Assembly: GCA_963691705.1 (NCBI GenBank)
Contig: OY829539.1
Span: 24,412,407-24,476,406, forward strand
Direction of reading: 5' to 3'
DNA: 64,000 nt
Source: Viola odorata
Lineage: Eukaryota > Streptophyta > Magnoliopsida > Malpighiales > Violaceae
Shown: positions 1 through 64,000 of the stretch, one piece after another
Numbering within the stretch: the stretch's first letter is position 1
How the letters are laid out: each line of letters starts with the position of its first letter
Program-made: the position numbers and the translations under genes
The notes under the pieces: generated by a model
Database searches by the model: none
What the model saw: the letters and a program-made list of their open reading frames with translations, nothing else
What the model was told of the DNA's origin: nothing

Positions 1-3000
1 ATGGCAGAAATTCAGCAAGAACCCACAATGAGGGAGCTGAACACCAGAGCAGGAAACCTTTTCCTGTATCGCCTTGCCGCCAGTGGCAAATGATTGGTCG
101 ATCAAGACCAACATGGTGGCCAACCTTTCTAGGTTTTACGGTCATACAAATGAGAACCCATTCAAACACCTGAGGAATTTACACGTCCAGTGTGACATGA
201 TGAAGCCAGCAGGTGTGAGCATGGAGAGAGCGAAGCTAAAAGCCTTTCCCTGTTCTCTTGAGGGAGCTGCGCAGAATTGGTTCTACAACCTACCTCACAA
301 CACAGTCAACACATGGGCCAAGATGTCCACCCTATTCCTCAATAAATACTGGAATGCTACAAAAGCAGGATCGGCTAGAAAAAATATGGCTGCCATCCAG
401 CAAAGGAACAATGAGGGACTGAGCGAATATCACCAACGGTTCAAGGAATTGCAAGAAGTTTGCCCTACACATGGAGTTGCGGATCAAACCATGATCCAAT
501 ATTTCTATGATGGAATGCTCCTGCCTACAAAAGAGAAGGTTGATTCAGCAGCGGGTGGGGCACTACAAGACTTGACTGTAACGAGAGCAAAGCTTTTACT
601 TCAGACCATGGTAGACAACTGCCAAAACAATACTTCCTCTGAAAGAAACTCAACTCCTTCTAGTCTATGTTCTATTGATGTTGAACAAAAATTGGCTGAA
701 TTAACTGACATGGTGAAGAATATTTCTGTCAATATTTCAGGTGCAATGACCACAGGGAATCCTAGCCAAGAGCAGGTAGCCTCAGTATGTGGAATATGCC
801 AACAACAAGACCATCAAACCAATAATTGCTACATGGTGCAGCATCCTCCTGATGATGTAACACAAGTAAATGCAGTCTATGGTCAAACCCAAGGAAGTAT
901 GCAAAACTTCCCACAAGGGAGTAATCAGTACTCATGGAGAGCACACCCAAACTTTAGATGGAGAGATCCAATCCCTCCAAACCAGAACCCAAATCAGAAT
1001 GCCCCTCAGCAGCAACAACAACCTAACTTCCAAAACTTCATCCCCCGTCCTTCACACCTTAATCCTGGCCAACCTCCTGGTCAAGCCGCTGTACCTCAAC
1101 TGCCGCCAGCACCTCAGCCTTTGCAACTTACTGGGCCATCTATGGAGGATACCATCAAAAACTTGATGGAAATGCAGAAGAACCTGATGCAATCAACTCA
1201 ATCTACCTTGGCTGAAATGCAAAAGCAGATTAATCAGATGGCAAATCAAGGGAAATTGCCTTCCACAACCGTAGATAATCCGAAACACAATGTTAGTGCC
1301 ATTAGTTTGAGGAGTGGAGTTGTGCTACCAGAGAGGGAAGGAGCGAAATCAGATGAGGAGGTAAGAAGAATCCAGTCGGAAGGCCTGGATGAAGATGAGG
1401 ATGAGGAAGCTGAAGCTGAAGTAATCTTGACCAAGACACAGGTCAATACTGAAGTTATCGCAGGACAAGAAAAAGCAGAACCTGTCTTGGCCAAGCCTCA
1501 GGCCAAGACTGACCAGAAGGAAGAAATTATAGAAATTCCTCCACCATTCCCTCCTAGATCTTCGAAGGAGAAGAGGGAAGATGAAAAGAGAGACTTTATG
1601 GTTATTTTCGAAAAAATAGCTGTGAATATTCCTATGTTGGACTTAATTGCAAAAGTCCCCTCTTATGCTAAATTTCTTAAGGAACTGTGCACCAATAAAA
1701 ACAAAATTGCAGGTGTAGAGAGGGTTAATTTGGCACACAATGTCTCGGCAGTTCAGCAGCTTCCAGAGAAGTGCAAAGATCAAGGGACCTTCACAATTCT
1801 GTGCCAAATAGGGAGCAAAATCATTGAGAAAGCCCTTTGTGACTTAGGGGCTGGAATCAATGTGATGTCCCTAAGCGAGTTCGAGACCTTGAAGATAGGG
1901 ACCATGAAAGAGACTGACTTGGTAATTCAGCTAGCAGATCGAACTATCATCAGACCAAAAGGAGTAGTGACTGACGTCTTGGTAATGGTAAATGATTTCA
2001 TCTATCCAGTAGATTTTTATATAGTTGAAATGAATGTTCAACTACCCTCTTGCACAACTGATATTTTATTAGGAAGACCATTCCTAAGGACGTCTAAAGC
2101 AAAAATTGATTGTTATGAGGGAAGCATAATTCTAGAATTTTGTGGAAGGACAATTAAATTCAGCATTACTGAGGCTTTAAAACATCCTAATGATTTACAT
2201 TGTGTTAATTTTCTTGATGTTTTAGATCCGATTACTGAAGAAATCGTTGACATTTATATTAACGACCCCCTTGAGTATATTTTAAGCAGGGGAATTTCCA
2301 CTCAAACACTGGAAGAATTAGAGGAAAGGACTGGAGATCAGAAGGAGCTCCAAGAAATTATGGACAGTTTGGCCGATCAGGAAGATACGGATTTGATCTT
2401 GGCCTCGAGCTTGGCCAAGACGTCGGCCAAGACGTCGGCCAAGACTGCCAACAAAAGAAGGAAAATAGCTAGTTGTCAATATATGCAGCCATCGGTTCCT
2501 AAATTTCTGCCTTCTATTGTGCAGGCACCACTGTTGGAACTAAAAGCTCTGCCAGACCATTTGAAGTACGCCTATCTAGGCCTAGACAACACCCTACCCG
2601 TTATAATTTCAGCCAAATTAACGGAAGACGAAGAAGAAAAATTGGTGGCAGTCTTGAAGATGTACAAAGAAGCCATTGGCTGGACCATGGCAGACATCAA
2701 AGGGATATCAGCCAACATATGTACCCACAAAATACATGTGGAAGAGGATAAGAAACCTATTCGGCAACCCTAGAGGAGATTAAACCCTCCGATGATGGAA
2801 GTAGTTAAAAAAGAAATAATTAAGTTGCTTGATTCGGGTGTAATTTATCCTATTTCAGATAGTAATTGGGTGTCCCCTGTGCAGGTAGTCCCAAAGAAAA
2901 CAGGGATTACAGTCATCGAAGGAGAAGATGGAGCCCAAAGGACCACAAGGATCCAAAATGGATGGAGGGTATGCATCGACTACCGAAGACTGAATCAAGT

Positions 3001-5467
3001 CACTCGGAAGGATCATTTCCCATTACCGTTTATCGACCAAATGGTAGAGAGACTCACTGGGAAGTCTCACTACTATTTCTTGGACGGATACTCGGGGTTT
3101 CACCAAATCCCCGTTGCTCCCGAAGACCAAGAAAAGACGACGTTCACTTGTCCATTTGGAACGTTCGCCTACAAACGCATGCCATTTGGGTTGTGTAATG
3201 CGCCAGCCACCTTTCAAAGGTGCATGGTAAGTATATTTTCTGAATATGTAGAGAAGAGCATCGAGGTGTTCATGGATGATTTTACCGTTTACGGTAACAA
3301 TTTCGAACAATGACTACATAATTTAGAAAATATTTTAAAGAGATGTGTTGATACTTGTCTAGTCCTAAACTTTGAAAAATGCCATTTTATGGTAGACCAA
3401 GGAATTGTCCTTGGCCATGTGATTTCAAAAAAGGGCATTGAAGTAGATCAAGCGAAAATTGACGTTATCAAGAACTTGCCTTACCCCTCATGCTTGCGTG
3501 AGGTTAGAAGCTTTCTTGGACATGCAGGTTTCTATCGCAGGTTCATAAAAGACTTCTCGAAGGTAGCTGAACCGATGTGCAAGTTGCTTCAAAAGGAGGT
3601 AGAGTTCGACTTCAATGAGAAATGTCAAAAGTCATTCGATGAGTTGAAGGAGCGACTGACCTCAGCTCCGATCATCCAAGCACCGGACTGGAGCTTGCCA
3701 TTCGAGCTGATGTGCGACGTAAGTGACACTGCTGTGGGAGCCGTTCTTGGGCAAAAGAAAGGGAAAGATCCACATGTGATCTATTATGCATCAAAAATGC
3801 TAGATGATGCCCAACGAAATTATACCACTACTGAAAAAGAACTTTTTGCAATAGTTTTTGCCTTGGAGAAATTTAGATCTTATTTATTGGGCATAAAAAT
3901 TATTGTATTTTCAGACCATGCGGCATTAAAATACCTCTTGGTCAAGCATGAGGCCAAGCCTAGACTAATCCGATAGATTCTTCTCTTGCAGGAACACAAT
4001 CTGGAAATTAAGGACAAGAGCGGTAGGGGAAACCTTGTGGCAGACCACCTGAGCCGCTGCTTAGCAGAAGGAGATCTGGAGCCAGTAAGAGCAGAATTTC
4101 CTGATGAAAAATTCTTTTCAGTCTCACTGTCTAGCCCGGAGTCTAGGCCAAGACCTCCGCCAAGCCCTCGACCATGGTATGCTGAAATTGCGAACTATCT
4201 TGCAACAGGTAAACACTATGGAGATATGACTACCTATGAGAGGGTAAAGGTCAAACATAACAGTAAGTATTATGTCTGGGATGACCCTTATTTATGGAAA
4301 ATAGGTACTGATCAATTATTAAGGAGGTGTGTCCCTCAAAATGAGACCTCATCTATTTTGACTTTTTGTCATTCTCAAGCGTGTGGAGGCCATTTTGGAG
4401 CTAGAAGAACAGCTTTAAAGGTCTTAGAGGCCGGTTTCTATTGGCCTAATATTTTTCAGGACAGTTACTTGCTTTGTAAAACATGTCCTGCTTGCCAAAA
4501 AGTAGGGAATATAAGTTCCCGAAATGAAATGCCTAAGAACTTTATTCTTTCTTGTGAAATTTTTGATTTATAGGGCATAGATTTTATGGGACTCTTCCCT
4601 ACTTCTTTTGGAAATAGATATATTCTATTGGCTGTAGATTATGTATCTAAATGGATAGAGGCGAAAGCCACCAAGAATGATGATGCTAGAACTGTTATTT
4701 CCTTCATTAAATCTAACATCTTGAACAGATTTGGAATTCCTCGTGGGATCATTAGTGACCGAGGAACACACTTCTGCAACAAGATTTTGTCTTCCATTTT
4801 CAGGAAATATGGCATCACACATAGGGTATCAACAGCCTATCATCCTCAATCGAACGTCCAAGCTGAAGTTTCGAATAGAGAGGTGAAATCTGTCTTGGCC
4901 AAGACAGTAGGCCTAGACAGACGCGATTGGAGCCAGCGGTTAGATGACGCGTTGTGGGCCTGCAGAACGGCCTATAAAGGTCCAATTGGGATGGCGCCTT
5001 ACAAGTTGGTCTATGGTAAGGCGTGCCACTTGCCAGTGGGGTTGCAACACAAGGCGTATTGGGCCATACGAAAGTGCAATTTGAGTTATGACCAAGTTGG
5101 ACAAGAGAGAAAGTTACAACTCCACGAGCTAGAGGAGTTGTGAGACCAAGCCTATGACAACCAGCTGATTGTCAAGATCAGAATGAAAGCCTACCATGAC
5201 AAGAGAATTGCTGGGAAACCTCTCCACACAGGGGAGAAGGTCCTCCTTTATAATTCCCGTTTTAAATTATTTCCTGGAAAACTAAAAACAAAATGGGAAG
5301 GCCCTTTTGTTATTACTAATATTTACCCACATGGTGCAGTAGATATTAAAAATGAGAAAATAGGTACCGAACTCAAAGTGAATGGGCAAAGATTGAAGCC
5401 ATTCTTTGAAAGTTTCCAGGAAGGGAAAATTTCTGAAAAGGTAGACATGCCACCAGAAAACAAATGA
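1..5467 (+). pseudogene. E1 gag-pol, broken by stops
   Basis: The polyprotein would supply capsid, protease, reverse transcriptase/RNase H and integrase. In order it shows a retrotransposon gag domain (about 110-560), a CCHC knuckle (CGIC-QQQD-H-QTNN-C, about 795-840), a proline/glutamine-rich linker, an aspartic protease ([11 protein letters not shown] near 1840), reverse transcriptase with FMDD near 3270, RNase H (about 3700-3960) and integrase with an HHCC-type finger and catalytic core (4370-4900). In-frame stops lie at 2771-2773 (TAG), 3311-3313 (TGA), 3974-3976 (TAG), 4571-4573 (TAG) and 5141-5143 (TGA). Comparison with E2 also implies a frameshift near 55-75. Four of the five stops look like C-to-T or G-to-A transitions relative to E2. 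All domains remain alignable and no large deletion is seen, so the decay is mainly by point mutation. The copy cannot encode its own machinery. Confidence 0.93.
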
Positions 5468-6007
5468 AGAAAATTCATAGTCAAGCCTAGGACTTAAAAT
5501 AAGGGCGCTTCAAGGGAGGCAACCCTTATTTCTTTTATTTTTAGGACACATCTATATTTATTTTATTTTTGTCACATTTGATTTCGCTGGGTTGTTTTTG
5601 ATATTGTGCAGGAAATTAAGTGTGGGGAAAGTGAAGCAGTCTTGGCCGAGATCTAGGCCAAGCCTTTGGGCTAGACTGCTGTGAGCGGACTACCCTTTTT
5701 GAGAATTAGTGGGACACGTGTCAGCGCCGTCTTTTAAAGCCTTTATTGGCGTTTTAAACGGACAAATTCAAAAGCAAATTAAAGGAATTAATTGCAGCGT
5801 GGGAAAATAAAACTACCACCTCTGCATATTCCTTCTCCCACTCTGACACGATCTCCCCACGAACCAATAAAAATCCGCCCCCTCACCTGAGCTAAAAAAG
5901 CAACAGTCCCTTCTCCTTCTTCTTTCCCAAATCGCACGAGCTTTCCAGCAAAACCCAAACTCCAAAACCTAAACCCACCATTATCTCTTCTTTCTTCTCT
6001 CGCAACC
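5468..6007 (+). other. E1 spacer between pol and the second ORF
   Basis: No gene is seen here. It holds a purine-rich tract TTAAGTGTGGGGAAA at 5616-5630, closely resembling the true polypurine tract at 9252-9266, and one copy of the 26-bp dyad unit at 5639-5664. The stretch 5770-6007 is pyrimidine-rich and ends directly at the ATG of the second ORF, as expected for a leader of that ORF. Confidence 0.7.
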
Positions 6008-8203
6008 ATGACTGCACCTAATCCATCCTCACCCATCAATATGCCAGAGGCCAGCGACGACCTCCGTGGAGCTCCGCCGCCTGTCATGCCGTCCGACGGT
6101 ATCTCAGCCGCACGACGAATACTCGAAACGCTGGAGAACGATGATTCCATGTCCTCCGAAGACGATTTGCCTGAGGAATCGGAGGAAAGCGTCAAGGGAA
6201 CCGACCGAGCTGTGGTCGTGAGCGATGAGGACTCTAACGACGAGGTTCCTCTCGCGAAAAGAATGAAGCCCACCGTGCCTCCATCTGCTGGAGAGAGAGA
6301 GAGCAGGCGAGAGAGCAGGCTGTTGAAAAAGCTGTCAGCCGCCGGAGCTTCGAAACCAGCTCCGACCTCCGCTGCAAGAAAACCTAAGCCCACTGCCGGA
6401 GCAGCCACTGTTACCACACCACCACCACCACCTCCGGCGAAGAAGCCGGCCACCACTGCACCGCCAAAGAAATCCGGGCGCATCAAGCAGGTGGCCCACA
6501 AGAACACACCGACTAAGAAGTCGGTGAGGGTTCCTGATTCATCACCACCGCCTCCAAACCCTAAGCAGGGCAAAACCAGTGCCGGTCCTTCCTCTGCCAA
6601 AAGTAAAGGCAAACAGCAGGTGGTCGAGGAAGAACCATTTGAGGACGATGAAGACGATCTAGTCTTGGCCAAAACTCAAGCCAAGACTGCTAAGGTATCC
6701 TCTCTTCCTCCCCTACACACACTCAAAGGCTGGTTGAAATTTGATACACCAGACCTTAAGGCCAAATTGCGTAATATGCATTCCTGTGATATTCCCGCAT
6801 TTGCTAGATTACAGTTTGATTTTCTTGATGAAATGGCATTAGGAAATAAAATTAGGGAATATGTGTTTGCAATTGGATGGGTCCCTTTTATGTCTGTTGA
6901 GTGCGATGCCTACACTGAACTCTGCCTTGAGTTTCACACATCTTTTTGGTTTGACGAGGAAACCTTGTATGTTAGGGGTAGAGACAAACCTGATTTTGCT
7001 GCACCTGATGTGATTAATTTTCGATTGTGTGATAAATGGAGCCACTTGTCTGTTGATGCTTTCAATTCTCTGTTAGGATTTGCATATAGTGATGAGGCCA
7101 TTTTTGACTATCCCACTGATTGGGATAATAATGTTGCATTTAGAGAGATCACTGGTGATCCGGATGCAAAGTTTGATAGGAACTCTAAGGCACATGCCAT
7201 TTTGAACCCTGCGCTTAGGATGCTCCATAGAGCCTTGTCTATCAACCTTTCGGGGAAGACAAAGGTTTCTGGGAATTTAGCCAAGTCTGTACTGTTTTTG
7301 CTTTGGTGCATTTTGCACCAGAAAAAAGTCAACTTAGGCTTATATTTGGTCCAAGTGTTGCATGCCCGTGAGTCTAAAACTAAACTGATTTTTGGGTCCT
7401 TGATAACTTGGCTTGCTATTCAAACTGCTGGTCTTGATTTGGCTGCTGCTGATTTACATAAATTTTGCTCCCCCAAAATACTGGATTTTAGATCCTTCGA
7501 CCAAATGGGACATTTCCATTTGGAAGGAGAGTTTGTTGCGTGTAATACAGGTTTTACACCTGTTGGGGAGCACATTTTCTCGAAGAAAAATGGAGGGAGG
7601 TACAAGCTGCGTCCAGTACATATCCCTGGAGAAGAACCAGAGAGCAATATTGCCCCGGGTCTTGGCCAAGACGCTGGCCAAGACACCACCATTCCTGATG
7701 CTGCAGCTGATCTAGGCCAAGACCCCCCTGCCAGTAACATCAATGAGCCTCCAACTTGGACCAGGGAATTTCAAGTTCGCCAGCTGCTCATCCTTGAGCA
7801 GCAGAAGATTATCCTGGATCATCTTGGCCAAGACAAGCCCCAAGACACAGCGCAAGACCCTTCATCCGCATCCACCAGTACAGAGGTGCCTCGTTGGGCC
7901 CAAATACTAAATGACCGACAAGATGTCCTCCTCGAGCAGATGAAACTCACCAGGACCAACATTCTCCACGTCTATCAACATCTGCAGGGCCGCATGACGA
8001 TCCTCAAAGCTCTATACAACAATTTGAGCTCTGATAGCGAGTCCTCTGATGAGGAGGATGATCCCAAACCTGCAGCACAGCCCGTCAAGACACCACATCA
8101 GTCCATACCTCCTCCTGCTCCAAGAAATCCAAAGTCAACCAACCCTCCTCCCCCTGATCTAGGCCAAGCTTCAGGCCAAGATCCCCCGACCCCTGCAACT
8201 TGA
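6008..8203 (+). CDS. Athila second ORF (env-position protein), intact
   Basis: This 731-codon ORF lies downstream of pol, where Athila elements carry an additional ORF often called env-like; its molecular function is not established. The ATG at 6008 follows a pyrimidine-rich leader. Residues 1-225 are acidic and Ser/Pro-rich with basic clusters (for example KRMK and KKSGRIKQ) that could act in nuclear targeting. Residues about 230-525 form a globular domain resembling the conserved plant 'putative transposon protein' region found in many Athila-derived genes. Residues about 590-690 are Gln/Leu-rich and may coil, and the tail is Pro-rich. I see no signal peptide or convincing membrane segment, which argues against a classical envelope protein. 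It is open although the adjacent pol has five stops. Five dyad units are embedded in it, read as LAKTQAKT once and as LGQD-type repeats elsewhere. Confidence 0.8.
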   Translation: MTAPNPSSPINMPEASDDLRGAPPPVMPSDGISAARRILETLENDDSMSSEDDLPEESEESVKGTDRAVVVSDEDSNDEVPLAKRMKPTVPPSAGERESRRESRLLKKLSAAGASKPAPTSAARKPKPTAGAATVTTPPPPPPAKKPATTAPPKKSGRIKQVAHKNTPTKKSVRVPDSSPPPPNPKQGKTSAGPSSAKSKGKQQVVEEEPFEDDEDDLVLAKTQAKTAKVSSLPPLHTLKGWLKFDTPDLKAKLRNMHSCDIPAFARLQFDFLDEMALGNKIREYVFAIGWVPFMSVECDAYTELCLEFHTSFWFDEETLYVRGRDKPDFAAPDVINFRLCDKWSHLSVDAFNSLLGFAYSDEAIFDYPTDWDNNVAFREITGDPDAKFDRNSKAHAILNPALRMLHRALSINLSGKTKVSGNLAKSVLFLLWCILHQKKVNLGLYLVQVLHARESKTKLIFGSLITWLAIQTAGLDLAAADLHKFCSPKILDFRSFDQMGHFHLEGEFVACNTGFTPVGEHIFSKKNGGRYKLRPVHIPGEEPESNIAPGLGQDAGQDTTIPDAAADLGQDPPASNINEPPTWTREFQVRQLLILEQQKIILDHLGQDKPQDTAQDPSSASTSTEVPRWAQILNDRQDVLLEQMKLTRTNILHVYQHLQGRMTILKALYNNLSSDSESSDEEDDPKPAAQPVKTPHQSIPPPAPRNPKSTNPPPPDLGQASGQDPPTPAT

Positions 8204-8276
8204 GTTGCCTCTGCCCCCAGGTCGTTTCTTTCCTTCCTTTTATTTTTCTGTTATGTCTTTTATTTTTTGTCTCTCC

Positions 8277-8314
8277 ACACAATGAGGACATTGTGTCTTT
8301 CAAGTGTGGGGAGA
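8277..8314 (+). other. Conserved hairpin plus internal purine tract (E1)
   Basis: CACAATG (8278-8284), loop AGGA, and CATTGTG (8289-8295) form a 7-bp stem, 8 bp with the flanking A-T pair. Five bases later comes CAAGTGTGGGGAGA (8301-8314), a near copy of the functional polypurine tract. E2 has the same loop and tract at 63000-63037, with a compensatory change in the stem. Confidence 0.72.
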
Positions 8315-9228
8315 ATGATTATATGTCTTGTGTTTTTGTTTTTTCTGCTGTGAATATTGAACGGTTATTGCGAATATTGAGTCAATTTTGTGTGTTTTAA
8401 TTGTTTTATTTTCTTTAAGTCAGTTTGTCCAGCTTAAAGTCTGTCAAATTGCATGATTTTTATTGGTATTTTTCTGCATGTTTTGAGTCTGTTTTGTGAG
8501 TGCACTTCCGAACCCCTATTTTCTTGCTTAGATTGTTTAGTCTTTCGGTGGATCTGCATGTAGACACTTCTCTAGGGGATACAATGCTTTAGTAACAGGG
8601 AAGCAAATGAGCGTAAATGATCAATGCCTTAGGGGCATATTATCTAATGTTTCCCAAACATTAACCACTCATATGGTCGTAAGGACGCTTAGCTAGAACC
8701 TTAACTCTTCTAGGGTGATAGGGTCTTACTGATTTGAGTGTGTCGTTCTATCTGCTATAGTGTGAGACAAATAAAGGTGTTAGAACGTCATAGGGCAGAC
8801 ATAGCAAAGGTGGAAGTCCCCGCAGAAAAGGACAAGCTCTGTCTATGTGCCGTGTCTGTAAAAATACATAGGACACTTGATTTGTCAAAGAAAAAAAAAT
8901 TGCTAGAAAATAAAAGAAGAAAAAGAGAAATCTGTCAAAGTGATTTAAAAGGCACTTTTGGATAGACGACACTCAGTGGGACTCAAAATTTTAGTGAACT
9001 CTGTTGCCCTACACCTTATCAATCTACTCTAGTGGGGTGTCTTGATACCATGTGGAAGGTGGATGTTTGGGGTATTGATTATTCCTTGTTATTCTAGCAT
9101 TGGATATCTTAGTGAAGTGTCTTGGCAGACCCAGTGAAGGAGTAAGCAGTCTGAAATTAAGAAAGTCCGAGGGGTTCAGGGCGTCTATTTTGTTTTGTTA
9201 TGTTTTTATTTTTGAATCTTTGAGTCTG

Positions 9229-9266
9229 TATGCTTGGGGGCAAGCATAGTTTAAGTGTGGGGAATT
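9229..9266 (+). other. Terminal hairpin and polypurine tract of E1
   Basis: TATGCTTG (9229-9236), GGGG, CAAGCATA (9241-9248) form a perfect 8-bp stem. It is followed by TAAGTGTGGGGAATT (9252-9266), which directly abuts the LTR start TGATCG at 9267. The position identifies the tract as the plus-strand primer of reverse transcription. Confidence 0.85.
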
Positions 9267-12136
9267 TGATCGCATTGCATTTCATCATGTTTTATTGTCC
9301 ATTTACTAGTTTATTTGGACAGTAAACCTACTGAATTACCTTCGATTTCCCCTTTTCTTTGCAGTCCTGGTCTGTTGGCAGAACATTAAAGTTTCTGATT
9401 TGGATAGTTGAAGCTGATTTTCCAAGTCTTGGCCTAGACTTCGGCCAAGACACATTCGCATCTCAAGCCGCGCACCAGTCAGATCGTCTTGGCCTAAACT
9501 TCGGCCAAGACTCTTTTCACGATACAAGTCAGTTGAGAAGTAGCGTTGGCACCCCTTTTGGGCTTCGCTTCGCATGGGCCTTGGCTACTGGCAGGCCGCT
9601 TCTATTCGCAAATCCAGATGGATCTGAAGCCTATCTTATGAAGAATCCTAAGGGATCTCCCTCTTTTGTATTTGCGATCTTATTTCCAATTTCAAACAAT
9701 TTATTGTTACAATCTTTTTAGAGATTTTCTAGGAAGTTTAGTTGAAGTAGGACAGAGGAATTTTAGGACTATTTAGCCAAACATTGTTCCTCCTCTGTCC
9801 GGAATCGGATCCCGACCTTCTTCTCTTTTCTTCTTCTTTGACATTGTTAAAAACCTTGCTCCGGATTTTATTTAAATCTCGGATTTATTATTCATGCAAA
9901 AATATATATTGTCTTTTTAATTATGAGTATGATTAGCTAAACACCTATTCTTGGTAAGGGTTGATGAGCTGAAGTTCTTATGCATTCGTGAGATTAAACT
10001 GTGCTTTATAATCTCTTTACTTGTATTTATTTATTTCTTAAGCTTAATTCATCGCTTACTCACTAGAGACAAGGTTTGATCATCCTTGCACTCTAGTAGA
10101 GAAGAGTTGTAGCCGTTCTAGACGGAAAGTGATACGATCCTAGCCCCGAGACTAGCCCTAGTGCACGCACAACACGCACACGCCTTGCGACCAAAGCCAA
10201 TCAACCCAAAGCGTCGAGCCCAAGATGTTCCAAAGCACCAAGGGAGGTTACAACAACCTCTAGACATGGAAACTAGGCAAGGAACGTTGCTGGATCAAGT
10301 CCTTAGGCGAAGGATGACATGGAAGGTGGCTTGGAGGCGCATAGTGCAAGGTTGCACATCTACACGAGCCAATTCATGGAAGAAAGGTTCCAAATCGGGT
10401 TCCAAGATAAATACAAGACCGATTGGGATCTTAGGAGAGCCTCTGCCAAGTTTGAGGACATTTGGACGAGCAGTTTGCAAGATGGCCCGTTGCTACTTTT
10501 GCATGCACAAGTGCCCTAAGCGCAAACATGACGGACAACTTCGTCTGACCATATCTAGATCATCAGAAATCAGAATCGTGCGATCTATATCAATTCTGAA
10601 ACCTCAGGATGTCTTCTTTATTGTGTCCAATTTTCAGATCAAACGGAGGAACCGTTTATTTGTTATGGATCGAGACATTTTCACTGATGGCAATCCTATG
10701 CGGATGAGGACTTCAAAACGCGTCTGTCAACACCAACGACAATTATTCAGACCAGTCAGGCCTGGACCAGGGAGAGAGGACCTTGTCCACTATTTTCAGG
10801 TGTTATCTTTCGAATGGGACAAGTTTCAGCCCAATCGGACGAGTCAATCAAAAGATAGCCCGGTGAGACATTTTGGCGCGCAGTGTGAATGTGAGCAGAC
10901 CGCGACTTGGAGAATTCGGCCCAAACCATGGCCTGATGATGCGAATGCTTCTAGGATGTTCTATAAGGCTTTATTTGTATTTATTAATTAGTTTTTACAG
11001 TTATTAGACTAGTAGAAGTTCTATTTCGAAGTTACTTAGGAGTTCTAGTTAAAATAGGAGTTCTAGTCTTAGTAAACTTGTATTTGTTTTTGCCTATTTA
11101 AAGGCAGCCATTTGGCTTAATAAATCAGTTCAGTTCAGTTTATAAAAAAACACAGAAGAGTCTTCTTCTTTTGATCTTCAAGATCCTTGTTCTATATCCG
11201 GTTTGATAAGCCGCATCTAGCCTCAAGTAAGACACGAAGTTATCACTCCATTCCTTAGTTTCGTCTGGGTTGTCTAGGTATTGCACCTAGGAGGGTCAGA
11301 GTTCTATTGAAGATCCTTGAAGGATTTCGTCCAGGTTGCCTAAGTATTGCACTTAGAAGGGTTGGAGTTTCCGACGAGTTAGTTTTCCGCATTCAAATCC
11401 TTGTCGCTGAGCAACGATCCAACAATTGGAAGGTTTCCGAATTAGGAACCACATCAGAAAGGGAGCACCCGTCGGCTAGACAAAGTAGGCAACTAGTCTC
11501 GAGCTAGACTAGAAGAGATAGGCAATCTAGGTCGAGACCAGATTGACAAACTAGGATCTCCATAGGGAGATACCTTGGCCTAGGTACTGTCTTCCCCTAT
11601 ACCATTGAGGAAGCGAACAGTTATTCAAGACAGCAGTCAAACGGATAAACCCTTTAACCAGCAAGGTATCCCTTGGCTAGGATTATCAGGAAAGGGAGCA
11701 CCCGCCAGGTAATTTGAAGAGGAGGGAAGACAGGAGTGAACAGGAGCACCTCCACTCTATAGCAGTACTATAAGCAAAGAGATGAATATATTTGATTCCA
11801 TGATCGAAGCATAAGAACAAAGCTCTCACATCGCCCTTACCTGGAATTTCCTTTTATCGGATTTACAACAATCTTGACCCCAGTCTTGACCAAGACTTTG
11901 GCCAATACTATTTTAAACTGTTTTCACTACTTTTCGTTTTGTCTTCAGTTTCAGATTCCACCCAATCAAAACTCAGTGACGAGGAAGTCAACCCAAGAAT
12001 TACATTTCCTAGAGGTCTCTGTGGACGATCCTCTTACCATCATCTACAAACTCTTGTAGACAGTGATAAGTTGTATTTCTACCCCCAATTCCATATCTAT
12101 TTCACTATTATATTTGACGTGTTCGACGCACGATCA
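9267..12136 (+). repeat. 3' LTR of E1, interrupted by a solo LTR
   Basis: The LTR begins TGATCGCATTGC right after the polypurine tract and ends CGACGCACGATCA at 12136. Removing the nested insertion and one 5-bp duplication leaves about 1538 bp, almost exactly the size of the E2 LTR (about 1543 bp), which supports both ends. It carries dyad units at 9426, 9486 and 11883. The conserved late-LTR wording is present, for example CTCTGTGGACGATCC near 12018. ORFs inside it (for example 9359-9721) are incidental. Confidence 0.85.
10130..11456. mobile_element. Nested solo LTR of another LTR retrotransposon
   Basis: A 1327-bp segment starts TGATACGATCC and ends ACCACATCA. It is flanked by the 5-bp duplication GAAAG (10125-10129 and 11457-11461). 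Joining the flanks gives GACGGAAAGGGAGCACCCG, whose GGAAAGGGAGCACCCG part occurs again in the same host LTR near 11690, so the empty-site reading is credible. TATA-like CTATTTAAA lies near 11094 and AATAAA near 11119, as expected for an LTR read on the plus strand. There is no internal domain, so it is a solo LTR. A 276-codon ORF at 10161-10991 has no recognisable domain. Near 11261-11371 a segment of about 66 bp is imperfectly duplicated in tandem. Confidence 0.85.
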
Positions 12137-12141
12137 AAAGC

Positions 12142-13402
12142 ATCTTCTTGGGTTGCGTCGAGGCGTAGTCAAATCATTGGCGCAGAAATATTCTACTCTT
12201 ACGTCATAGACGTGCTATAGGGGTCAGGTACGTTTAGGCCCTCTACTTTCCTTCGTACGAGAAGCTACCCCAAGGTACATTTATGGGATAGCCTTGACTC
12301 TCCGTTGTCCTCCAAGGTATATTTATGAAGGCAATACTCAGAGGCCCATTAAGTAGAGGAAAGACACATCTAGGGCAAGACATAGAGACTCTACCCTAAT
12401 TGGTCGCTTGCCCTAGTCAGATTGGACCAAAAGATATGATGACTCCGATCTAGCTGTCTACTCTACCATGCAGCCTCACGTTAGTTATTACTACAAGGAT
12501 GAAAGTATTCACAAGAGATAAACTAGCAGTTGATCAAGCTTCTAATAAACCTCAAATGAAATGGCAAGAAATCACCAAACAAGCAAATATAACAATAAGA
12601 ATATATGAAGAACAATTTAGCCTTATAACTATCATTTCACAACCCTCGAAATACCTTTGCTAAGAAGGATGAGCTTAGCCGCTCATGCTAACAAGTGAAT
12701 AAATAACAGATCTGAAAATTAACATAAATGAAAACAAGAGATAAGTAAAATAAAATGCTTAATAAATACCAGCCAGAGCTTTAAACTCCGGGTTGTAAAA
12801 AAGTATGCTTGGCAACGTTAATGGAGGAAAAAGAGGGAAAACAGATCCCAATGTAAGAGAGGAAAAATGTCTGCTAAAAGAAAGAGAGAGCTCCCTAAGA
12901 GTGACGACTACCAACCCTAAAAGATGTAAGAAAAAGATGTAAGAGAGACCTCTTAAAACCCTAAAAACTAAATGTTTAAATAGCCTAACAACCCACAAGA
13001 GGACAAAGTCCAGTTAAGAGGGAGGTATAAAACACGGAAGGAATGTGTCCTTGAGGGGAATATTCCCAAAATGGTAAAAGAGAATCTTCATGGAATCCCG
13101 CGCGGATCTTTTCCTGGAGCGTTAGTGGAGAGAAGACGAGCATGTGCGACAGCAAGGTTTAGGCATTGGATGGCTTCCTGACTAGATTTCTCAACAATAG
13201 GGGCTCGATGATAAAATAAATAGCTAGGCCTCGACGCTGTGAGTTTTGCAGAATTCCATAAAAAAGGGGTGTTTCAGCATCTTTCTCTCATTTAGCCTAG
13301 ATCTGCAAAAAGGATGAATTCAAAGGCAAATCAGCAATATCACGCTCGAAATAAGACTAAGAAATAGGACAAAATCATGCATAAAACACACACCATCAAT
13401 CA
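12142..13402 (-). mobile_element. Antisense Tat-like Ty3/gypsy LTR with a polypurine tract
   Basis: Read on the minus strand, AAAAGTCGGGGGAAAAC (plus positions 13403-13419) is a polypurine tract immediately followed by an LTR start TGATTGATGGTGTG at 13402. The tract sequence is of the type I associate with Tat/Ogre elements. The minus-strand sequence then runs about 1.2 kb without coding potential until it meets E1 at about 12137. The inner end of the LTR is not certain. Only a few tens of bases of internal sequence are recognisable beyond 13419. Confidence 0.6.
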
Positions 13403-13419
13403 GTTTTCCCCCGACTTTT

Positions 13420-15240
13420 GCATAATACTAAAGTTGCACCTAGTTTTTTTACGTTGTTAGCGTTGTTTACAACTCTCATTTATTCCCTCCAAAATTCTAA
13501 TTCAAATAGAATTATAATTTATTAGTCACGTAGTTAGTAAATATAAATAGAAATCAATAAAATTCTAGAAATCGTCTTAAACTTTTCTCTCTCCATTCTC
13601 TCTAGCTATCATCGTTCGGTTCATAATCAGTCATGAGCCCCTATCTTTCTTTTTCATTTTTTTTTTTGTTCCTTACCGAGTCTATCACGCATTATCTTGT
13701 CAAATATACAAACTACTCCCTTCGATCTCCAAAGTATGTCGTTTGGAGACCGGGCACAAAGTTTAAGGAGACACTATTTATGAGTATTGGTTACCATAAT
13801 ACCCCTGTACTTTTCGCTTATTTACTACACTGTCATTCCTCACTCTTCAACTTTACAGAAGCTCACCTTTCCTCCTTGCAAAACCCAGTATCATAACTGG
13901 CAGAATCCAACTCAACCTTTTCCACTCATGCAATCAATGTAGCAGATTCTAGCTAATGAAACTCATCGATCACAAATCACTAAACTTTTGAAAATAACAA
14001 TGAAAACCCATTAGTAGAATTCATAAGATTTAATCGATCATACTTAGAAAATAAAAAGATAAATCCTCACATGCATCTCAATCTTACTAAAGAAACCCAT
14101 TACCACAAAAAACAAAAGCCACAAATAAAACATTCAAAAAGCGAATCGGAGGATGAGGAAGAAGATGCAGAGAGTGAGTTGATTTGTGCATAGAGCGAAG
14201 AGGAGGATGAGGAAGAAGATGCAAAGAGTGAATCAACATTGTTTGGTGGCAAGGGCAAAAAGGTTAGACAAATGCGAAAAATGCTTGGGGAGGTGAGAAC
14301 GACGTTCAATTGTAGTCAGAGCCAAAATATCATAAACGATATTGTTTCAAAACTGGAGAGAGTAGTATTTTTTGGTCTTATCTTAACTCTTATGCGTATA
14401 AGATTATTTCCCTACTTATGGTAAGAGTAGATATTTATGAATGGGGAGATGACAATGAAGCCGCATGCCTGATGGCGTTGGCGGCAAGATCACTGATAAA
14501 ATATAATTTCATTTTATTTTATACGTGAGGTATAGTTTTCCTTTTTATTGTCTTCGAGTTTTTAATTCCTCTTTATTTTATATTTTTTTATTTTACTTTT
14601 CTAGTACTCTTTCTATACCTTTATCGTGCGCAAACTATATATTTTCGGATATGTTGATCTGTCACAATTTATGTAACATTTATGCCTCTAGGTTTCATTG
14701 TGTAAAAAAGAAAAAAGAAAAAAGAAATGTGCTAGGAAAAAAAGAAGGGAGAATCCGGTTTTTCACTGCAGTGGTATGTCATTGTTGGGTCCGCATCATA
14801 GCATCTCACACACTCGACTACTGTAGACTCTACTCTAGAGTAATACTATTCGTTATTATTATTATTTAAATTATGCAAAAACAGAGTGGCACCCATGTAA
14901 TTTCCCGAAACTTCAATGGCCATTCTAATTTCTCGATGTAGAGACAGCACGAAGAGATCCATCTCTGCAAATAAATAAATAAATAATAAAAGAATAAAAA
15001 GTGTACAAAATTTAAAAAAAAGAAGACTGAAAAGTGAAAGTCCATGCCGAAACCAAAGAGCAGCAAGCAGCCAGGCGCCAGCCAGTTCGCTGCGCAGTGA
15101 CCAAGGCACAACAGGAATTTTCTCAAAAACCAAGGCTAATCCTCCATTCTCGCTCTAAAAACTTCCGAAAAAGATTGCAAAAGTGTTGCAGTGGAGCGCC
15201 AGAGAGAGAAAAAAAGAGTGTGGAAAACTGTTAAAAGAGA
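13420..15240. other. Intergenic stretch upstream of the first ankyrin gene
   Basis: No gene is supported. Near 13710 lies CTACTCCCTTCGATCTCC, like a Stowaway-type MITE end without a clear partner. At 14145-14235 an acidic segment (GAGGATGAGGAAGAAGATGC) occurs twice about 55 bp apart and reads as Glu/Asp-rich peptide with a stop between the copies, possibly a decayed gene fragment. The last 400 bases should contain the promoter of the first ankyrin gene. Confidence 0.5.
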
Positions 15241-15517
15241 AGAGAAGCACTCACTCTAACGCGCACCAAAGACGAACGGAGAGAGGGATCTATCTCTATC
15301 GCTCTCTTTCTCTCTCTCTCTTCGGGACCGACTGAGTTGACGGCTGAGTTAACTTCGCCGGAACTTGCTCCGTGATTAGCTGCGACGGAGAACAATCCTA
15401 ACCGTCAGATCTCGCCATCTTCAATCAACTTTGTGATTCTCCCATCTTCTAATCTGTCTCTCTAAGCGGTAAACCTGATAGAGGAATCGATCCGGTTGGA
15501 TTACTGGGCCTCCACAG
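15241..15517 (+). other. 5'UTR exon 1 of the first ankyrin gene
   Basis: A CT-repeat-rich leader is followed by sequence homologous to the leader of the second gene (GATTAGCTGCGACGG here, GATTAGCTGCAACG at about 19731). It ends at a matching donor CCACAG|GTACTG (15517/15518); the second gene has ATCAG|GTACCC at 23387/23388. A following non-coding exon probably starts at 15878 after CTCTCAG. The exact 5' end is not visible. Confidence 0.6.
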
Positions 15518-16130
15518 GTACTGTACTGTTTGCTTGAAAATGACCCTGTGAATTTTATTTATTTTCAATTAACTGTTTGGTTACTTGATACTACTAGGGA
15601 TGGAATTAGTTAAGCAAAGAAAAGGCTAGATTCTTGGATTTACTTGGATGTTCTCTTAGATTTTTTATTTATTTGAGGACTGGTCAATGTAATTTGATAG
15701 TTAGTTGAAGTTAGTTACTTTGTTAGATTTTAGTTGGAACAGATAAAGAAAAAAAGAAGATAAACTACAATATTTTTTGGAGTGTCAAACTTTTGCTCAA
15801 TACCAACAATAGGAATGTTTCTTTTCATGGTACTTTGTTCGTGATTCAATTTTGGGTCTTTGTTCTACTACTCTCAGATTTGGGATTGCCGAGGAAATGG
15901 GAGAATTGTAAGCAAATGCTGAGGAGGATAAGGTCATGTCTTTTCTAGTGGTCTCTCTGAACTGGGGGTGGTTTGGATTCTTCAACTTGGTTGCAAGAGA
16001 AGAGGGTAGAGTTATAAATTTCTTGATCTTACTTGGTTGTTAGATCCTAACTTGCTTGAATTGTAAAATCTTAGAATGAAACAAACTTCATAGATAAAGG
16101 GTAGCAAAGGAATTGGAACAGTAAGAAGGA

Positions 16131-19091
16131 ATGGAAGATTATTCTAAGTACACGCATAGTCCTGTACACTTGGCAGTTGCACGACGTGATTATGCATCCC
16201 TTAGAAAGATAATCTCGACCCTCCCACGGCTTACCAAGGCTGGAGAGGTTAACAATGAGAAAGAGTCACTTGCTGCTGAGCAAGATGCTGATGCGGTCTC
16301 TGCTGTGATTGATCGCCGGGATGTTCCTGGCAGAGAAACTCCATTGCATCTTGCTGTCAGATTGCGGGATCCTGTGTCGGCAGAGATTTTGATGGCTGCT
16401 GGTGCAGACTGGAGTTTGCAGAATGACAATGGTTGGAGTGCGCTGCAAGAAGCAGTTTGCACAAGGGAGGAGTCGATTGCTATGATAATTGCCCGGCATT
16501 ATCAACCACTTGCTTGGGCAAAATGGTGTCGTAGGCTACCACGAATTGTTGCTTCGGCAGCTCGTATTCGCGATTTTTATATGGAGATTACTTTTCATTT
16601 TGAGAGCTCTGTCATTCCATTTATTGGCCGTATAGCTCCATCAGATACTTACCGCATTTGGAAGCGTGGTTCTAACCTACGTGCTGATATGACCCTTGCT
16701 GGTTTTGATGGATTTCGAATTCAAAGATCAGACCAAACTTTTCTTTTTCTTGGGGATGGTTATTCTTCAGAGGATAGTAACATATCTCTGCCACCAGGTT
16801 CATTAATTGTTCTTTCTCATAAGGAGAAAGAGGTGACTAATGCTTTGGAGGGTGCTGGTACCCAACCAACTGAAGCGGAAGTGGCTCATGAGGTGACCTT
16901 GATGTCTCAAACAAATATGTATAGGCCAGGCATTGATGTCACTCAAGCTGAGCTTATTCCTCATTTGAATTGGAGGCGGCAGGAAAGGGCAGAGACGGTT
17001 GGAAGTTGGAAGGCTAAAGTTTATGACATGCTCCACGTGATGGTTAGTGTCAAGTCAAGGCGGGTTCCTGGTGCTATGACTGATGAGGAGCTTTTTGCTG
17101 TCGATGAGGAAGAAAGGATGCCAAATAGTGCTGAAAATGATGATTTTGATGATGTACTGACAGTCGAGGAGAGGAAGCAGTTGGATTCTGCCCTTCGCAT
17201 GAACTCGGATGGTCCTTGTGGGGACGAGGAACCTGGGGTCCTTGAATACCAGGAAAATGGTTCTGGAGGTATCTATGAAAATGGTGAATCTAATGGTGCC
17301 ATTAAGGAGAAGAAAGGTTGGTTTGGTTGGAAGAACAAAGGATCAAAGAACAGTGACGATCCTGAAGATTCAAAGATCTTGAAGAAATTTTCAAAGTTGG
17401 CTCCAGAGGGTGGTTCCCAGAAAGCTACTGATAACCAAAAAGCATCTGAGTCAGTGAGAGAGGATCTGGGGGAAGCCAAGAAGGGAAAGGATAAAACCAG
17501 CAAGAAGAAAAAGAAGAAAGGTCCCAGTACAGAATCTAAGACTGAGAGCGAGTACAAGAAAGGCTTGAGACCTGTTTTGTGGCTGACACCAGATTTTCCT
17601 TTAAAAACAGAAGAACTCCTGCCTTTACTCGATATATTAGCCAATAAGGTCAAGGCTGTTAGGAGACTGAGGGAGCTTTTGACAACTAAACTACCAGTGG
17701 GAACATTTCCTGTCAAGGTTATCTTTAATCTCTTTTTGTGTTGTAACTTGTTTCTGTATTGCCTTCACTAGTGTGCGTAACTTCATATCTGACTTCTCAG
17801 TATGATTCAATATGATATCTAGTTGATGTGTGCTATAATACATACTTCCATAACCTTGTTAAACTGTTTATGTTTTGTGCATTAAACTTTTGTTGACTTT
17901 GTGCTTCATCTTTTGTACTCTCTTCCCTCACTTTGGAAGAAAGATATACCTTAACTTCAACATTCTGTGTTTGGTACACTCATTTCTGGATATTTCTATC
18001 TATGGGGAAATTACCCTTCTTTTACGGTTCATCAAATTATAAATGGGTTGAAGCCTTGTTAGTGGCCTGAAACATGGGGAGCCCTTGAAATGCGCTGGGA
18101 ATGCATTTTCTGGATTTCTCAGTTAAACTTGTGGTTTGCATTTCTGTGATCATTTCTCTGTGCCCATCCCTCCTTTGAGTGCGTTCCTAAATAAGGGTTG
18201 TGGGGAAATAAGATATCTATTCATCCATCATATTCATGTCTAGCACCTGAAGTAAGTTAATAAATGTACTCTTTTTGCTTAAAACTCAATAGGTGCACTT
18301 TCTTGGATGGGTGCTTTTATCATCCCTTATTCCCTGATATGGAGGTCTACTAATTTTTTCGCCAACAGCATGTGCTCTTTTTTTTAACTGGGGATTTGAA
18401 AGCGGTGCATGCATACCTCATGCAGACATTCTTACTGTAATCCTGGGCCTTCATTTATTTTAGTCGTCAATGCCAAATGAGTTTTTCTTTTAATGCAAAA
18501 TGTGAAATGTGCTGTTATTAGGTTGTGATTTGAAATGATTTCTTTTTCATTCATATTGAAGTAAAGAATTTTCATTGAATTGTTATAAACTTGGTGTATT
18601 CGACAACTACCGACTCTGAAATAGGATGTACATAGGTCTAATCTGTCTACATAATGAAACTAATAGCTGATGGGCAGCTCATAAGTCTTATCTCGTTAAT
18701 ACAGGTTGCCATCCCTATTGTTCCAACTATTCGGGTTCTTGTTACTTTTACAAAATTTGAGGAGCTCCAGCCAATAGAGGAGTTCTCAACCCCTCTCTCC
18801 AGCCCTGCTCATTTCCAGGATGCCAAATCCAAGGACCCAGAGGGCACAACATCATGGATTTCATGGATGAAAGGTAGCCGTGGTGGGCAATCAAGTGATG
18901 GTGAGAGTCACCGGTACAAGGATGAAATTGACCCTTTCCACATACCACCAGACTATACGTGGGTTGATGCCAATGAGAAGAAACGCCGCATGAAAGCCAA
19001 GAGAGCAAAGACCAGGAAGCACAAGAAACAGTCGGCAGCCAGAGGTGGGGATGGAGCTCAACATCATTTAAGTGAAGATGTGGAAGAATAA
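16131..19091 (+). CDS. ANKRD13-like ankyrin repeat protein with GPCR-chaperone domain, copy 1
   Basis: Two coding exons, 16131-17717 and 18705-19091, are joined at CAAG|GTTATC and ACAG|GTTGCC in phase 0 and give 657 aa. Ankyrin repeats occupy about residues 8-125 (HSPVHLAVARRDYASLRKI and RETPLHLAVRLRDPVSAEIL). The following region (about 145-340, with FHFESSVIPFI, DTYRIWKRGSNLRADMTLAGF) and the last exon (PTIRVLVTFTKFEEL) match the GPCR-chaperone domain of the ANKRD13 family, here split by an acidic then Lys-rich insert (about 330-490). Animal ANKRD13 proteins act at membranes on ubiquitinated receptors; the plant role is not established and I see no ubiquitin-interacting motif. The ATG at 16131 is chosen because copy 2 aligns from the equivalent Met. 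The second intron (987 bp) is far longer than in copy 2. Confidence 0.9.
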
Positions 19092-19838
19092 TCGGATCGA
19101 GTATTCTCCAGTGTACTTTACCATCTCAGAATCCTTTTGGAAAGAGAAGAAGGAGGTAGCCATAGCACTCCGACTTTGCACATCTAACTTTTATATCATT
19201 ATCGAATCAACGTGTATGATTTACAGAGTATTTGTTTAGGCGATCACTTGTTGATTATGGAGGCTGTTGTCATCTGTTGTATTTTTATGTGATGAAATTT
19301 GAGAGGAACAGATTATTCGTTTTCTTCTTTTTCCCCCTTTTTGTCATTCGATAGCTTATTGTGATTCCTTTTCTTGACATTGGTCTTTGTATCTAAGTGA
19401 TGGTTATCAAGTTTACATCTTTGTAATTTATGTTTCTTTTTGGCACTTTTTGGCTCTTTTTGGCTGTTTGTTTCTGGAAAAAACAAGTCAGGGATTATGT
19501 TTAGGCTTCTAAAATACATCACCAGTGGTTGCAATTTGGCTTCAAAATACTTTCAAACTCACTTGTGACATTTCTATTTAGTGCTTGTGCATCACAAAAA
19601 GTGGGACATCATCACATCAAAGCTCTAACCTGCTCTTTGGTTTCCGATTCCAGAAAGAGAACTGTTAGAACCTTTCAACCTAATGTGCACTCCATCGTCA
19701 GCCTCGTTAAGGTAGCCAGAACAACGCCAAGCGATTAGCTGCAACGTTTCTGACCAGTCACATTTCAGCCTGTTTCAGGTTCTCCCCTCTCTCTATGGAA
19801 GCGGCTAAACCCCATACAAGAATCGATCGGGCTGAATT
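19092..19838 (+). other. Intergenic region with promoter and split 5'UTR exon 1 of copy 2
   Basis: The first part is the 3' end of copy 1. From about 19725 the sequence is homologous to the copy 1 leader: GATTAGCTGCAACG, then AAGCGGCTAAAC and GAATCGATCGGGCTGAATT, compared with AAGCGGTAAAC and GAATCGATCCGGTTGGATT. The homology stops at the copia element and resumes at 23367 after it. The copy 2 promoter should therefore lie between copy 1 and about 19700. Confidence 0.65.
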
Positions 19839-20180
19839 TGTTGAATATTCAAACAACAAGTCCATTCCAACCGTTATGTCCATTCCAACCATTGCGTCCA
19901 TTCCAACCGTTGTATCTATTCTAACTGTTGCGTCCATTAATAGATAGATACAATACTTCTTATAAATAGGTGTTGATACCTCTGTTGTAAAATGTGAAAA
20001 TATATATGTAAAAAGTAAAGCATCAACAATGTAGTCTCTGTATCCGGCTCTCAGAGCCCAAATTTCTATTTCTGCATTCTGCTATTCATATCTTAATTCT
20101 ACTATTTATAAATTCATTTTACTATTTATTAAATATCGAGTTTCTACTTGGTATCACAAATATCATTATTATTTTCTACT
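19839..20180 (+). repeat. 5' LTR of the copia element
   Basis: It is homologous to 23115-23366 but longer, mainly because an 18-20-bp unit (GTCCATTCCAACCGTTGTG type) is repeated about four times near 19859-19935 and the 3' third is expanded. TATA-like TATAAATA is at 19961-19968. The last base of the expected CA end is altered. Confidence 0.85.
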
Positions 20181-20218
20181 AGGTAGCGGAGCCCCTTGAT
20201 CTTAAGGGACCTCTGGCA

Positions 20219-21053
20219 AGGGCTGCCCAAAACTTCCGAGTCCCAAATTTCTGATTTTTCCGACCCTAAATTTTCAATTTCGGAATCGAAAATTCAGAAA
20301 ACGACGTCGTTTTAGGCCAAGCCCAAATAACCTAACATTCTCCTCCTCTTTCGATTTCAATTCAACTCACTCTCTTTACCAAAGTCGTCGTCCACCATCA
20401 CCAAACACAACCAACGCCGCCCGATCTCCTCCCGATCTCTCCTCACCATCACCAACACACCATCTTCAAAACCACCACCGACCCACCAACACAGAACTCA
20501 GTGCACTTGTTTTGTAGTTGTACAGCGAGGAGAGGAGTGAGAATTGAAAAACAAAACAGAGCAAACCCCAGTCACTGGTTGGATTTCTTCTCTTCTTCTT
20601 CAATTACGGCTACCGTGTTGCGGTGCCTACTGCGGCTGCCTACCCACTTTTGCTGTCACCGTGTAACTTATCCATCTCCGGCGGTCTGCGATCGATCTCT
20701 GTTGCGGCTCCATCTTCTTCTTCAATTGATATTGACAGATTTGCAGTGAGTATTTTTTGTTTGAATAATAAATCACTAATATTGGCAAATGATATTTTAT
20801 TTTTCATGTTTGGTTGGATTGAATTGAATTGCATAGCACTGGATTATTCAACATGGCAGTGGATTGAATTGCATGAATTCATAATTTCGGAAAATTCGGG
20901 TATTCTGAAATTTCCAAAATTATGAATTCGAAAATTCGGGTTCGGAAGCATTTTAATTCGGTTCGGAACGGGATGAAAAATTCAAATTTCAGAATTCCGA
21001 ATTTCTCAAATTCGGAATTCGGAAATTCGAAAAAACCAAATGGGCACCCCTAT
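20219..21053. mobile_element. Non-autonomous hAT-like element nested in the copia element
   Basis: Terminal sequences AGGGCTGCCCAAAA at the left and TTTGGG... ending GGGCACCCCTAT at the right are imperfect inverted repeats. The flanks CTCTGGCA (20211-20218) and CTGTGGCA (21054-21061) match at 7 of 8 bases, as for a hAT 8-bp duplication. The subterminal DNA is rich in TTCGGAAT-type repeats (20880-21030). The middle (20340-20750) looks like a plant gene leader and short exon but I cannot name a source gene. No transposase is present. Confidence 0.6.
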
Positions 21054-21180
21054 CTGTGGCAGCAAACTCACAAAGATGTTGGTTTTGAGGGGGAGTGGTG
21101 ACAGTCAACACCAACCTCATCTGTGTATTGTTCTACCATGAGTGGAACACAAACAAAAGCGGAGCAGATCAATTGAAATC

Positions 21181-21985
21181 ATCATGAGCAAATCTGAATC
21201 TAAAAGCTCTAGTGCAAAATCTGCTCTGATTATTTTACAACCGACAATCCCGGGATCATCCTTGATGAAACAAACTACGATGTTTGGTCCCAGATGGTCG
21301 AAATGTTAATTACTAAAAATGAAAAAATTTCCTTCATCTGTGGTAATTCTTCGTTACCTACTGAAAATGATGATGAATACAAAATAGTTTGGATGGTGGA
21401 TTCGAACAGGTGGGTGGTGATATCCTAAGAAATTATCCAGTTCCTAATGATCCACATTTCTCCTTGATCCGTCGTGGGGCTGCTCGAAAAATAGTTTGGA
21501 TAGTGGATTCGAACAGGTGCGTGGCGATATCCTAAGAAAGGATCCAGTTCCTAATGATCCACATTTCTCCTTGATCTGTCGTGAGGCTGCTCGAAAAAAT
21601 AACGATGAATGGAGAACCCGAGAAATGCGAAGCTTCCGCTATTATCAGTCGCAATCCTCAAGATAAGGTTCAAGGAAGGTCCAACAAATTAATTGAAAGA
21701 AGCAAACCAAAGCTGCAGAACTTCAAGGGGAGCAGCATCAACTGGAAGTTCTGAACATGAAAATATGATTAAAATATAATGATGAGTATGATGACACTCA
21801 CATATTGGTGCGAAACCAAGCTGAAAATGGTTACAATGAAGAGAGTCATAATGAACCCTCTGAGTGTTATAATGAAAACTCAGAAGGAAGTCACAATGAT
21901 AGTGAAGGGAGTCATAATAAACACTCAGAGGGTTATAATGAAGACTCAGAGGGAAGTCACAATGACAGTGCTGATCCCTTGCAAC
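21181..21985 (+). pseudogene. Copia gag remnant with tandem duplications
   Basis: A gag-like start (MSKSESKSSSAKSAL, then after a frame change NYDVWSQMVEML) is followed by a direct tandem duplication of 106 bp (21381-21486 and 21487-21592). Further on, a 66-bp unit is duplicated (21844-21909 and 21910-21975) and encodes Ser/His/Asn/Glu-rich repeats such as EGSHNDSEGSHN. Several frame breaks exclude function. Confidence 0.7.
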
Positions 21986-23085
21986 AATTTAATGTAAAGA
22001 GTGCATTTCTTCATAGTGAACTGATAGAAGAAGTGTATATGGATCTTCCACCATGCTGTATAATCTCTGAACATCAACAACAAAAGTGTGCAGGTTGAAG
22101 AAATTATTGTATGGGCTTAAACAGTCCCCAAGAACTTGGTTTGGGAGATTTACAAAAGCCATGAAGGAATTTGGCTATTGTCAAAGCAATGCAGATCATA
22201 CGTTGTTCCTAAAAAAATGGCAAGACAAGATAACTACACTCATCGTATACGTTGATGACATGACGGTGACTGGAAATGATCCTGAAGAAAGAAGAGCATT
22301 ACAAAACTACCTGTCTACTGAATTTGAAATAAAAGATCTTGGTCGACTGAAGTACTTCCTTAGAATTGAAGTGTCCAGATCCTCTAAAGGTATATCTCTA
22401 TCACAACGAAAATATACTTTGGATTTACTACATGAAATTGGTATGTTAGCATGTCAGCCAGCTGAAACACCCATGGAAGAGGGCTTGAAGGTGTCACTTG
22501 AACTGACCAAATCCTTGTAAATAAAGGGCAATATTAGAGACTAGTTGGGAAATTGATGTACTTGGCTCACACTCGGCCAGATCTCGCTTTTGCATTAAGT
22601 ATTGTCAGTCAGTTTATACACAATCTTGGAGAACAACACATGAAAGCAGATTGGGCTGGATCGATTGATGATAGACAATCCACCTCAAGCTACTTTACCT
22701 TTGTAGGAGGTAACCTCGTGACATGGAGAAGCAAGAAGCAAAATGTGGTTTCCCGATCCACTGTAGAAGCCGAATACAGAGGCATGACCCTTGGATTATG
22801 TGAAGCATTGTGTTTGAAATTGCTCTTGACAGATCTAGGATTCTCACCTCTCTAACCGATTAAGCTATATTGTGATAATAAGGCTGCTCATGACATTGCA
22901 CACAATCTCGTCCAACATGATCGAACTAAACACGTAGAAGTAGATCATTTTTTCATCAAAGAAAAACTGGATGGAAAGACACTTAAATTGCCTAGTATTC
23001 GATCAGAGGATCAGTTAGCTGACATCCTTACTAAAGCAATTTCAAGTCAGGTATTCTCGAAGATCCTTTGCAAGTTGGGCATATG
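21986..23085 (+). pseudogene. Copia reverse transcriptase and RNase H remnant
   Basis: The reading starts at FNVKSAFLHSELIEEVYMDL (about 21990), is broken near 22075, and continues as LKKLLYGLKQSPRTW with the catalytic YVDD near 22250 up to a stop at 22520. RNase H follows from about 22545 (GKLMYLAHTRPDLAFAL), with VSRSTVEAEYRG near 22750, a stop near 22855, and the end at RSEDQLADILTKAI near 23030. The domain order is typical of copia. At least three breaks make it non-functional. Confidence 0.85.
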
Positions 23086-23114
23086 AGATATATACGCACC
23101 AACTTGAAGGGGAG

Positions 23115-23366
23115 TGTTGAATATTCAAACAACACGTCCATTCCAACCGTTGTGTCTATTCCAACTGTTGCGTTCATTAATAGATATGTGCAATACTTCT
23201 TATAAATAGGTGTTGATGCCTTTGTTGTAAAATATGAAAATATATATGTAAAAAATAGAACATCAACAATGTAGTCTCTGTATCCGGCTCTCAGAGCTCA
23301 AATTTCTATTTCTGCATTCTACTATATAAATCTCTATTTGGTATCACAAACATCATATTTTCTACA
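23115..23366 (+). repeat. 3' LTR of the copia element
   Basis: This 252-bp LTR runs from TGTTGAATATTC to TTTTCTACA, followed by the target duplication GAATT. It lies only 21 bp upstream of the splice donor of exon 1 of the second ankyrin gene. Confidence 0.9.
23201..23208 (+). promoter_or_regulatory. TATA-like box in the copia 3' LTR, facing the ankyrin gene
   Basis: TATAAATA lies in the same orientation as the downstream gene. A transcript started about 30 bp later would run through the end of the LTR into the residual exon 1 (23367-23387) and its donor, so this LTR could act as a promoter of the gene. This is an inference from position. Confidence 0.45.
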
Positions 23367-24048
23367 GAATTCTAGGGTCATCATCAGGTACCCCTAATGT
23401 TTGTTTGATCGAGAGTCACTTGGATTAGTTTTTTCTTGACAAGAAAAAGTAATCTGATAGTTAGTTATTGTTAGTTATTTGTGTCAGGTTTCCCACGACG
23501 TCTCCAGACTCGGTCTCACGGAGTCAAAACCCTGTCTTCGCTATTTTTTCCCCAACTAAACCTTGGTTCCCCCCTAATTCAGGGAACTAATTTGGAAAAT
23601 GGCTTTTTAACCAGTTTTGGACCGAAAAACAGGTAAAGAGAAGAACACAGTTTTTTCCCCCCTTTTTTCTCTCTTTCTGGATTGTTAATTTTTGTTTGGA
23701 GGCCAAAGGAATTCTTTTTACGATATTAAGTATGTGATGCAATTCTGGGTTTTTGTTTTGGTACCTTCAGATTTGGGGTTCCCCAGGAATTGGCAGATTT
23801 GTGGGCAATGCAGCGAAGGATCAGGTCCTTATTGCCTCTTTCAGTTGTTTGTTTCAATCGGTGCGATTTGGATTCTCTCAAAGGCTTGAGCTTCATTGTG
23901 TGAGACGGTATGATTTTAAATTTCTTAATCATACTGGGTTTCTTTTTGCCTGATAAAATCCTAAGTTGCTTGAATGGTGAAATTTAAGAAAGAAAGAAAA
24001 CATGATAGTTTAGAAAGTAGTTTAAGATATTGGAAAGGAACGAAAGAA

Positions 24049-26008
24049 ATGCAAGTTTATTCCGAGTATCTGCACAGTCCTGCACACCTGGCTGTTGCGC
24101 GATGTGATTATGCATCCCTGAGGAGGATCACCTCGAACCTCCCACGGCTTGCGAACGCTGGAGAGGTTAAGAGTGAGAGAGAATCGCTTGCTGCTGAGCA
24201 AGTTTCGGATGCCATCTCTGCTGTGATTGATCGTCGGGATGTTCCTGGTAGAGAAACTCCTTTGCACCTTGCTGTCAGATTGGGGGATCCTGTCTCTACA
24301 CAGATGTTGATGGCTGCTGGTGCAGATTGGACAATGCATAACGAGGATGGTTGGACGGCGCTACAAGAGGCAGTTTGGACAAGAGAGCCGTCGACTGCGA
24401 TGATAATTGCCCGGAATCGTCAAGCACTTGCTTGGGCAAGATGGTCTCGAAGACTACCACGATTTGTTGCTTCAGCATCTCGTATTCGTGATTTTTATAT
24501 GGAGATAAATTTTCATTTTGAGAGCTCCGTCATCCCCTTTATTAGCCGTATAGCTCCATCTGATACCTACCGCATTTGGAAACGTGGTTCTAACCTACGT
24601 GCTGATATGACCCTCGCAGGTTTCGATGAGTTCCCCATTAAAAGATCTCCTCGAACTTTTCTTTTCCTTGCGGAAGGTTACTCTTCAGAGGATAGTAATG
24701 CATCTCTGCCACCAGGTTCTTTAATAGTTCTTCATCATGAGAAGAAAGAAGTGACCAATGCTTTGGAGGGTGCTGGCACCCAACCAACGAAAGCAGAAGT
24801 CGCCCGTCAAGTGGCATTCTTGTCTCGGACCAGTATGAGTAGGCCAGGCATTGATGTCTCTGAAGCAGAGCTTGTTCCTCATTTGAATTGGATGTGGCAA
24901 GAGACGACGGAGATGGTTGGGTGTTGGAAGGCCAAAGTTTATGACATGCTTCATGTGATTGTGAATGTCAAGTCAAGACAGGCTCCCACTGCTATGACAT
25001 ATGGGGAGCTTCTTGCTGTTGACGATGGAAAAAAGGTGCTAAATGCTGCTGAAAATGATTTTAAAAATGAGGCGAAACAGTTGGATTCTGGCCTTCAAAC
25101 GAGAAACTCAGATGGTCTTCATGAGAAGGAACCTGCAGTCCTTGAGGATCGAGAAGATGGCTTTGGAGAAACTGGTGAATCGATTGGTCCTGTTAAGGAA
25201 AAGAAGAGTAGGTTTGCTAAGAAGAACAAAGGATCAAAGATACCAAAGAAAGCTGCTGAGAGCCAAAAACCATCTGACTTAGCAAGGGAGGATATCGGGG
25301 AAACTACGAAGGGGAAGGGTAAAAGCAGCAAGAAGAAAAAGAAGAAAAGCATCAATGCGGAGACTAAGACTGAGAGTGACTATAAGAAAGGATTGAGACC
25401 TGTTTTGTGGCTGACACCAGATTTTCCATTACAAACAGAAGAACTCCTGCCTTTACTTGATATATTAGCCTACAAGGTCAAAGCTGTTAGGAGACTAAGG
25501 GATCTTTTGACAACAAAACTACCAAATGGAACATTTCCTGTCAAGGTAATCTCATACCATAATCTCATATTGTTTTTCTCTAATGCGAAGCGTAAAACTA
25601 CCTCTTACTAGCTGTTTCCGGTATGATGATCTTATTTTGTTGATGCAGGTTGCTATCCCTTGTGTCCCAACTGTTAGGGTTGTTATTACATTTACAAAAT
25701 TTGAGGAGCTACAGCCAGTGGAGGAGTTCTTGACCCCTTTCCCGAGCCCTAGTCATTTCCAGGATGCGAATGTGAATGTCAGTGACGCGGAGAGCAGTAC
25801 ATCATGGATCTCATGGATGACAGGTAGTCGTAGAGAGGAATCAAGTGATGGTGAGAGTCTCTCGTATACGGATGAGACTGAACCTTTCCACATACCACCA
25901 GACTATACCTGGGTTGATACCAAAGAGAAAAAATGCAGGAAAGCTGAGAGATTAAAGAGCGAGAAACGAGAGATAAAGTCAGCGAGGAGAGTTGGGTCTG
26001 GAGGTTGA
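24049..26008 (+). CDS. ANKRD13-like ankyrin repeat protein with GPCR-chaperone domain, copy 2
   Basis: Coding exons 24049-25545 and 25649-26008 join at CAAG|GTAATC and GCAG|GTTGCT in phase 0 and give 618 aa. The start is the Met at 24049 (MQVYSEYLHSPAHLAV), which aligns with copy 1; an in-frame ATG at 23974 exists but has no counterpart there. The architecture is as in copy 1: ankyrin repeats at about 8-125, GPCR-chaperone segments (FESSVIPFISRIAPSDTYRI), a shorter Lys-rich insert (KGKSSKKKKKKS), and a last exon with PTVRVVITFTKFEEL. The second intron is only 103 bp. Non-coding leader exons are probable at about 19725-19838 plus 23367-23387 (split by the copia element) and from 23771. The coding sequence is intact, so the insertion has not caused visible decay. 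Confidence 0.9.
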
Positions 26009-26458
26009 CATTGTTTAACTGAAAATGTTGGAGAATACATGGATCAAAATCCTTTGAATCAAATGAGGTATCACTCCCTCTCTTCCCAAAGATTTACTGT
26101 ATATTTGTTAGGCAACCACTTCTTTTCTGGGTTTTCATCTTTGTAGCTAAGTGATGGTTGTCGGAATCTTTTTCTTCCCCTCTTTTAGATACGCGGAAGT
26201 GGGAATCGAACTAGTACTTCGCATAAAGCCTTTTATGCGAAACGTAAAATTACCTCTTACTAGTTGCTTTGCACTCTTATGTTGTATCATACAATATATA
26301 TACCTATTTTTTATTAGAAAGCTGCGTACATCAGGAAGAATGTACAAGTGGGGCATCATAATGTGCAAAACTTGAGGCCAACTACATTTTTACAGATGCT
26401 AAATTGTTAAGTCATATACTTTCTTGAAAAACAAAAACAAATATTCACATTAGAAAGT
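26009..26458. other. Short intergenic region between convergent genes
   Basis: This is the 3' flank of copy 2 and of the minus-strand glycosyltransferase gene. It contains a segment of about 35 bp (GCGAAACGTAAAATTACCTC at about 26237) that is a near copy of part of intron 2 of copy 2 at about 25586. No gene is seen. Confidence 0.6.
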
Positions 26459-29400
26459 CTACCAGAACCTGTCTTTGTTAACGCTCAAGTAGCCAGCCAT
26501 TACTTTCCCTCCTGTGTTCCTCATACCGTCTATGAGAAAACACCATGTCGAACCCAGTGCTCCGATAAAATAGTCAGCTTCAGTCGCCATCAAGAAATTA
26601 ACGAGCGGGTAGTTTGTGCTGGTTTGCCTGCCTAAGCTCGTCTCGTACTTGGCTATTGTTATGTTGCCAACTTGACGTGTTACATTTGTGTAATAGAAGT
26701 TCCAGTTTTTGTATAAACTTGATTTATCAATGACTACCTGGACAAACAAGTGACTGGAATTGTAAGAGAAGCAAAGTAATTAAAGAATAAAGTGGCATTG
26801 AAGCTTTAACCGTCAAGCTCTAACCTGCATCTCAGTCGAAAGCCAGATTCGACTGAGGTGTGGAAAGCGCTGTCTGATTCGGTCAGCGAGACCCATATAC
26901 CCTTCGAATTCAACCACATTCATTTCGCATGCCTTGTCTCCCATTCTTACATGCATGCTCAGCAATGGTCTGGGGATCCATGGTTTGTGATTTGACCATA
27001 CAAATTCCTCGATATCTGACTTTCGGTTGTTTCCACCCTCCTGTCAAAGAGAAAATGCAGTTAATGTGAAACCGTAGGGATTAAAGATTCACAATGCAAG
27101 AATTTGGATTAGGAGTAACATTCTCTATGCAATTTGATGATGCATTAAAGATCAAACCGTTGGCCATTCTCCACCAAGAGTTGTAAGAACCATCTCTGCA
27201 GCTTCCTTCCCAAAAGCAGCATTACGGGCGACATTCATCAGGCCACATGTGTACTCGGTTTGAAATCTCATTAAATAGCGTATAGCCTGCCAATAATGTA
27301 AGGAGATCACAATTTCTAAGTTTTTTTCAGCATTCATGAAAATTTCCATATTTTGGTTAGTGTGCAAGGTCAATTTTCACCTGTGCTCTCCACCACCTAC
27401 GATCCATTTTCCGGTGGATAGCAACCAAACTTCCATTTATTTCTGTTGTAGGTTGCAAATAACTCCACGGTTCACCCCATACCCTGTATTACAAAGATGA
27501 TCTTAGGCTTGAGCAATGTTTATCCCAGGTGTGAATCAAGTACATGTCAATCATTTACCGAGGAATCCGTCCAGTCCATATCCCCTTTGAAGTATAGTTA
27601 GCTTTCATAGTTATTATCCCCTTTTTCCATGCTTCTTTATCACCCATGAGCTCAAAAGCACGATCCCGGCATTCTTGGGATGTTTCAGGAAAGAAGTAGC
27701 ATGACCAACTTGAGCGGGAAGAGCCTACAAAAAGAATTTAATACTTCAAGCCAAAGATGGAGTACAGTGCGTCTAATATCAACCAAAAGAACGCGTAAAG
27801 AAATCATTTGATAAAACCAGTTATTTCCCTTTAACTTTCACTGGAGACATAATTAGCTTTTGAATGTCCATGTAAAAACTCTTCAGCAAGTTGCCAATTA
27901 TTCATCAAACAATACCTTTGCAACCATCATGGTCAGCCCGGTTATAGTAGCTGGTAACGAGTACTCTTTTCTCATTGATCGCAATAGCAAGAAGCCCGCA
28001 CATCCCAGCTAGCTGCGCTCCAATGCCAAAGCCAGGTAACCTCTCCCAGTCAGCAACAAGAAATCTAACATCAGGGTCCCTGCAGTTAAATGGATGTTGA
28101 TGAATCCACAGGTCACGCTGAACTTTCCTTGTGAGAGGGTAATTTTCCTCATCTGATCCACTTATCTGGAAAAATAAAGAAGCTGGCCCATGTCAAAAAC
28201 TTACAATCAGAGTAATTTGATTGAACCATCACATGTTTAGACAATTTCCAAGTGGAAGAAAGTTATAACCGGAATGAGGCTTATTTTGGAAAACAAGACT
28301 GTCTGGTTTTGAAATGCATGTTCGAGAAGACCTTGTTTGTCTGATTCCAGAATGTATACAAAGAAATTACAAAACACCAGCTTTCAATATTGACATTATG
28401 ATCAAATTACTCGGAAACATACCCAGGGGGGATAAGAACCTTCAGATATAGCTTGATGCCTAAACTGCTTAAGTTGCTCATTGGCTGTTGACGCGGGATG
28501 CATGTCTAATGCTCCCTTCCAGGTTGTCCAAGGAGGAAACTTCTCGCTTTCAGCACGAGCATCGAGTCGTTTAAACAGTACAGTATTTAACTTGCAATCC
28601 TCCAAATGAGGGGCATTTGGCACACGAGACATTTCCAGTCCCACGCTCTGCGAGTGCTTGCTTTCTCTGTTTCCTGATTGAGATAGTAAGGCACTCCAAG
28701 CCGAATGCAACAAACACACTTTGTCATCATCATCCTCTTTTACACCTTTTTTGTAATCAACCAGTCTCCTCGGCTCCTCTGAAGTAAAATTGCTATCTAT
28801 ACTCTCCTTACTTGTAACCATATCTGCAACTCAAGACACCAAAATGCTTCAGGATAACCTATCTTTAATCAATAAAAAAAAAGCATTTTACTCATAACAA
28901 TGATTAATCAATAATTACTGAGCTTTATGCTTCGCTTCTTCATAAAGGAAAATCTTTAGAGCAGATGTATTACTTTCGAACCTTCCAAAGCACTCATCGA
29001 TAACTAGCTCAAAAAATAGGAGTAAGAGATCAATTGGAATTGCATTAGATGACGAGTGGATTGACTAATTACGAACAATGGTGAAGTCAACAGCTCCACT
29101 CAAATAAAGTAGAAGTAATCAACATCTACACACATCATAAAAGTCACTTGAAATCGGAAATGTTACTTGATACACACCCTTTGCCATTCCCATAATCATT
29201 AGTTTTCGGATCGGACAAAGATACGGGAACTATATATCTAAAATTGACAAATTCATGCAAACGATATATTGCAAAATACATTTGCTACTAATTAGAAATT
29301 GAACAAAAAAAAGAGGAAAATGAAGAACAGACAAGAGGTAAAGTGAGACTCACTGATGGCGCCAGAGGTTGAAGAATTCCATGGTGAATTCCCAACCGAA

Positions 29401-29591
29401 ATTGCGGAAAATGAAATCCCAGTACCGAGCTGAAAAGTCCCCAAAGAAGTGAGAGCAGCAAGGAACAAAGTGGTGAGACAGACACCACAAAGGAAACCCA
29501 CCACACAGATTTGGCAAGGAAATGAATTCCCAATTTGCAGAGCTTTCTGTGACAGAACTCTCTCTAGAGATTTCTGGTTCAATGGCTCCAT
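26459..29591 (-). CDS. Golgi-type glycosyltransferase, fucosyltransferase-like (GT23/NodZ-like)
   Basis: Eight exons on the minus strand: 29591-29354, 28823-28423, 28165-27916, 27724-27559, 27483-27381, 27286-27158, 27040-26825 and 26737-26459. All junctions are GT-AG and the phases close to a 593-aa protein. A membrane segment at about residues 28-50 (QICVVGFLCGVCLTTLFLAA) after a short tail indicates a type II Golgi membrane protein. The luminal part contains GFGIGAQLAGMCGLLAIAIN and, at about residue 459, HVRMGDKACEM, which resembles the donor-binding HVR-D-K motif of alpha-1,6-fucosyltransferases (FUT8/NodZ, GT23). The C-terminal FLMATEADYFIGALGSTW fits the same fold. GDP-fucose as donor and the acceptor are inferences. 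The gene is tail-to-tail with the ankyrin gene. Confidence 0.8.
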
Positions 29592-32500
29592 GATCTCAGT
29601 TTAACCTTCTTTTTCTTGCAGCAAAGAATCCCAAAACCAAACAAAACAAGGAAATGAAGTCCCTTGACTATGGGGATTTCAATTTCTATTTATATTATGT
29701 TATGCTAATTGCCAACCAGCTAACAACAGCAATCACATGAAAGCATACACAAGTTTCTTTCTTTTTTCCAACTCCATTCCTTTTTCTTTCCTTGTTTAAG
29801 AAAAGGGTTTTTGAGTATGGACTTGTCAGCAAGCAACAACAAGAAACACATTCACAGACCTGTCACTCTCCATTCTCTCTCTTTTTTCCCCAAGAAAACT
29901 GTGGTCCACTTCTATGTCCCTCTCAACTGCAGCAGGATAAATGATCAGAATTTAGAAAAATATTTGGAAAATTACCAGCAACAAAAAAGAAAAGAGATAA
30001 AATTCAAACATTAATATTATTTTACTGAAAAATACATCCAGAGGAATTAGAAGGAGGAGATAAGATTTTTTTTTATAAATTTGATCCCATAATTAAATTG
30101 AAGAAGAGAAAAAAGGAAATCAAATAAACATAAAAATAGCAGATAAAAACGGAAGACACAACAAACAATCAATTCTTATCATCAACCTTTTTTATTTTAG
30201 TTGTGAGATTTGGATAATACAATAGAGCAGAAACAGAGGGAGCAGCAGTTTAGAGCATAAAATCCCATGGAGATAGAGAGATTGAGCATGCAAAGAGACG
30301 CCTGTCATGCCAAGATAAGCATTCATCCAATCCAACAAACAAAATCAAATTAAAGGAAGAAAATGATCAAAATTACATCCAAACCCAAAAGAAAGCTAAG
30401 AAATACTGCAAAGTGAAAGGTTAATTTCTTTCTACTGAATCATACCCAAGAAAAGAAAGAGAGAAAAATGTCAGAGTTTTGTCAGACTGAAAGAGGAAGA
30501 AGAAGAAGAAGAGTACAAACAAGAAAGAGTGAGTGAGCAGTGCATTGGGAAGCTGAAACACTTACACTTTATTATAAAATCGACAAGATTCCAATTCTCA
30601 GTTTTCTCAGAAACCCAACAAAACATTCTGAAAACACCAAACAGCCCTTTGCTGTGGGTGTGGGTGAGTCAGTGTGTTAAATTTTCCATTACTGTTTCGG
30701 TTTGTGCAGTAACAGCAACACTATTAATAATATTAATAGCAGCAAACAACATATGGTGCAGGTAGAGAAGTGCAATATATACTCCTTAAATTCTTCATAA
30801 TTATGTGACAGCAAAATAGAAGTGAGTCTCAGCTACACATCATCTCTACGTACGCAATTTAATTGAAATTAATCTTTATTCATACAGTGTTAATTTAATA
30901 AAAAATATAAAAATTATAAATAAATATCAATATTTATTTATTTTAAAATAAAAATATCAAATCTGATAAATTTGGGGTCCCATGAATTTCTGTTCTTTTT
31001 ATCATCGTGGCTAATCATCCACACCTGTCTCTCTATCCACCCATATGCGTACAAAAATATAAAGGCACTTTCACGGTTCACCATTTGTCTTTCTTTTCTC
31101 TCTTATTATTATTACTTTTTTCTGATTGTTTTTTCTTTTCTCCAAAAACAATATTTTTCTCTTCCCTTAAATAATAGCGTACCAACACATCACTAGAATT
31201 GTCAATAGTTGACAGGTGCAGGGTGCAAATTAAAGGAGTTTAACTCCTATTTTACGTTGAGTGCTGATTAGAGATTTAATTATCTCAATTTACATTATTT
31301 ATTCTCTTTTTTATACATAAATTTCAAACTTTAATTTGAGTCTTTATCTTATTTACTCGAGTCAAAATGTTTTTAAGATAGCTTATGAAACTAATTTTTT
31401 TGTTACTTTCAAAAAAGAATTAAATGAAAAGGATTTTAAATAATTTTATATATAAAATTGTAATTCAATTAGTTAGTATATGTCATTTATATAATGTAAA
31501 TCATGAGTTTGATCCTTGATATTGTAACGGTGGTTAATTTATAATCAAATTTTTTTTATAAAAAAAAGCTTTAAATATTTCTTGACAGTAACCTCGGTGG
31601 ACCACAAACTAAGATTTCAAATACTTCATTGCTTATAAAAACAATGTATGAGAAATATAGGAGAGTGTGGGGAAAAAAATAATAAATCGGTTGTGGACGC
31701 TAATGATGGTATCTTTTTCTTAAAGGAAGGAAAGAGTTGATTAAGATTGGAGTTTGCTTAAATTAAAACTAATGATTTAATCAGTTGAGTGAGTGAGTGA
31801 GAGAGAGACGTGTGAGAAATGCCTTTTGTTTCCTTGTTTTCCATGCTTGCCACGTCAATTCTCTTGAAAACAATAACTAATTATAATAAGAGACTGCAAA
31901 TAGTAAAATAAAATAAAACAATACTAAAATAGGAGAGCTCACTAACAAACTTAAAATACCTGTAAAATAAAGGAAAATTTGGATTGTTTAGTGACTTTTG
32001 TTAAATTGCATTGCAAGTAGATTTATCACCATAACAATTAAACGAAGGACCCGTAGGCACAGCCTGAACCCGAACCCTTAAACGTAATTAGATTAAAATT
32101 TTAGATCCATTTTATAAGTTAGGTCGGGACAAACCCATCTAGTATATGGTCGGAACTCAATTGAGTGAGACTCAGTCTCGTATAGGTGTATCTCGTGTAA
32201 AATCAACAATTGGGTATGATATGCATATCTTGTTTGTTGTTGCTGCGCCTGCTCCTTCTACGTTCTCAACTGTTCTCCTTCTCCGTTGCTCCTCCCACAC
32301 AACAACAACAACAACAAACAATCATTCTCATCTGTCCTCCTTCTCCATTCTCCTTCTCCGTTCTCATCTGTTCTCCTTCACCGTTGCTCCTCCCACAAAA
32401 CAACAACAATAAACAATCCTTCTCATCTGTTCTCTTATATATTATTGTCATGGTTGATCATGAGCCTTCTCATGCACTTTTCGTTTTTCTCCCATATATG

Positions 32501-32788
32501 ACTATTTATTGTTTTTTTCTTTCTAAAATAAATAAATAATTGAAGCCGAGTCTATTTTCTACTTGGTCTAGTCCTGGACCGGGTTAAACTTGACGGCCCG
32601 GGATCGGGACAAGTCCAATAAATCCATATAATATCCGGGTCGGGTCTGAACCCGATCCAATCGGGGTCAAGATTACAGGTTAGAGAATCGAGTCCCGACC
32701 CGTAGATACGAATTGACACCCCTACTTTAAAATACTTAGTTCTGAGTTCTAATTTAAACACATTTTATAAAAAAATGTAAATATTTAT
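29592..32788. other. Upstream region of the glycosyltransferase gene and AT-rich intergenic DNA
   Basis: The first kilobase should hold the minus-strand promoter. The rest is AT-rich with no supported gene. A hAT-type right end may lie at about 32580-32727: it has repeated GGGTCGGG/CCCGACCCG motifs and rc GGGGTGTCAATTCG at its border, but no convincing left partner was found. Confidence 0.5.
32262..32430. repeat. Imperfect tandem duplication, about 99-bp spacing
   Basis: GTTCTC...CTGTTCTCCTTC followed by CCGTTGCTCCTCCCACA and a CAA-rich tract occurs at 32262-32334 and again at about 32361-32430. The overlapping ORFs on both strands are products of this low-complexity repeat. Confidence 0.6.
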
Positions 32789-33763
32789 AGGGTGATAGCT
32801 TTTTAGCCCCTTGTAGTAACCGCGAAAAGTAGAAACCTTCCCTGACTTTCAAAACGCGCAGTTCATCTCCCCTGTACTATATTTTTCAAGCAAGTTGCCT
32901 CCATACTATTAAATTTAGCCGTTAAATCTAACAGAAAATTATTTTTTGACCTGCTATTGCAGGTTATATCAAAAATAATAATAAAAAGAAAAATTAAATT
33001 ATTGAAAAATTAAGAAAATTGAGAAAAAGAAAAAAAAATTAGAGAAAAATATCATTAAAATCGTAGCAGCAACCTCCATGCCCATCAAAAACCTCAAACA
33101 TAGCCTGAAATTATCATACCATAAACGCATAAAGCTATAATAATTACCCATCAAAGACCACCAATTTTCAATTTTGTACCCATGATTTAAAATAATTCAA
33201 GGAATTATGTCTATGCTAATAATTAATAAAAAATAATTTTTAAAGTACCTGTTTTGGGTTTCCTTGAAGGTCAACCATGGCGGAAAATCGATCTTCCATG
33301 GCTTCTCTTCTTCCTCGTTTACAATAAACCGAATACCCAAGCCCTTCTCTCTCCATCTCAGCTCTCTCTATTGTCGTCGCCGCCGACGTCGGTTATTGTT
33401 GTTGCTGCTATTGGGAGAAAAAAGAGATGATGTTTTTTCTTTTGAAAGTGAAATGGAGATGATGTTGTTGCTGTGGTTTGTTTATGATGGAGATGGAGAT
33501 GCTGGAGGGAGAAAGGAGGAGTAGTAGTTTTTGTTTTCAACTACTGTGGTTTTTTAAAATTTTTTTTTTAAAAAAATAAATATTTTTTGATGTAACCTGC
33601 AAAAAGAAAAATCTAAAGCAGCAGGTAATCTAACGGAATTTTAGACAAAAATGGTAACTTGCTTGGAAATGATAGTTCAGAAGAGGTGAAATGCACGTTT
33701 TGAAGGACAAGGGAGGTTTCTACTTTTCGCGGTTAGTATAGGGGGCCAAAAAACTATTACCCT
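32789..33763. mobile_element. Mutator-like non-autonomous element with long inverted repeats
   Basis: The ends AGGGTGATAG and CTATTACCCT begin inverted repeats that can be followed imperfectly for roughly 150-185 bp on each side (for example AACCGCGAAAAGTAGAAACC near 32818 and its reverse complement near 33720). The element is flanked by a perfect 9-bp duplication AATATTTAT (32780-32788 and 33764-33772), the length typical of Mutator-like elements. The 975-bp body has no transposase. Around 33264-33540 it carries GC-richer sequence with an initiating ATG, possibly captured from a gene. Confidence 0.88.
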
Positions 33764-34277
33764 AATATTTATTTAATTTAGCAAGAATTATTAATTTTGA
33801 AGTTGATTACTAAAACATAAAAATCAATTTGACATTTCATAAACACAGTGGTACAATGTGTGACCTCAAAATAATAAAAATTTAGGAATAAATAGTTTTA
33901 AATTTGAAATAAACAAGAAAATATATATAAAAAAGGTATAAAACTTCAGACCTAACTTCGAAGCCATTTGGAGAAGACTTTGCCCTATCTGAACTATTAA
34001 TGTTTGCTAAATTGTGTAAGAAATTTATTCATAAAATTTGAGATTGATCCAACAAGTTGATCAAAAGTTATGTTCGTTTGAAGTTTGAAGTAAGAAAAAA
34101 AAATACCAACTCATTGGTTGAACCATTGATTTTTTTACTAATTTAACCAAAATCTAGTTTTTAGGCCAAAATTGGTCCCAAAAAACAACCTTTCACTGGT
34201 TTTACCATTTGAACCAGTTGGTCTGGTCCGGTTTTCAAGACCTTAGTTATACCATACTTCTCAAGTTTACCACTGAC

Positions 34278-34905
34278 TAGACCTGCTAATTGGACGGGTC
34301 GCTCATAAGGCAGGCTCATGCCTATTCTAAGTGGACAGGCTTGGGTAGCCAAATTTTAGGCATGGCCCGGCCCGGCCCAGCCCGTTTCACATAATTATTC
34401 GTTATATATACATATAAATATATAATCTCATCTGATAACTTGAAATTTCTAAATAAATTGTAGAGCTGTGACATAGGTTTTTATTATTAATGACATGCAC
34501 TCCTTAGATTTCAGGATTATCCCGTTGAGTTTGATACTTTATTTTTTTTGTTTTGTTTCATGAGTCGGTCATGAGTTTTATAGAGAATAACAACATACTT
34601 GCTATTATTGGTTAAGTATCAATTGGGATTGTAAGGTTAAAGTATTCAGTTTATTATTAAGAACTTATGAAACTCAACTTCTGTGAATATTTTGATTTAG
34701 GATCTCTAATTCATATACAAAAAAAATTATTTTCTCTAATTACATAAAATTAAATGGGTTGGTCTGTTAGTAAGATGTGGGCAGCCTGTTTAGTAAGAGG
34801 GTCGGGCTTGGGTCATGTAAAAGTTGGTTCTCCTAAGGCCCGACCCGTCTCATTTTTTAGAAGTGTTAGCGAAATTAGGTCTGACCCATCCAATTAGCAG
34901 GTCTA
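34278..34905. mobile_element. Non-autonomous hAT element, 628 bp
   Basis: The terminal inverted repeats TAGACCTGCTAATTGGACGG and, reverse-complemented from the right end, TAGACCTGCTAATTGGATGG differ at one base. The flanks CCACTGAC (34270-34277) and CCATTGAC (34906-34913) are a 7/8 match, as for a hAT 8-bp duplication. The subterminal DNA is rich in GGCCCGG-type motifs. No coding capacity. Confidence 0.85.
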
Positions 34906-35814
34906 CCATTGACATTAAATTTTATGTTCAAAATAATGAATCTAATAGTTGTATGTATATGTTTGGATTGAAGGGAGAAAATGGTGGTTAATTTTTAAAA
35001 GGGGTTAATATAGAAGTATAACCCCTTTACTCGCAAAACAAACATACCTTACCTATTATCAAAATTGCGTTATAAATTCTCTCACTATAAAAGAAACAAT
35101 TTATTTCGATGGGCAAAATCTATCGAGAAAATACAAAATCCGTAGGTAACGCACGCCACAATTAGGAAAATATCCACAGGAGCCCGTCGATATACAAGAC
35201 GTCGTAAATGAGAAACTCTCGTCGATACTAACGTGAAAAGTTAGCTCGTCGATAGATTTGAAAAAAATATGTGAATAATCGACATGCCAAACGCGTAATT
35301 TTGTATCGATGGGTTACTTTGCATGTCTCTTATTGACGGGCTGCTACCTATCGATAATTCGCGTGTTTTATTTTAAAAAAACTTAAACTATATATATTAA
35401 TTTTAGAATGAATTGAAATAAAATTTTTTTTTTCTAATTTGATTAATAAATTTTAATTTTAATTATATTTTCAGATTTTATTAATAAATCTCCATCTCAA
35501 TCTTTATCATATTTTAAATTTTAAGTAATCATACTCAAATATTTATTATTATGTTTGCACATTTTGTAAAACATACAAATACAATTTAAATTATTATTAG
35601 TACAAACTATATAGATTGTGATATAGATAGTTGATTGCATATTTCAATTAATATGAAGTTAGAAGTAATTATACTATATACACAAACATATAGAAAATGT
35701 TATATTTGCATAATATATACATGATATTGCATATTATTCATGACATACAACATAAAAAAAGGTGCTAAGGAAGATAAGTCGAATGCCCACTACCTTGAGT
35801 GGAAGGTCCCCCGC

Positions 35815-36048
35815 CCTACTCGTTGCGCATCCTCTCCATCATAGCAAGAATATCAAGTTGTGTTTGAGTGTTTTGCACTAATTGTGCTTTCATCTACGCT
35901 ATGTGTTTTGCTTGGAGTCGACTCTGCTCCTCGTACCTTTGACGCTCTTCCTAATGCTGGCATCTCTCCTCCTCTTGCTCACGTCAGATCTCTGTAATAT
36001 GAGATGCGAAGCCAAATGATGATCTAGAGGACGAGTTAGCTCCTATAC
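35815..36048 (-). pseudogene. CACTA accessory/transposase tail fragment (Ptta/En/Spm-like)
   Basis: The minus-strand reading gives a Glu/Gln/Arg-rich, coil-like peptide (REQEEERCQH, EERQRYEEQSRLQAKHIA, MKAQLVQNTQTQLDILAMM, ERMRNE) interrupted by three stops. This composition matches the C-terminal coiled region of plant CACTA proteins of the Ptta/En/Spm family. It agrees with the CACTA-type end nearby. Confidence 0.5.
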
Positions 36049-36368
36049 ATAAGTATTATATAAAAACAAAGAAATTAAAATAAAACATACAAAAAAATTA
36101 TGTCTAATATAATAAAAGATTAAACTTTATTGATTAACTGACTTACCCGTGAACCATGACGTCCTCCTTTAATGAAATGTCGTGTTTCATGTCTTGCCTG
36201 TCAATAGTCTTTTTTTAAATTCCAATTTAAAATTAAAACAAAACAATTTATGGTTCTATTTAAAAATAAATAAAGATTTATACTTTATAGTTCTTATATC
36301 ATTACTTATATTGTTTATTTATTGATCTACATTTCTATTTAAATTATCATATTTTCATATTTTCATTA

Positions 36369-36372
<4 letters not shown>

Positions 36373-36407
<35 letters not shown>
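36373..36407. repeat. (AT)n microsatellite
   Basis: Seventeen and a half uninterrupted AT units inside the CACTA-like remnant. Confidence 0.97.
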
Positions 36408-36411
<4 letters not shown>

Positions 36412-37740
36412 GTGTAATTAATTCGTACAAATTAATTTAAAATTATATGTTACTATATATATACCATGGATGTATAATGCTTGCACTTATACTTTTTAAA
36501 TTTTAAAAATTAAAAAGTGCAATTTCGGTATAAAAGAATAATAATGTTATTAATGTACATATGAAAATATAACATACACTAGCTATAGATCTAACCCCTA
36601 ACTCTAAACACCCATGGTTGTTAAAGTACTCTCGATTCAATGTTTACGATCTTACAAGTTTATCTCGATTCAATGTTTACGATCTTACGAGTTTATGATA
36701 TTAATTACTCTGCCAAAATGAGCTGAATTATAACAGAACTCTATTTTTAACTATCAAAACTTACTCATGTTGAAATTAATTCGTAGAATATTGGTAAAAT
36801 TACAGGGTAAACACGGTCCGATTTGACCGATTCTAATTTTTCTAAATAATCTATACTACCACAAACCCTAGATAGTAAATTAGCAACTACACACCACAAG
36901 CAAGTAAAATCGGTAAAAAAAAGGAAAGCTAAGCTAATTATTTCTATGTTTATAAACTTTGTTGTTAATTGTGCTTGAGTTTTGGATTATAGGATATAAA
37001 TAATGTGTTTTAAGTTTGCTATAAATTAATTTGTCTTATGGAAGTTTTTGAGAAAATTGACCAAATTAATAATTAGTAAAAACTGAAGGAACTAATAAAA
37101 AAATTATTATATATATTTTAATAATTTTTACAATTGATTTGACGTTTCGATTTTACTTCGACTTTTCATGTCGTGCATATATCAATAAATATTTTATAAG
37201 TTATAAATTCTCCATTTTTATATTCTGAATTTAATTACATTTCGATTATCTCGTCTTTTCATGACGAGGTAACCCCTCATAACTTGGTATTTATACGTTG
37301 TAATTTATTAAAATATTAATTAATAAATCTATGCCCTTATACGTTAGTATAATAATTATTTATATACTTTTGTATTTTTGAAAAACATGGAAAAAACTAC
37401 TTAATATGAGTAAATATTAAGTTATATGTGAATAATGACTTTTAAAAAAGAGAGGCTAGCGATATGCAAAACCTGTCGGAGGGTTAAAATACGCGGAATT
37501 TTTTGACAGGTTTGCCATCCTACACCCGTCGATAAGTCCCACATATTTTAAATTAAAAACACGAAATTTATCGATGGGTTTGCCATCCCGTCGATAAATT
37601 AAAGTTATTGATGGGCTTGTCCTGTTGATAAGTACTGTGCCAATGATAGCACTAAAATGTGTCCCGTCGATAATATTATCGATGAATTTTTGTATTGATA
37701 AATACACGAAACCCGCCAATAACGTCATTTTTTATATAGA

Positions 37741-38909
37741 AAAAAACAAAAATTATTGGCTATATCGACGAGTTTTCCCATAGATTTTTCTGAAATCTGT
37801 CGGAAAATATTGACAAGTAAATTATACTCGTCGATCTAAGTTGTGTGTCTCTAGATTTCCCCAATTTGAAAGTCATCTAAATTATTATTTTTAATCCATT
37901 AAACGGAACAATACAATAAGAATAGAAAAGATTTAACAAAATAAAACTAAATCATTAAATGCCCAAGCTCATATTTAGTACAATCTTTATGGTAGCTCTT
38001 AAGCAAGGATGTTGTTTCACTTAATCCCACCCAACAAACACTTTGAACAACTAACTATAAATATTCATTCTAGAAGTTTTAGATGAATTGAAAAGTATCC
38101 CTAAAGACGTCGTTGATATTGAAAAAAACAATAAATCTTTCGATGAGTTTACTGTGGTAGTATCCAAGCTACCATGGTTGATCCTGAAGTAATAAACCAA
38201 ACGATTTAACAACTACCATGGGGACCTCTTATTTTAGATTCAAGTAATTAAGATATTTTCTGCATATTTTATAGTAAGATTGATTTAGCATTCTCTAATA
38301 CTCCCTCCAGATCGCAATAATCGTCATTTTTCTACGGAATGTTACTGTACATTTTACTTAACTTTTTAGTGTTTGTTTTACTGAATACTACTGTTTCAGG
38401 AAGTCAATTAATGTGGTTCAGAGAAAGTATCTTCAAGAAGATAACATATAAATATGTTGAATTCAACCAAAAATATATACAGTTGAACAATATCATTATT
38501 CCCTAATTTGAGAAAATATAAATAGTTTATAATAAAATTGAGAAAATATCAAATTGTTGGATCGAGTAAAAGCCTCGCTTATTGGCCTCAAAATTGTATC
38601 TAAAGTTTTATATTCTTTTTTTTGTTTATTTCGAATTATAACTATTTATTTTTAGCTTTTTCTTATTTTTTAGTTCATATATTTGCATTACTATGTTTAT
38701 GAACGTCATATTTTAGTAATTAAGTTAAAAATTAATAATGCTAAACCAAATAAAAAAATATTTTTTTAAAAAAATGAGTTTTAAGTATATATAAAAATTT
38801 AATATTATTATCAATATTGGTTGTACTCAAGTGTTAAGTCGAGTGGTAAGAAATTTGTCCACCCTTAACTAAAAGCTTAAGTATGAGTCTTGAAAATTAA
38901 GAAACTCAG
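37741..38909. other. AT-rich intergenic DNA
   Basis: No gene is seen. Near 38301 TACTCCCTCCAGATCG resembles a single Stowaway-type MITE end without a recognisable partner. Confidence 0.5.
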
Positions 38910-38917
38910 GCTGGAAG

Positions 38918-40678
38918 CATAGTTATCAGAACCGGACCGAACAGTGAACCGGAAACTAAAATTTGGTGGTTCAACCGGGTTGAATCGGGTTCGACCGGAT
39001 TGTAGATGCTGGTCCGTTTTGAACCATTCACACATTAAACTGGTCAGACGATTAAACCGGATTAAACCAGATTGAACCGGCTGGTTTTTTTACTTTAACA
39101 TTTTATAATATATCAAAATAAAGTATGTCAAATAGATCAAAAGTTGAAAATAAAAAAAACTATCTAACATTCAAATGAAATGATATTCAAAGTTCAAACA
39201 CACTTAAATATCCAAATTACAAAATAAAGAAATAATCTAACATTCAAATGAAATGATATTCAAAGTTCAAACACACTTAAATATCCAAATTACAAAATAA
39301 AGAAATAATCCAACATTCAAATGAAATGATATTCAATTCGAAAATGTCTTCATAACAACGTCGTAGAGAAGAGAAGATGAAGAACTAGGTTTTTTTTGGT
39401 AGGTAGGAATGAAATTGAATGAAGAACACGACGAAGAGAAGAAATGAATTAATGAAGTGAAACGTTCACTAGGAGTGAGCGTTCAGATTTTGGATCGAAT
39501 TCTGACGAGTTTGGATCGCATAAGTTCGAATTCAGATAATTTCGGAGGATCGGATTTTTTGTCAGCAGATCCGATAAGTTCGGATTTGGATCGAATCGGT
39601 CGAATTTTTCGGATATTTTAGAAGTTTATAAACGCCCTTTTTAAGGGCAAGAGATAAAGGTTTATATGAGATCCTATCAACATCATGTTTTAACCCAATT
39701 ATATTAAAAAATTACTAAGAAAAAAGACAAAATTTAAAAAAGTAAGGATAGGTGAGCACTAATTAACAATACACAATGTAATTATATGTATAATTTATGG
39801 CCAATGCAAGTAAAAAAATTCATAGACAGTTTATTTACTATGGAAAAAGAAGATTTTATTTACATGATATATGATTCCTTATTACCATAATACGATTTAA
39901 GTATTTCCTGTTTTTTCTAAAATAAAAATTTAGTATTTCTATTTTTTTTCAATATAGAAATTAAAATAAATTTTGATATTAGAAATGTATTTTATATTAT
40001 ATACATTTTATATTATATATATATATAAATTTTATTTATTATTGTTTTTTTTTCAAAATAGCAAAATCATGTACCAACTAACAACTAACAAGTGATGGGA
40101 TGAATAAAGCCTGGCCCAATCATAACCAAAGAATTAGTTAGGTCATGAATGGATTAGGGTTTAAGTGAAACCGTTTCAGTCTTTTATAAAAATTCCATTG
40201 CAACAACATTGGCATCTACTTCAGCCGCCATGGTAATTCTTCACTTGATTCTCTTTCTTCTTCACCAATTAGTTCTTCCTCCCTTCCCTTTTCTCGCCAC
40301 TTCTCTTTTCTATCCTTGCATCTCTTACTTAAACATTTTCGTTGGATGCGGTCGGTTGTGGTGGTGGCGAGGATTCGGTGATGGTTTGGCTGTGGTGATT
40401 CGGGTCGGTTTTGGTGAGTTTTTGGGGGTGGCGTGGTGATTGGTGTGGATCGGAGGACGAAAATGGGTGGTTTGGTGGTGGTAGTGGGTTGTTTCGGCCG
40501 TGGGAGATGGTGGTCGGTTTGATTGGCTGGGTTTGGATTGGAAATGGCGTCGTTTTCCTGGGTTTGGATTGGAAACAACGTCGTTTTCCTCAGGCATCGA
40601 ACCGAGAGGCTGAATCGGACCTGAAATGTAAAAAAGTCCGGTTAAACCGGCCGGTCTGGTCCGGTTCTGATAACTATG
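38918..40678. mobile_element. Non-autonomous hAT-like element, 1761 bp
   Basis: The ends CATAGTTATCAGAACCGGAC at the left and its reverse complement, near GTCCGGTTCTGATAACTATG at the right, form clear inverted repeats. The flanks GCTGGAAG (38910-38917) and GCTAGAAG (40679-40686) match at 7 of 8 positions. The subterminal DNA is rich in AACCGG/CCGGTT. The 3' part (40200-40600) is GC-rich and open on both strands (120- and 134-codon shadow ORFs), possibly captured sequence, without a recognisable domain. Confidence 0.8.
39164..39345. repeat. 73-bp tandem repeat, about 2.4 copies
   Basis: The unit starting CTAACATTCAAATGAAATGA begins at 39164, 39237 and 39310. The first two copies are virtually identical. 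It lies inside the hAT-like element. Confidence 0.9.
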
Positions 40679-40792
40679 GCTAGAAGAGTAACAACCTTTA
40701 GGGGCCGAATCTCTCCTTTTGATTTTCAAAATTATAAATTTAATAATTACCAGATATTGCTAAAATAAAATTGGAAAAAATTAAAAGTAGTA

Positions 40793-41030
40793 CTTTCTCT
40801 GTTCGTGATTACTTGCCTCTTTTACATTTCTTATCGAAAATTTGATTCTTTTACTTTATTATCCTCTTTATTTGCATAAAAAAGAATGAACGAAATAGCG
40901 ACAATTCATATAATTATAAAATATTAGTAAGGACAATTTTATATAAAAATTATAAATAATTATGTCTAATAATTGAGATTTATTTATATAATATAAAAAG
41001 AGAGATAATTAAGGAGGAAGGGAGTAAAAA
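40793..41030. mobile_element. Probable Stowaway-like MITE
   Basis: TACTTTCTCTGTTCGTG at the left and AAGGAGGAAGGGAGTA at the right are weak inverted repeats resembling Stowaway ends with a TA target. The interior is AT-rich. The match between the ends is partial. Confidence 0.4.
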
Positions 41031-41035
41031 AAATA

Positions 41036-41208
41036 CTCCGGGGTTTTTTATATGATGTTTGACTTTGTGGCACGTATATTAAGGAGGTCGGATGACTCAC
41101 TATTTGATCTCAAAAAATTTCATACTTTTTTTTCGAATAGTGAGTCATCCGGTTTTTTTGAGACGCGTACATAAATAGTAAACGTCATATAAAAAACCCC
41201 GGAGAGAG
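41036..41208. mobile_element. Foldback MITE with TA target duplication
   Basis: CTCCGGGGTTTTTTATATGA (from 41036) is repeated in inverted form at 41185-41204. A second inner arm, GGATGACTCACTATT near 41090 and AATAGTGAGTCATCC near 41137, lets most of the element fold on itself. TA lies on both sides (41034-41035 and 41209-41210). Confidence 0.8.
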
Positions 41209-41518
41209 TAATAGAAAGACTCAAAATTGAAAAAAAAAAGGAGAGTAATATGGCCACGTAAAATTGAAGAAGCCCACCACAGGCTATCATTGAAGTGGGA
41301 GTCAAAGAAAAATCTTCATTCAATAAATCCTCTTGAAAATTAAATGAAACTGAACTTTGTCAGGCAAAGAATCGTAACGGTCAAATTTCCAAGCCTCCTT
41401 CTTCCTCAAATATCTCCACCTCATACTGGAGACTGTTTCCTAAGCTAGTCTCCTCCCTTTCAAAACCAAAAAAGAAAGTCACTTTCCATCTAAGTCAAAG
41501 TATTATTAGCTAATAATA
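41209..41518 (+). promoter_or_regulatory. Upstream region of the MGCF-type gene
   Basis: About 300 bp between the foldback MITE and the ATG at 41519; no gene is seen. The MITE therefore sits in the proximal promoter region. Confidence 0.4.
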
Positions 41519-43984
41519 ATGGGTTGCTTTTTACCTTGTTTCAATGCTAAGAAGCATAGAAAAAGGAATCATTTAGTGAATGTAACTCCCTCTAATCACC
41601 GCCACCACCACGTAAGTCCATTTTCAAAACTTATTGTTTCATGGGTCCTTTTCCATTTTTGCAGTTCAATGTCTTAGTACTTGCTGTTCTTTTTCTTTTT
41701 CTTTTGCAGCAGAGAGATGAAGAGGGCGAGGGTTTGCAGCAGCTTAGTAAATCAACCGAGCAAGAAGTGAGTGAGGAACCCATTAAGTCTGCAGTTGAAC
41801 AATCAAGGTAAAACCTATGGTTTTTGGATCTGTTGTTCTATTTTTGATGCATTGGGTGCGAAAGCTGCTTACTTTAGCTGATTGGATTTCTGGGTTTTTT
41901 ATGATTGTTAGAGAAAAGTCTGCGGATAATCAATTTGGATGCAATGAGAAAAAGGGGTCTTTTGATTTGAGTGTCAAAAGTAATGAGGATGAGAAAGAAG
42001 TTTCCAATTTTGAAGTTAAGGAGACTGAAAATATTGCAACAAGTGCTGCAGCTCTTCCTTTAAAACCCAGGTATCAAAATTTTAAGAATGAAGAATGTGA
42101 AGATTTAGGTTTGGGAGATGGTGATTTAGGTTTGAATAATAAGTATGTTGGTAGTGATGAACCAATGTTGGTTCAGGAGGAGTTGTCTGATTCATTGCTT
42201 TCGTTATCGATTGATTCGAGAAAACAAGTCTATGGAGCTGCTGAGTTGGGTGAAAAGGAGGTCACAAGTCCAATGCCAAAATCTGGTTCATGGCGGATCC
42301 AGGATTCATTTCCAGGGGGCTGGAGTTCTGCCCCCGAAATTTTTTTTTTTGAGTATTTTAAAAGGAAGACAAACGAGTTGAATGAAAAATTGAAAAAATG
42401 CTTAAGAGTATTTGTATCCGTCACTAAATAACAAATAATTTAATTGATAAACTTAACTAAAAGATAAATAAGAAGACAATATAGAAAAAAATGAATTATA
42501 CATTAAAATTCATACAATATACGTACTATTTACAATTGTTCTCTACGAGTTTTCATTTTTTGATATCCTTATATGATTCTCTCATTCTCTACACTATCAA
42601 AAATTTCTTTTTCAACTAATCAAACAATCATATATTAGTTTGTTTAGTACACGTTAGAATTTCCATATTTATTTAAAGTCAAAATGAATATTTTAATAAA
42701 TTTTCAATTACAATTAATTTATACGTAATATATCTAATTATTTTCCTTCATTTTGGGTTCTGACTCGGTGTGGGTTGGCTGTGCGTGGCAGCGTGTGGGA
42801 TTTGGGTTTTGACTTGGTGTGGGTTGGGTGTGTGGGTTGGGGAGTGTAAGGCCCAAGCAGCCTAATTAAAAAAATTTCTCATCCAGCCCAGGGTAGGCGC
42901 AAGCCTACTCTCGCCTGGGCTGGATCCGCCACTGGGTTCACCTACTAAGAAGGTTGAAGGGAGGAGTGAAAACATAAAAGAGTCATTAAAAGATAGGAAA
43001 TTAATTTCTGGAAACATTGCATCCAATGTAGCGTCTTGTATTCCTGAAAGCCACAGATATCAAAATTGTGAGGATGAAGAGTATGAAGATTTAGACTTCG
43101 TGGAAGATGGTGATGGTGATTTAGGTGGTGATGATGATCAATTACAGGGTCAGGAGGTGTCATCTGAGTCGTTGTTTTCATTATCAATTGATTCAAGGAA
43201 ACAACCTTCTGGGGTTGTTGAATTGGGTGAAAAGGAGGTCACTAGTCCAATGCCAAAATCTGGTTCGCCTAATAATATGGTTGACGGGAGGAGTGCAAAC
43301 AAAGAGGAGTCATTAGATGATGATGACGATAATGGGGGTGGTGATGATCAAGTGTTAGTTCAGGAGGAGTCATCTGAGTCATTGTTTTCACTATCAATTG
43401 ATTCAAGGAAGCAACCCTTTGGAGTTATTGAATTGGGTGAGAAGGAGGTCACAAGTCCAATGCCAAAATCCGGTTCACCTAATCAAGAACTCGAGAAGTT
43501 CGGTTCTGATCAGAATGTTCGAGGCAGGAGTCTGCATGTTGATTCAGTTTTGAGTCCAATAGAAGATTTAACTCAATGGAAAGTAGTGAAAGCAAGAGCT
43601 AGTTTTCCATTGAAGCATCAAGACAAGGAAAATATCTATGTAGAGCAGAATGTCGATGTGGATATTAGTCCAGAGCCTAGTTTTAAGGTACTAACTAAGG
43701 GTTCAACAGAGAATGCCAGGGAGGAAGATGTCGCTGTGGATACTAGCCTTTCGAGCTGGTTGCCAGAGGCTACAACAACACCTATGTCTAAGGGTAGTGC
43801 TAACTCTGTTGGGAATTCACCTTCCGGGAGGACAAGTTCTCCAACAAGTCATGAAGATAGGCCTATTTTTGGAGCATTGACAATTGAGGAACTCAAGAAA
43901 CTTTCCGCCTCTAACAGTCCGAGGCGTTCCAGGAACAGAAGTCCTGATGAAACACCTGTTGTAGGGACAGTTGGGAGTTACTGA
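41519..43984 (+). pseudogene. MGCF-type N-acylated protein gene, exon 3 split by a transposon
   Basis: Exons 41519-41611, 41710-41807 and 41912-43984 have good GT-AG borders and compatible phases. Without the insertion at 42291-42934 and one copy of the target duplication, exon 3 stays in frame and the product would be 537 aa. The N-terminus MGCFLPCF is typical of myristoylated/palmitoylated plant proteins. The protein is acidic, Ser-rich and low in complexity. A module of about 44 residues (LFSLSIDSRKQ, then ELGEKEVTSPMPKSGS) occurs three times, before 42290, at about 43160-43270 and at about 43375-43480. The C-terminus has PIFGALTIEELKKLSASNSP. I cannot assign a function; a distant relation to the plant JASON group (MGCF start) is possible but unproven. 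In this copy translation would stop at 42429 inside the insertion, after about 230 codons. Confidence 0.72.
42291..42934. mobile_element. 644-bp element inserted in a coding exon
   Basis: The ends TGGCGGATCCAGG and CCTGGGCTGGATCCGCCA are inverted repeats, and GGTTCA is duplicated on both sides (42285-42290 and 42935-42940). The other two copies of the protein module read GGTTCGCCTAAT and GGTTCACCTAAT without interruption, which confirms the empty site. The element has no ORF of note and introduces a stop at 42429-42431. The superfamily is uncertain; an 8-bp hAT-type target with one indel (CTGGTTCA/CTGGGTTCA) is possible. Confidence 0.85.
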
Positions 43985-46239
43985 ATTCACACGGGACAGA
44001 TCAAGGATTCAGATTTCGGCTCTTCAAGCAGAGGAAGGTACTATTGAACTAAGGTTTGTTGTACTGTTTAGGTTCTTTCTGGAAATGCAGGATAAGAAAG
44101 TGAAATTGAATCCTACCCCATTTAAAAAGTGAAGTTTAAGCAAGCATCTCCAAAAAGAAGAGATGGGCCAGGTGGTGGACTGTGCAGTTTTATGTAGGAT
44201 TTTTTATGTTTTTATTTTTGTGTGAATAGCAACGAAGTGGGGGGTCTAGTCTAGGTCTACTGGTCTTATTTAGTTTCTCTGCAAGTTGTCCAAATGTAAT
44301 GCTATTTCATTCACCATATTCAACTGATAATTCATTTAGTGAAATAAACCATGCTGCTTAAGCTGTCTGTTCAGCAAAGTCTTTTTTAAGCAGTCTGTTC
44401 AAAGAACTTTTAACTCCACAGAAGCTTAAAGCTGATTTCCAAAGCAAATATTTCTTATAAATAAGTTTAGTCTTAACCAACATTAACGAAATTATTTATC
44501 TGCTCTTATATTTGTTTGAATTAGTTCAATTTAACCCATTATTTCAAATGGAAAATATATATTATCCCATATGTTATTTTTTTAATATTATTTTTTGTTG
44601 ACGTTAGAAATATTTACAAAATTGTAAAAAAAATAAGAAAATTCTTAAAGAAAATAGGGGAAATATTAAAAAAATCAGGAAAATTATAAAATATGAAAAG
44701 GATTTAAATTTACAAAAAAAATCATATAAAAATAAAGAAAAAGAAATTAAAGAAATAAAGAATAGGGGATAAAAATAATTAATTATGTTTTTGAGAAATG
44801 CATGAACGATTTCATTATTAAATATTCTTATAGAAAGAAAGGTCATAAAATCAAAACAATGCATCAAAAGTAACAACATAGAGAACCATAACAATAGTTT
44901 TAATAAAAAAAAATTATTCCATCATTTACAAAATAAACGGTTGATGTAGTCCCAAACGATCATTGATTGTCGAACTTCCTCATTGCTTACTGAGGCATAT
45001 GGAGAGGAAACATATAGATTGTCGAACATCCTACTGTGAGATATTTTAATCGGATCATATCCAACAAACCACAAACCGTTATTTATCAATGAAATACACG
45101 CTAACTCTATTGATGAGAGATACCTCAATACATAGCTTCGAAAATAGATCTAAAAAGCACCTCATATGAAACAAATAATACTAAAACACTTTTATTCAAA
45201 AGATCAAAACTAACAAACTTTTAATTAAAAAAAAGACTTTTATTAAAAAGCACAACTACAATCGAAAATTATTTATTAAGAATTTAGAAAACATTAAAGG
45301 TAAGAAGAAAAGAGTTGTCAACCCCAAAACAAAAGATAAAAGGCTAGGGTTTTTTCCCCGGGAGGGAAAGAAAAAGATAGATTAGGATTTTTAATTTTTT
45401 TTAAATTCAACCATAATTGAAACTATTTATAAAGAATCAGAAAACGGTCTAACCATTAAAATTATTGGAGGAGGGCTGCAAAGATTAAAAAATAAAAAAT
45501 AAACACCTTTAGCTGCCCTCAAACTAAAGACGCATGATAGGTGGAGAGAAAAAGAGGGGTTAGGGTTTTTAATTTTTTTTTCCTGGCTAGGGTCCCAATT
45601 GTTTTTCACATTCTTTTTCTTTGTGTGCATGCAAGAAAAGCTTGCTCATCGTTATATTTCCATGCCCCTTAAAAAAAATGCAATTAATTTCATATAATTT
45701 TTGAGGTCATTATGGGTTGTACATATGTTGCATCGATCCATCCAAATCGTCTCTTGCAAATTTGATCAACAAGAGGCAAAACTAGGAGAGATCATGATCA
45801 GCAATGAACTTGGGATCACAAATGTGTTTGGTATTTAAGATTGTATTCATAGTTTCGGTCATTTCACTTAAAATATCCAATTTGAACGAATCAGTTCGGA
45901 CGATTAATTTTTAAAGTTAATTAACTCGGATATTATTTGATCGATTATCCATTTGAATTAGTTCAGTTAGATATCTCGATTATGGATACTTGAATTATCA
46001 ACCACCGTACCATCGTTGTGCTCCTCCTCTTATGAGCTTTTCCTGAGATTACACTTGCAGACATGAATGTAACCCAATTTCATCATTTTGTGCACTAACT
46101 TTAGCTATTAGTATTAGTTTTTGCTCATGTGACTTTTAAATGTTTAATACAAAAAATTTAAAATTTATTTATCAAAACATTTTTCAACATATCTAATCCT
46201 ACAGGAAAGAGAAGAAGTGATTCATGACCTATAATTCGT
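43985..46239. other. AT-rich intergenic DNA between the MGCF-type gene and PEX12
   Basis: The first 350 bp are the 3'UTR and downstream region of the MGCF-type gene. The rest is AT-rich with no supported gene. The short minus-strand ORFs at 44604-44894 and 45427-45630 are compositional. The last bases hold the 3' end of PEX12. Confidence 0.6.
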
Positions 46240-49200
46240 CTACATATCGTGGAAGAGCCTCCTTATCTGATCAGAGGTTGCTGGCATCAACGAGACTGGG
46301 CAGCGGTTATACTGTGGCAATGTCATCCAATAAAACAAGGTTATGTACATATAAGAACTAATCTGCCCACTAGAAAATAGGAGAAGCCAGCGGCTAGTAC
46401 AAGGAGGACTTACCTGGGAGACATATTTGAATATGCAAGCATAACAGTAGACGAATCCCGAGATTATAACCACTGAAGGATTTGCTCGCTTCTGGGAGCA
46501 TAGAGGACAGATTGTTCTATCAGGTGGCAGCGGAATTCCCTCTTTCGCAACCTGTTTAATGATTTTGTAATCTGATTCAATCTACAACTGAAATCCTTAA
46601 TTAAAAGCAGGGTTATGATGGTCAGATTCCTTAGTATACCCCCCCCCCCCCCCCCTATGATCCATTGGTTATAAACTTATAGATAACCTTTTTCAATCTA
46701 TTCTCTCTAAAGTGACTCCTACGAACCGAATTAAACACTTAATTTTCTGTCAGTTAAGGGAGATGCTTCCATGTAAGAAAATGCTATAAGATGTGTGCTG
46801 TCTTCTGAGGGAGACAGACAAGTCAGTCCCCAATTGAAAAAGTTCTTCTTTACCTTTGGTGGTGGAGGCGGCGGGGGTGGCGGGTACACTGTAGGAGCTG
46901 ACATCCTCTCTTCAGCAGATTGATACCACCATTCCATCATCTGTAAAATTGGCAGTCAGCTAGACTACAATGTATATAGAAAAAAAGATGGCAAGCAACT
47001 AAGGGAAAAGCATGTATGAAAAATTAGGCATAGAATTACCCAATTCAAGCTTAAAGCATGATGATAAAATGGATTCACATCAAGATGTTGAAAAAGAAGG
47101 TAATATACAAAGACAAAACTGAAGTTCTAAGGTCAGAAAACGTGTATATTTATAAGTGAAGCTCAGAAAGGTTAAGGTGCTTTACTGTTTTTGAACTGAG
47201 GATGATGATGCTAATTCTTCTTGAACAATGAAGGTAAGGATGCTTTATTTTCTCAAGCAGTGAGAGTATGCTAGATCTCATGAAGAGTGTGAGTCAGTAT
47301 GCTTTGACACAAAGAAATCAACATCAAGAAAGTACAATAGAAAGATCAAGCTCTTAATGCTTGCAGGAAAAAATATATATTAAATTCTTCCATCATGTAG
47401 CAAAAGAATTCGATTTTCATAAGTGGTGAAAATGCAATTCATGCTCTATGATTGACATTTTAAACTCAAGCTTCAAATAATGGAAATCTTTACAATTGAA
47501 AGAAAATTCTCATGCAGTAGTAGTACAGTATATTGGTTAAGAACAATGTCAAAGTAGTGCATTGTTGCTTTATCTAGAGGAAGTACTTGTCAAAGGAAAA
47601 CACATACAAGCAGGCAAATCAAACTCACTTTGAAGAAGAACACTGCAGCAATTAAGCCAGTCTGTGCATAGTCAAGCATTGTATATGTACAGCTTAGCAA
47701 TGCTCTTTGTAATGCCTGTAAGTGTTCATGTTCTTAGTCAGAATACACGATCAAATCGTCAATATAAGCCAAAAAGAAGAAAGTAGTACAGCATTGTTAC
47801 TAAATCTTTAAAATCATACCTTTAACCATGGAGGGCCACGGAGCCTCTCACGTTCACGGCTTCGTATCTTTGAAATTCTTGAAGATGTATCCATCTAGCT
47901 TGACATCAAAATAATTGTACAAGTACTTAGAAATAATTCTCCAGGAGATAAAAGACAGATTTTTAAGGACACAGCATGCTTATGCACCAAACCTTATACA
48001 CTAATACAGAGCTGTAAGCATTGATAATGCTACTTTTACACGACAAAATAAATGTCTGGTTCTGAATCAGGCTGACGATATATTGGATCAAGCAATTAAT
48101 GAACTTTGAATTCTTAGCATACTGAAGTCAGATGGTTGAATTCCCAATGGTCCAAAAACTGTAAACAATGGTTCGGAAACCTAATTTACCTATCCAAAAA
48201 CTAGCAAGAAATATTCTTCATAGTCTAGAACCAATGTCCTATAATTTTTTGTCCCCTCTAAGCATTTCAAAAGTGAAGTAGAACCCCATTAGTTTCAGTT
48301 GTGTATTTCTCCTGTATTTTGGAATTCAAAAGTGTTTGTTCTTTATTCAAAGTACGAGCAAAAAGTGCTTCTAGAGTGTAAAGGAGTTAATGATGACAGA
48401 ATATGTAGTTCTCCGAGACAGAAAAGAGGTCATTAGCACGCATTAAGCACAAGCACATCAAATGATGCTTTTCACTATATGTATCAAATTATGAATGTCA
48501 TGGCTTCATAGAAAATCCTCCATTGTGTTTGCAGACAATAAAGAAACATCATCAAATTTAATACCAGCTCTTGTCCTGTAGCTCGACAAACATGAATTCC
48601 AAGTGCTTGTAGTCCTAAAGAATAGAACCCAGTAGCATCCAACAGATATAAGAGCTGATAAGTGAATGACAATCCTGCATCACAAGACTCTAGATTAGAG
48701 TCGACAATATTGACAGAGTTCTTTACCATTTCCAAACAAATATCATGACGCGAACCAACTAAGCAGCAAATTCAATCACTAAGACAATCTAAGACTAAAC
48801 TACTGACCTACATCCTAAATTTAGAGTCAGTAGTTGGCAACCTCGATAAATCAGCAAAGATTTGTGAGAAAGCAAACTCAAGCACCAGAACTGAGACATG
48901 GCATGAAAGTAATACACACCGATTGACTTCAGAGAAAATCTTCATGATAAGAAAGCGTTTCAAAAATGACATTAAAGCTTCTAAAATTAGTTTGGTTCAA
49001 GCACAAAAAAGAAACATGACGAAAGATGTTGGATACTTATAGCAAAATAATCTTTAATCAATGTGGTGAACAACTTCAGAGGGAAAACTTCAAAATTTTT
49101 AATTAGGGATCCACTTCACTTCTCCTGAAGCTTTTCCCCATCACAAGTTTCAACTATTAGACTGAAAAAGATGGACCCAAAAATCAAATAAAAAGACAAT

Positions 49201-50502
49201 GACCACCTTACCTTCACTACTAGCATGCAGCCATGGATAGCAAGCAAATATAATTTTCTGAAGTCTCTTATTCAAGCGTGCTCCAACTGTTGAATCTGAA
49301 TCAGAAGGCACTCTAGAGACAAGAGAGCCCTCTCCTCCATTAAAAAGCTCAGCATCATCCAACGTTTCATCACTATTTCCCCACAAACTTGCCTGAAGCC
49401 TGGTTTCCCTTTCTTTGTTGTATACTGAATGCAATTTGGACTTGAAATAAGGCAGCACGACCTAATCAGATGTGTCAAATTCACAAATCAAACTTATCAT
49501 CCTTCATTTCTAGCCTTACAAACGGCAGGCTTGAGAACTCAAATGTTTAAAAATGTTGTGGCTTTAGGCTTAAAGTTTTTTGCATCCTTATCATGAACAT
49601 GGGAAATCTATAAGTGTTTCCTAGATGTTTCTTTGCACAATGAACAATAGCGTCTCCCAACAAAACATATAATCAAATAAAAGAAGTAGAGAATAGTACC
49701 AGAAATACAACTGATAGAACTCTTTGGCGCTTTTGTAATCCAGAGTGCTGAACTCCATCCCCTGAGTTTAAATGAGTGTCATGCTTCTGTGCAATTATTT
49801 TTGCTGCTCTTCTCCGCAATCCATACAGAGATTCAGAAAAGGAAGCATCTGAAGATAGATAATTCAATGGAATGAGCCACAAGCAATGAGCATGAACCCA
49901 AGTGACTATACTAAATTGCAATTCATTTATGTCAGAAACCAAAGAGCGGGAAGAAGGAAACCTGTCGTTCGTAAGCTATGACTCTCAAGAATCAACATTA
50001 GCAAGGCAAAGAATTCATCTTCATAGTCTAACACCTTATGAAGAAAGGGTCTTCTCAAAGCCAACACCTTTAAGATAACAATTCAAAATGAATCAATACT
50101 AAGAAGTGCCAAAAAAAGACTCCATAATCAAAACCTCTGCTTGATACTTCAGTTTTCCTTAAGAAGTCTGTGTTATCATTTTACAGGTAATACATAACAA
50201 AAAAGCAAGTACCAACCATTTAAAATGCAAAATTCAAGTTTAAACGTGACAATCAGTGGCAAATTGGATAAACCCATATGGAACCTCAACGGATAACAAT
50301 AAAGACACCGACTTCCAATCAAATATGAGCTTGAAAAGAAAAACCCAGATGCAAATTTGTAAGAACAGAATGGGAAAGCGGGATGTTTGCTTACGCCAAT
50401 GGAGTAAGTGAGGGCGGCACGAAGACTGGCGGGGAGCTGTTGTGCTGCAGCCATTTCGAAGAAAGTGGGACGCGTCCCTTGCCCTCCTACTTGAAACAGC
50501 AT
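46240..50502 (-). CDS. PEX12: Peroxin 12, RING-type peroxisomal ubiquitin ligase subunit
   Basis: Ten exons on the minus strand: 50502-50395, 50067-49962, 49848-49700, 49461-49212, 48674-48565, 47894-47820, 47715-47629, 46940-46854, 46551-46414 and 46311-46240. All borders are GT-AG, phases close, and the product is 393 aa, the usual plant PEX12 length. The start MLFQVGGQGTRPTFFEMAAA and segments such as LSFTYQLLYLLDATGFYSLG are highly characteristic. The RING-like end has Cys at about 339, 342, 360, 363 and 374, the incomplete zinc-binding pattern typical of this family. PEX12 acts with PEX2 and PEX10 in the peroxisomal membrane to ubiquitinate the import receptor PEX5 for recycling. A proline run (PPPPPPPPP) before the RING is also usual in plant homologues. 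No break is seen, so the gene is probably functional. Confidence 0.96.
46639..46656. repeat. Run of 18 C in PEX12 intron 8
   Basis: Eighteen consecutive C on the plus strand, G on the gene's sense strand, between exons 9 and 8 of PEX12. Confidence 0.95.
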
Positions 50503-53033
50503 CCTTCCTATCTTCTTCTTCTTCTCCTTTGAACGTTTCTGGGTAGAGGGGATTTTGATGTTCTGCTGCTAGTTTTTTCCTCCTCCTCCTACAGTTCTTA
50601 TCCAGCATAGTTTTTTTTATAAAAAAAATAGTTATTTTTCCTCTTTAATTCGGCTAATGTGTTTTCTTTTTGTAATATAATGTTTAATATTCAACTGATT
50701 GAGAATTATCTAATTAATATTCTTAATTAAATGTTAATTAATGGCTCATTGACATGATTTATAATAATATAAAATATTAGCGCTTCATGTAAAAACGAAA
50801 ACAAGAAGCAAACAGTACATCAAGAGGGGCTTTGCTTCTTCTTCTCTTCTTCTTCATGCAACTCATTGAAGCTGATGGGAGAATTTATTTATGGATTCAA
50901 AATCTCAGGTATTACAATTTATAATATCAGCTCTTCGTCATGCAACTCATTGAAGCTGTCATCATTTAGCAATTTATATATAAATAAATTCATTAATCCG
51001 AGTGTCTAATATCTCACTGGAGTTAAACCCTAGCTAGGATTAGTTAAACTGTAATCTGAGATCAGTGAAAGTTGTCCCAGTCTGTGCTTCTTACTTAGGT
51101 GAAATGAATAATTACATCTCTGCTAAAACTCTTTCCTTGTTACATCATAATTATATTATACTATGATTGACTGACATCGAAACTAAATTTTCAAATTCTG
51201 TTTTCTTTTTGTGATTGTGATTGCTTTGACTTTGATGCATGATTAAGATTTCAGCAAGAGACATCCTAAGCTCAAGCTGAGACCTATTTTCTAATTAAAT
51301 ACAATAAAGTACTTTTCTTTGTTCTGATATAGAGCCTGTTATATATCCATGTTCTTCCCTTTTATCTCAGAGATGCGGATTCAAACACTTATGAGAAAGT
51401 ATGAAGAGAATCTAAAGCAGATTTCAGAACTGTATGAGGAGGAACTTGAGGAGTGCATTCTATTGCTGTCTGTTTATAACCATCTAGTTAACACTTGATT
51501 CATTTCTTGAAGATGAGTTGGTTGAGTGTTACTGTGATCGATGCTGCCGCGAAAGAAAGTGACCCGAACGTTCTTTCCAGTGTGTTACTGTGATCAGTGC
51601 TTAAAAGATAGTCCATATGTCACTTTTATTGAATGTGTATGTATTGTATGGTGTCTAAGGGAAGAAGAGATTTCTACCTTTCTTGATTTGTTCACATTTC
51701 ATTCTCAGAATGAACTCTGGCATGGCAGTTGCAATGACTTCGGCGGAAAACCAGGGGACTCAAATGAAGGTGATCTAGGAGGCGGAAGCAAGCGCATATC
51801 CATTCTTCTTTTTCTTCTTCATGTGAACAACAAGTGCAAATCCTCATAGCAAGGAAATCAAGGTTATCTTTAAATTGGTGCGTAGGACTGATGTTTGTTT
51901 TCATTTGTTGCATGAGAAGTAATTAGTTTATTGACCCTTGAACAAATTAAGGATTATTTTGTTTTCAGCACAACAAAAATTTCCAAGGTATTGCAGTCAA
52001 TATCTATTTGGAGCTTAAAATATTGTTTGTAACGATTGTAACTTCTTCCTTCATGAATCCTCCATTGAAATAACTCCAGAAATAACTCAAAATCCTTACA
52101 CCAACAACTTCCCCTTTCCACCTGGGACTTCGATGGAATCCGAAAAGTTTTAGGATTCTTGCTATTTCTGCAGTATATGTGGATTGTCCACCAAAATGTG
52201 AGTTCCATGAGCATTATCTTGTTTTCTTTACAAGGCATGGTTTAGGTTGATATTGGGTTTATGAGTAAAACTTGGGTACATACGATGTACCCACTACTCA
52301 GTACATCATGATGTATGATGATGACACGTGTCCAAAAGTGTCAAGAATAGTGGTATTTGCTGCATCTAAAAGTAACTTTTAATGTAAACTACTCTGCGAC
52401 ATTTGCTGCAGTGATTCCATCTACCAATGTGTGGAGCTGTTATGCTACTTTCCATCTATAATCAAAACTTTCATGTCGATCCCTTTAGTTGTAAGGGTTC
52501 AAGTAAAGAAGATGATTCTGGGGAGAACTCCTGTGATTTTCGCGAGAGAGCCAAGGAATCCAAATTTCAAATCATCCTGTTTTTCATTGTTAGGACTGCA
52601 AGGTTGGCCTCATCGATCGCGCTCATTGGACGTGCTATCTATGAGGTACGAAATTAGTATGCTTCACATTTTTAAAAACAACTTTAGTCAAAATTCATTT
52701 TTCTTGTAGAACATTTGTGTTTAATTCTTGAGGTAGATACTTACACTAGAGTTACTTGCATGCTCAACCCCATCTGGCAAGATGATTAGTCCTGATTTAG
52801 ATTTATTTTCAAAGAAAACGAAGAGGAAGAGATAAATGTTATGGAGTGAAAAAGAAGAAGGGAAGTGATCTTTTATTCATCATTTTTCAAAGAAAACATG
52901 AACTAAACAAAAAGAAGAAAAATAAAAACAAACATCTGCAGAATCTAAAGCTAGAAGAAAAAACCATCTACTTGCTTGATTAACCAATCTCTTTCCCCCC
53001 AAAATCCTCTCTTAATTCGACCCTTATTGCTAA
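50503..53033. other. Region upstream of PEX12, no confident gene
   Basis: The first few hundred bases should hold the PEX12 leader and promoter. A short open stretch at 51373-51498 (MRIQTLMRKYEENLKQISEL and an acidic tail) follows an acceptor-like TTATCTCAG and could be a gene fragment. An ABRE-like ACACGTGTCC lies near 52324. Other ORFs (51541-51849, 52427-52709, minus 51954-52238) show no recognisable domain and overlap one another. Confidence 0.45.
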
Positions 53034-53536
53034 TCATGCTTTTCGGGAACACATATCCCTGAGCATTGGAGGGACTAATGGATACATGGGGAATATTTTT
53101 CCCAAACATGAGTCATTGATCTGAGTAAAAGCCTTGCAGCAAGCTGGACCAACAGTGCCTAGTTGAGCACTGAAAAGAGAGGTAATAATTTCTGTAAAGC
53201 ATCCTGGAATGTTCATTACAGATGACCAGCACTGGGTAATGTCAGGTGCAGACCCACCGAACCCAGGTATCAATCCTCCTGGAAGTCCGGGAATCATGGG
53301 CAGCCCTGGAATTTGTGGAAAGCCGCCTTGATTTTGGTGTAACATAGCGGTGAGGAACTGCTCAGAGATCTCGGGGGGAGGGATTCCGCTTCCATTACGA
53401 GCAGCTCAGCCTCAGAGATTTGGGGTAGAGGGGCTTCTTCCTGGGAGAAGCATTGTTGGGCAAAGATGGTGATGGACACTAATGCCATTGTTATGATGAG
53501 TGAATAAGTAGTCATGGGTTGGGACTTGTAGGACAT
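53034..53536 (-). pseudogene. Prolamin-like secreted Cys-rich protein (ECA1-type), frameshifted
   Basis: The minus-strand reading begins MSYKSQPMTTYSLIITMALV with a clear signal peptide (about residues 9-31, ending QQCFS). The second half, in another frame, has the six-cysteine pattern of the prolamin-like/ECA1 domain (QCWSSVMNIPGCF, GPACCKAFTQINDSCLGKIF, MLRDMC) and a stop at 53034. The two frames cross between about 53372 and 53402; I see no GT-AG intron there, so a one-base-type frameshift is the simplest reading. Relatives are small secreted proteins, several expressed in egg cells or other reproductive tissue. The linker is rich in Pro/Gly. It may be a pseudogene, a null allele or a sequencing error. 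Confidence 0.65.
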
Positions 53537-55215
53537 GTTTGGTAGTAATTGGTATATAGAGATTGTTTTGTATCACTTTACTTTCTTTTTTGAATGAATT
53601 TGTCAAGTAGATGCACGAGGGAAGCAGGATTTTATAGGAAATGAAATCAATGGGAATGAATGGTTTTAAAAGATTTGACTTATGTTACAGTCTCTGGTGT
53701 GTTTGCAGTTTTCTTAAGAATGAATTCTTGTGTAACTTAAGAAAATTAATTAGTGTCAAATTTAAGCTTAATTATTCAGTTTGGTTGGTAACTATGAAAA
53801 CATGATAGCATAGAGGATCAAATATGTTTGCATTAAATCCATAGCAGTTTAGGAGTTGTGTGTTAGATTGGGACTCTGAAAAAAATCTGGTGTATTAATT
53901 TAAAACCTTAGGTATATTATGAGCCTCTTCAAACATAAATTATTGCTATTCTATTCTTCTTTTTAAACGTGGATGATATTCGAACCTGAATTAATTATAT
54001 TCACTACGTTAAGATTTTAGTACGAAAAAAGGAGAAGAAATATATGGATCCGGCTCCATTTATGTTTGAGTGAACATGATAGGTTACCTTAGATTTCAAC
54101 TTTTATTTTTAATGAATGGTTAGGATTAATAGAAATCTTATAAGTTAACAATTAAATATATATTAAATAGACACTTTCCTTTTTCTAAATAGAATAACTA
54201 CTACGTTTCTTTTTCTTTTTTAACAAAAGGTAATATATTACTTTTTTTAAACGAAAAATAAAAACAAAAAACTCACCTATAAATTATTATTGTGCCACTT
54301 TTTATTTTCAAAATACTTTATAACGACGAGTCGTTTGACATAATGAATTGGCAGAGTTCATAGAAGATTATTTATCAAATATATATTACAACAATAAGTA
54401 CTCTAATATATTAATCTTTAGAGGACAAAATTTGATATAGAAAACAACTAAGAATAAAAATGAGGAAAAAGTTCTTTATACACACAATTAAGTTACATTA
54501 AAAAAATTCAATCACTTCGATTAAAAAAATTAAATATCTAAAACCTTTAGATCTTAATAACCATTTGTAACTCATTTTAATTCCTACTTACAAAGTATGC
54601 ATAGAAAGGTTTCGATAACTATGTCAAAAAAACCATTTGTATAACTCTTTACTTCTAAATAAATGTACAAATTATTCTTACAGTATTACCATTACTATAT
54701 ATTTTTCACCGTACAAATTATGCTAACTTTTTGAACAAAACTATCTATTATTTATATAAGTATATTTATTTTTACATCTTTTTTCATAATTTAACAGTAA
54801 TATATATTTTTGTTGGTTAAAATATATTATCACTTGTCTTCCTTCTTGGTAGAGATTCGCTCCCTCCTTCTTCTTTTTTCTTTTAAATTTAATTAAAAAT
54901 TCTCATTTTCTTTTTATTTGTTATTTTAAATAAAAAAAATTATTAGAAATTAAATATTTTCTCCCTAATAAAACATAGAAAATTTTAATTTTTTTTCATT
55001 TTTTTCTTTTAAACGTAATTAAAAAATCTCATTTTTTTATTTGAAATTTTAAATAGAAAATTTTATATAAGCAATTACTCCCTCCGTTCTTAATTGTTTG
55101 ACGTTTTAGCCCATTTTCGCTCATCTTCAAACATTGACGTCCTCACCTTCCCGAGGTTGTTGTCCGTCGTTTGTGACGAGTTTGCCCTTGTCCAATGTCC
55201 ATCTCCAAAGCAAGC
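53537..55215. other. AT-rich intergenic DNA with a cut MITE end next to E2
   Basis: No gene is seen. At 55078 TACTCCCTCCGTTCTTAATT, followed by TTTGACGTTTTAG, is a good Stowaway-type left end. No right end is found before the LTR of E2 begins at 55216, which suggests that E2 inserted into the MITE. Confidence 0.5.
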
Positions 55216-56758
55216 TGATTGGTTGTTTATATTCGATGATTTATGCTCTCTTTATCTTATGTTTTGAGAGCATTTGATTGCTTCTTTTGGCCATTTACTT
55301 CCCTTTTCCTTTGTTCAAGCTTGAAAGATCAGTTGGAAGGAAAAGGAGTTGATTTGGTGAAAGATAGAGCATTTTCCAATCATGGCCGTTTTGGAGGATG
55401 ATTGCAGAAATTTTCCCTTACTCATCCCTAGGCCTAGGGATGAGTCAGGCGATCTGGTGAAATTCTGGGCAGTCCGCCCTTGTTTATGCGTGCCGAGGAT
55501 TAATTTATTTCTTAGTGCTTTTCTTGTCCCCTGAGCATGCTAGACAGTTTTTAAACTCCACTATCTCGTGTTCCCTTATTTCCTTTGACTCAAGAACTCC
55601 TTGGAGACTCCATAGGAATATATTCCATCCCTCTTAGTGCTAGACAAGAATTTATTCTTGTCTCTTCCTTGTTGTTGGAGCCGCATGCTTGCATTGTTTG
55701 TCCCTTGAGTGCTTGCTCCTTAGGGAGTTGTGAGAGGGCATGGTTGAGCTATAGAAAGAGAAGACTTTCGTCCAAGGAGGGGGTTGAACATCATCACATT
55801 CGGACAGAGAGAGAGAGGAGACGAGGATAGCAAGGAGAGCGGGCTGCACTTCTTCACCACCATTTTCCAGATTTGTTTTACTTTGAACAATAGTTTTTAT
55901 TTGTAATTTTAATTATGTATTGTAGCTAATTACCTCTGATTCTTGGTAGAGATTAGAGGTTGACTATCCATGTTGTTGTGAGACTTTTATTGGAATTAAT
56001 ATGAATGTTTTTATATCTCTTTTCTTCTCACTTTAATTGTTAAAACTTGTTCTTGTTGAATTAAAAGCTTGATCAACTCTTGATTTAATTTGAATGGGTA
56101 ATGTCAGTTTCATTTATGTTCAGTGTGATTCCTGCATTTATGAAGATTGAGTAGACAACTAGTGAATATTTGACATAAGACTTGTCTTTAGGATCTAGGT
56201 AGAAAGGAAAGAATGGGTCTAGGTTCAGGGCTGAGTGCCGTATCTATCCCTAGGCCTAGGGATGGGTTTCCCGTATGGTTACAATTTTCCAGCAACTTGA
56301 CAAATTGTTAGGAAGGTTAGGGTCGTTATTAGAGGGCCTCTTTTAATCGACTTGTATAGGGGGAAACCTGGGAATTTAGAGTGTCTCTTGTTCCTATAAC
56401 ATCTCTATAAATCCATTTCAGAATATGTTTTGTCAATGATCAAATAACAAAGGATAGTCACCTTGTATAAATCTCTACCAAGGATTGCCTCTCTATATCT
56501 GATTTCACTCACATTTTCAGTTATAATTCGTGCATGCTACTGTCACTACTGATTTACATTCAAAGTACTGTTTTTAATTTGGTTTTAATTACAAAAACTC
56601 CCCCCAACTTTGTTCCGATTTGGTTTTTAACAAGAAAAATACAAATTACTCAAAGATTTCCTCCCCGTGTTCGAACCTTTCACTACTATCTACATTATAT
56701 TTTGTGGTTTAGCACCGAATTGTATCTTTTTATTTATGGTTGAGAATGACATCAGTCA
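55216..56758 (+). repeat. 5' LTR of E2
   Basis: The LTR starts TGATTGGTTGTTTATATTCG, comparable to the E1 LTR start TGATCGCATTGC, and ends ATGACATCAGTCA five bases before the primer site. It contains palindromes at 55420-55445 and 56246-56263. The start is inferred by similarity to E1, so it may be off by a few bases. Confidence 0.75.
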
Positions 56759-56763
56759 TAATT

Positions 56764-56781
56764 TGGCGTCGTTGCCGGGGA
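56764..56781 (+). other. Primer binding site of E2 (tRNA-Asp type)
   Basis: TGGCGTCGTTGCCGGGGA matches the usual Athila primer site TGGCGCCGTTGCCGGGGA, complementary to the 3' end of tRNA-Asp, with one difference. Confidence 0.9.
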
Positions 56782-56808
56782 GGTAACGAGTTCTAATTTT
56801 CGTTTTTC

Positions 56809-59800
56809 TTGTTGATGACCAGGTCCAGTAACTCACAACCAGTACCTTACGTCCCTGAGATCACAAGAGTTGAAACCGCAATCAGATTATCCAAGAGAAA
56901 GTTCAACGAATTTTCATCTTCTGGTTCAAATTCAGAAGCTGAGGAGAACCTATCCCAAGGCCTAGGGATAGACTCAGGATCAGAACCTGAAGCCGAACCA
57001 GCACCACCAGAGATGGATAATCCACCACCTGAACCTACCCTTCGGGAGCTCAATCAAGGAGCTGAACAAGAGTCCTTCTTGTGTATTAACTACCGCCCAG
57101 TACCAAATGATTGGGCCGTGAAGTCAAATGTCATGCATAACCTCAGCAAGTTCAGAGGACATGCATCCGAAAATCCTTACAAACACCTCCAAAAATTTCA
57201 GTTTGAGTGTGATGCTCTAAAACCAACTGGAGTGAGTCTTGAAAGAGCTAAGTTGAGAGCTTTTCCATGGTCTTTAGAGGATTCAGCCAAGAATTGGTTC
57301 TTTAGCTTGCCTCACAATTCCATTAATTCTTGGGCTGATATGGCTGCTACGTTTCTAAAAAAATATTGGTCAGCCACCAAAGCAGGAGCAGCTAGGAAAA
57401 GTCTTGTCTCAATTCAGCAACATGGTGACGAGTCTTTTGGGGAATATCACCAACGATTTAAAGACCTTCAAGAGGTCTGTCCTACCCATGGCGTGCCTGA
57501 GCAATCTCTCATTCAATACTTCTACGATGGCATGCGAATTAAGGACAAGGAGAAGCTTGACTCGGCAGCTGGAGGAGCCTTGCTTGACTTAACACCAAGT
57601 AGAGCAAGGGCTCTCATTCAAACCTTGGCCGATAATTGCCACCAAAATGGGACTCAAGAACGTTCCACTTCAGCCAACAATATTAGTGTAGCTGCCCTTG
57701 AGAAACACATGGAGGAAGTCTCCACATTTATGAAGAATTTTCCAGCTGCAATTGCCCATATTCAGCAAATTCCACCACAGCAAGTTGTTCCTTGTGGAGT
57801 TTGCTGTCAAATTGGGCATGTGACTCATGAGTGCCCTCTCATAGCCGATCCTCCTGAGCAAGTCAATGCTGCCATGCCACAACAAGGAAATATGCACCCC
57901 AACACCAGTAATCAAGGCTGGAAAAATTACACTCACTATGGGTGGGGGCCAAACCAGCAGCAACCTCCATTTGAGTGGAAAAACTTTAAGCCAAGACAAC
58001 AACAAAGCTACCAAAATCAGCAACCAAACCAGCCACCCACTCAACCACAAGTACCTCAGTTACCACCACCTCAACAACCTCTGCAACTACCAGCACCACC
58101 ACAAGTACCAATCGAAGAAACTCTCAAGCAAATCCTTCAACCATTACAAGCCACGGTTCAAGCAACCCAATCTATGTTGCAAGCAAACCAATCCACCATT
58201 GCTGACCTCCAAAAGCAAATGGCACAGCTTGCAATGAACCAGCAAAATACCTCTGGGCAGCTGCCATCAAACACAGTCGAAAACCCAAGGCACGGACTGA
58301 ATGCAATCCATTTGCGAAGTGGGAGAGATTTACCTCCCAGGGAACTGCCGCATCCATCCCTAGGCCTAGGGATGGATAAACTAGAAATCCAACCAGAAGT
58401 TTTGCCCGAAAATCAGCCAGAAATGCAACAACCAGCGCCTGCACCAGCTGAGCAACCCTCTGCACCTGCAGAGCCTCAGGTAATTCCTTTTCCCTTTCCA
58501 GAAAGGCCCTTGAAAGCCAAGAAGGAAAAAGAGGACAAATTAATTCTTGATGTTTTTCGAAAAGTTGCAATTAATGTTCCTTTGTTGGATTTAATTTCTC
58601 AAGTGCCTAAATATGCTAAATTCTTGAAAGAATTATGTACTAACAAGAAAAAGCTTGAGGGGATTGAAAGAGTGAACTTAAGTGAAAATGTTTCGGCAAT
58701 GCTTCAACAAAGACTTCCCGAAAAATGCAAAGACCAAGGTACGTTTTCAATACCTTGTAAAATAGGGAATAAAGAGATAGAAGATGCATTGTGTGACTTG
58801 GGTGCAGGTATTAATGTTATGTCTCTGTCCATATTTGAAACTTTGAATATAGGATCTCTCAAGGAAACTAGAGTAGTAATCCAACTTGCCGATAGATCCA
58901 CTATCTATCCAGTAGGTTTGCTTGAAAATGTTCTAGTGAAAGTAAATGATTTTGTGTTTCCTGTGGATTTCTATATTGTTGATATGAAAAACAAGGATGT
59001 GCTTAAAACTACTGATGTTATCTTAGGAAGACCCTTTCTAAGAACAGCTAGAGCAAAAATTGATGTCTATGATGGATGTTTGACTTTTGAATTTTGCGGT
59101 GAAACAATTAAATTCAATATGTATGATGCCATGAAACATCCAAATGAAGTTCATTCTGTGAATTTTATAGACATAATTGATCCTTTTGTTGATGAAGTTT
59201 CTAATATTAACTCCATTGAACCTCTTGAGTATGTTCTTAGCAAAGGAATAACCAAGAAGAAATTGGAAAAATTGCAAGACCAAATTGACATCAAATCTGA
59301 AATTGGTGACTTGGTTATGGAGCTGGAAACACCTCATGTCCCTGAAGGTACTCTGAACCCAATTGAAATATCAGATAAAATCACTAAAATCAGACCTTCA
59401 ATTTTTCAGGCTCCCGATTTAAAACTCAAGAAACTGCCAGACCATTTGAAGTACTCATTCCTAGGCCTAGGGATGAGTCTGCCAGTAATTATTTCCAGCA
59501 GTTTGTCAAGGTTGGAGGAGGACAGACTTGTGCAACTTTTGAAGGAATACAAGGAAGCTATTGGTTGGACCATAGCTGACATAAAAGGGATATCTCCAGC
59601 AATATGTACCCACAGAATACACCTTGAGGAGGATGCCAAAACAGTAAGGCAACCACAGAGGAGGCTCAATCCTCCAATGATGGAAGTTGTGAAGAAAGAA
59701 ATCCTAAAACTCCTTGCAGCTGGTGTAATCTACCCCATTTCGGATTCATCTTGGGTTAGCCCTGTGCAAGTGGTCCCAAAGAAGTCAGGAATCACTGTTG

Positions 59801-62322
59801 TGACAAATGAGGAAGGAGAGTTAGTTCAGAAAAGAGAACAAGATACATGGAGAGTGTGTATCGACTATAGAAAACTGAATAATGCGACTAGAAAGGACCA
59901 TTTCCCTCTTCCTTTTATTGATCAAATGCTAGAACGATTAGCAAGCAAATCTCACTACTGTTTTCTTGATGGATTTTCAGGTTTCCATCAAATTCCGGTG
60001 GCAAAGGAGGATCAAGAAAAGACAACTTTTACATGCCCTTTTGGCACGTTTGCATACCAAAGAATGCCATTCGGATTGTGTAATGCACCAGCCACATTTC
60101 AAAGGTGTATGATGAGTATTTTTTCAGATTATGTAGAGAAAGGTATAGAGGTATTTATGGACGATTTTACTGTCTATGGAAACTCTTTTGATGAATGCTT
60201 GAAAAATCTGAAAAAAATCCTTCAAAGATGTATAGAAACGAATTTGGTTTTAAATTATGAGAAATGCCATTTTATGGTAAATCAAGGAATTGTTTTAGGC
60301 CATGTTGTTTCTAAAAAAGGCATTGAGGTTGACAAGGCTAAAATAGATATTATTGAATCGCAATCTTACCCATCTTGTGTGCGAGATGTGCGTTCATTCT
60401 TAGGCCTTGCAGGTTTTTATCGAAGGTTTATTAGAGATTTCTCAAAGATTGCGGAGCCTATGTGTAGGTTGTTGCAAAAGGATGTTGAATTTGACTTCGA
60501 TGAAGCTTGTAAGAAAGCGTTCAACCTCTTGAAGGAGAAGCTTGTGACTGCACCGGTGATTAGAGCACCCGACTGGACCAGACCATTTGAGATAATGTGT
60601 GATGCTAGTGACACAGCCGTTGGGGCTGTTCTTGGACAAAAAATTGGCAAAGAACCACACGTTATTTACTACGCATCAAGGATGCTTGATTGTGCCCAGA
60701 AAAATTACACTACCACGGAGAAAGAATTATTTGCAATTGTGTTTGCCTTAGACAAATTTCGTTCATATCTCCTTGGTACTAAAGTGATAATTTTTTCTGA
60801 CCATGCAGCTTTGAAGTACTTAATGGCGAAGAAGGAGGCAAAGCCTAGGCTCATTCGATGGATACTCCTTCTACAGGAGTTCAACCTTGAGATCAGAGAC
60901 AAGAAGGGCAAGGAAAACCTCGTGGCTGATTATTTAAGCCGACTCCTAACTGACCAAGAAATCAGACCTGTCAAGGAAAATTTTCCAGACGAGCACCTAT
61001 TCCTAGGCCTAGGGATAGAACCCTGGTATTCTGAAATTGCAAATTTCCTTGCTACGGGTAGATTCAGAGGTGACTGCACTTCAGCTGAACGAGAGAAGAT
61101 CAGGAGGGACTCGAGACACTATCTGTGGGATGATCCGTACCTGTGGAACATAGGAAAGGATCAAGTCATCCGCAAATGTGTCCTTGAATCCGAAATTCCA
61201 TCTATTCTCCAACATTGTCACTCTTATGCTTGTGGAGGACACTTTGGCCCGAGGAGGACGTCATGGAAGGTCTTGGAGGCTGGTTTCTTCTGGCCTACAT
61301 TGTTCAAGGACTCATATATCTTCTGCAGAACTTGCCCAAATTGCCAAAAGACCAGAACTATTTCAGCAAAGAATCAAATGCCACTCAATCCTATTCTTGT
61401 TTGTGAGGTATTTGATGTTTGGGGTATAGACTTCATGGGTCCCTTCCCAAACTCAAATGGCCACATTTACATCATTTTGGCAGTGGATTATTTGTCAAAG
61501 TGGGTAGAGGCAAAGGCAACAAGGGCGGATGATGCAAAAACAGTGGTTTCCTTCTTGAAGACGCACATTCTCAACCGTTTTGGAGTCCCCCGAGCCATCA
61601 TAAGTGACAGGGGCAGCCACTTCTGTAATCGTGTGGTTGCAAACCTCTTTGCAAAATACAAGATCACCCATCGTGTATCTACTGCCTACCATCCACAAAC
61701 CAATGGAATGGCTGAATTATCCAATAGAGAGATCAAGTCTATCTTGGAGAAAACAGTAGGTCCAGCAAGGAAGGATTGGAGTCAGAGACTTGAGGATGCT
61801 TTGTGGGCATATAGAACAGCCTACAAAACTCCAATTGGAACCACTCCTTATCGGTTGGTTTTTGGGAAGTCTTGTCATTTACCCGTGGAGATGCAACACC
61901 GTGCATATTGGGCTATCAAGCAATGTAACATGAGTATGAATGAAGCTGGTTTGCAAAGGAAATTGCAGATTCAGGAGCTAGAAGAGTTGAGGAATTCGGC
62001 TTATGAGAATTCAGCCATTATCAAAGCTAAGGCGAAGGTGTACCATGATGGTCGCATCCATCCCAAGGCCTTGAGAGTTGGCCAAAAAGTTCTCCTCTTC
62101 ACCTCCAGGTTTCGCATTATGGCTGGGAAATTAAAATCCCGTTGGACTGGTCCTTATATTGTTGCTAAAGTATACCCTCATGGTGCAATCGATATTGAGG
62201 ATCCAAAGACAAATTCCATTTTCAAGGTTAATGGCCAACGTTTGAAGCCATTTTATGAGGGATTTCGATCTCACATCGTGGAGAGCACCACGAATCAGCC
62301 ATCTGATGTTAATGCAGCTTAA
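56809..62322 (+). CDS. E2 gag-pol polyprotein, intact
   Basis: A single 1837-codon frame begins 28 bp after the primer site. Gag capsid domain at about residues 105-245 ([35 protein letters not shown]); CCHC knuckle at about 329 ([14 protein letters not shown]); Pro/Gln-rich linker; aspartic protease with [11 protein letters not shown] at about 662; reverse transcriptase with FMDD at 1116-1119; RNase H at about 1260-1370; integrase with an H2C2 finger ([21 protein letters not shown]) and a D-D-35-E core (Asp about 1541, Asp 1600, Glu 1636). A C-terminal GPY-like module ([20 protein letters not shown]) is present. DLGA in place of DTGA/DSGA is normal for this lineage. Four palindromes lie in its linkers. 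No stop or frameshift is seen, so the enzymes could be active. Confidence 0.95.
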
Positions 62323-62728
62323 GCAAGCAGTGTCTAGTCTTTTCCAAGACTATAAACTGGAACGAAATGTGGGAGTCAGCCCACACCATTTCAACTTGTG
62401 TGATTATGATCAGCAACCTGACCTATCCCTAGGCCTAGGGATGGGTTCAGTTTCGAATTTCAGGCACAAAAATACAACAAGCTTGCCACCTCACTCAAAA
62501 TTGCCAACTCATTTAAATCAGCCACATCACCAATGCCACCTGTCTAAATCAGCCACCTCACTATTTCCCTCTTCAATTTCAGTTTCCCCTTTCGTTCAAA
62601 ACACCTCCATAAACCAAAAAACTGAAATTATCATTCCCACTCTATCTCAAACATCCGTTCTCCCAAAATCAAAATCCCAAAACCAAAACCTTTCGTTTTC
62701 CCTCAACCAAAACAGCAAATATCCAACC

Positions 62729-62896
62729 ATGCCCAGAAAAAAATCAGAAGCTAAAAGTCTCTCGGTTCTTCTAAGGAACCAAAGCAATCTCCTCCGGATC
62801 CTGCTGCGCGAGCAACGCGAGAGCAACCATCTTCAGCAGCGGATGCTCGACGTCATGGAGCGTGCATTCCCAGCTCCGGCCCCTCCCAATCCTTGA
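62729..62896 (+). pseudogene. Vestigial second ORF of E2
   Basis: A 55-codon frame begins MPRKKSEAKSL at a position equivalent to the start of the E1 second ORF (AACCATG in both). It ends in a Leu/Gln/Arg-rich segment (SNLLRILLREQRESNHLQQ) that resembles the C-terminal coil region of the E1 protein. The large central domain is absent. It may be a remnant or a minimal peptide. Confidence 0.5.
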
Positions 62897-62999
62897 GTCG
62901 TTTGCCCCGAGTTTTATCTTCCTTTTCCTATCTCTTTTGTTTTTATTTCTGTTTTTACTTGTTTGTGTTTGTTTTTGTTGTTTGTGGTTGATTCTTTCT

Positions 63000-63037
63000 C
63001 ACATTGAGGACAATGTGTCCTTTAAGTGTGGGGGTGG
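63000..63037 (+). other. Conserved hairpin plus internal purine tract (E2)
   Basis: CACATTG (63000-63006), loop AGGA and CAATGTG (63011-63017) form a 7-bp stem, followed by TTTAAGTGTGGGGGTGG (63021-63037). The counterpart in E1 has a different fifth stem base with the matching change on the other side. Confidence 0.75.
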
Positions 63038-64000
63038 ATCACTTTCGTGTTTTATTTTGTGTGTTTTTGTATGCTTGATTGTGTGATTTTAATTATTTTT
63101 TATGCATGATCAGTTTGTTTGTTTTTAGTTTCCTTAGTTTTTCCTATTTCTTCTGCATGTTTATTTTAGTAGCTTGTGCGTGTGTTTGCATGTTTTTCGA
63201 GTCTGTTTTTGTGAAGTTTTTCTTGTGTGTCTTGCACCCCTTTGTTTGAAAATCAATCTCTAGGCTGAACTCATGCAAACACTTCTCCAATCAACTCTTC
63301 CCAGCAGTTCTAAACACTTCCTATGTTGCATATGTGCATTTATTTAAATAGAAGTATGATAAGTGTAGCTGTCCTAAGAAATGCTTTGCTAGGACTGATT
63401 TGCCGTCCCTATCCCTAGGCCTAGGGATAAGGATCCCTGCCTCATCACTGCTGTCAGTTTTTATATTTTTGCTTGCATGTGTACCCCTTTAAATTCTTGT
63501 GTGTGGCTTCTCTTTTCATACCCTTTGGACTGCACGATGTTGGTGGTTCGGCACCATCATCCCAGCTTGGAGAAACTTCCAATCGGTCGTGTGCTAACCC
63601 CTTATTTAGGGCCGATCATAGCACCATGGGGAGAGCCAAAAGTCTGCATGTGCATGTGTTTGAGTTCGAAAAAAAAAAAAAAAATAGGAATATGGAATGA
63701 AGGAAGGTTGAAAAGAAAAGAAAGAAAGAATGCGGAAGAAGAAGGAAAGTTGGAGAAAAAAATGCAACAAAGAAAAAGAAAAAAATGCAACAAAGAAAAA
63801 GAAAAAAATAGAATAAAAGAAGTGGAGAAAATAAAAGAAGCCTTTGGCTCATTATGTGTTTTAATTTTGTTCTTCACTACTGTTTGTGCTCTTTTAATTC
63901 TTGCATGTGTCAGCAGCAGTGTGTGGATTTTGAGCCAAAGGAGGAGACGTTTTGAGGTTCTAGGATTTTATTTCTTGGTTGACAGCTTGCTATTATACTC

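Follow-up and report, generated by a model that had tools for sequence, protein, structure and literature searches.

Family-specific palindromic words along two Athila-type retrotransposons of Viola odorata

The retrotransposon E1 carries one short dyad over and over, in LTR, gag-pol, a second ORF and untranslated DNA. What keeps such a word in so many contexts, and which molecule would read it, is the question raised by this locus, and it touches on how LTR retrotransposons persist under plant silencing. The original prediction, made on the 64,000-nucleotide stretch of DNA analyzed here (the window), proposed a site bound by a dimeric protein, an RNA hairpin or a mobile palindromic mini-unit. 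The observation itself is confirmed; its interpretation as a whole is partly supported.

The E1 unit and its distribution

The unit was defined as GTCTTGGCC-N8-GGCCAAGAC, 9-bp arms enclosing an inner N8 of 8 nt, 26 bp in all. Allowing up to 3 mismatches, 16 matches were found in the window, all at 1484-11908 and all inside E1, and none in 100 dinucleotide shuffles of the window. Genome-wide, the E1 word has 16,577 sites at up to 2 mismatches, compared to 10 for a control word, and an E1-family LTR is present in 19 of 19 genome stretches, these having been picked by the word. The unit family is larger than originally described. The word is missing in W2, a second element of the window, and in the interval from 12.2 to 55.2 kb. 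One further copy (L022) has 13 word matches in 7.16 kb, and only gag-protease matches between its LTRs. Tolerance to change is position-specific, with R at position 1, W at 5 and G at 6 in 205 of 208 26-mers, preselected at up to 5 mismatches.

The E1 features, all on the + strand, are the following.

74..2773, +, gag-protease ORF, 899 aa, units in its linkers
1424..1449, +, degenerate unit, 4 mismatches, gag-protease linker; related copies have half-sites at the same place
1484..1509, +, unit with both arms exact, in the gag-protease linker, peptide LAKPQAKT
2396..2445, +, units clustered in the protease-RT linker with a 12-bp lattice, reads LAKTSAKTSAKT
2573..2588, +, palindromic core TATCTAGGCCTAGACA, reads YLGLD; site shared with the W2 unit at 59457
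4129..4166, +, unit cluster, RNase H-integrase linker, reads SRPRPPPSP; linker shared with the W2 unit at 60999
4890..4918, +, palindrome CTGTCTTGGCCAAGACAG and half-site GGCCTAGAC, inside the integrase core
5639..5664, +, unit in the untranslated pol-ORF2 spacer
6008..8203, +, ORF2, 731 aa, PF20167 (Transposase_32); putative reader protein
6662..6687, +, ORF2 unit, reads LAKTQAKT
7659..7684, +, ORF2 unit with exact arms, reads LGQDAGQD
7710..7723, +, lone palindromic core ATCTAGGCCAAGAC in ORF2
7821..7846, +, ORF2 unit, weakly kept among relatives
8157..8182, +, unit at the ORF2 3' end
9267..10129, +, 3' LTR part 1; the 5' LTR, which lies upstream of the window, is 98.4% identical
9426..9451, +, LTR unit 1, untranslated
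9486..9511, +, LTR unit 2, untranslated, most conserved
11457..12138, +, 3' LTR part 2, beyond a 1.33-kb insertion
11871..11908, +, LTR unit 3, untranslated, overlapping pair

The repeated unit is real. The 16 matches collapse to 12 places once overlapping ones are merged, the match at 3935-3960 is no unit, and two places lying under the 3-mismatch threshold (2573-2588 and 4890-4918), previously unnamed, are added. The rejected match is ordinary coding sequence: a 10-residue peptide and close variants are kept in 8 of 8 aligned rows, W2 among them, and the DNA of E1 is approached in L016 and L019 alone. The 26-bp pattern recurs, but it spans two GGCC cores, and successive cores follow a 12-bp period. 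The common orientation once ascribed to all units is void of content, the unit being a near-palindrome. Units at 9426, 9486 and 11871 in the 3' LTR and at 5639, between the pol and ORF2 frames, are untranslated, as predicted.

A second element with its own word

Both E1 and W2 feature LTRs, gag, RT, RNase H and integrase in gypsy order (RT before integrase). The additional ORF at the 3' side of E1 has PF20167; the W2 frame found there has no Pfam match. A 3' additional ORF with PF20167 has been reported in a sunflower Athila (PMC11728184). Domain order and the PF20167 ORF of E1 agree with the Athila label of the original prediction, and both elements are probably Athila-type Ty3/gypsy.

W2 lacks E1 units and carries its own palindrome, ATCCCTAGGCCTAGGGAT, an unexpected observation absent from the original prediction. 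The W2 word has 1,443 genome sites, none for its control; among the 50 sites listed, 35 fall in 7 listed W2-family copies and 15 are unassigned.

55216..56758, +, W2 5' LTR; the 3' LTR, 99.4% identical, ends beyond the window at 65757
55424..55441, +, palindrome, LTR
56246..56263, +, palindrome, LTR
56797..62319, +, gag-pol reading frame, 1841 codons, stop to stop
56952..56969, +, palindrome, 1 mismatch
58356..58373, +, palindrome, gag-protease linker
59457..59474, +, palindrome, 1 mismatch, protease-RT linker
60999..61016, +, palindrome, 1 mismatch, RNase H-integrase linker
62425..62442, +, palindrome, about 100 bp past pol
63411..63428, +, palindrome, 3' region

In the protease-RT linker the E1 and W2 units share one position; the RNase H-integrase linker also holds a unit in each element. 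Different words residing partly at the same places in two families suggest that a separate DNA-binding protein reads each family. In the integrase core, six aligned E1-family copies carry two motif words and W2 carries none; amino acids differ, length is equal. Five of these copies have GTCTTGGCCAAGAC and one has ATCTTGGCCAAGAC.

Other elements of this genome vary. The element F3 (L045/L046), whose copia-type gag was recognized by one weak match under the cut-off (E 0.012), has a PF20167 ORF and, as in the Sirevirus layout, clusters of a palindrome, CAAAACGCYATAGCGTTTTG, in the LTR and immediately 5' of that ORF; unlike E1, it has a different word, and no exact half-sites in its two main ORFs. 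L049, another intact Athila-type family with an open frame spanning 1,854 codons, shows no repeated palindrome and no word above shuffle frequency in the 2.4 kb of coding sequence examined; it has one 12-bp GGCC palindrome, and YLGPND at the linker where E1 and W2 carry a unit. In a damaged Athila-type element in L005, a lone 18-bp palindrome lies downstream of pol, and the linker has YLGVND. As no repeated word was found in these last two elements, both seen in part, a private word is not shown for Athila in general.

Conservation as DNA and competing explanations

In 16 LTR heads, untranslated units have arms 0.957 identical, compared to 0.724 in the inner N8 and 0.666 in the near flanks, the copies being related, so that such figures overstate independence. 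Within gag-protease alone conservation is unremarkable, 552 of 2,599 control placements being equally conserved. Units in ORFs occupy all three frames, which give LAKT, GQD/GLD and RPRPPP. Within GQD/GQA tripeptides, GGC encodes Gly in 40 of 41 cases and CAA encodes Gln in 40 of 41 (elsewhere 68/381 and 296/513). LTR conservation, three frames and codon skew bear out the claim that nucleic acid rather than peptide is the target. GGCC cores are spaced by 12 bp, same-direction half-sites also lie 12 bp apart, and copies differ in length by 12-nt steps, 23 of 30 pairwise gaps near units, none of 44 elsewhere, being of exactly 12 nt (shared events counted once per row, hence not independent).

Of the three mechanisms originally offered, the site for a dimeric protein seems to fit best. 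We lean, by a little, towards a dimeric protein, specific to the family, that would recognize the units as double-stranded DNA and have a VANC-like effect on chromatin. Binding would be by single dimers or by adjacent dimers along the 12-bp lattice, and units spread over LTRs, spacers and protein linkers would cover the element end to end. Each family having its own version of the site, the simplest cause would be a reader specific to that family, probably encoded by the family or a close relative. Its likeliest effect would be to recruit an activity sparing the element's own DNA from silencing, as VANC does for VANDAL.

Elements may instead exploit a host transcription factor or insulator-type protein, as Drosophila gypsy does through its Su(Hw) sites; known motifs of plant transcription factors include ARF, W-box and others. 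Clustered palindromic sites in the LTR head, and the reported location of Sirevirus repeated motifs in LTRs upstream of the TATA box, are in line with a host factor, which is nevertheless unlikely given the different words of two families in one nucleus and the extension of sites through coding linkers and integrase, beyond promoter needs.

Action in genomic RNA, as hairpins, as self-complementary kissing sites through which Gag dimerises or packages the RNA, or as small-RNA sources, is less plausible still. In its favour, the 9-bp arms and 8-nt loop would form a good hairpin, W2 has Gag and no full ORF2, small RNAs are in excess over clustered Sirevirus palindromes in maize, as reported in a citing paper, and Ty3 RNA dimerises in vitro via a short palindrome near its 5' end (PMC11381356). 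The latter is, like the E1 unit, a short palindrome in a Ty3/gypsy element, yet it is a single 6-nt site near the RNA 5' end (PMC11381356), E1 having many longer sites dispersed along the whole element rather than at its 5' end. Against pairing, one-sided transitions left 82 A-C mismatches and 25 G-U pairs (outermost pair excluded), one-sided changes (333 broken, 76 G-U) exceed paired double changes (52), and half-sites 12 bp apart run in the same direction. Pairing is thus not kept by compensatory or G-U changes, and an RNA hairpin was rejected as the main constraint.

Mobile palindromic mini-elements without function, or by-products of slippage or gene conversion, would account for length differences in 12-nt steps, and are very improbable. 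Mini-elements of the Rickettsia type insert as whole units at new sites; the alignments made show no such insertion, integrase units are set apart from W2 by substitution at equal length, LTR arms exceed flanks in conservation, and the words of the two families differ at the sites they share. The mobile mini-unit was accordingly rejected. Peptide repeats (AKTx, GQDx, LGLG) kept for polyprotein or ORF2 linkers, with non-coding copies by chance, find some comfort in a 12-nt step of four codons, in LAKT or GQD being read by most coding units, in the one frame common to four W2 gag-pol units (LGLG in three, QGLG in one) and in gag-protease units barely above their surroundings, but are contradicted by the untranslated LTR units, the third frame used at 4129 and the skewed codons, and were rejected as scarcely credible.

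Putative readers and known systems

ORF2 is a candidate reader in E1. Protein homologues were not detected at E<=0.001 among 7,999 scored candidates, nor any relative by PDB sequence search; the DUF1985 family would offer a route for comparing ORF2 with VANC. At the position of ORF2, W2 has only a remnant-like frame, and in three other W2-family copies the post-pol and LTR sites are about 1.65 kb apart, leaving no room for a full ORF2. ORF2 can thus hardly serve as reader in all copies alike. In two more copies 3.9 kb separate the site from the next exact one listed, and these may have ORF2.

VANC proteins act on VANDAL elements through short family-specific motifs, dense there and rare in other transposable elements; motif number shifts as tandem repeats form, motifs differ between related families, and the VANC6 motif also resides on the unrelated element AT9TSD1 (PMC5735166, PMC10398659). 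E1 and W2 words are likewise family-specific and dense, the E1 word is rare elsewhere, and the 12-nt steps near units agree with gain and loss of tandem repeats. In contrast, VANDALs are DNA transposons whose motifs, mainly non-coding, are not described as palindromes in those reports, whereas E1 and W2 are LTR retrotransposons with palindromes, and many E1 units lie in gag-pol and ORF2. VANC is a known reader, an element-encoded protein that recognizes the motif and clears DNA methylation; here the reader is putative.

Repeated motifs of Sirevirus Ty1/copia elements are element-specific palindromes sharing, with one exception, a CGG-CCG core, which creates CpG islands, many of them in LTRs and, in env-containing elements, also 5' of the env-like gene (PMC2829016). 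E1 and W2 palindromes are also element-specific, share a core and abound in LTRs. Yet the Sirevirus motifs are described as non-coding and Sirevirus-specific (PMC2829016), whereas E1 and W2, of gypsy order, carry theirs in coding linkers and, in E1, integrase too; their core is GGCC, and as read from the sequence GTCTTGGCCAAGAC and ATCCCTAGGCCTAGGGAT have no CG or CHG sites.

For integrase and polyprotein linkers to keep a DNA word would be uncommon, their coding sequence yielding to a signal at the DNA level. More tentatively, and with some doubt, Athila-type elements may possess a self-recognition code, a private palindrome per family along the whole DNA, coding parts included, read by a matching dimeric protein of the family or its relatives so as to counteract silencing in that family only. 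Whether Tork and Athila elements encode additional ORFs, and whether the proteins modulate the epigenetic landscape, was in 2026 described as still to investigate (PMC12844716); a private cis-code per family makes that role testable. If true, this would be the retrotransposon analogue of VANC, and code and reader would change in step from family to family within a single nucleus.

Distribution of the E1 word

The 26-bp pattern, a near-palindrome of the arm-N8-arm type with GGCC cores, occurs 16 times in the window (up to 3 mismatches), every time within E1, an Athila-type Ty3/gypsy LTR retrotransposon, and in 0 of 100 shuffles, in line with the original prediction that the units exceed their frequency in shuffled sequence. 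All counts come from one host genome, and the label Athila-type is provisional. E1 features gag-protease, RT, RNase H, integrase and a 731-aa additional 3' ORF (ORF2) with a PF20167 domain, flanked by LTRs 98.4% identical.

Upstream of the window: E1 5' LTR, from LTR comparison
9267-10129 and 11457-12138: E1 3' LTR, in two parts with a 1.33-kb insertion between them

The inserted stretch (10130-11456) is missing from the 5' LTR, and the single ORF tested in it gave no Pfam match at E≤0.01.

Units reside in the LTR, in three linkers (gag-protease, protease-RT, RNase H-integrase), in the pol-ORF2 spacer, in ORF2 and in the integrase core. Sites at 2573 and 4890-4918 count as units; the match at 3935-3960 was rejected. 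In stretches selected by the 26-bp pattern itself, GGCC cores of exact half-sites pointing in the same direction follow a 12-bp period (27 spacings of 12), and facing ones are spaced by 5, 17 and 29.

The host genome (699 Mb, 26 contigs; 10 of the 16 inspected are large) contains 16,577 pattern sites at up to 2 mismatches, vs. 10 for the reversed pattern used as control. The question whether hits fall inside this Athila family was put to 19 stretches of contig 1, from 12 places, chosen for carrying the pattern: all 19 match the E1 LTR, and 18 match E1-family proteins. In one copy (L022) gag-protease is the sole protein match between the LTRs; it is 7.16 kb long, yet has 13 pattern matches (up to 3 mismatches). 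Similar copies exist: like this one (L022 884-8041), they belong to the E1 family, measure about 7.2 kb and have gag-protease and units, with no RT or integrase match.

Conservation and variation of the units

Sixteen LTR heads were aligned (one LTR from most copies, both from L022, W2 left out). Identity is 0.957 in the arms, 0.724 in the inner 8 bases and 0.666 in flanks within 60 bases; 0 of 287 control placements are as conserved as unit 2, and 7 as unit 1. The idea that units are better conserved than their surroundings thus stands for the LTR, and outside it results are mixed from region to region. Arms are 0.957 identical in ORF2 vs. 0.832 in the remainder (32, 201 and 73 of 1,998 placements are as conserved as the three units), and 0.915 vs. 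0.816 in the pol-ORF2 spacer (80 of 428 placements are as conserved as the unit). In gag-protease the units hardly stand out: arms are 0.869 identical vs. 0.801, and 552 of 2,599 control placements are as conserved as the unit.

Coding units occupy all three reading frames. Codons were tallied for AKT, AKP, AKI, GQD and GQA tripeptides in six gag-protease and six ORF2 copies. Unit tripeptides prefer GGC for Gly (40/41 vs. 68/381 elsewhere), CAA for Gln (40/41 vs. 296/513), GCC for Ala (43/67 vs. 227/726) and AAG for Lys (45/55 vs. 356/666); the Fisher p-values are too small, because the copies are related.

Gaps relative to E1 were counted in six gag-protease and five ORF2 copies (L018, L021, L022 and W2 left out). 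Gaps of exactly 12 nt make up 23 of 30 within 20 columns of a unit, and 0 of 44 elsewhere; counts being pairwise, one event in E1 is scored once per row. At the integrase core, aligned in six E1-family copies and W2 (L010 and L011, with partial hits, not included), all six copies read [VI]LAKTVGLDRRDW, the W2 peptide there being 13 residues; their DNA has GTCTTGGCCAAGAC (ATCTTGGCCAAGAC in one) and GGCCTAGAC, with a length equal to W2.

Different words in other elements

A second Athila-type element, W2, has a gag-pol frame open over 1841 codons and no E1 units were found in it.

55216-56758: W2 5' LTR
Ending at 65757, beyond the window: W2 3' LTR, 99.4% identical to the 5' LTR

W2 has a word of its own, a dispersed 18-bp palindrome absent from 50 of 50 shuffles at up to 2 mismatches, with eight ATCCCTAGGCCTAGGGAT sites (up to 1 mismatch) ahead of the 3' LTR; elsewhere in the window, three 9-kb stretches gave no 9-mer in excess of their shuffles. 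The genome has 1,443 W2-word sites (up to 1 mismatch) vs. 0 for the control. Among 50 listed exact sites on contig 1, 35 fall inside seven listed W2-family copies, whose spans make up 0.18% of that stretch, and 15 are unassigned.

E1 2573 and W2 59457 are one site with two words, TATCTAGGCCTAGA in six of seven full-length E1-family gag-protease rows and ATTCCTAGGCCTAGGGAT in W2. The RNase H-integrase linker is common to the units at E1 4129 and W2 60999, and the gag-protease linker has units in both elements at different positions; the alignments show no W2 counterpart at E1 2396-2445 or 4892. Two families in one nucleus thus retain words that differ from each other and are both built on a GGCC core, partly at shared sites. 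All four W2 gag-pol units are read in a single frame (LGLG three times, QGLG once), hence the W2 case against a peptide rests on the LTR sites.

Sirevirus palindromes (Ty1/copia) are described as element-specific, with a CGG-CCG core in nearly all, located in LTRs and before env, and are stated to be absent from classic retrotransposons (PMC2829016). F3, another element of this genome, has the Sirevirus layout but its own word, and no E1-type pol match.

L045 4408 to L046 2082: F3, with LTRs of 1370 bp, 100% identical, and a PF20167 ORF

Its palindrome, CAAAACGCYATAGCGTTTTG, lies in the LTR and directly 5' of the PF20167 ORF. Upstream of E1 lies a third Athila-type element, a damaged one, with a perfect 18-bp palindrome, ACGTCTAGGCCTAGACGT, right after pol (L005 2948-2965). 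A further Athila-type family (L049) was negative for a repeated palindrome word in the 2.4 kb examined. The titles and abstract openings listed by literature searches, in a collection with few subscription papers, include no report of such units in Athila.

RNA hairpin or DNA site, and candidate readers

Arm pairs were analyzed in 208 distinct 26-mers (up to 5 mismatches). One-sided changes (333 broken, 76 G-U) prevail over double changes (52 paired, 15 unpaired); pairs 1 and 5 have 26 and 19 paired double changes, against an expectation of 25.7 and 13.5 for all kinds of double change. In 181 distinct units oriented on the RNA strand (one site excluded), and with the first pair set aside, one-sided transitions are 82 A-C vs. 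25 G-U, an excess running counter to selection for RNA pairing, which predicts more G-U. The cause of the bias may perhaps be decay that is specific to an arm, or mutation that favours one strand. Tolerance differs by position (R at 1, W at 5, G at 6 in 205 of the 208 26-mers), as would be the case for a protein site. Neither GTCTTGGCCAAGAC nor ATCCCTAGGCCTAGGGAT contains CG or CHG sites, and the cores would therefore escape CG and CHG methylation.

A protein binding the word, or reader, is the weakest link of the DNA-site reading. The short motifs that VANC anti-silencing proteins are reported to bind occur densely within the proteins' own VANDAL family of DNA transposons, are gained by tandem repetition and differ from family to family (PMC5735166, PMC10398659). 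E1 ORF2 is a candidate reader: a nuclear signal is predicted for a sunflower Athila ORF that shares its PF20167 domain (PMC11728184). At the place of ORF2, W2 has only a short frame; its reader may accordingly be Gag-Pol or a protein made by a relative or by the host. Judged by coordinates alone, with the identity of each site inferred from the W2 layout, the distance from the post-pol site to the LTR site is about 1.65 kb in the W2-family copies of contig 1 near 16.79, 22.40 and 26.16 Mb, which leaves no space for a full ORF2. In two further copies, near 26.59 and 43.02 Mb, 3.9 kb separate the post-pol site from the exact palindrome listed next; these copies perhaps have a longer 3' region, and ORF2 may reside there. 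As different words coexist in one nucleus, a reader for each family is favoured over one shared host factor.
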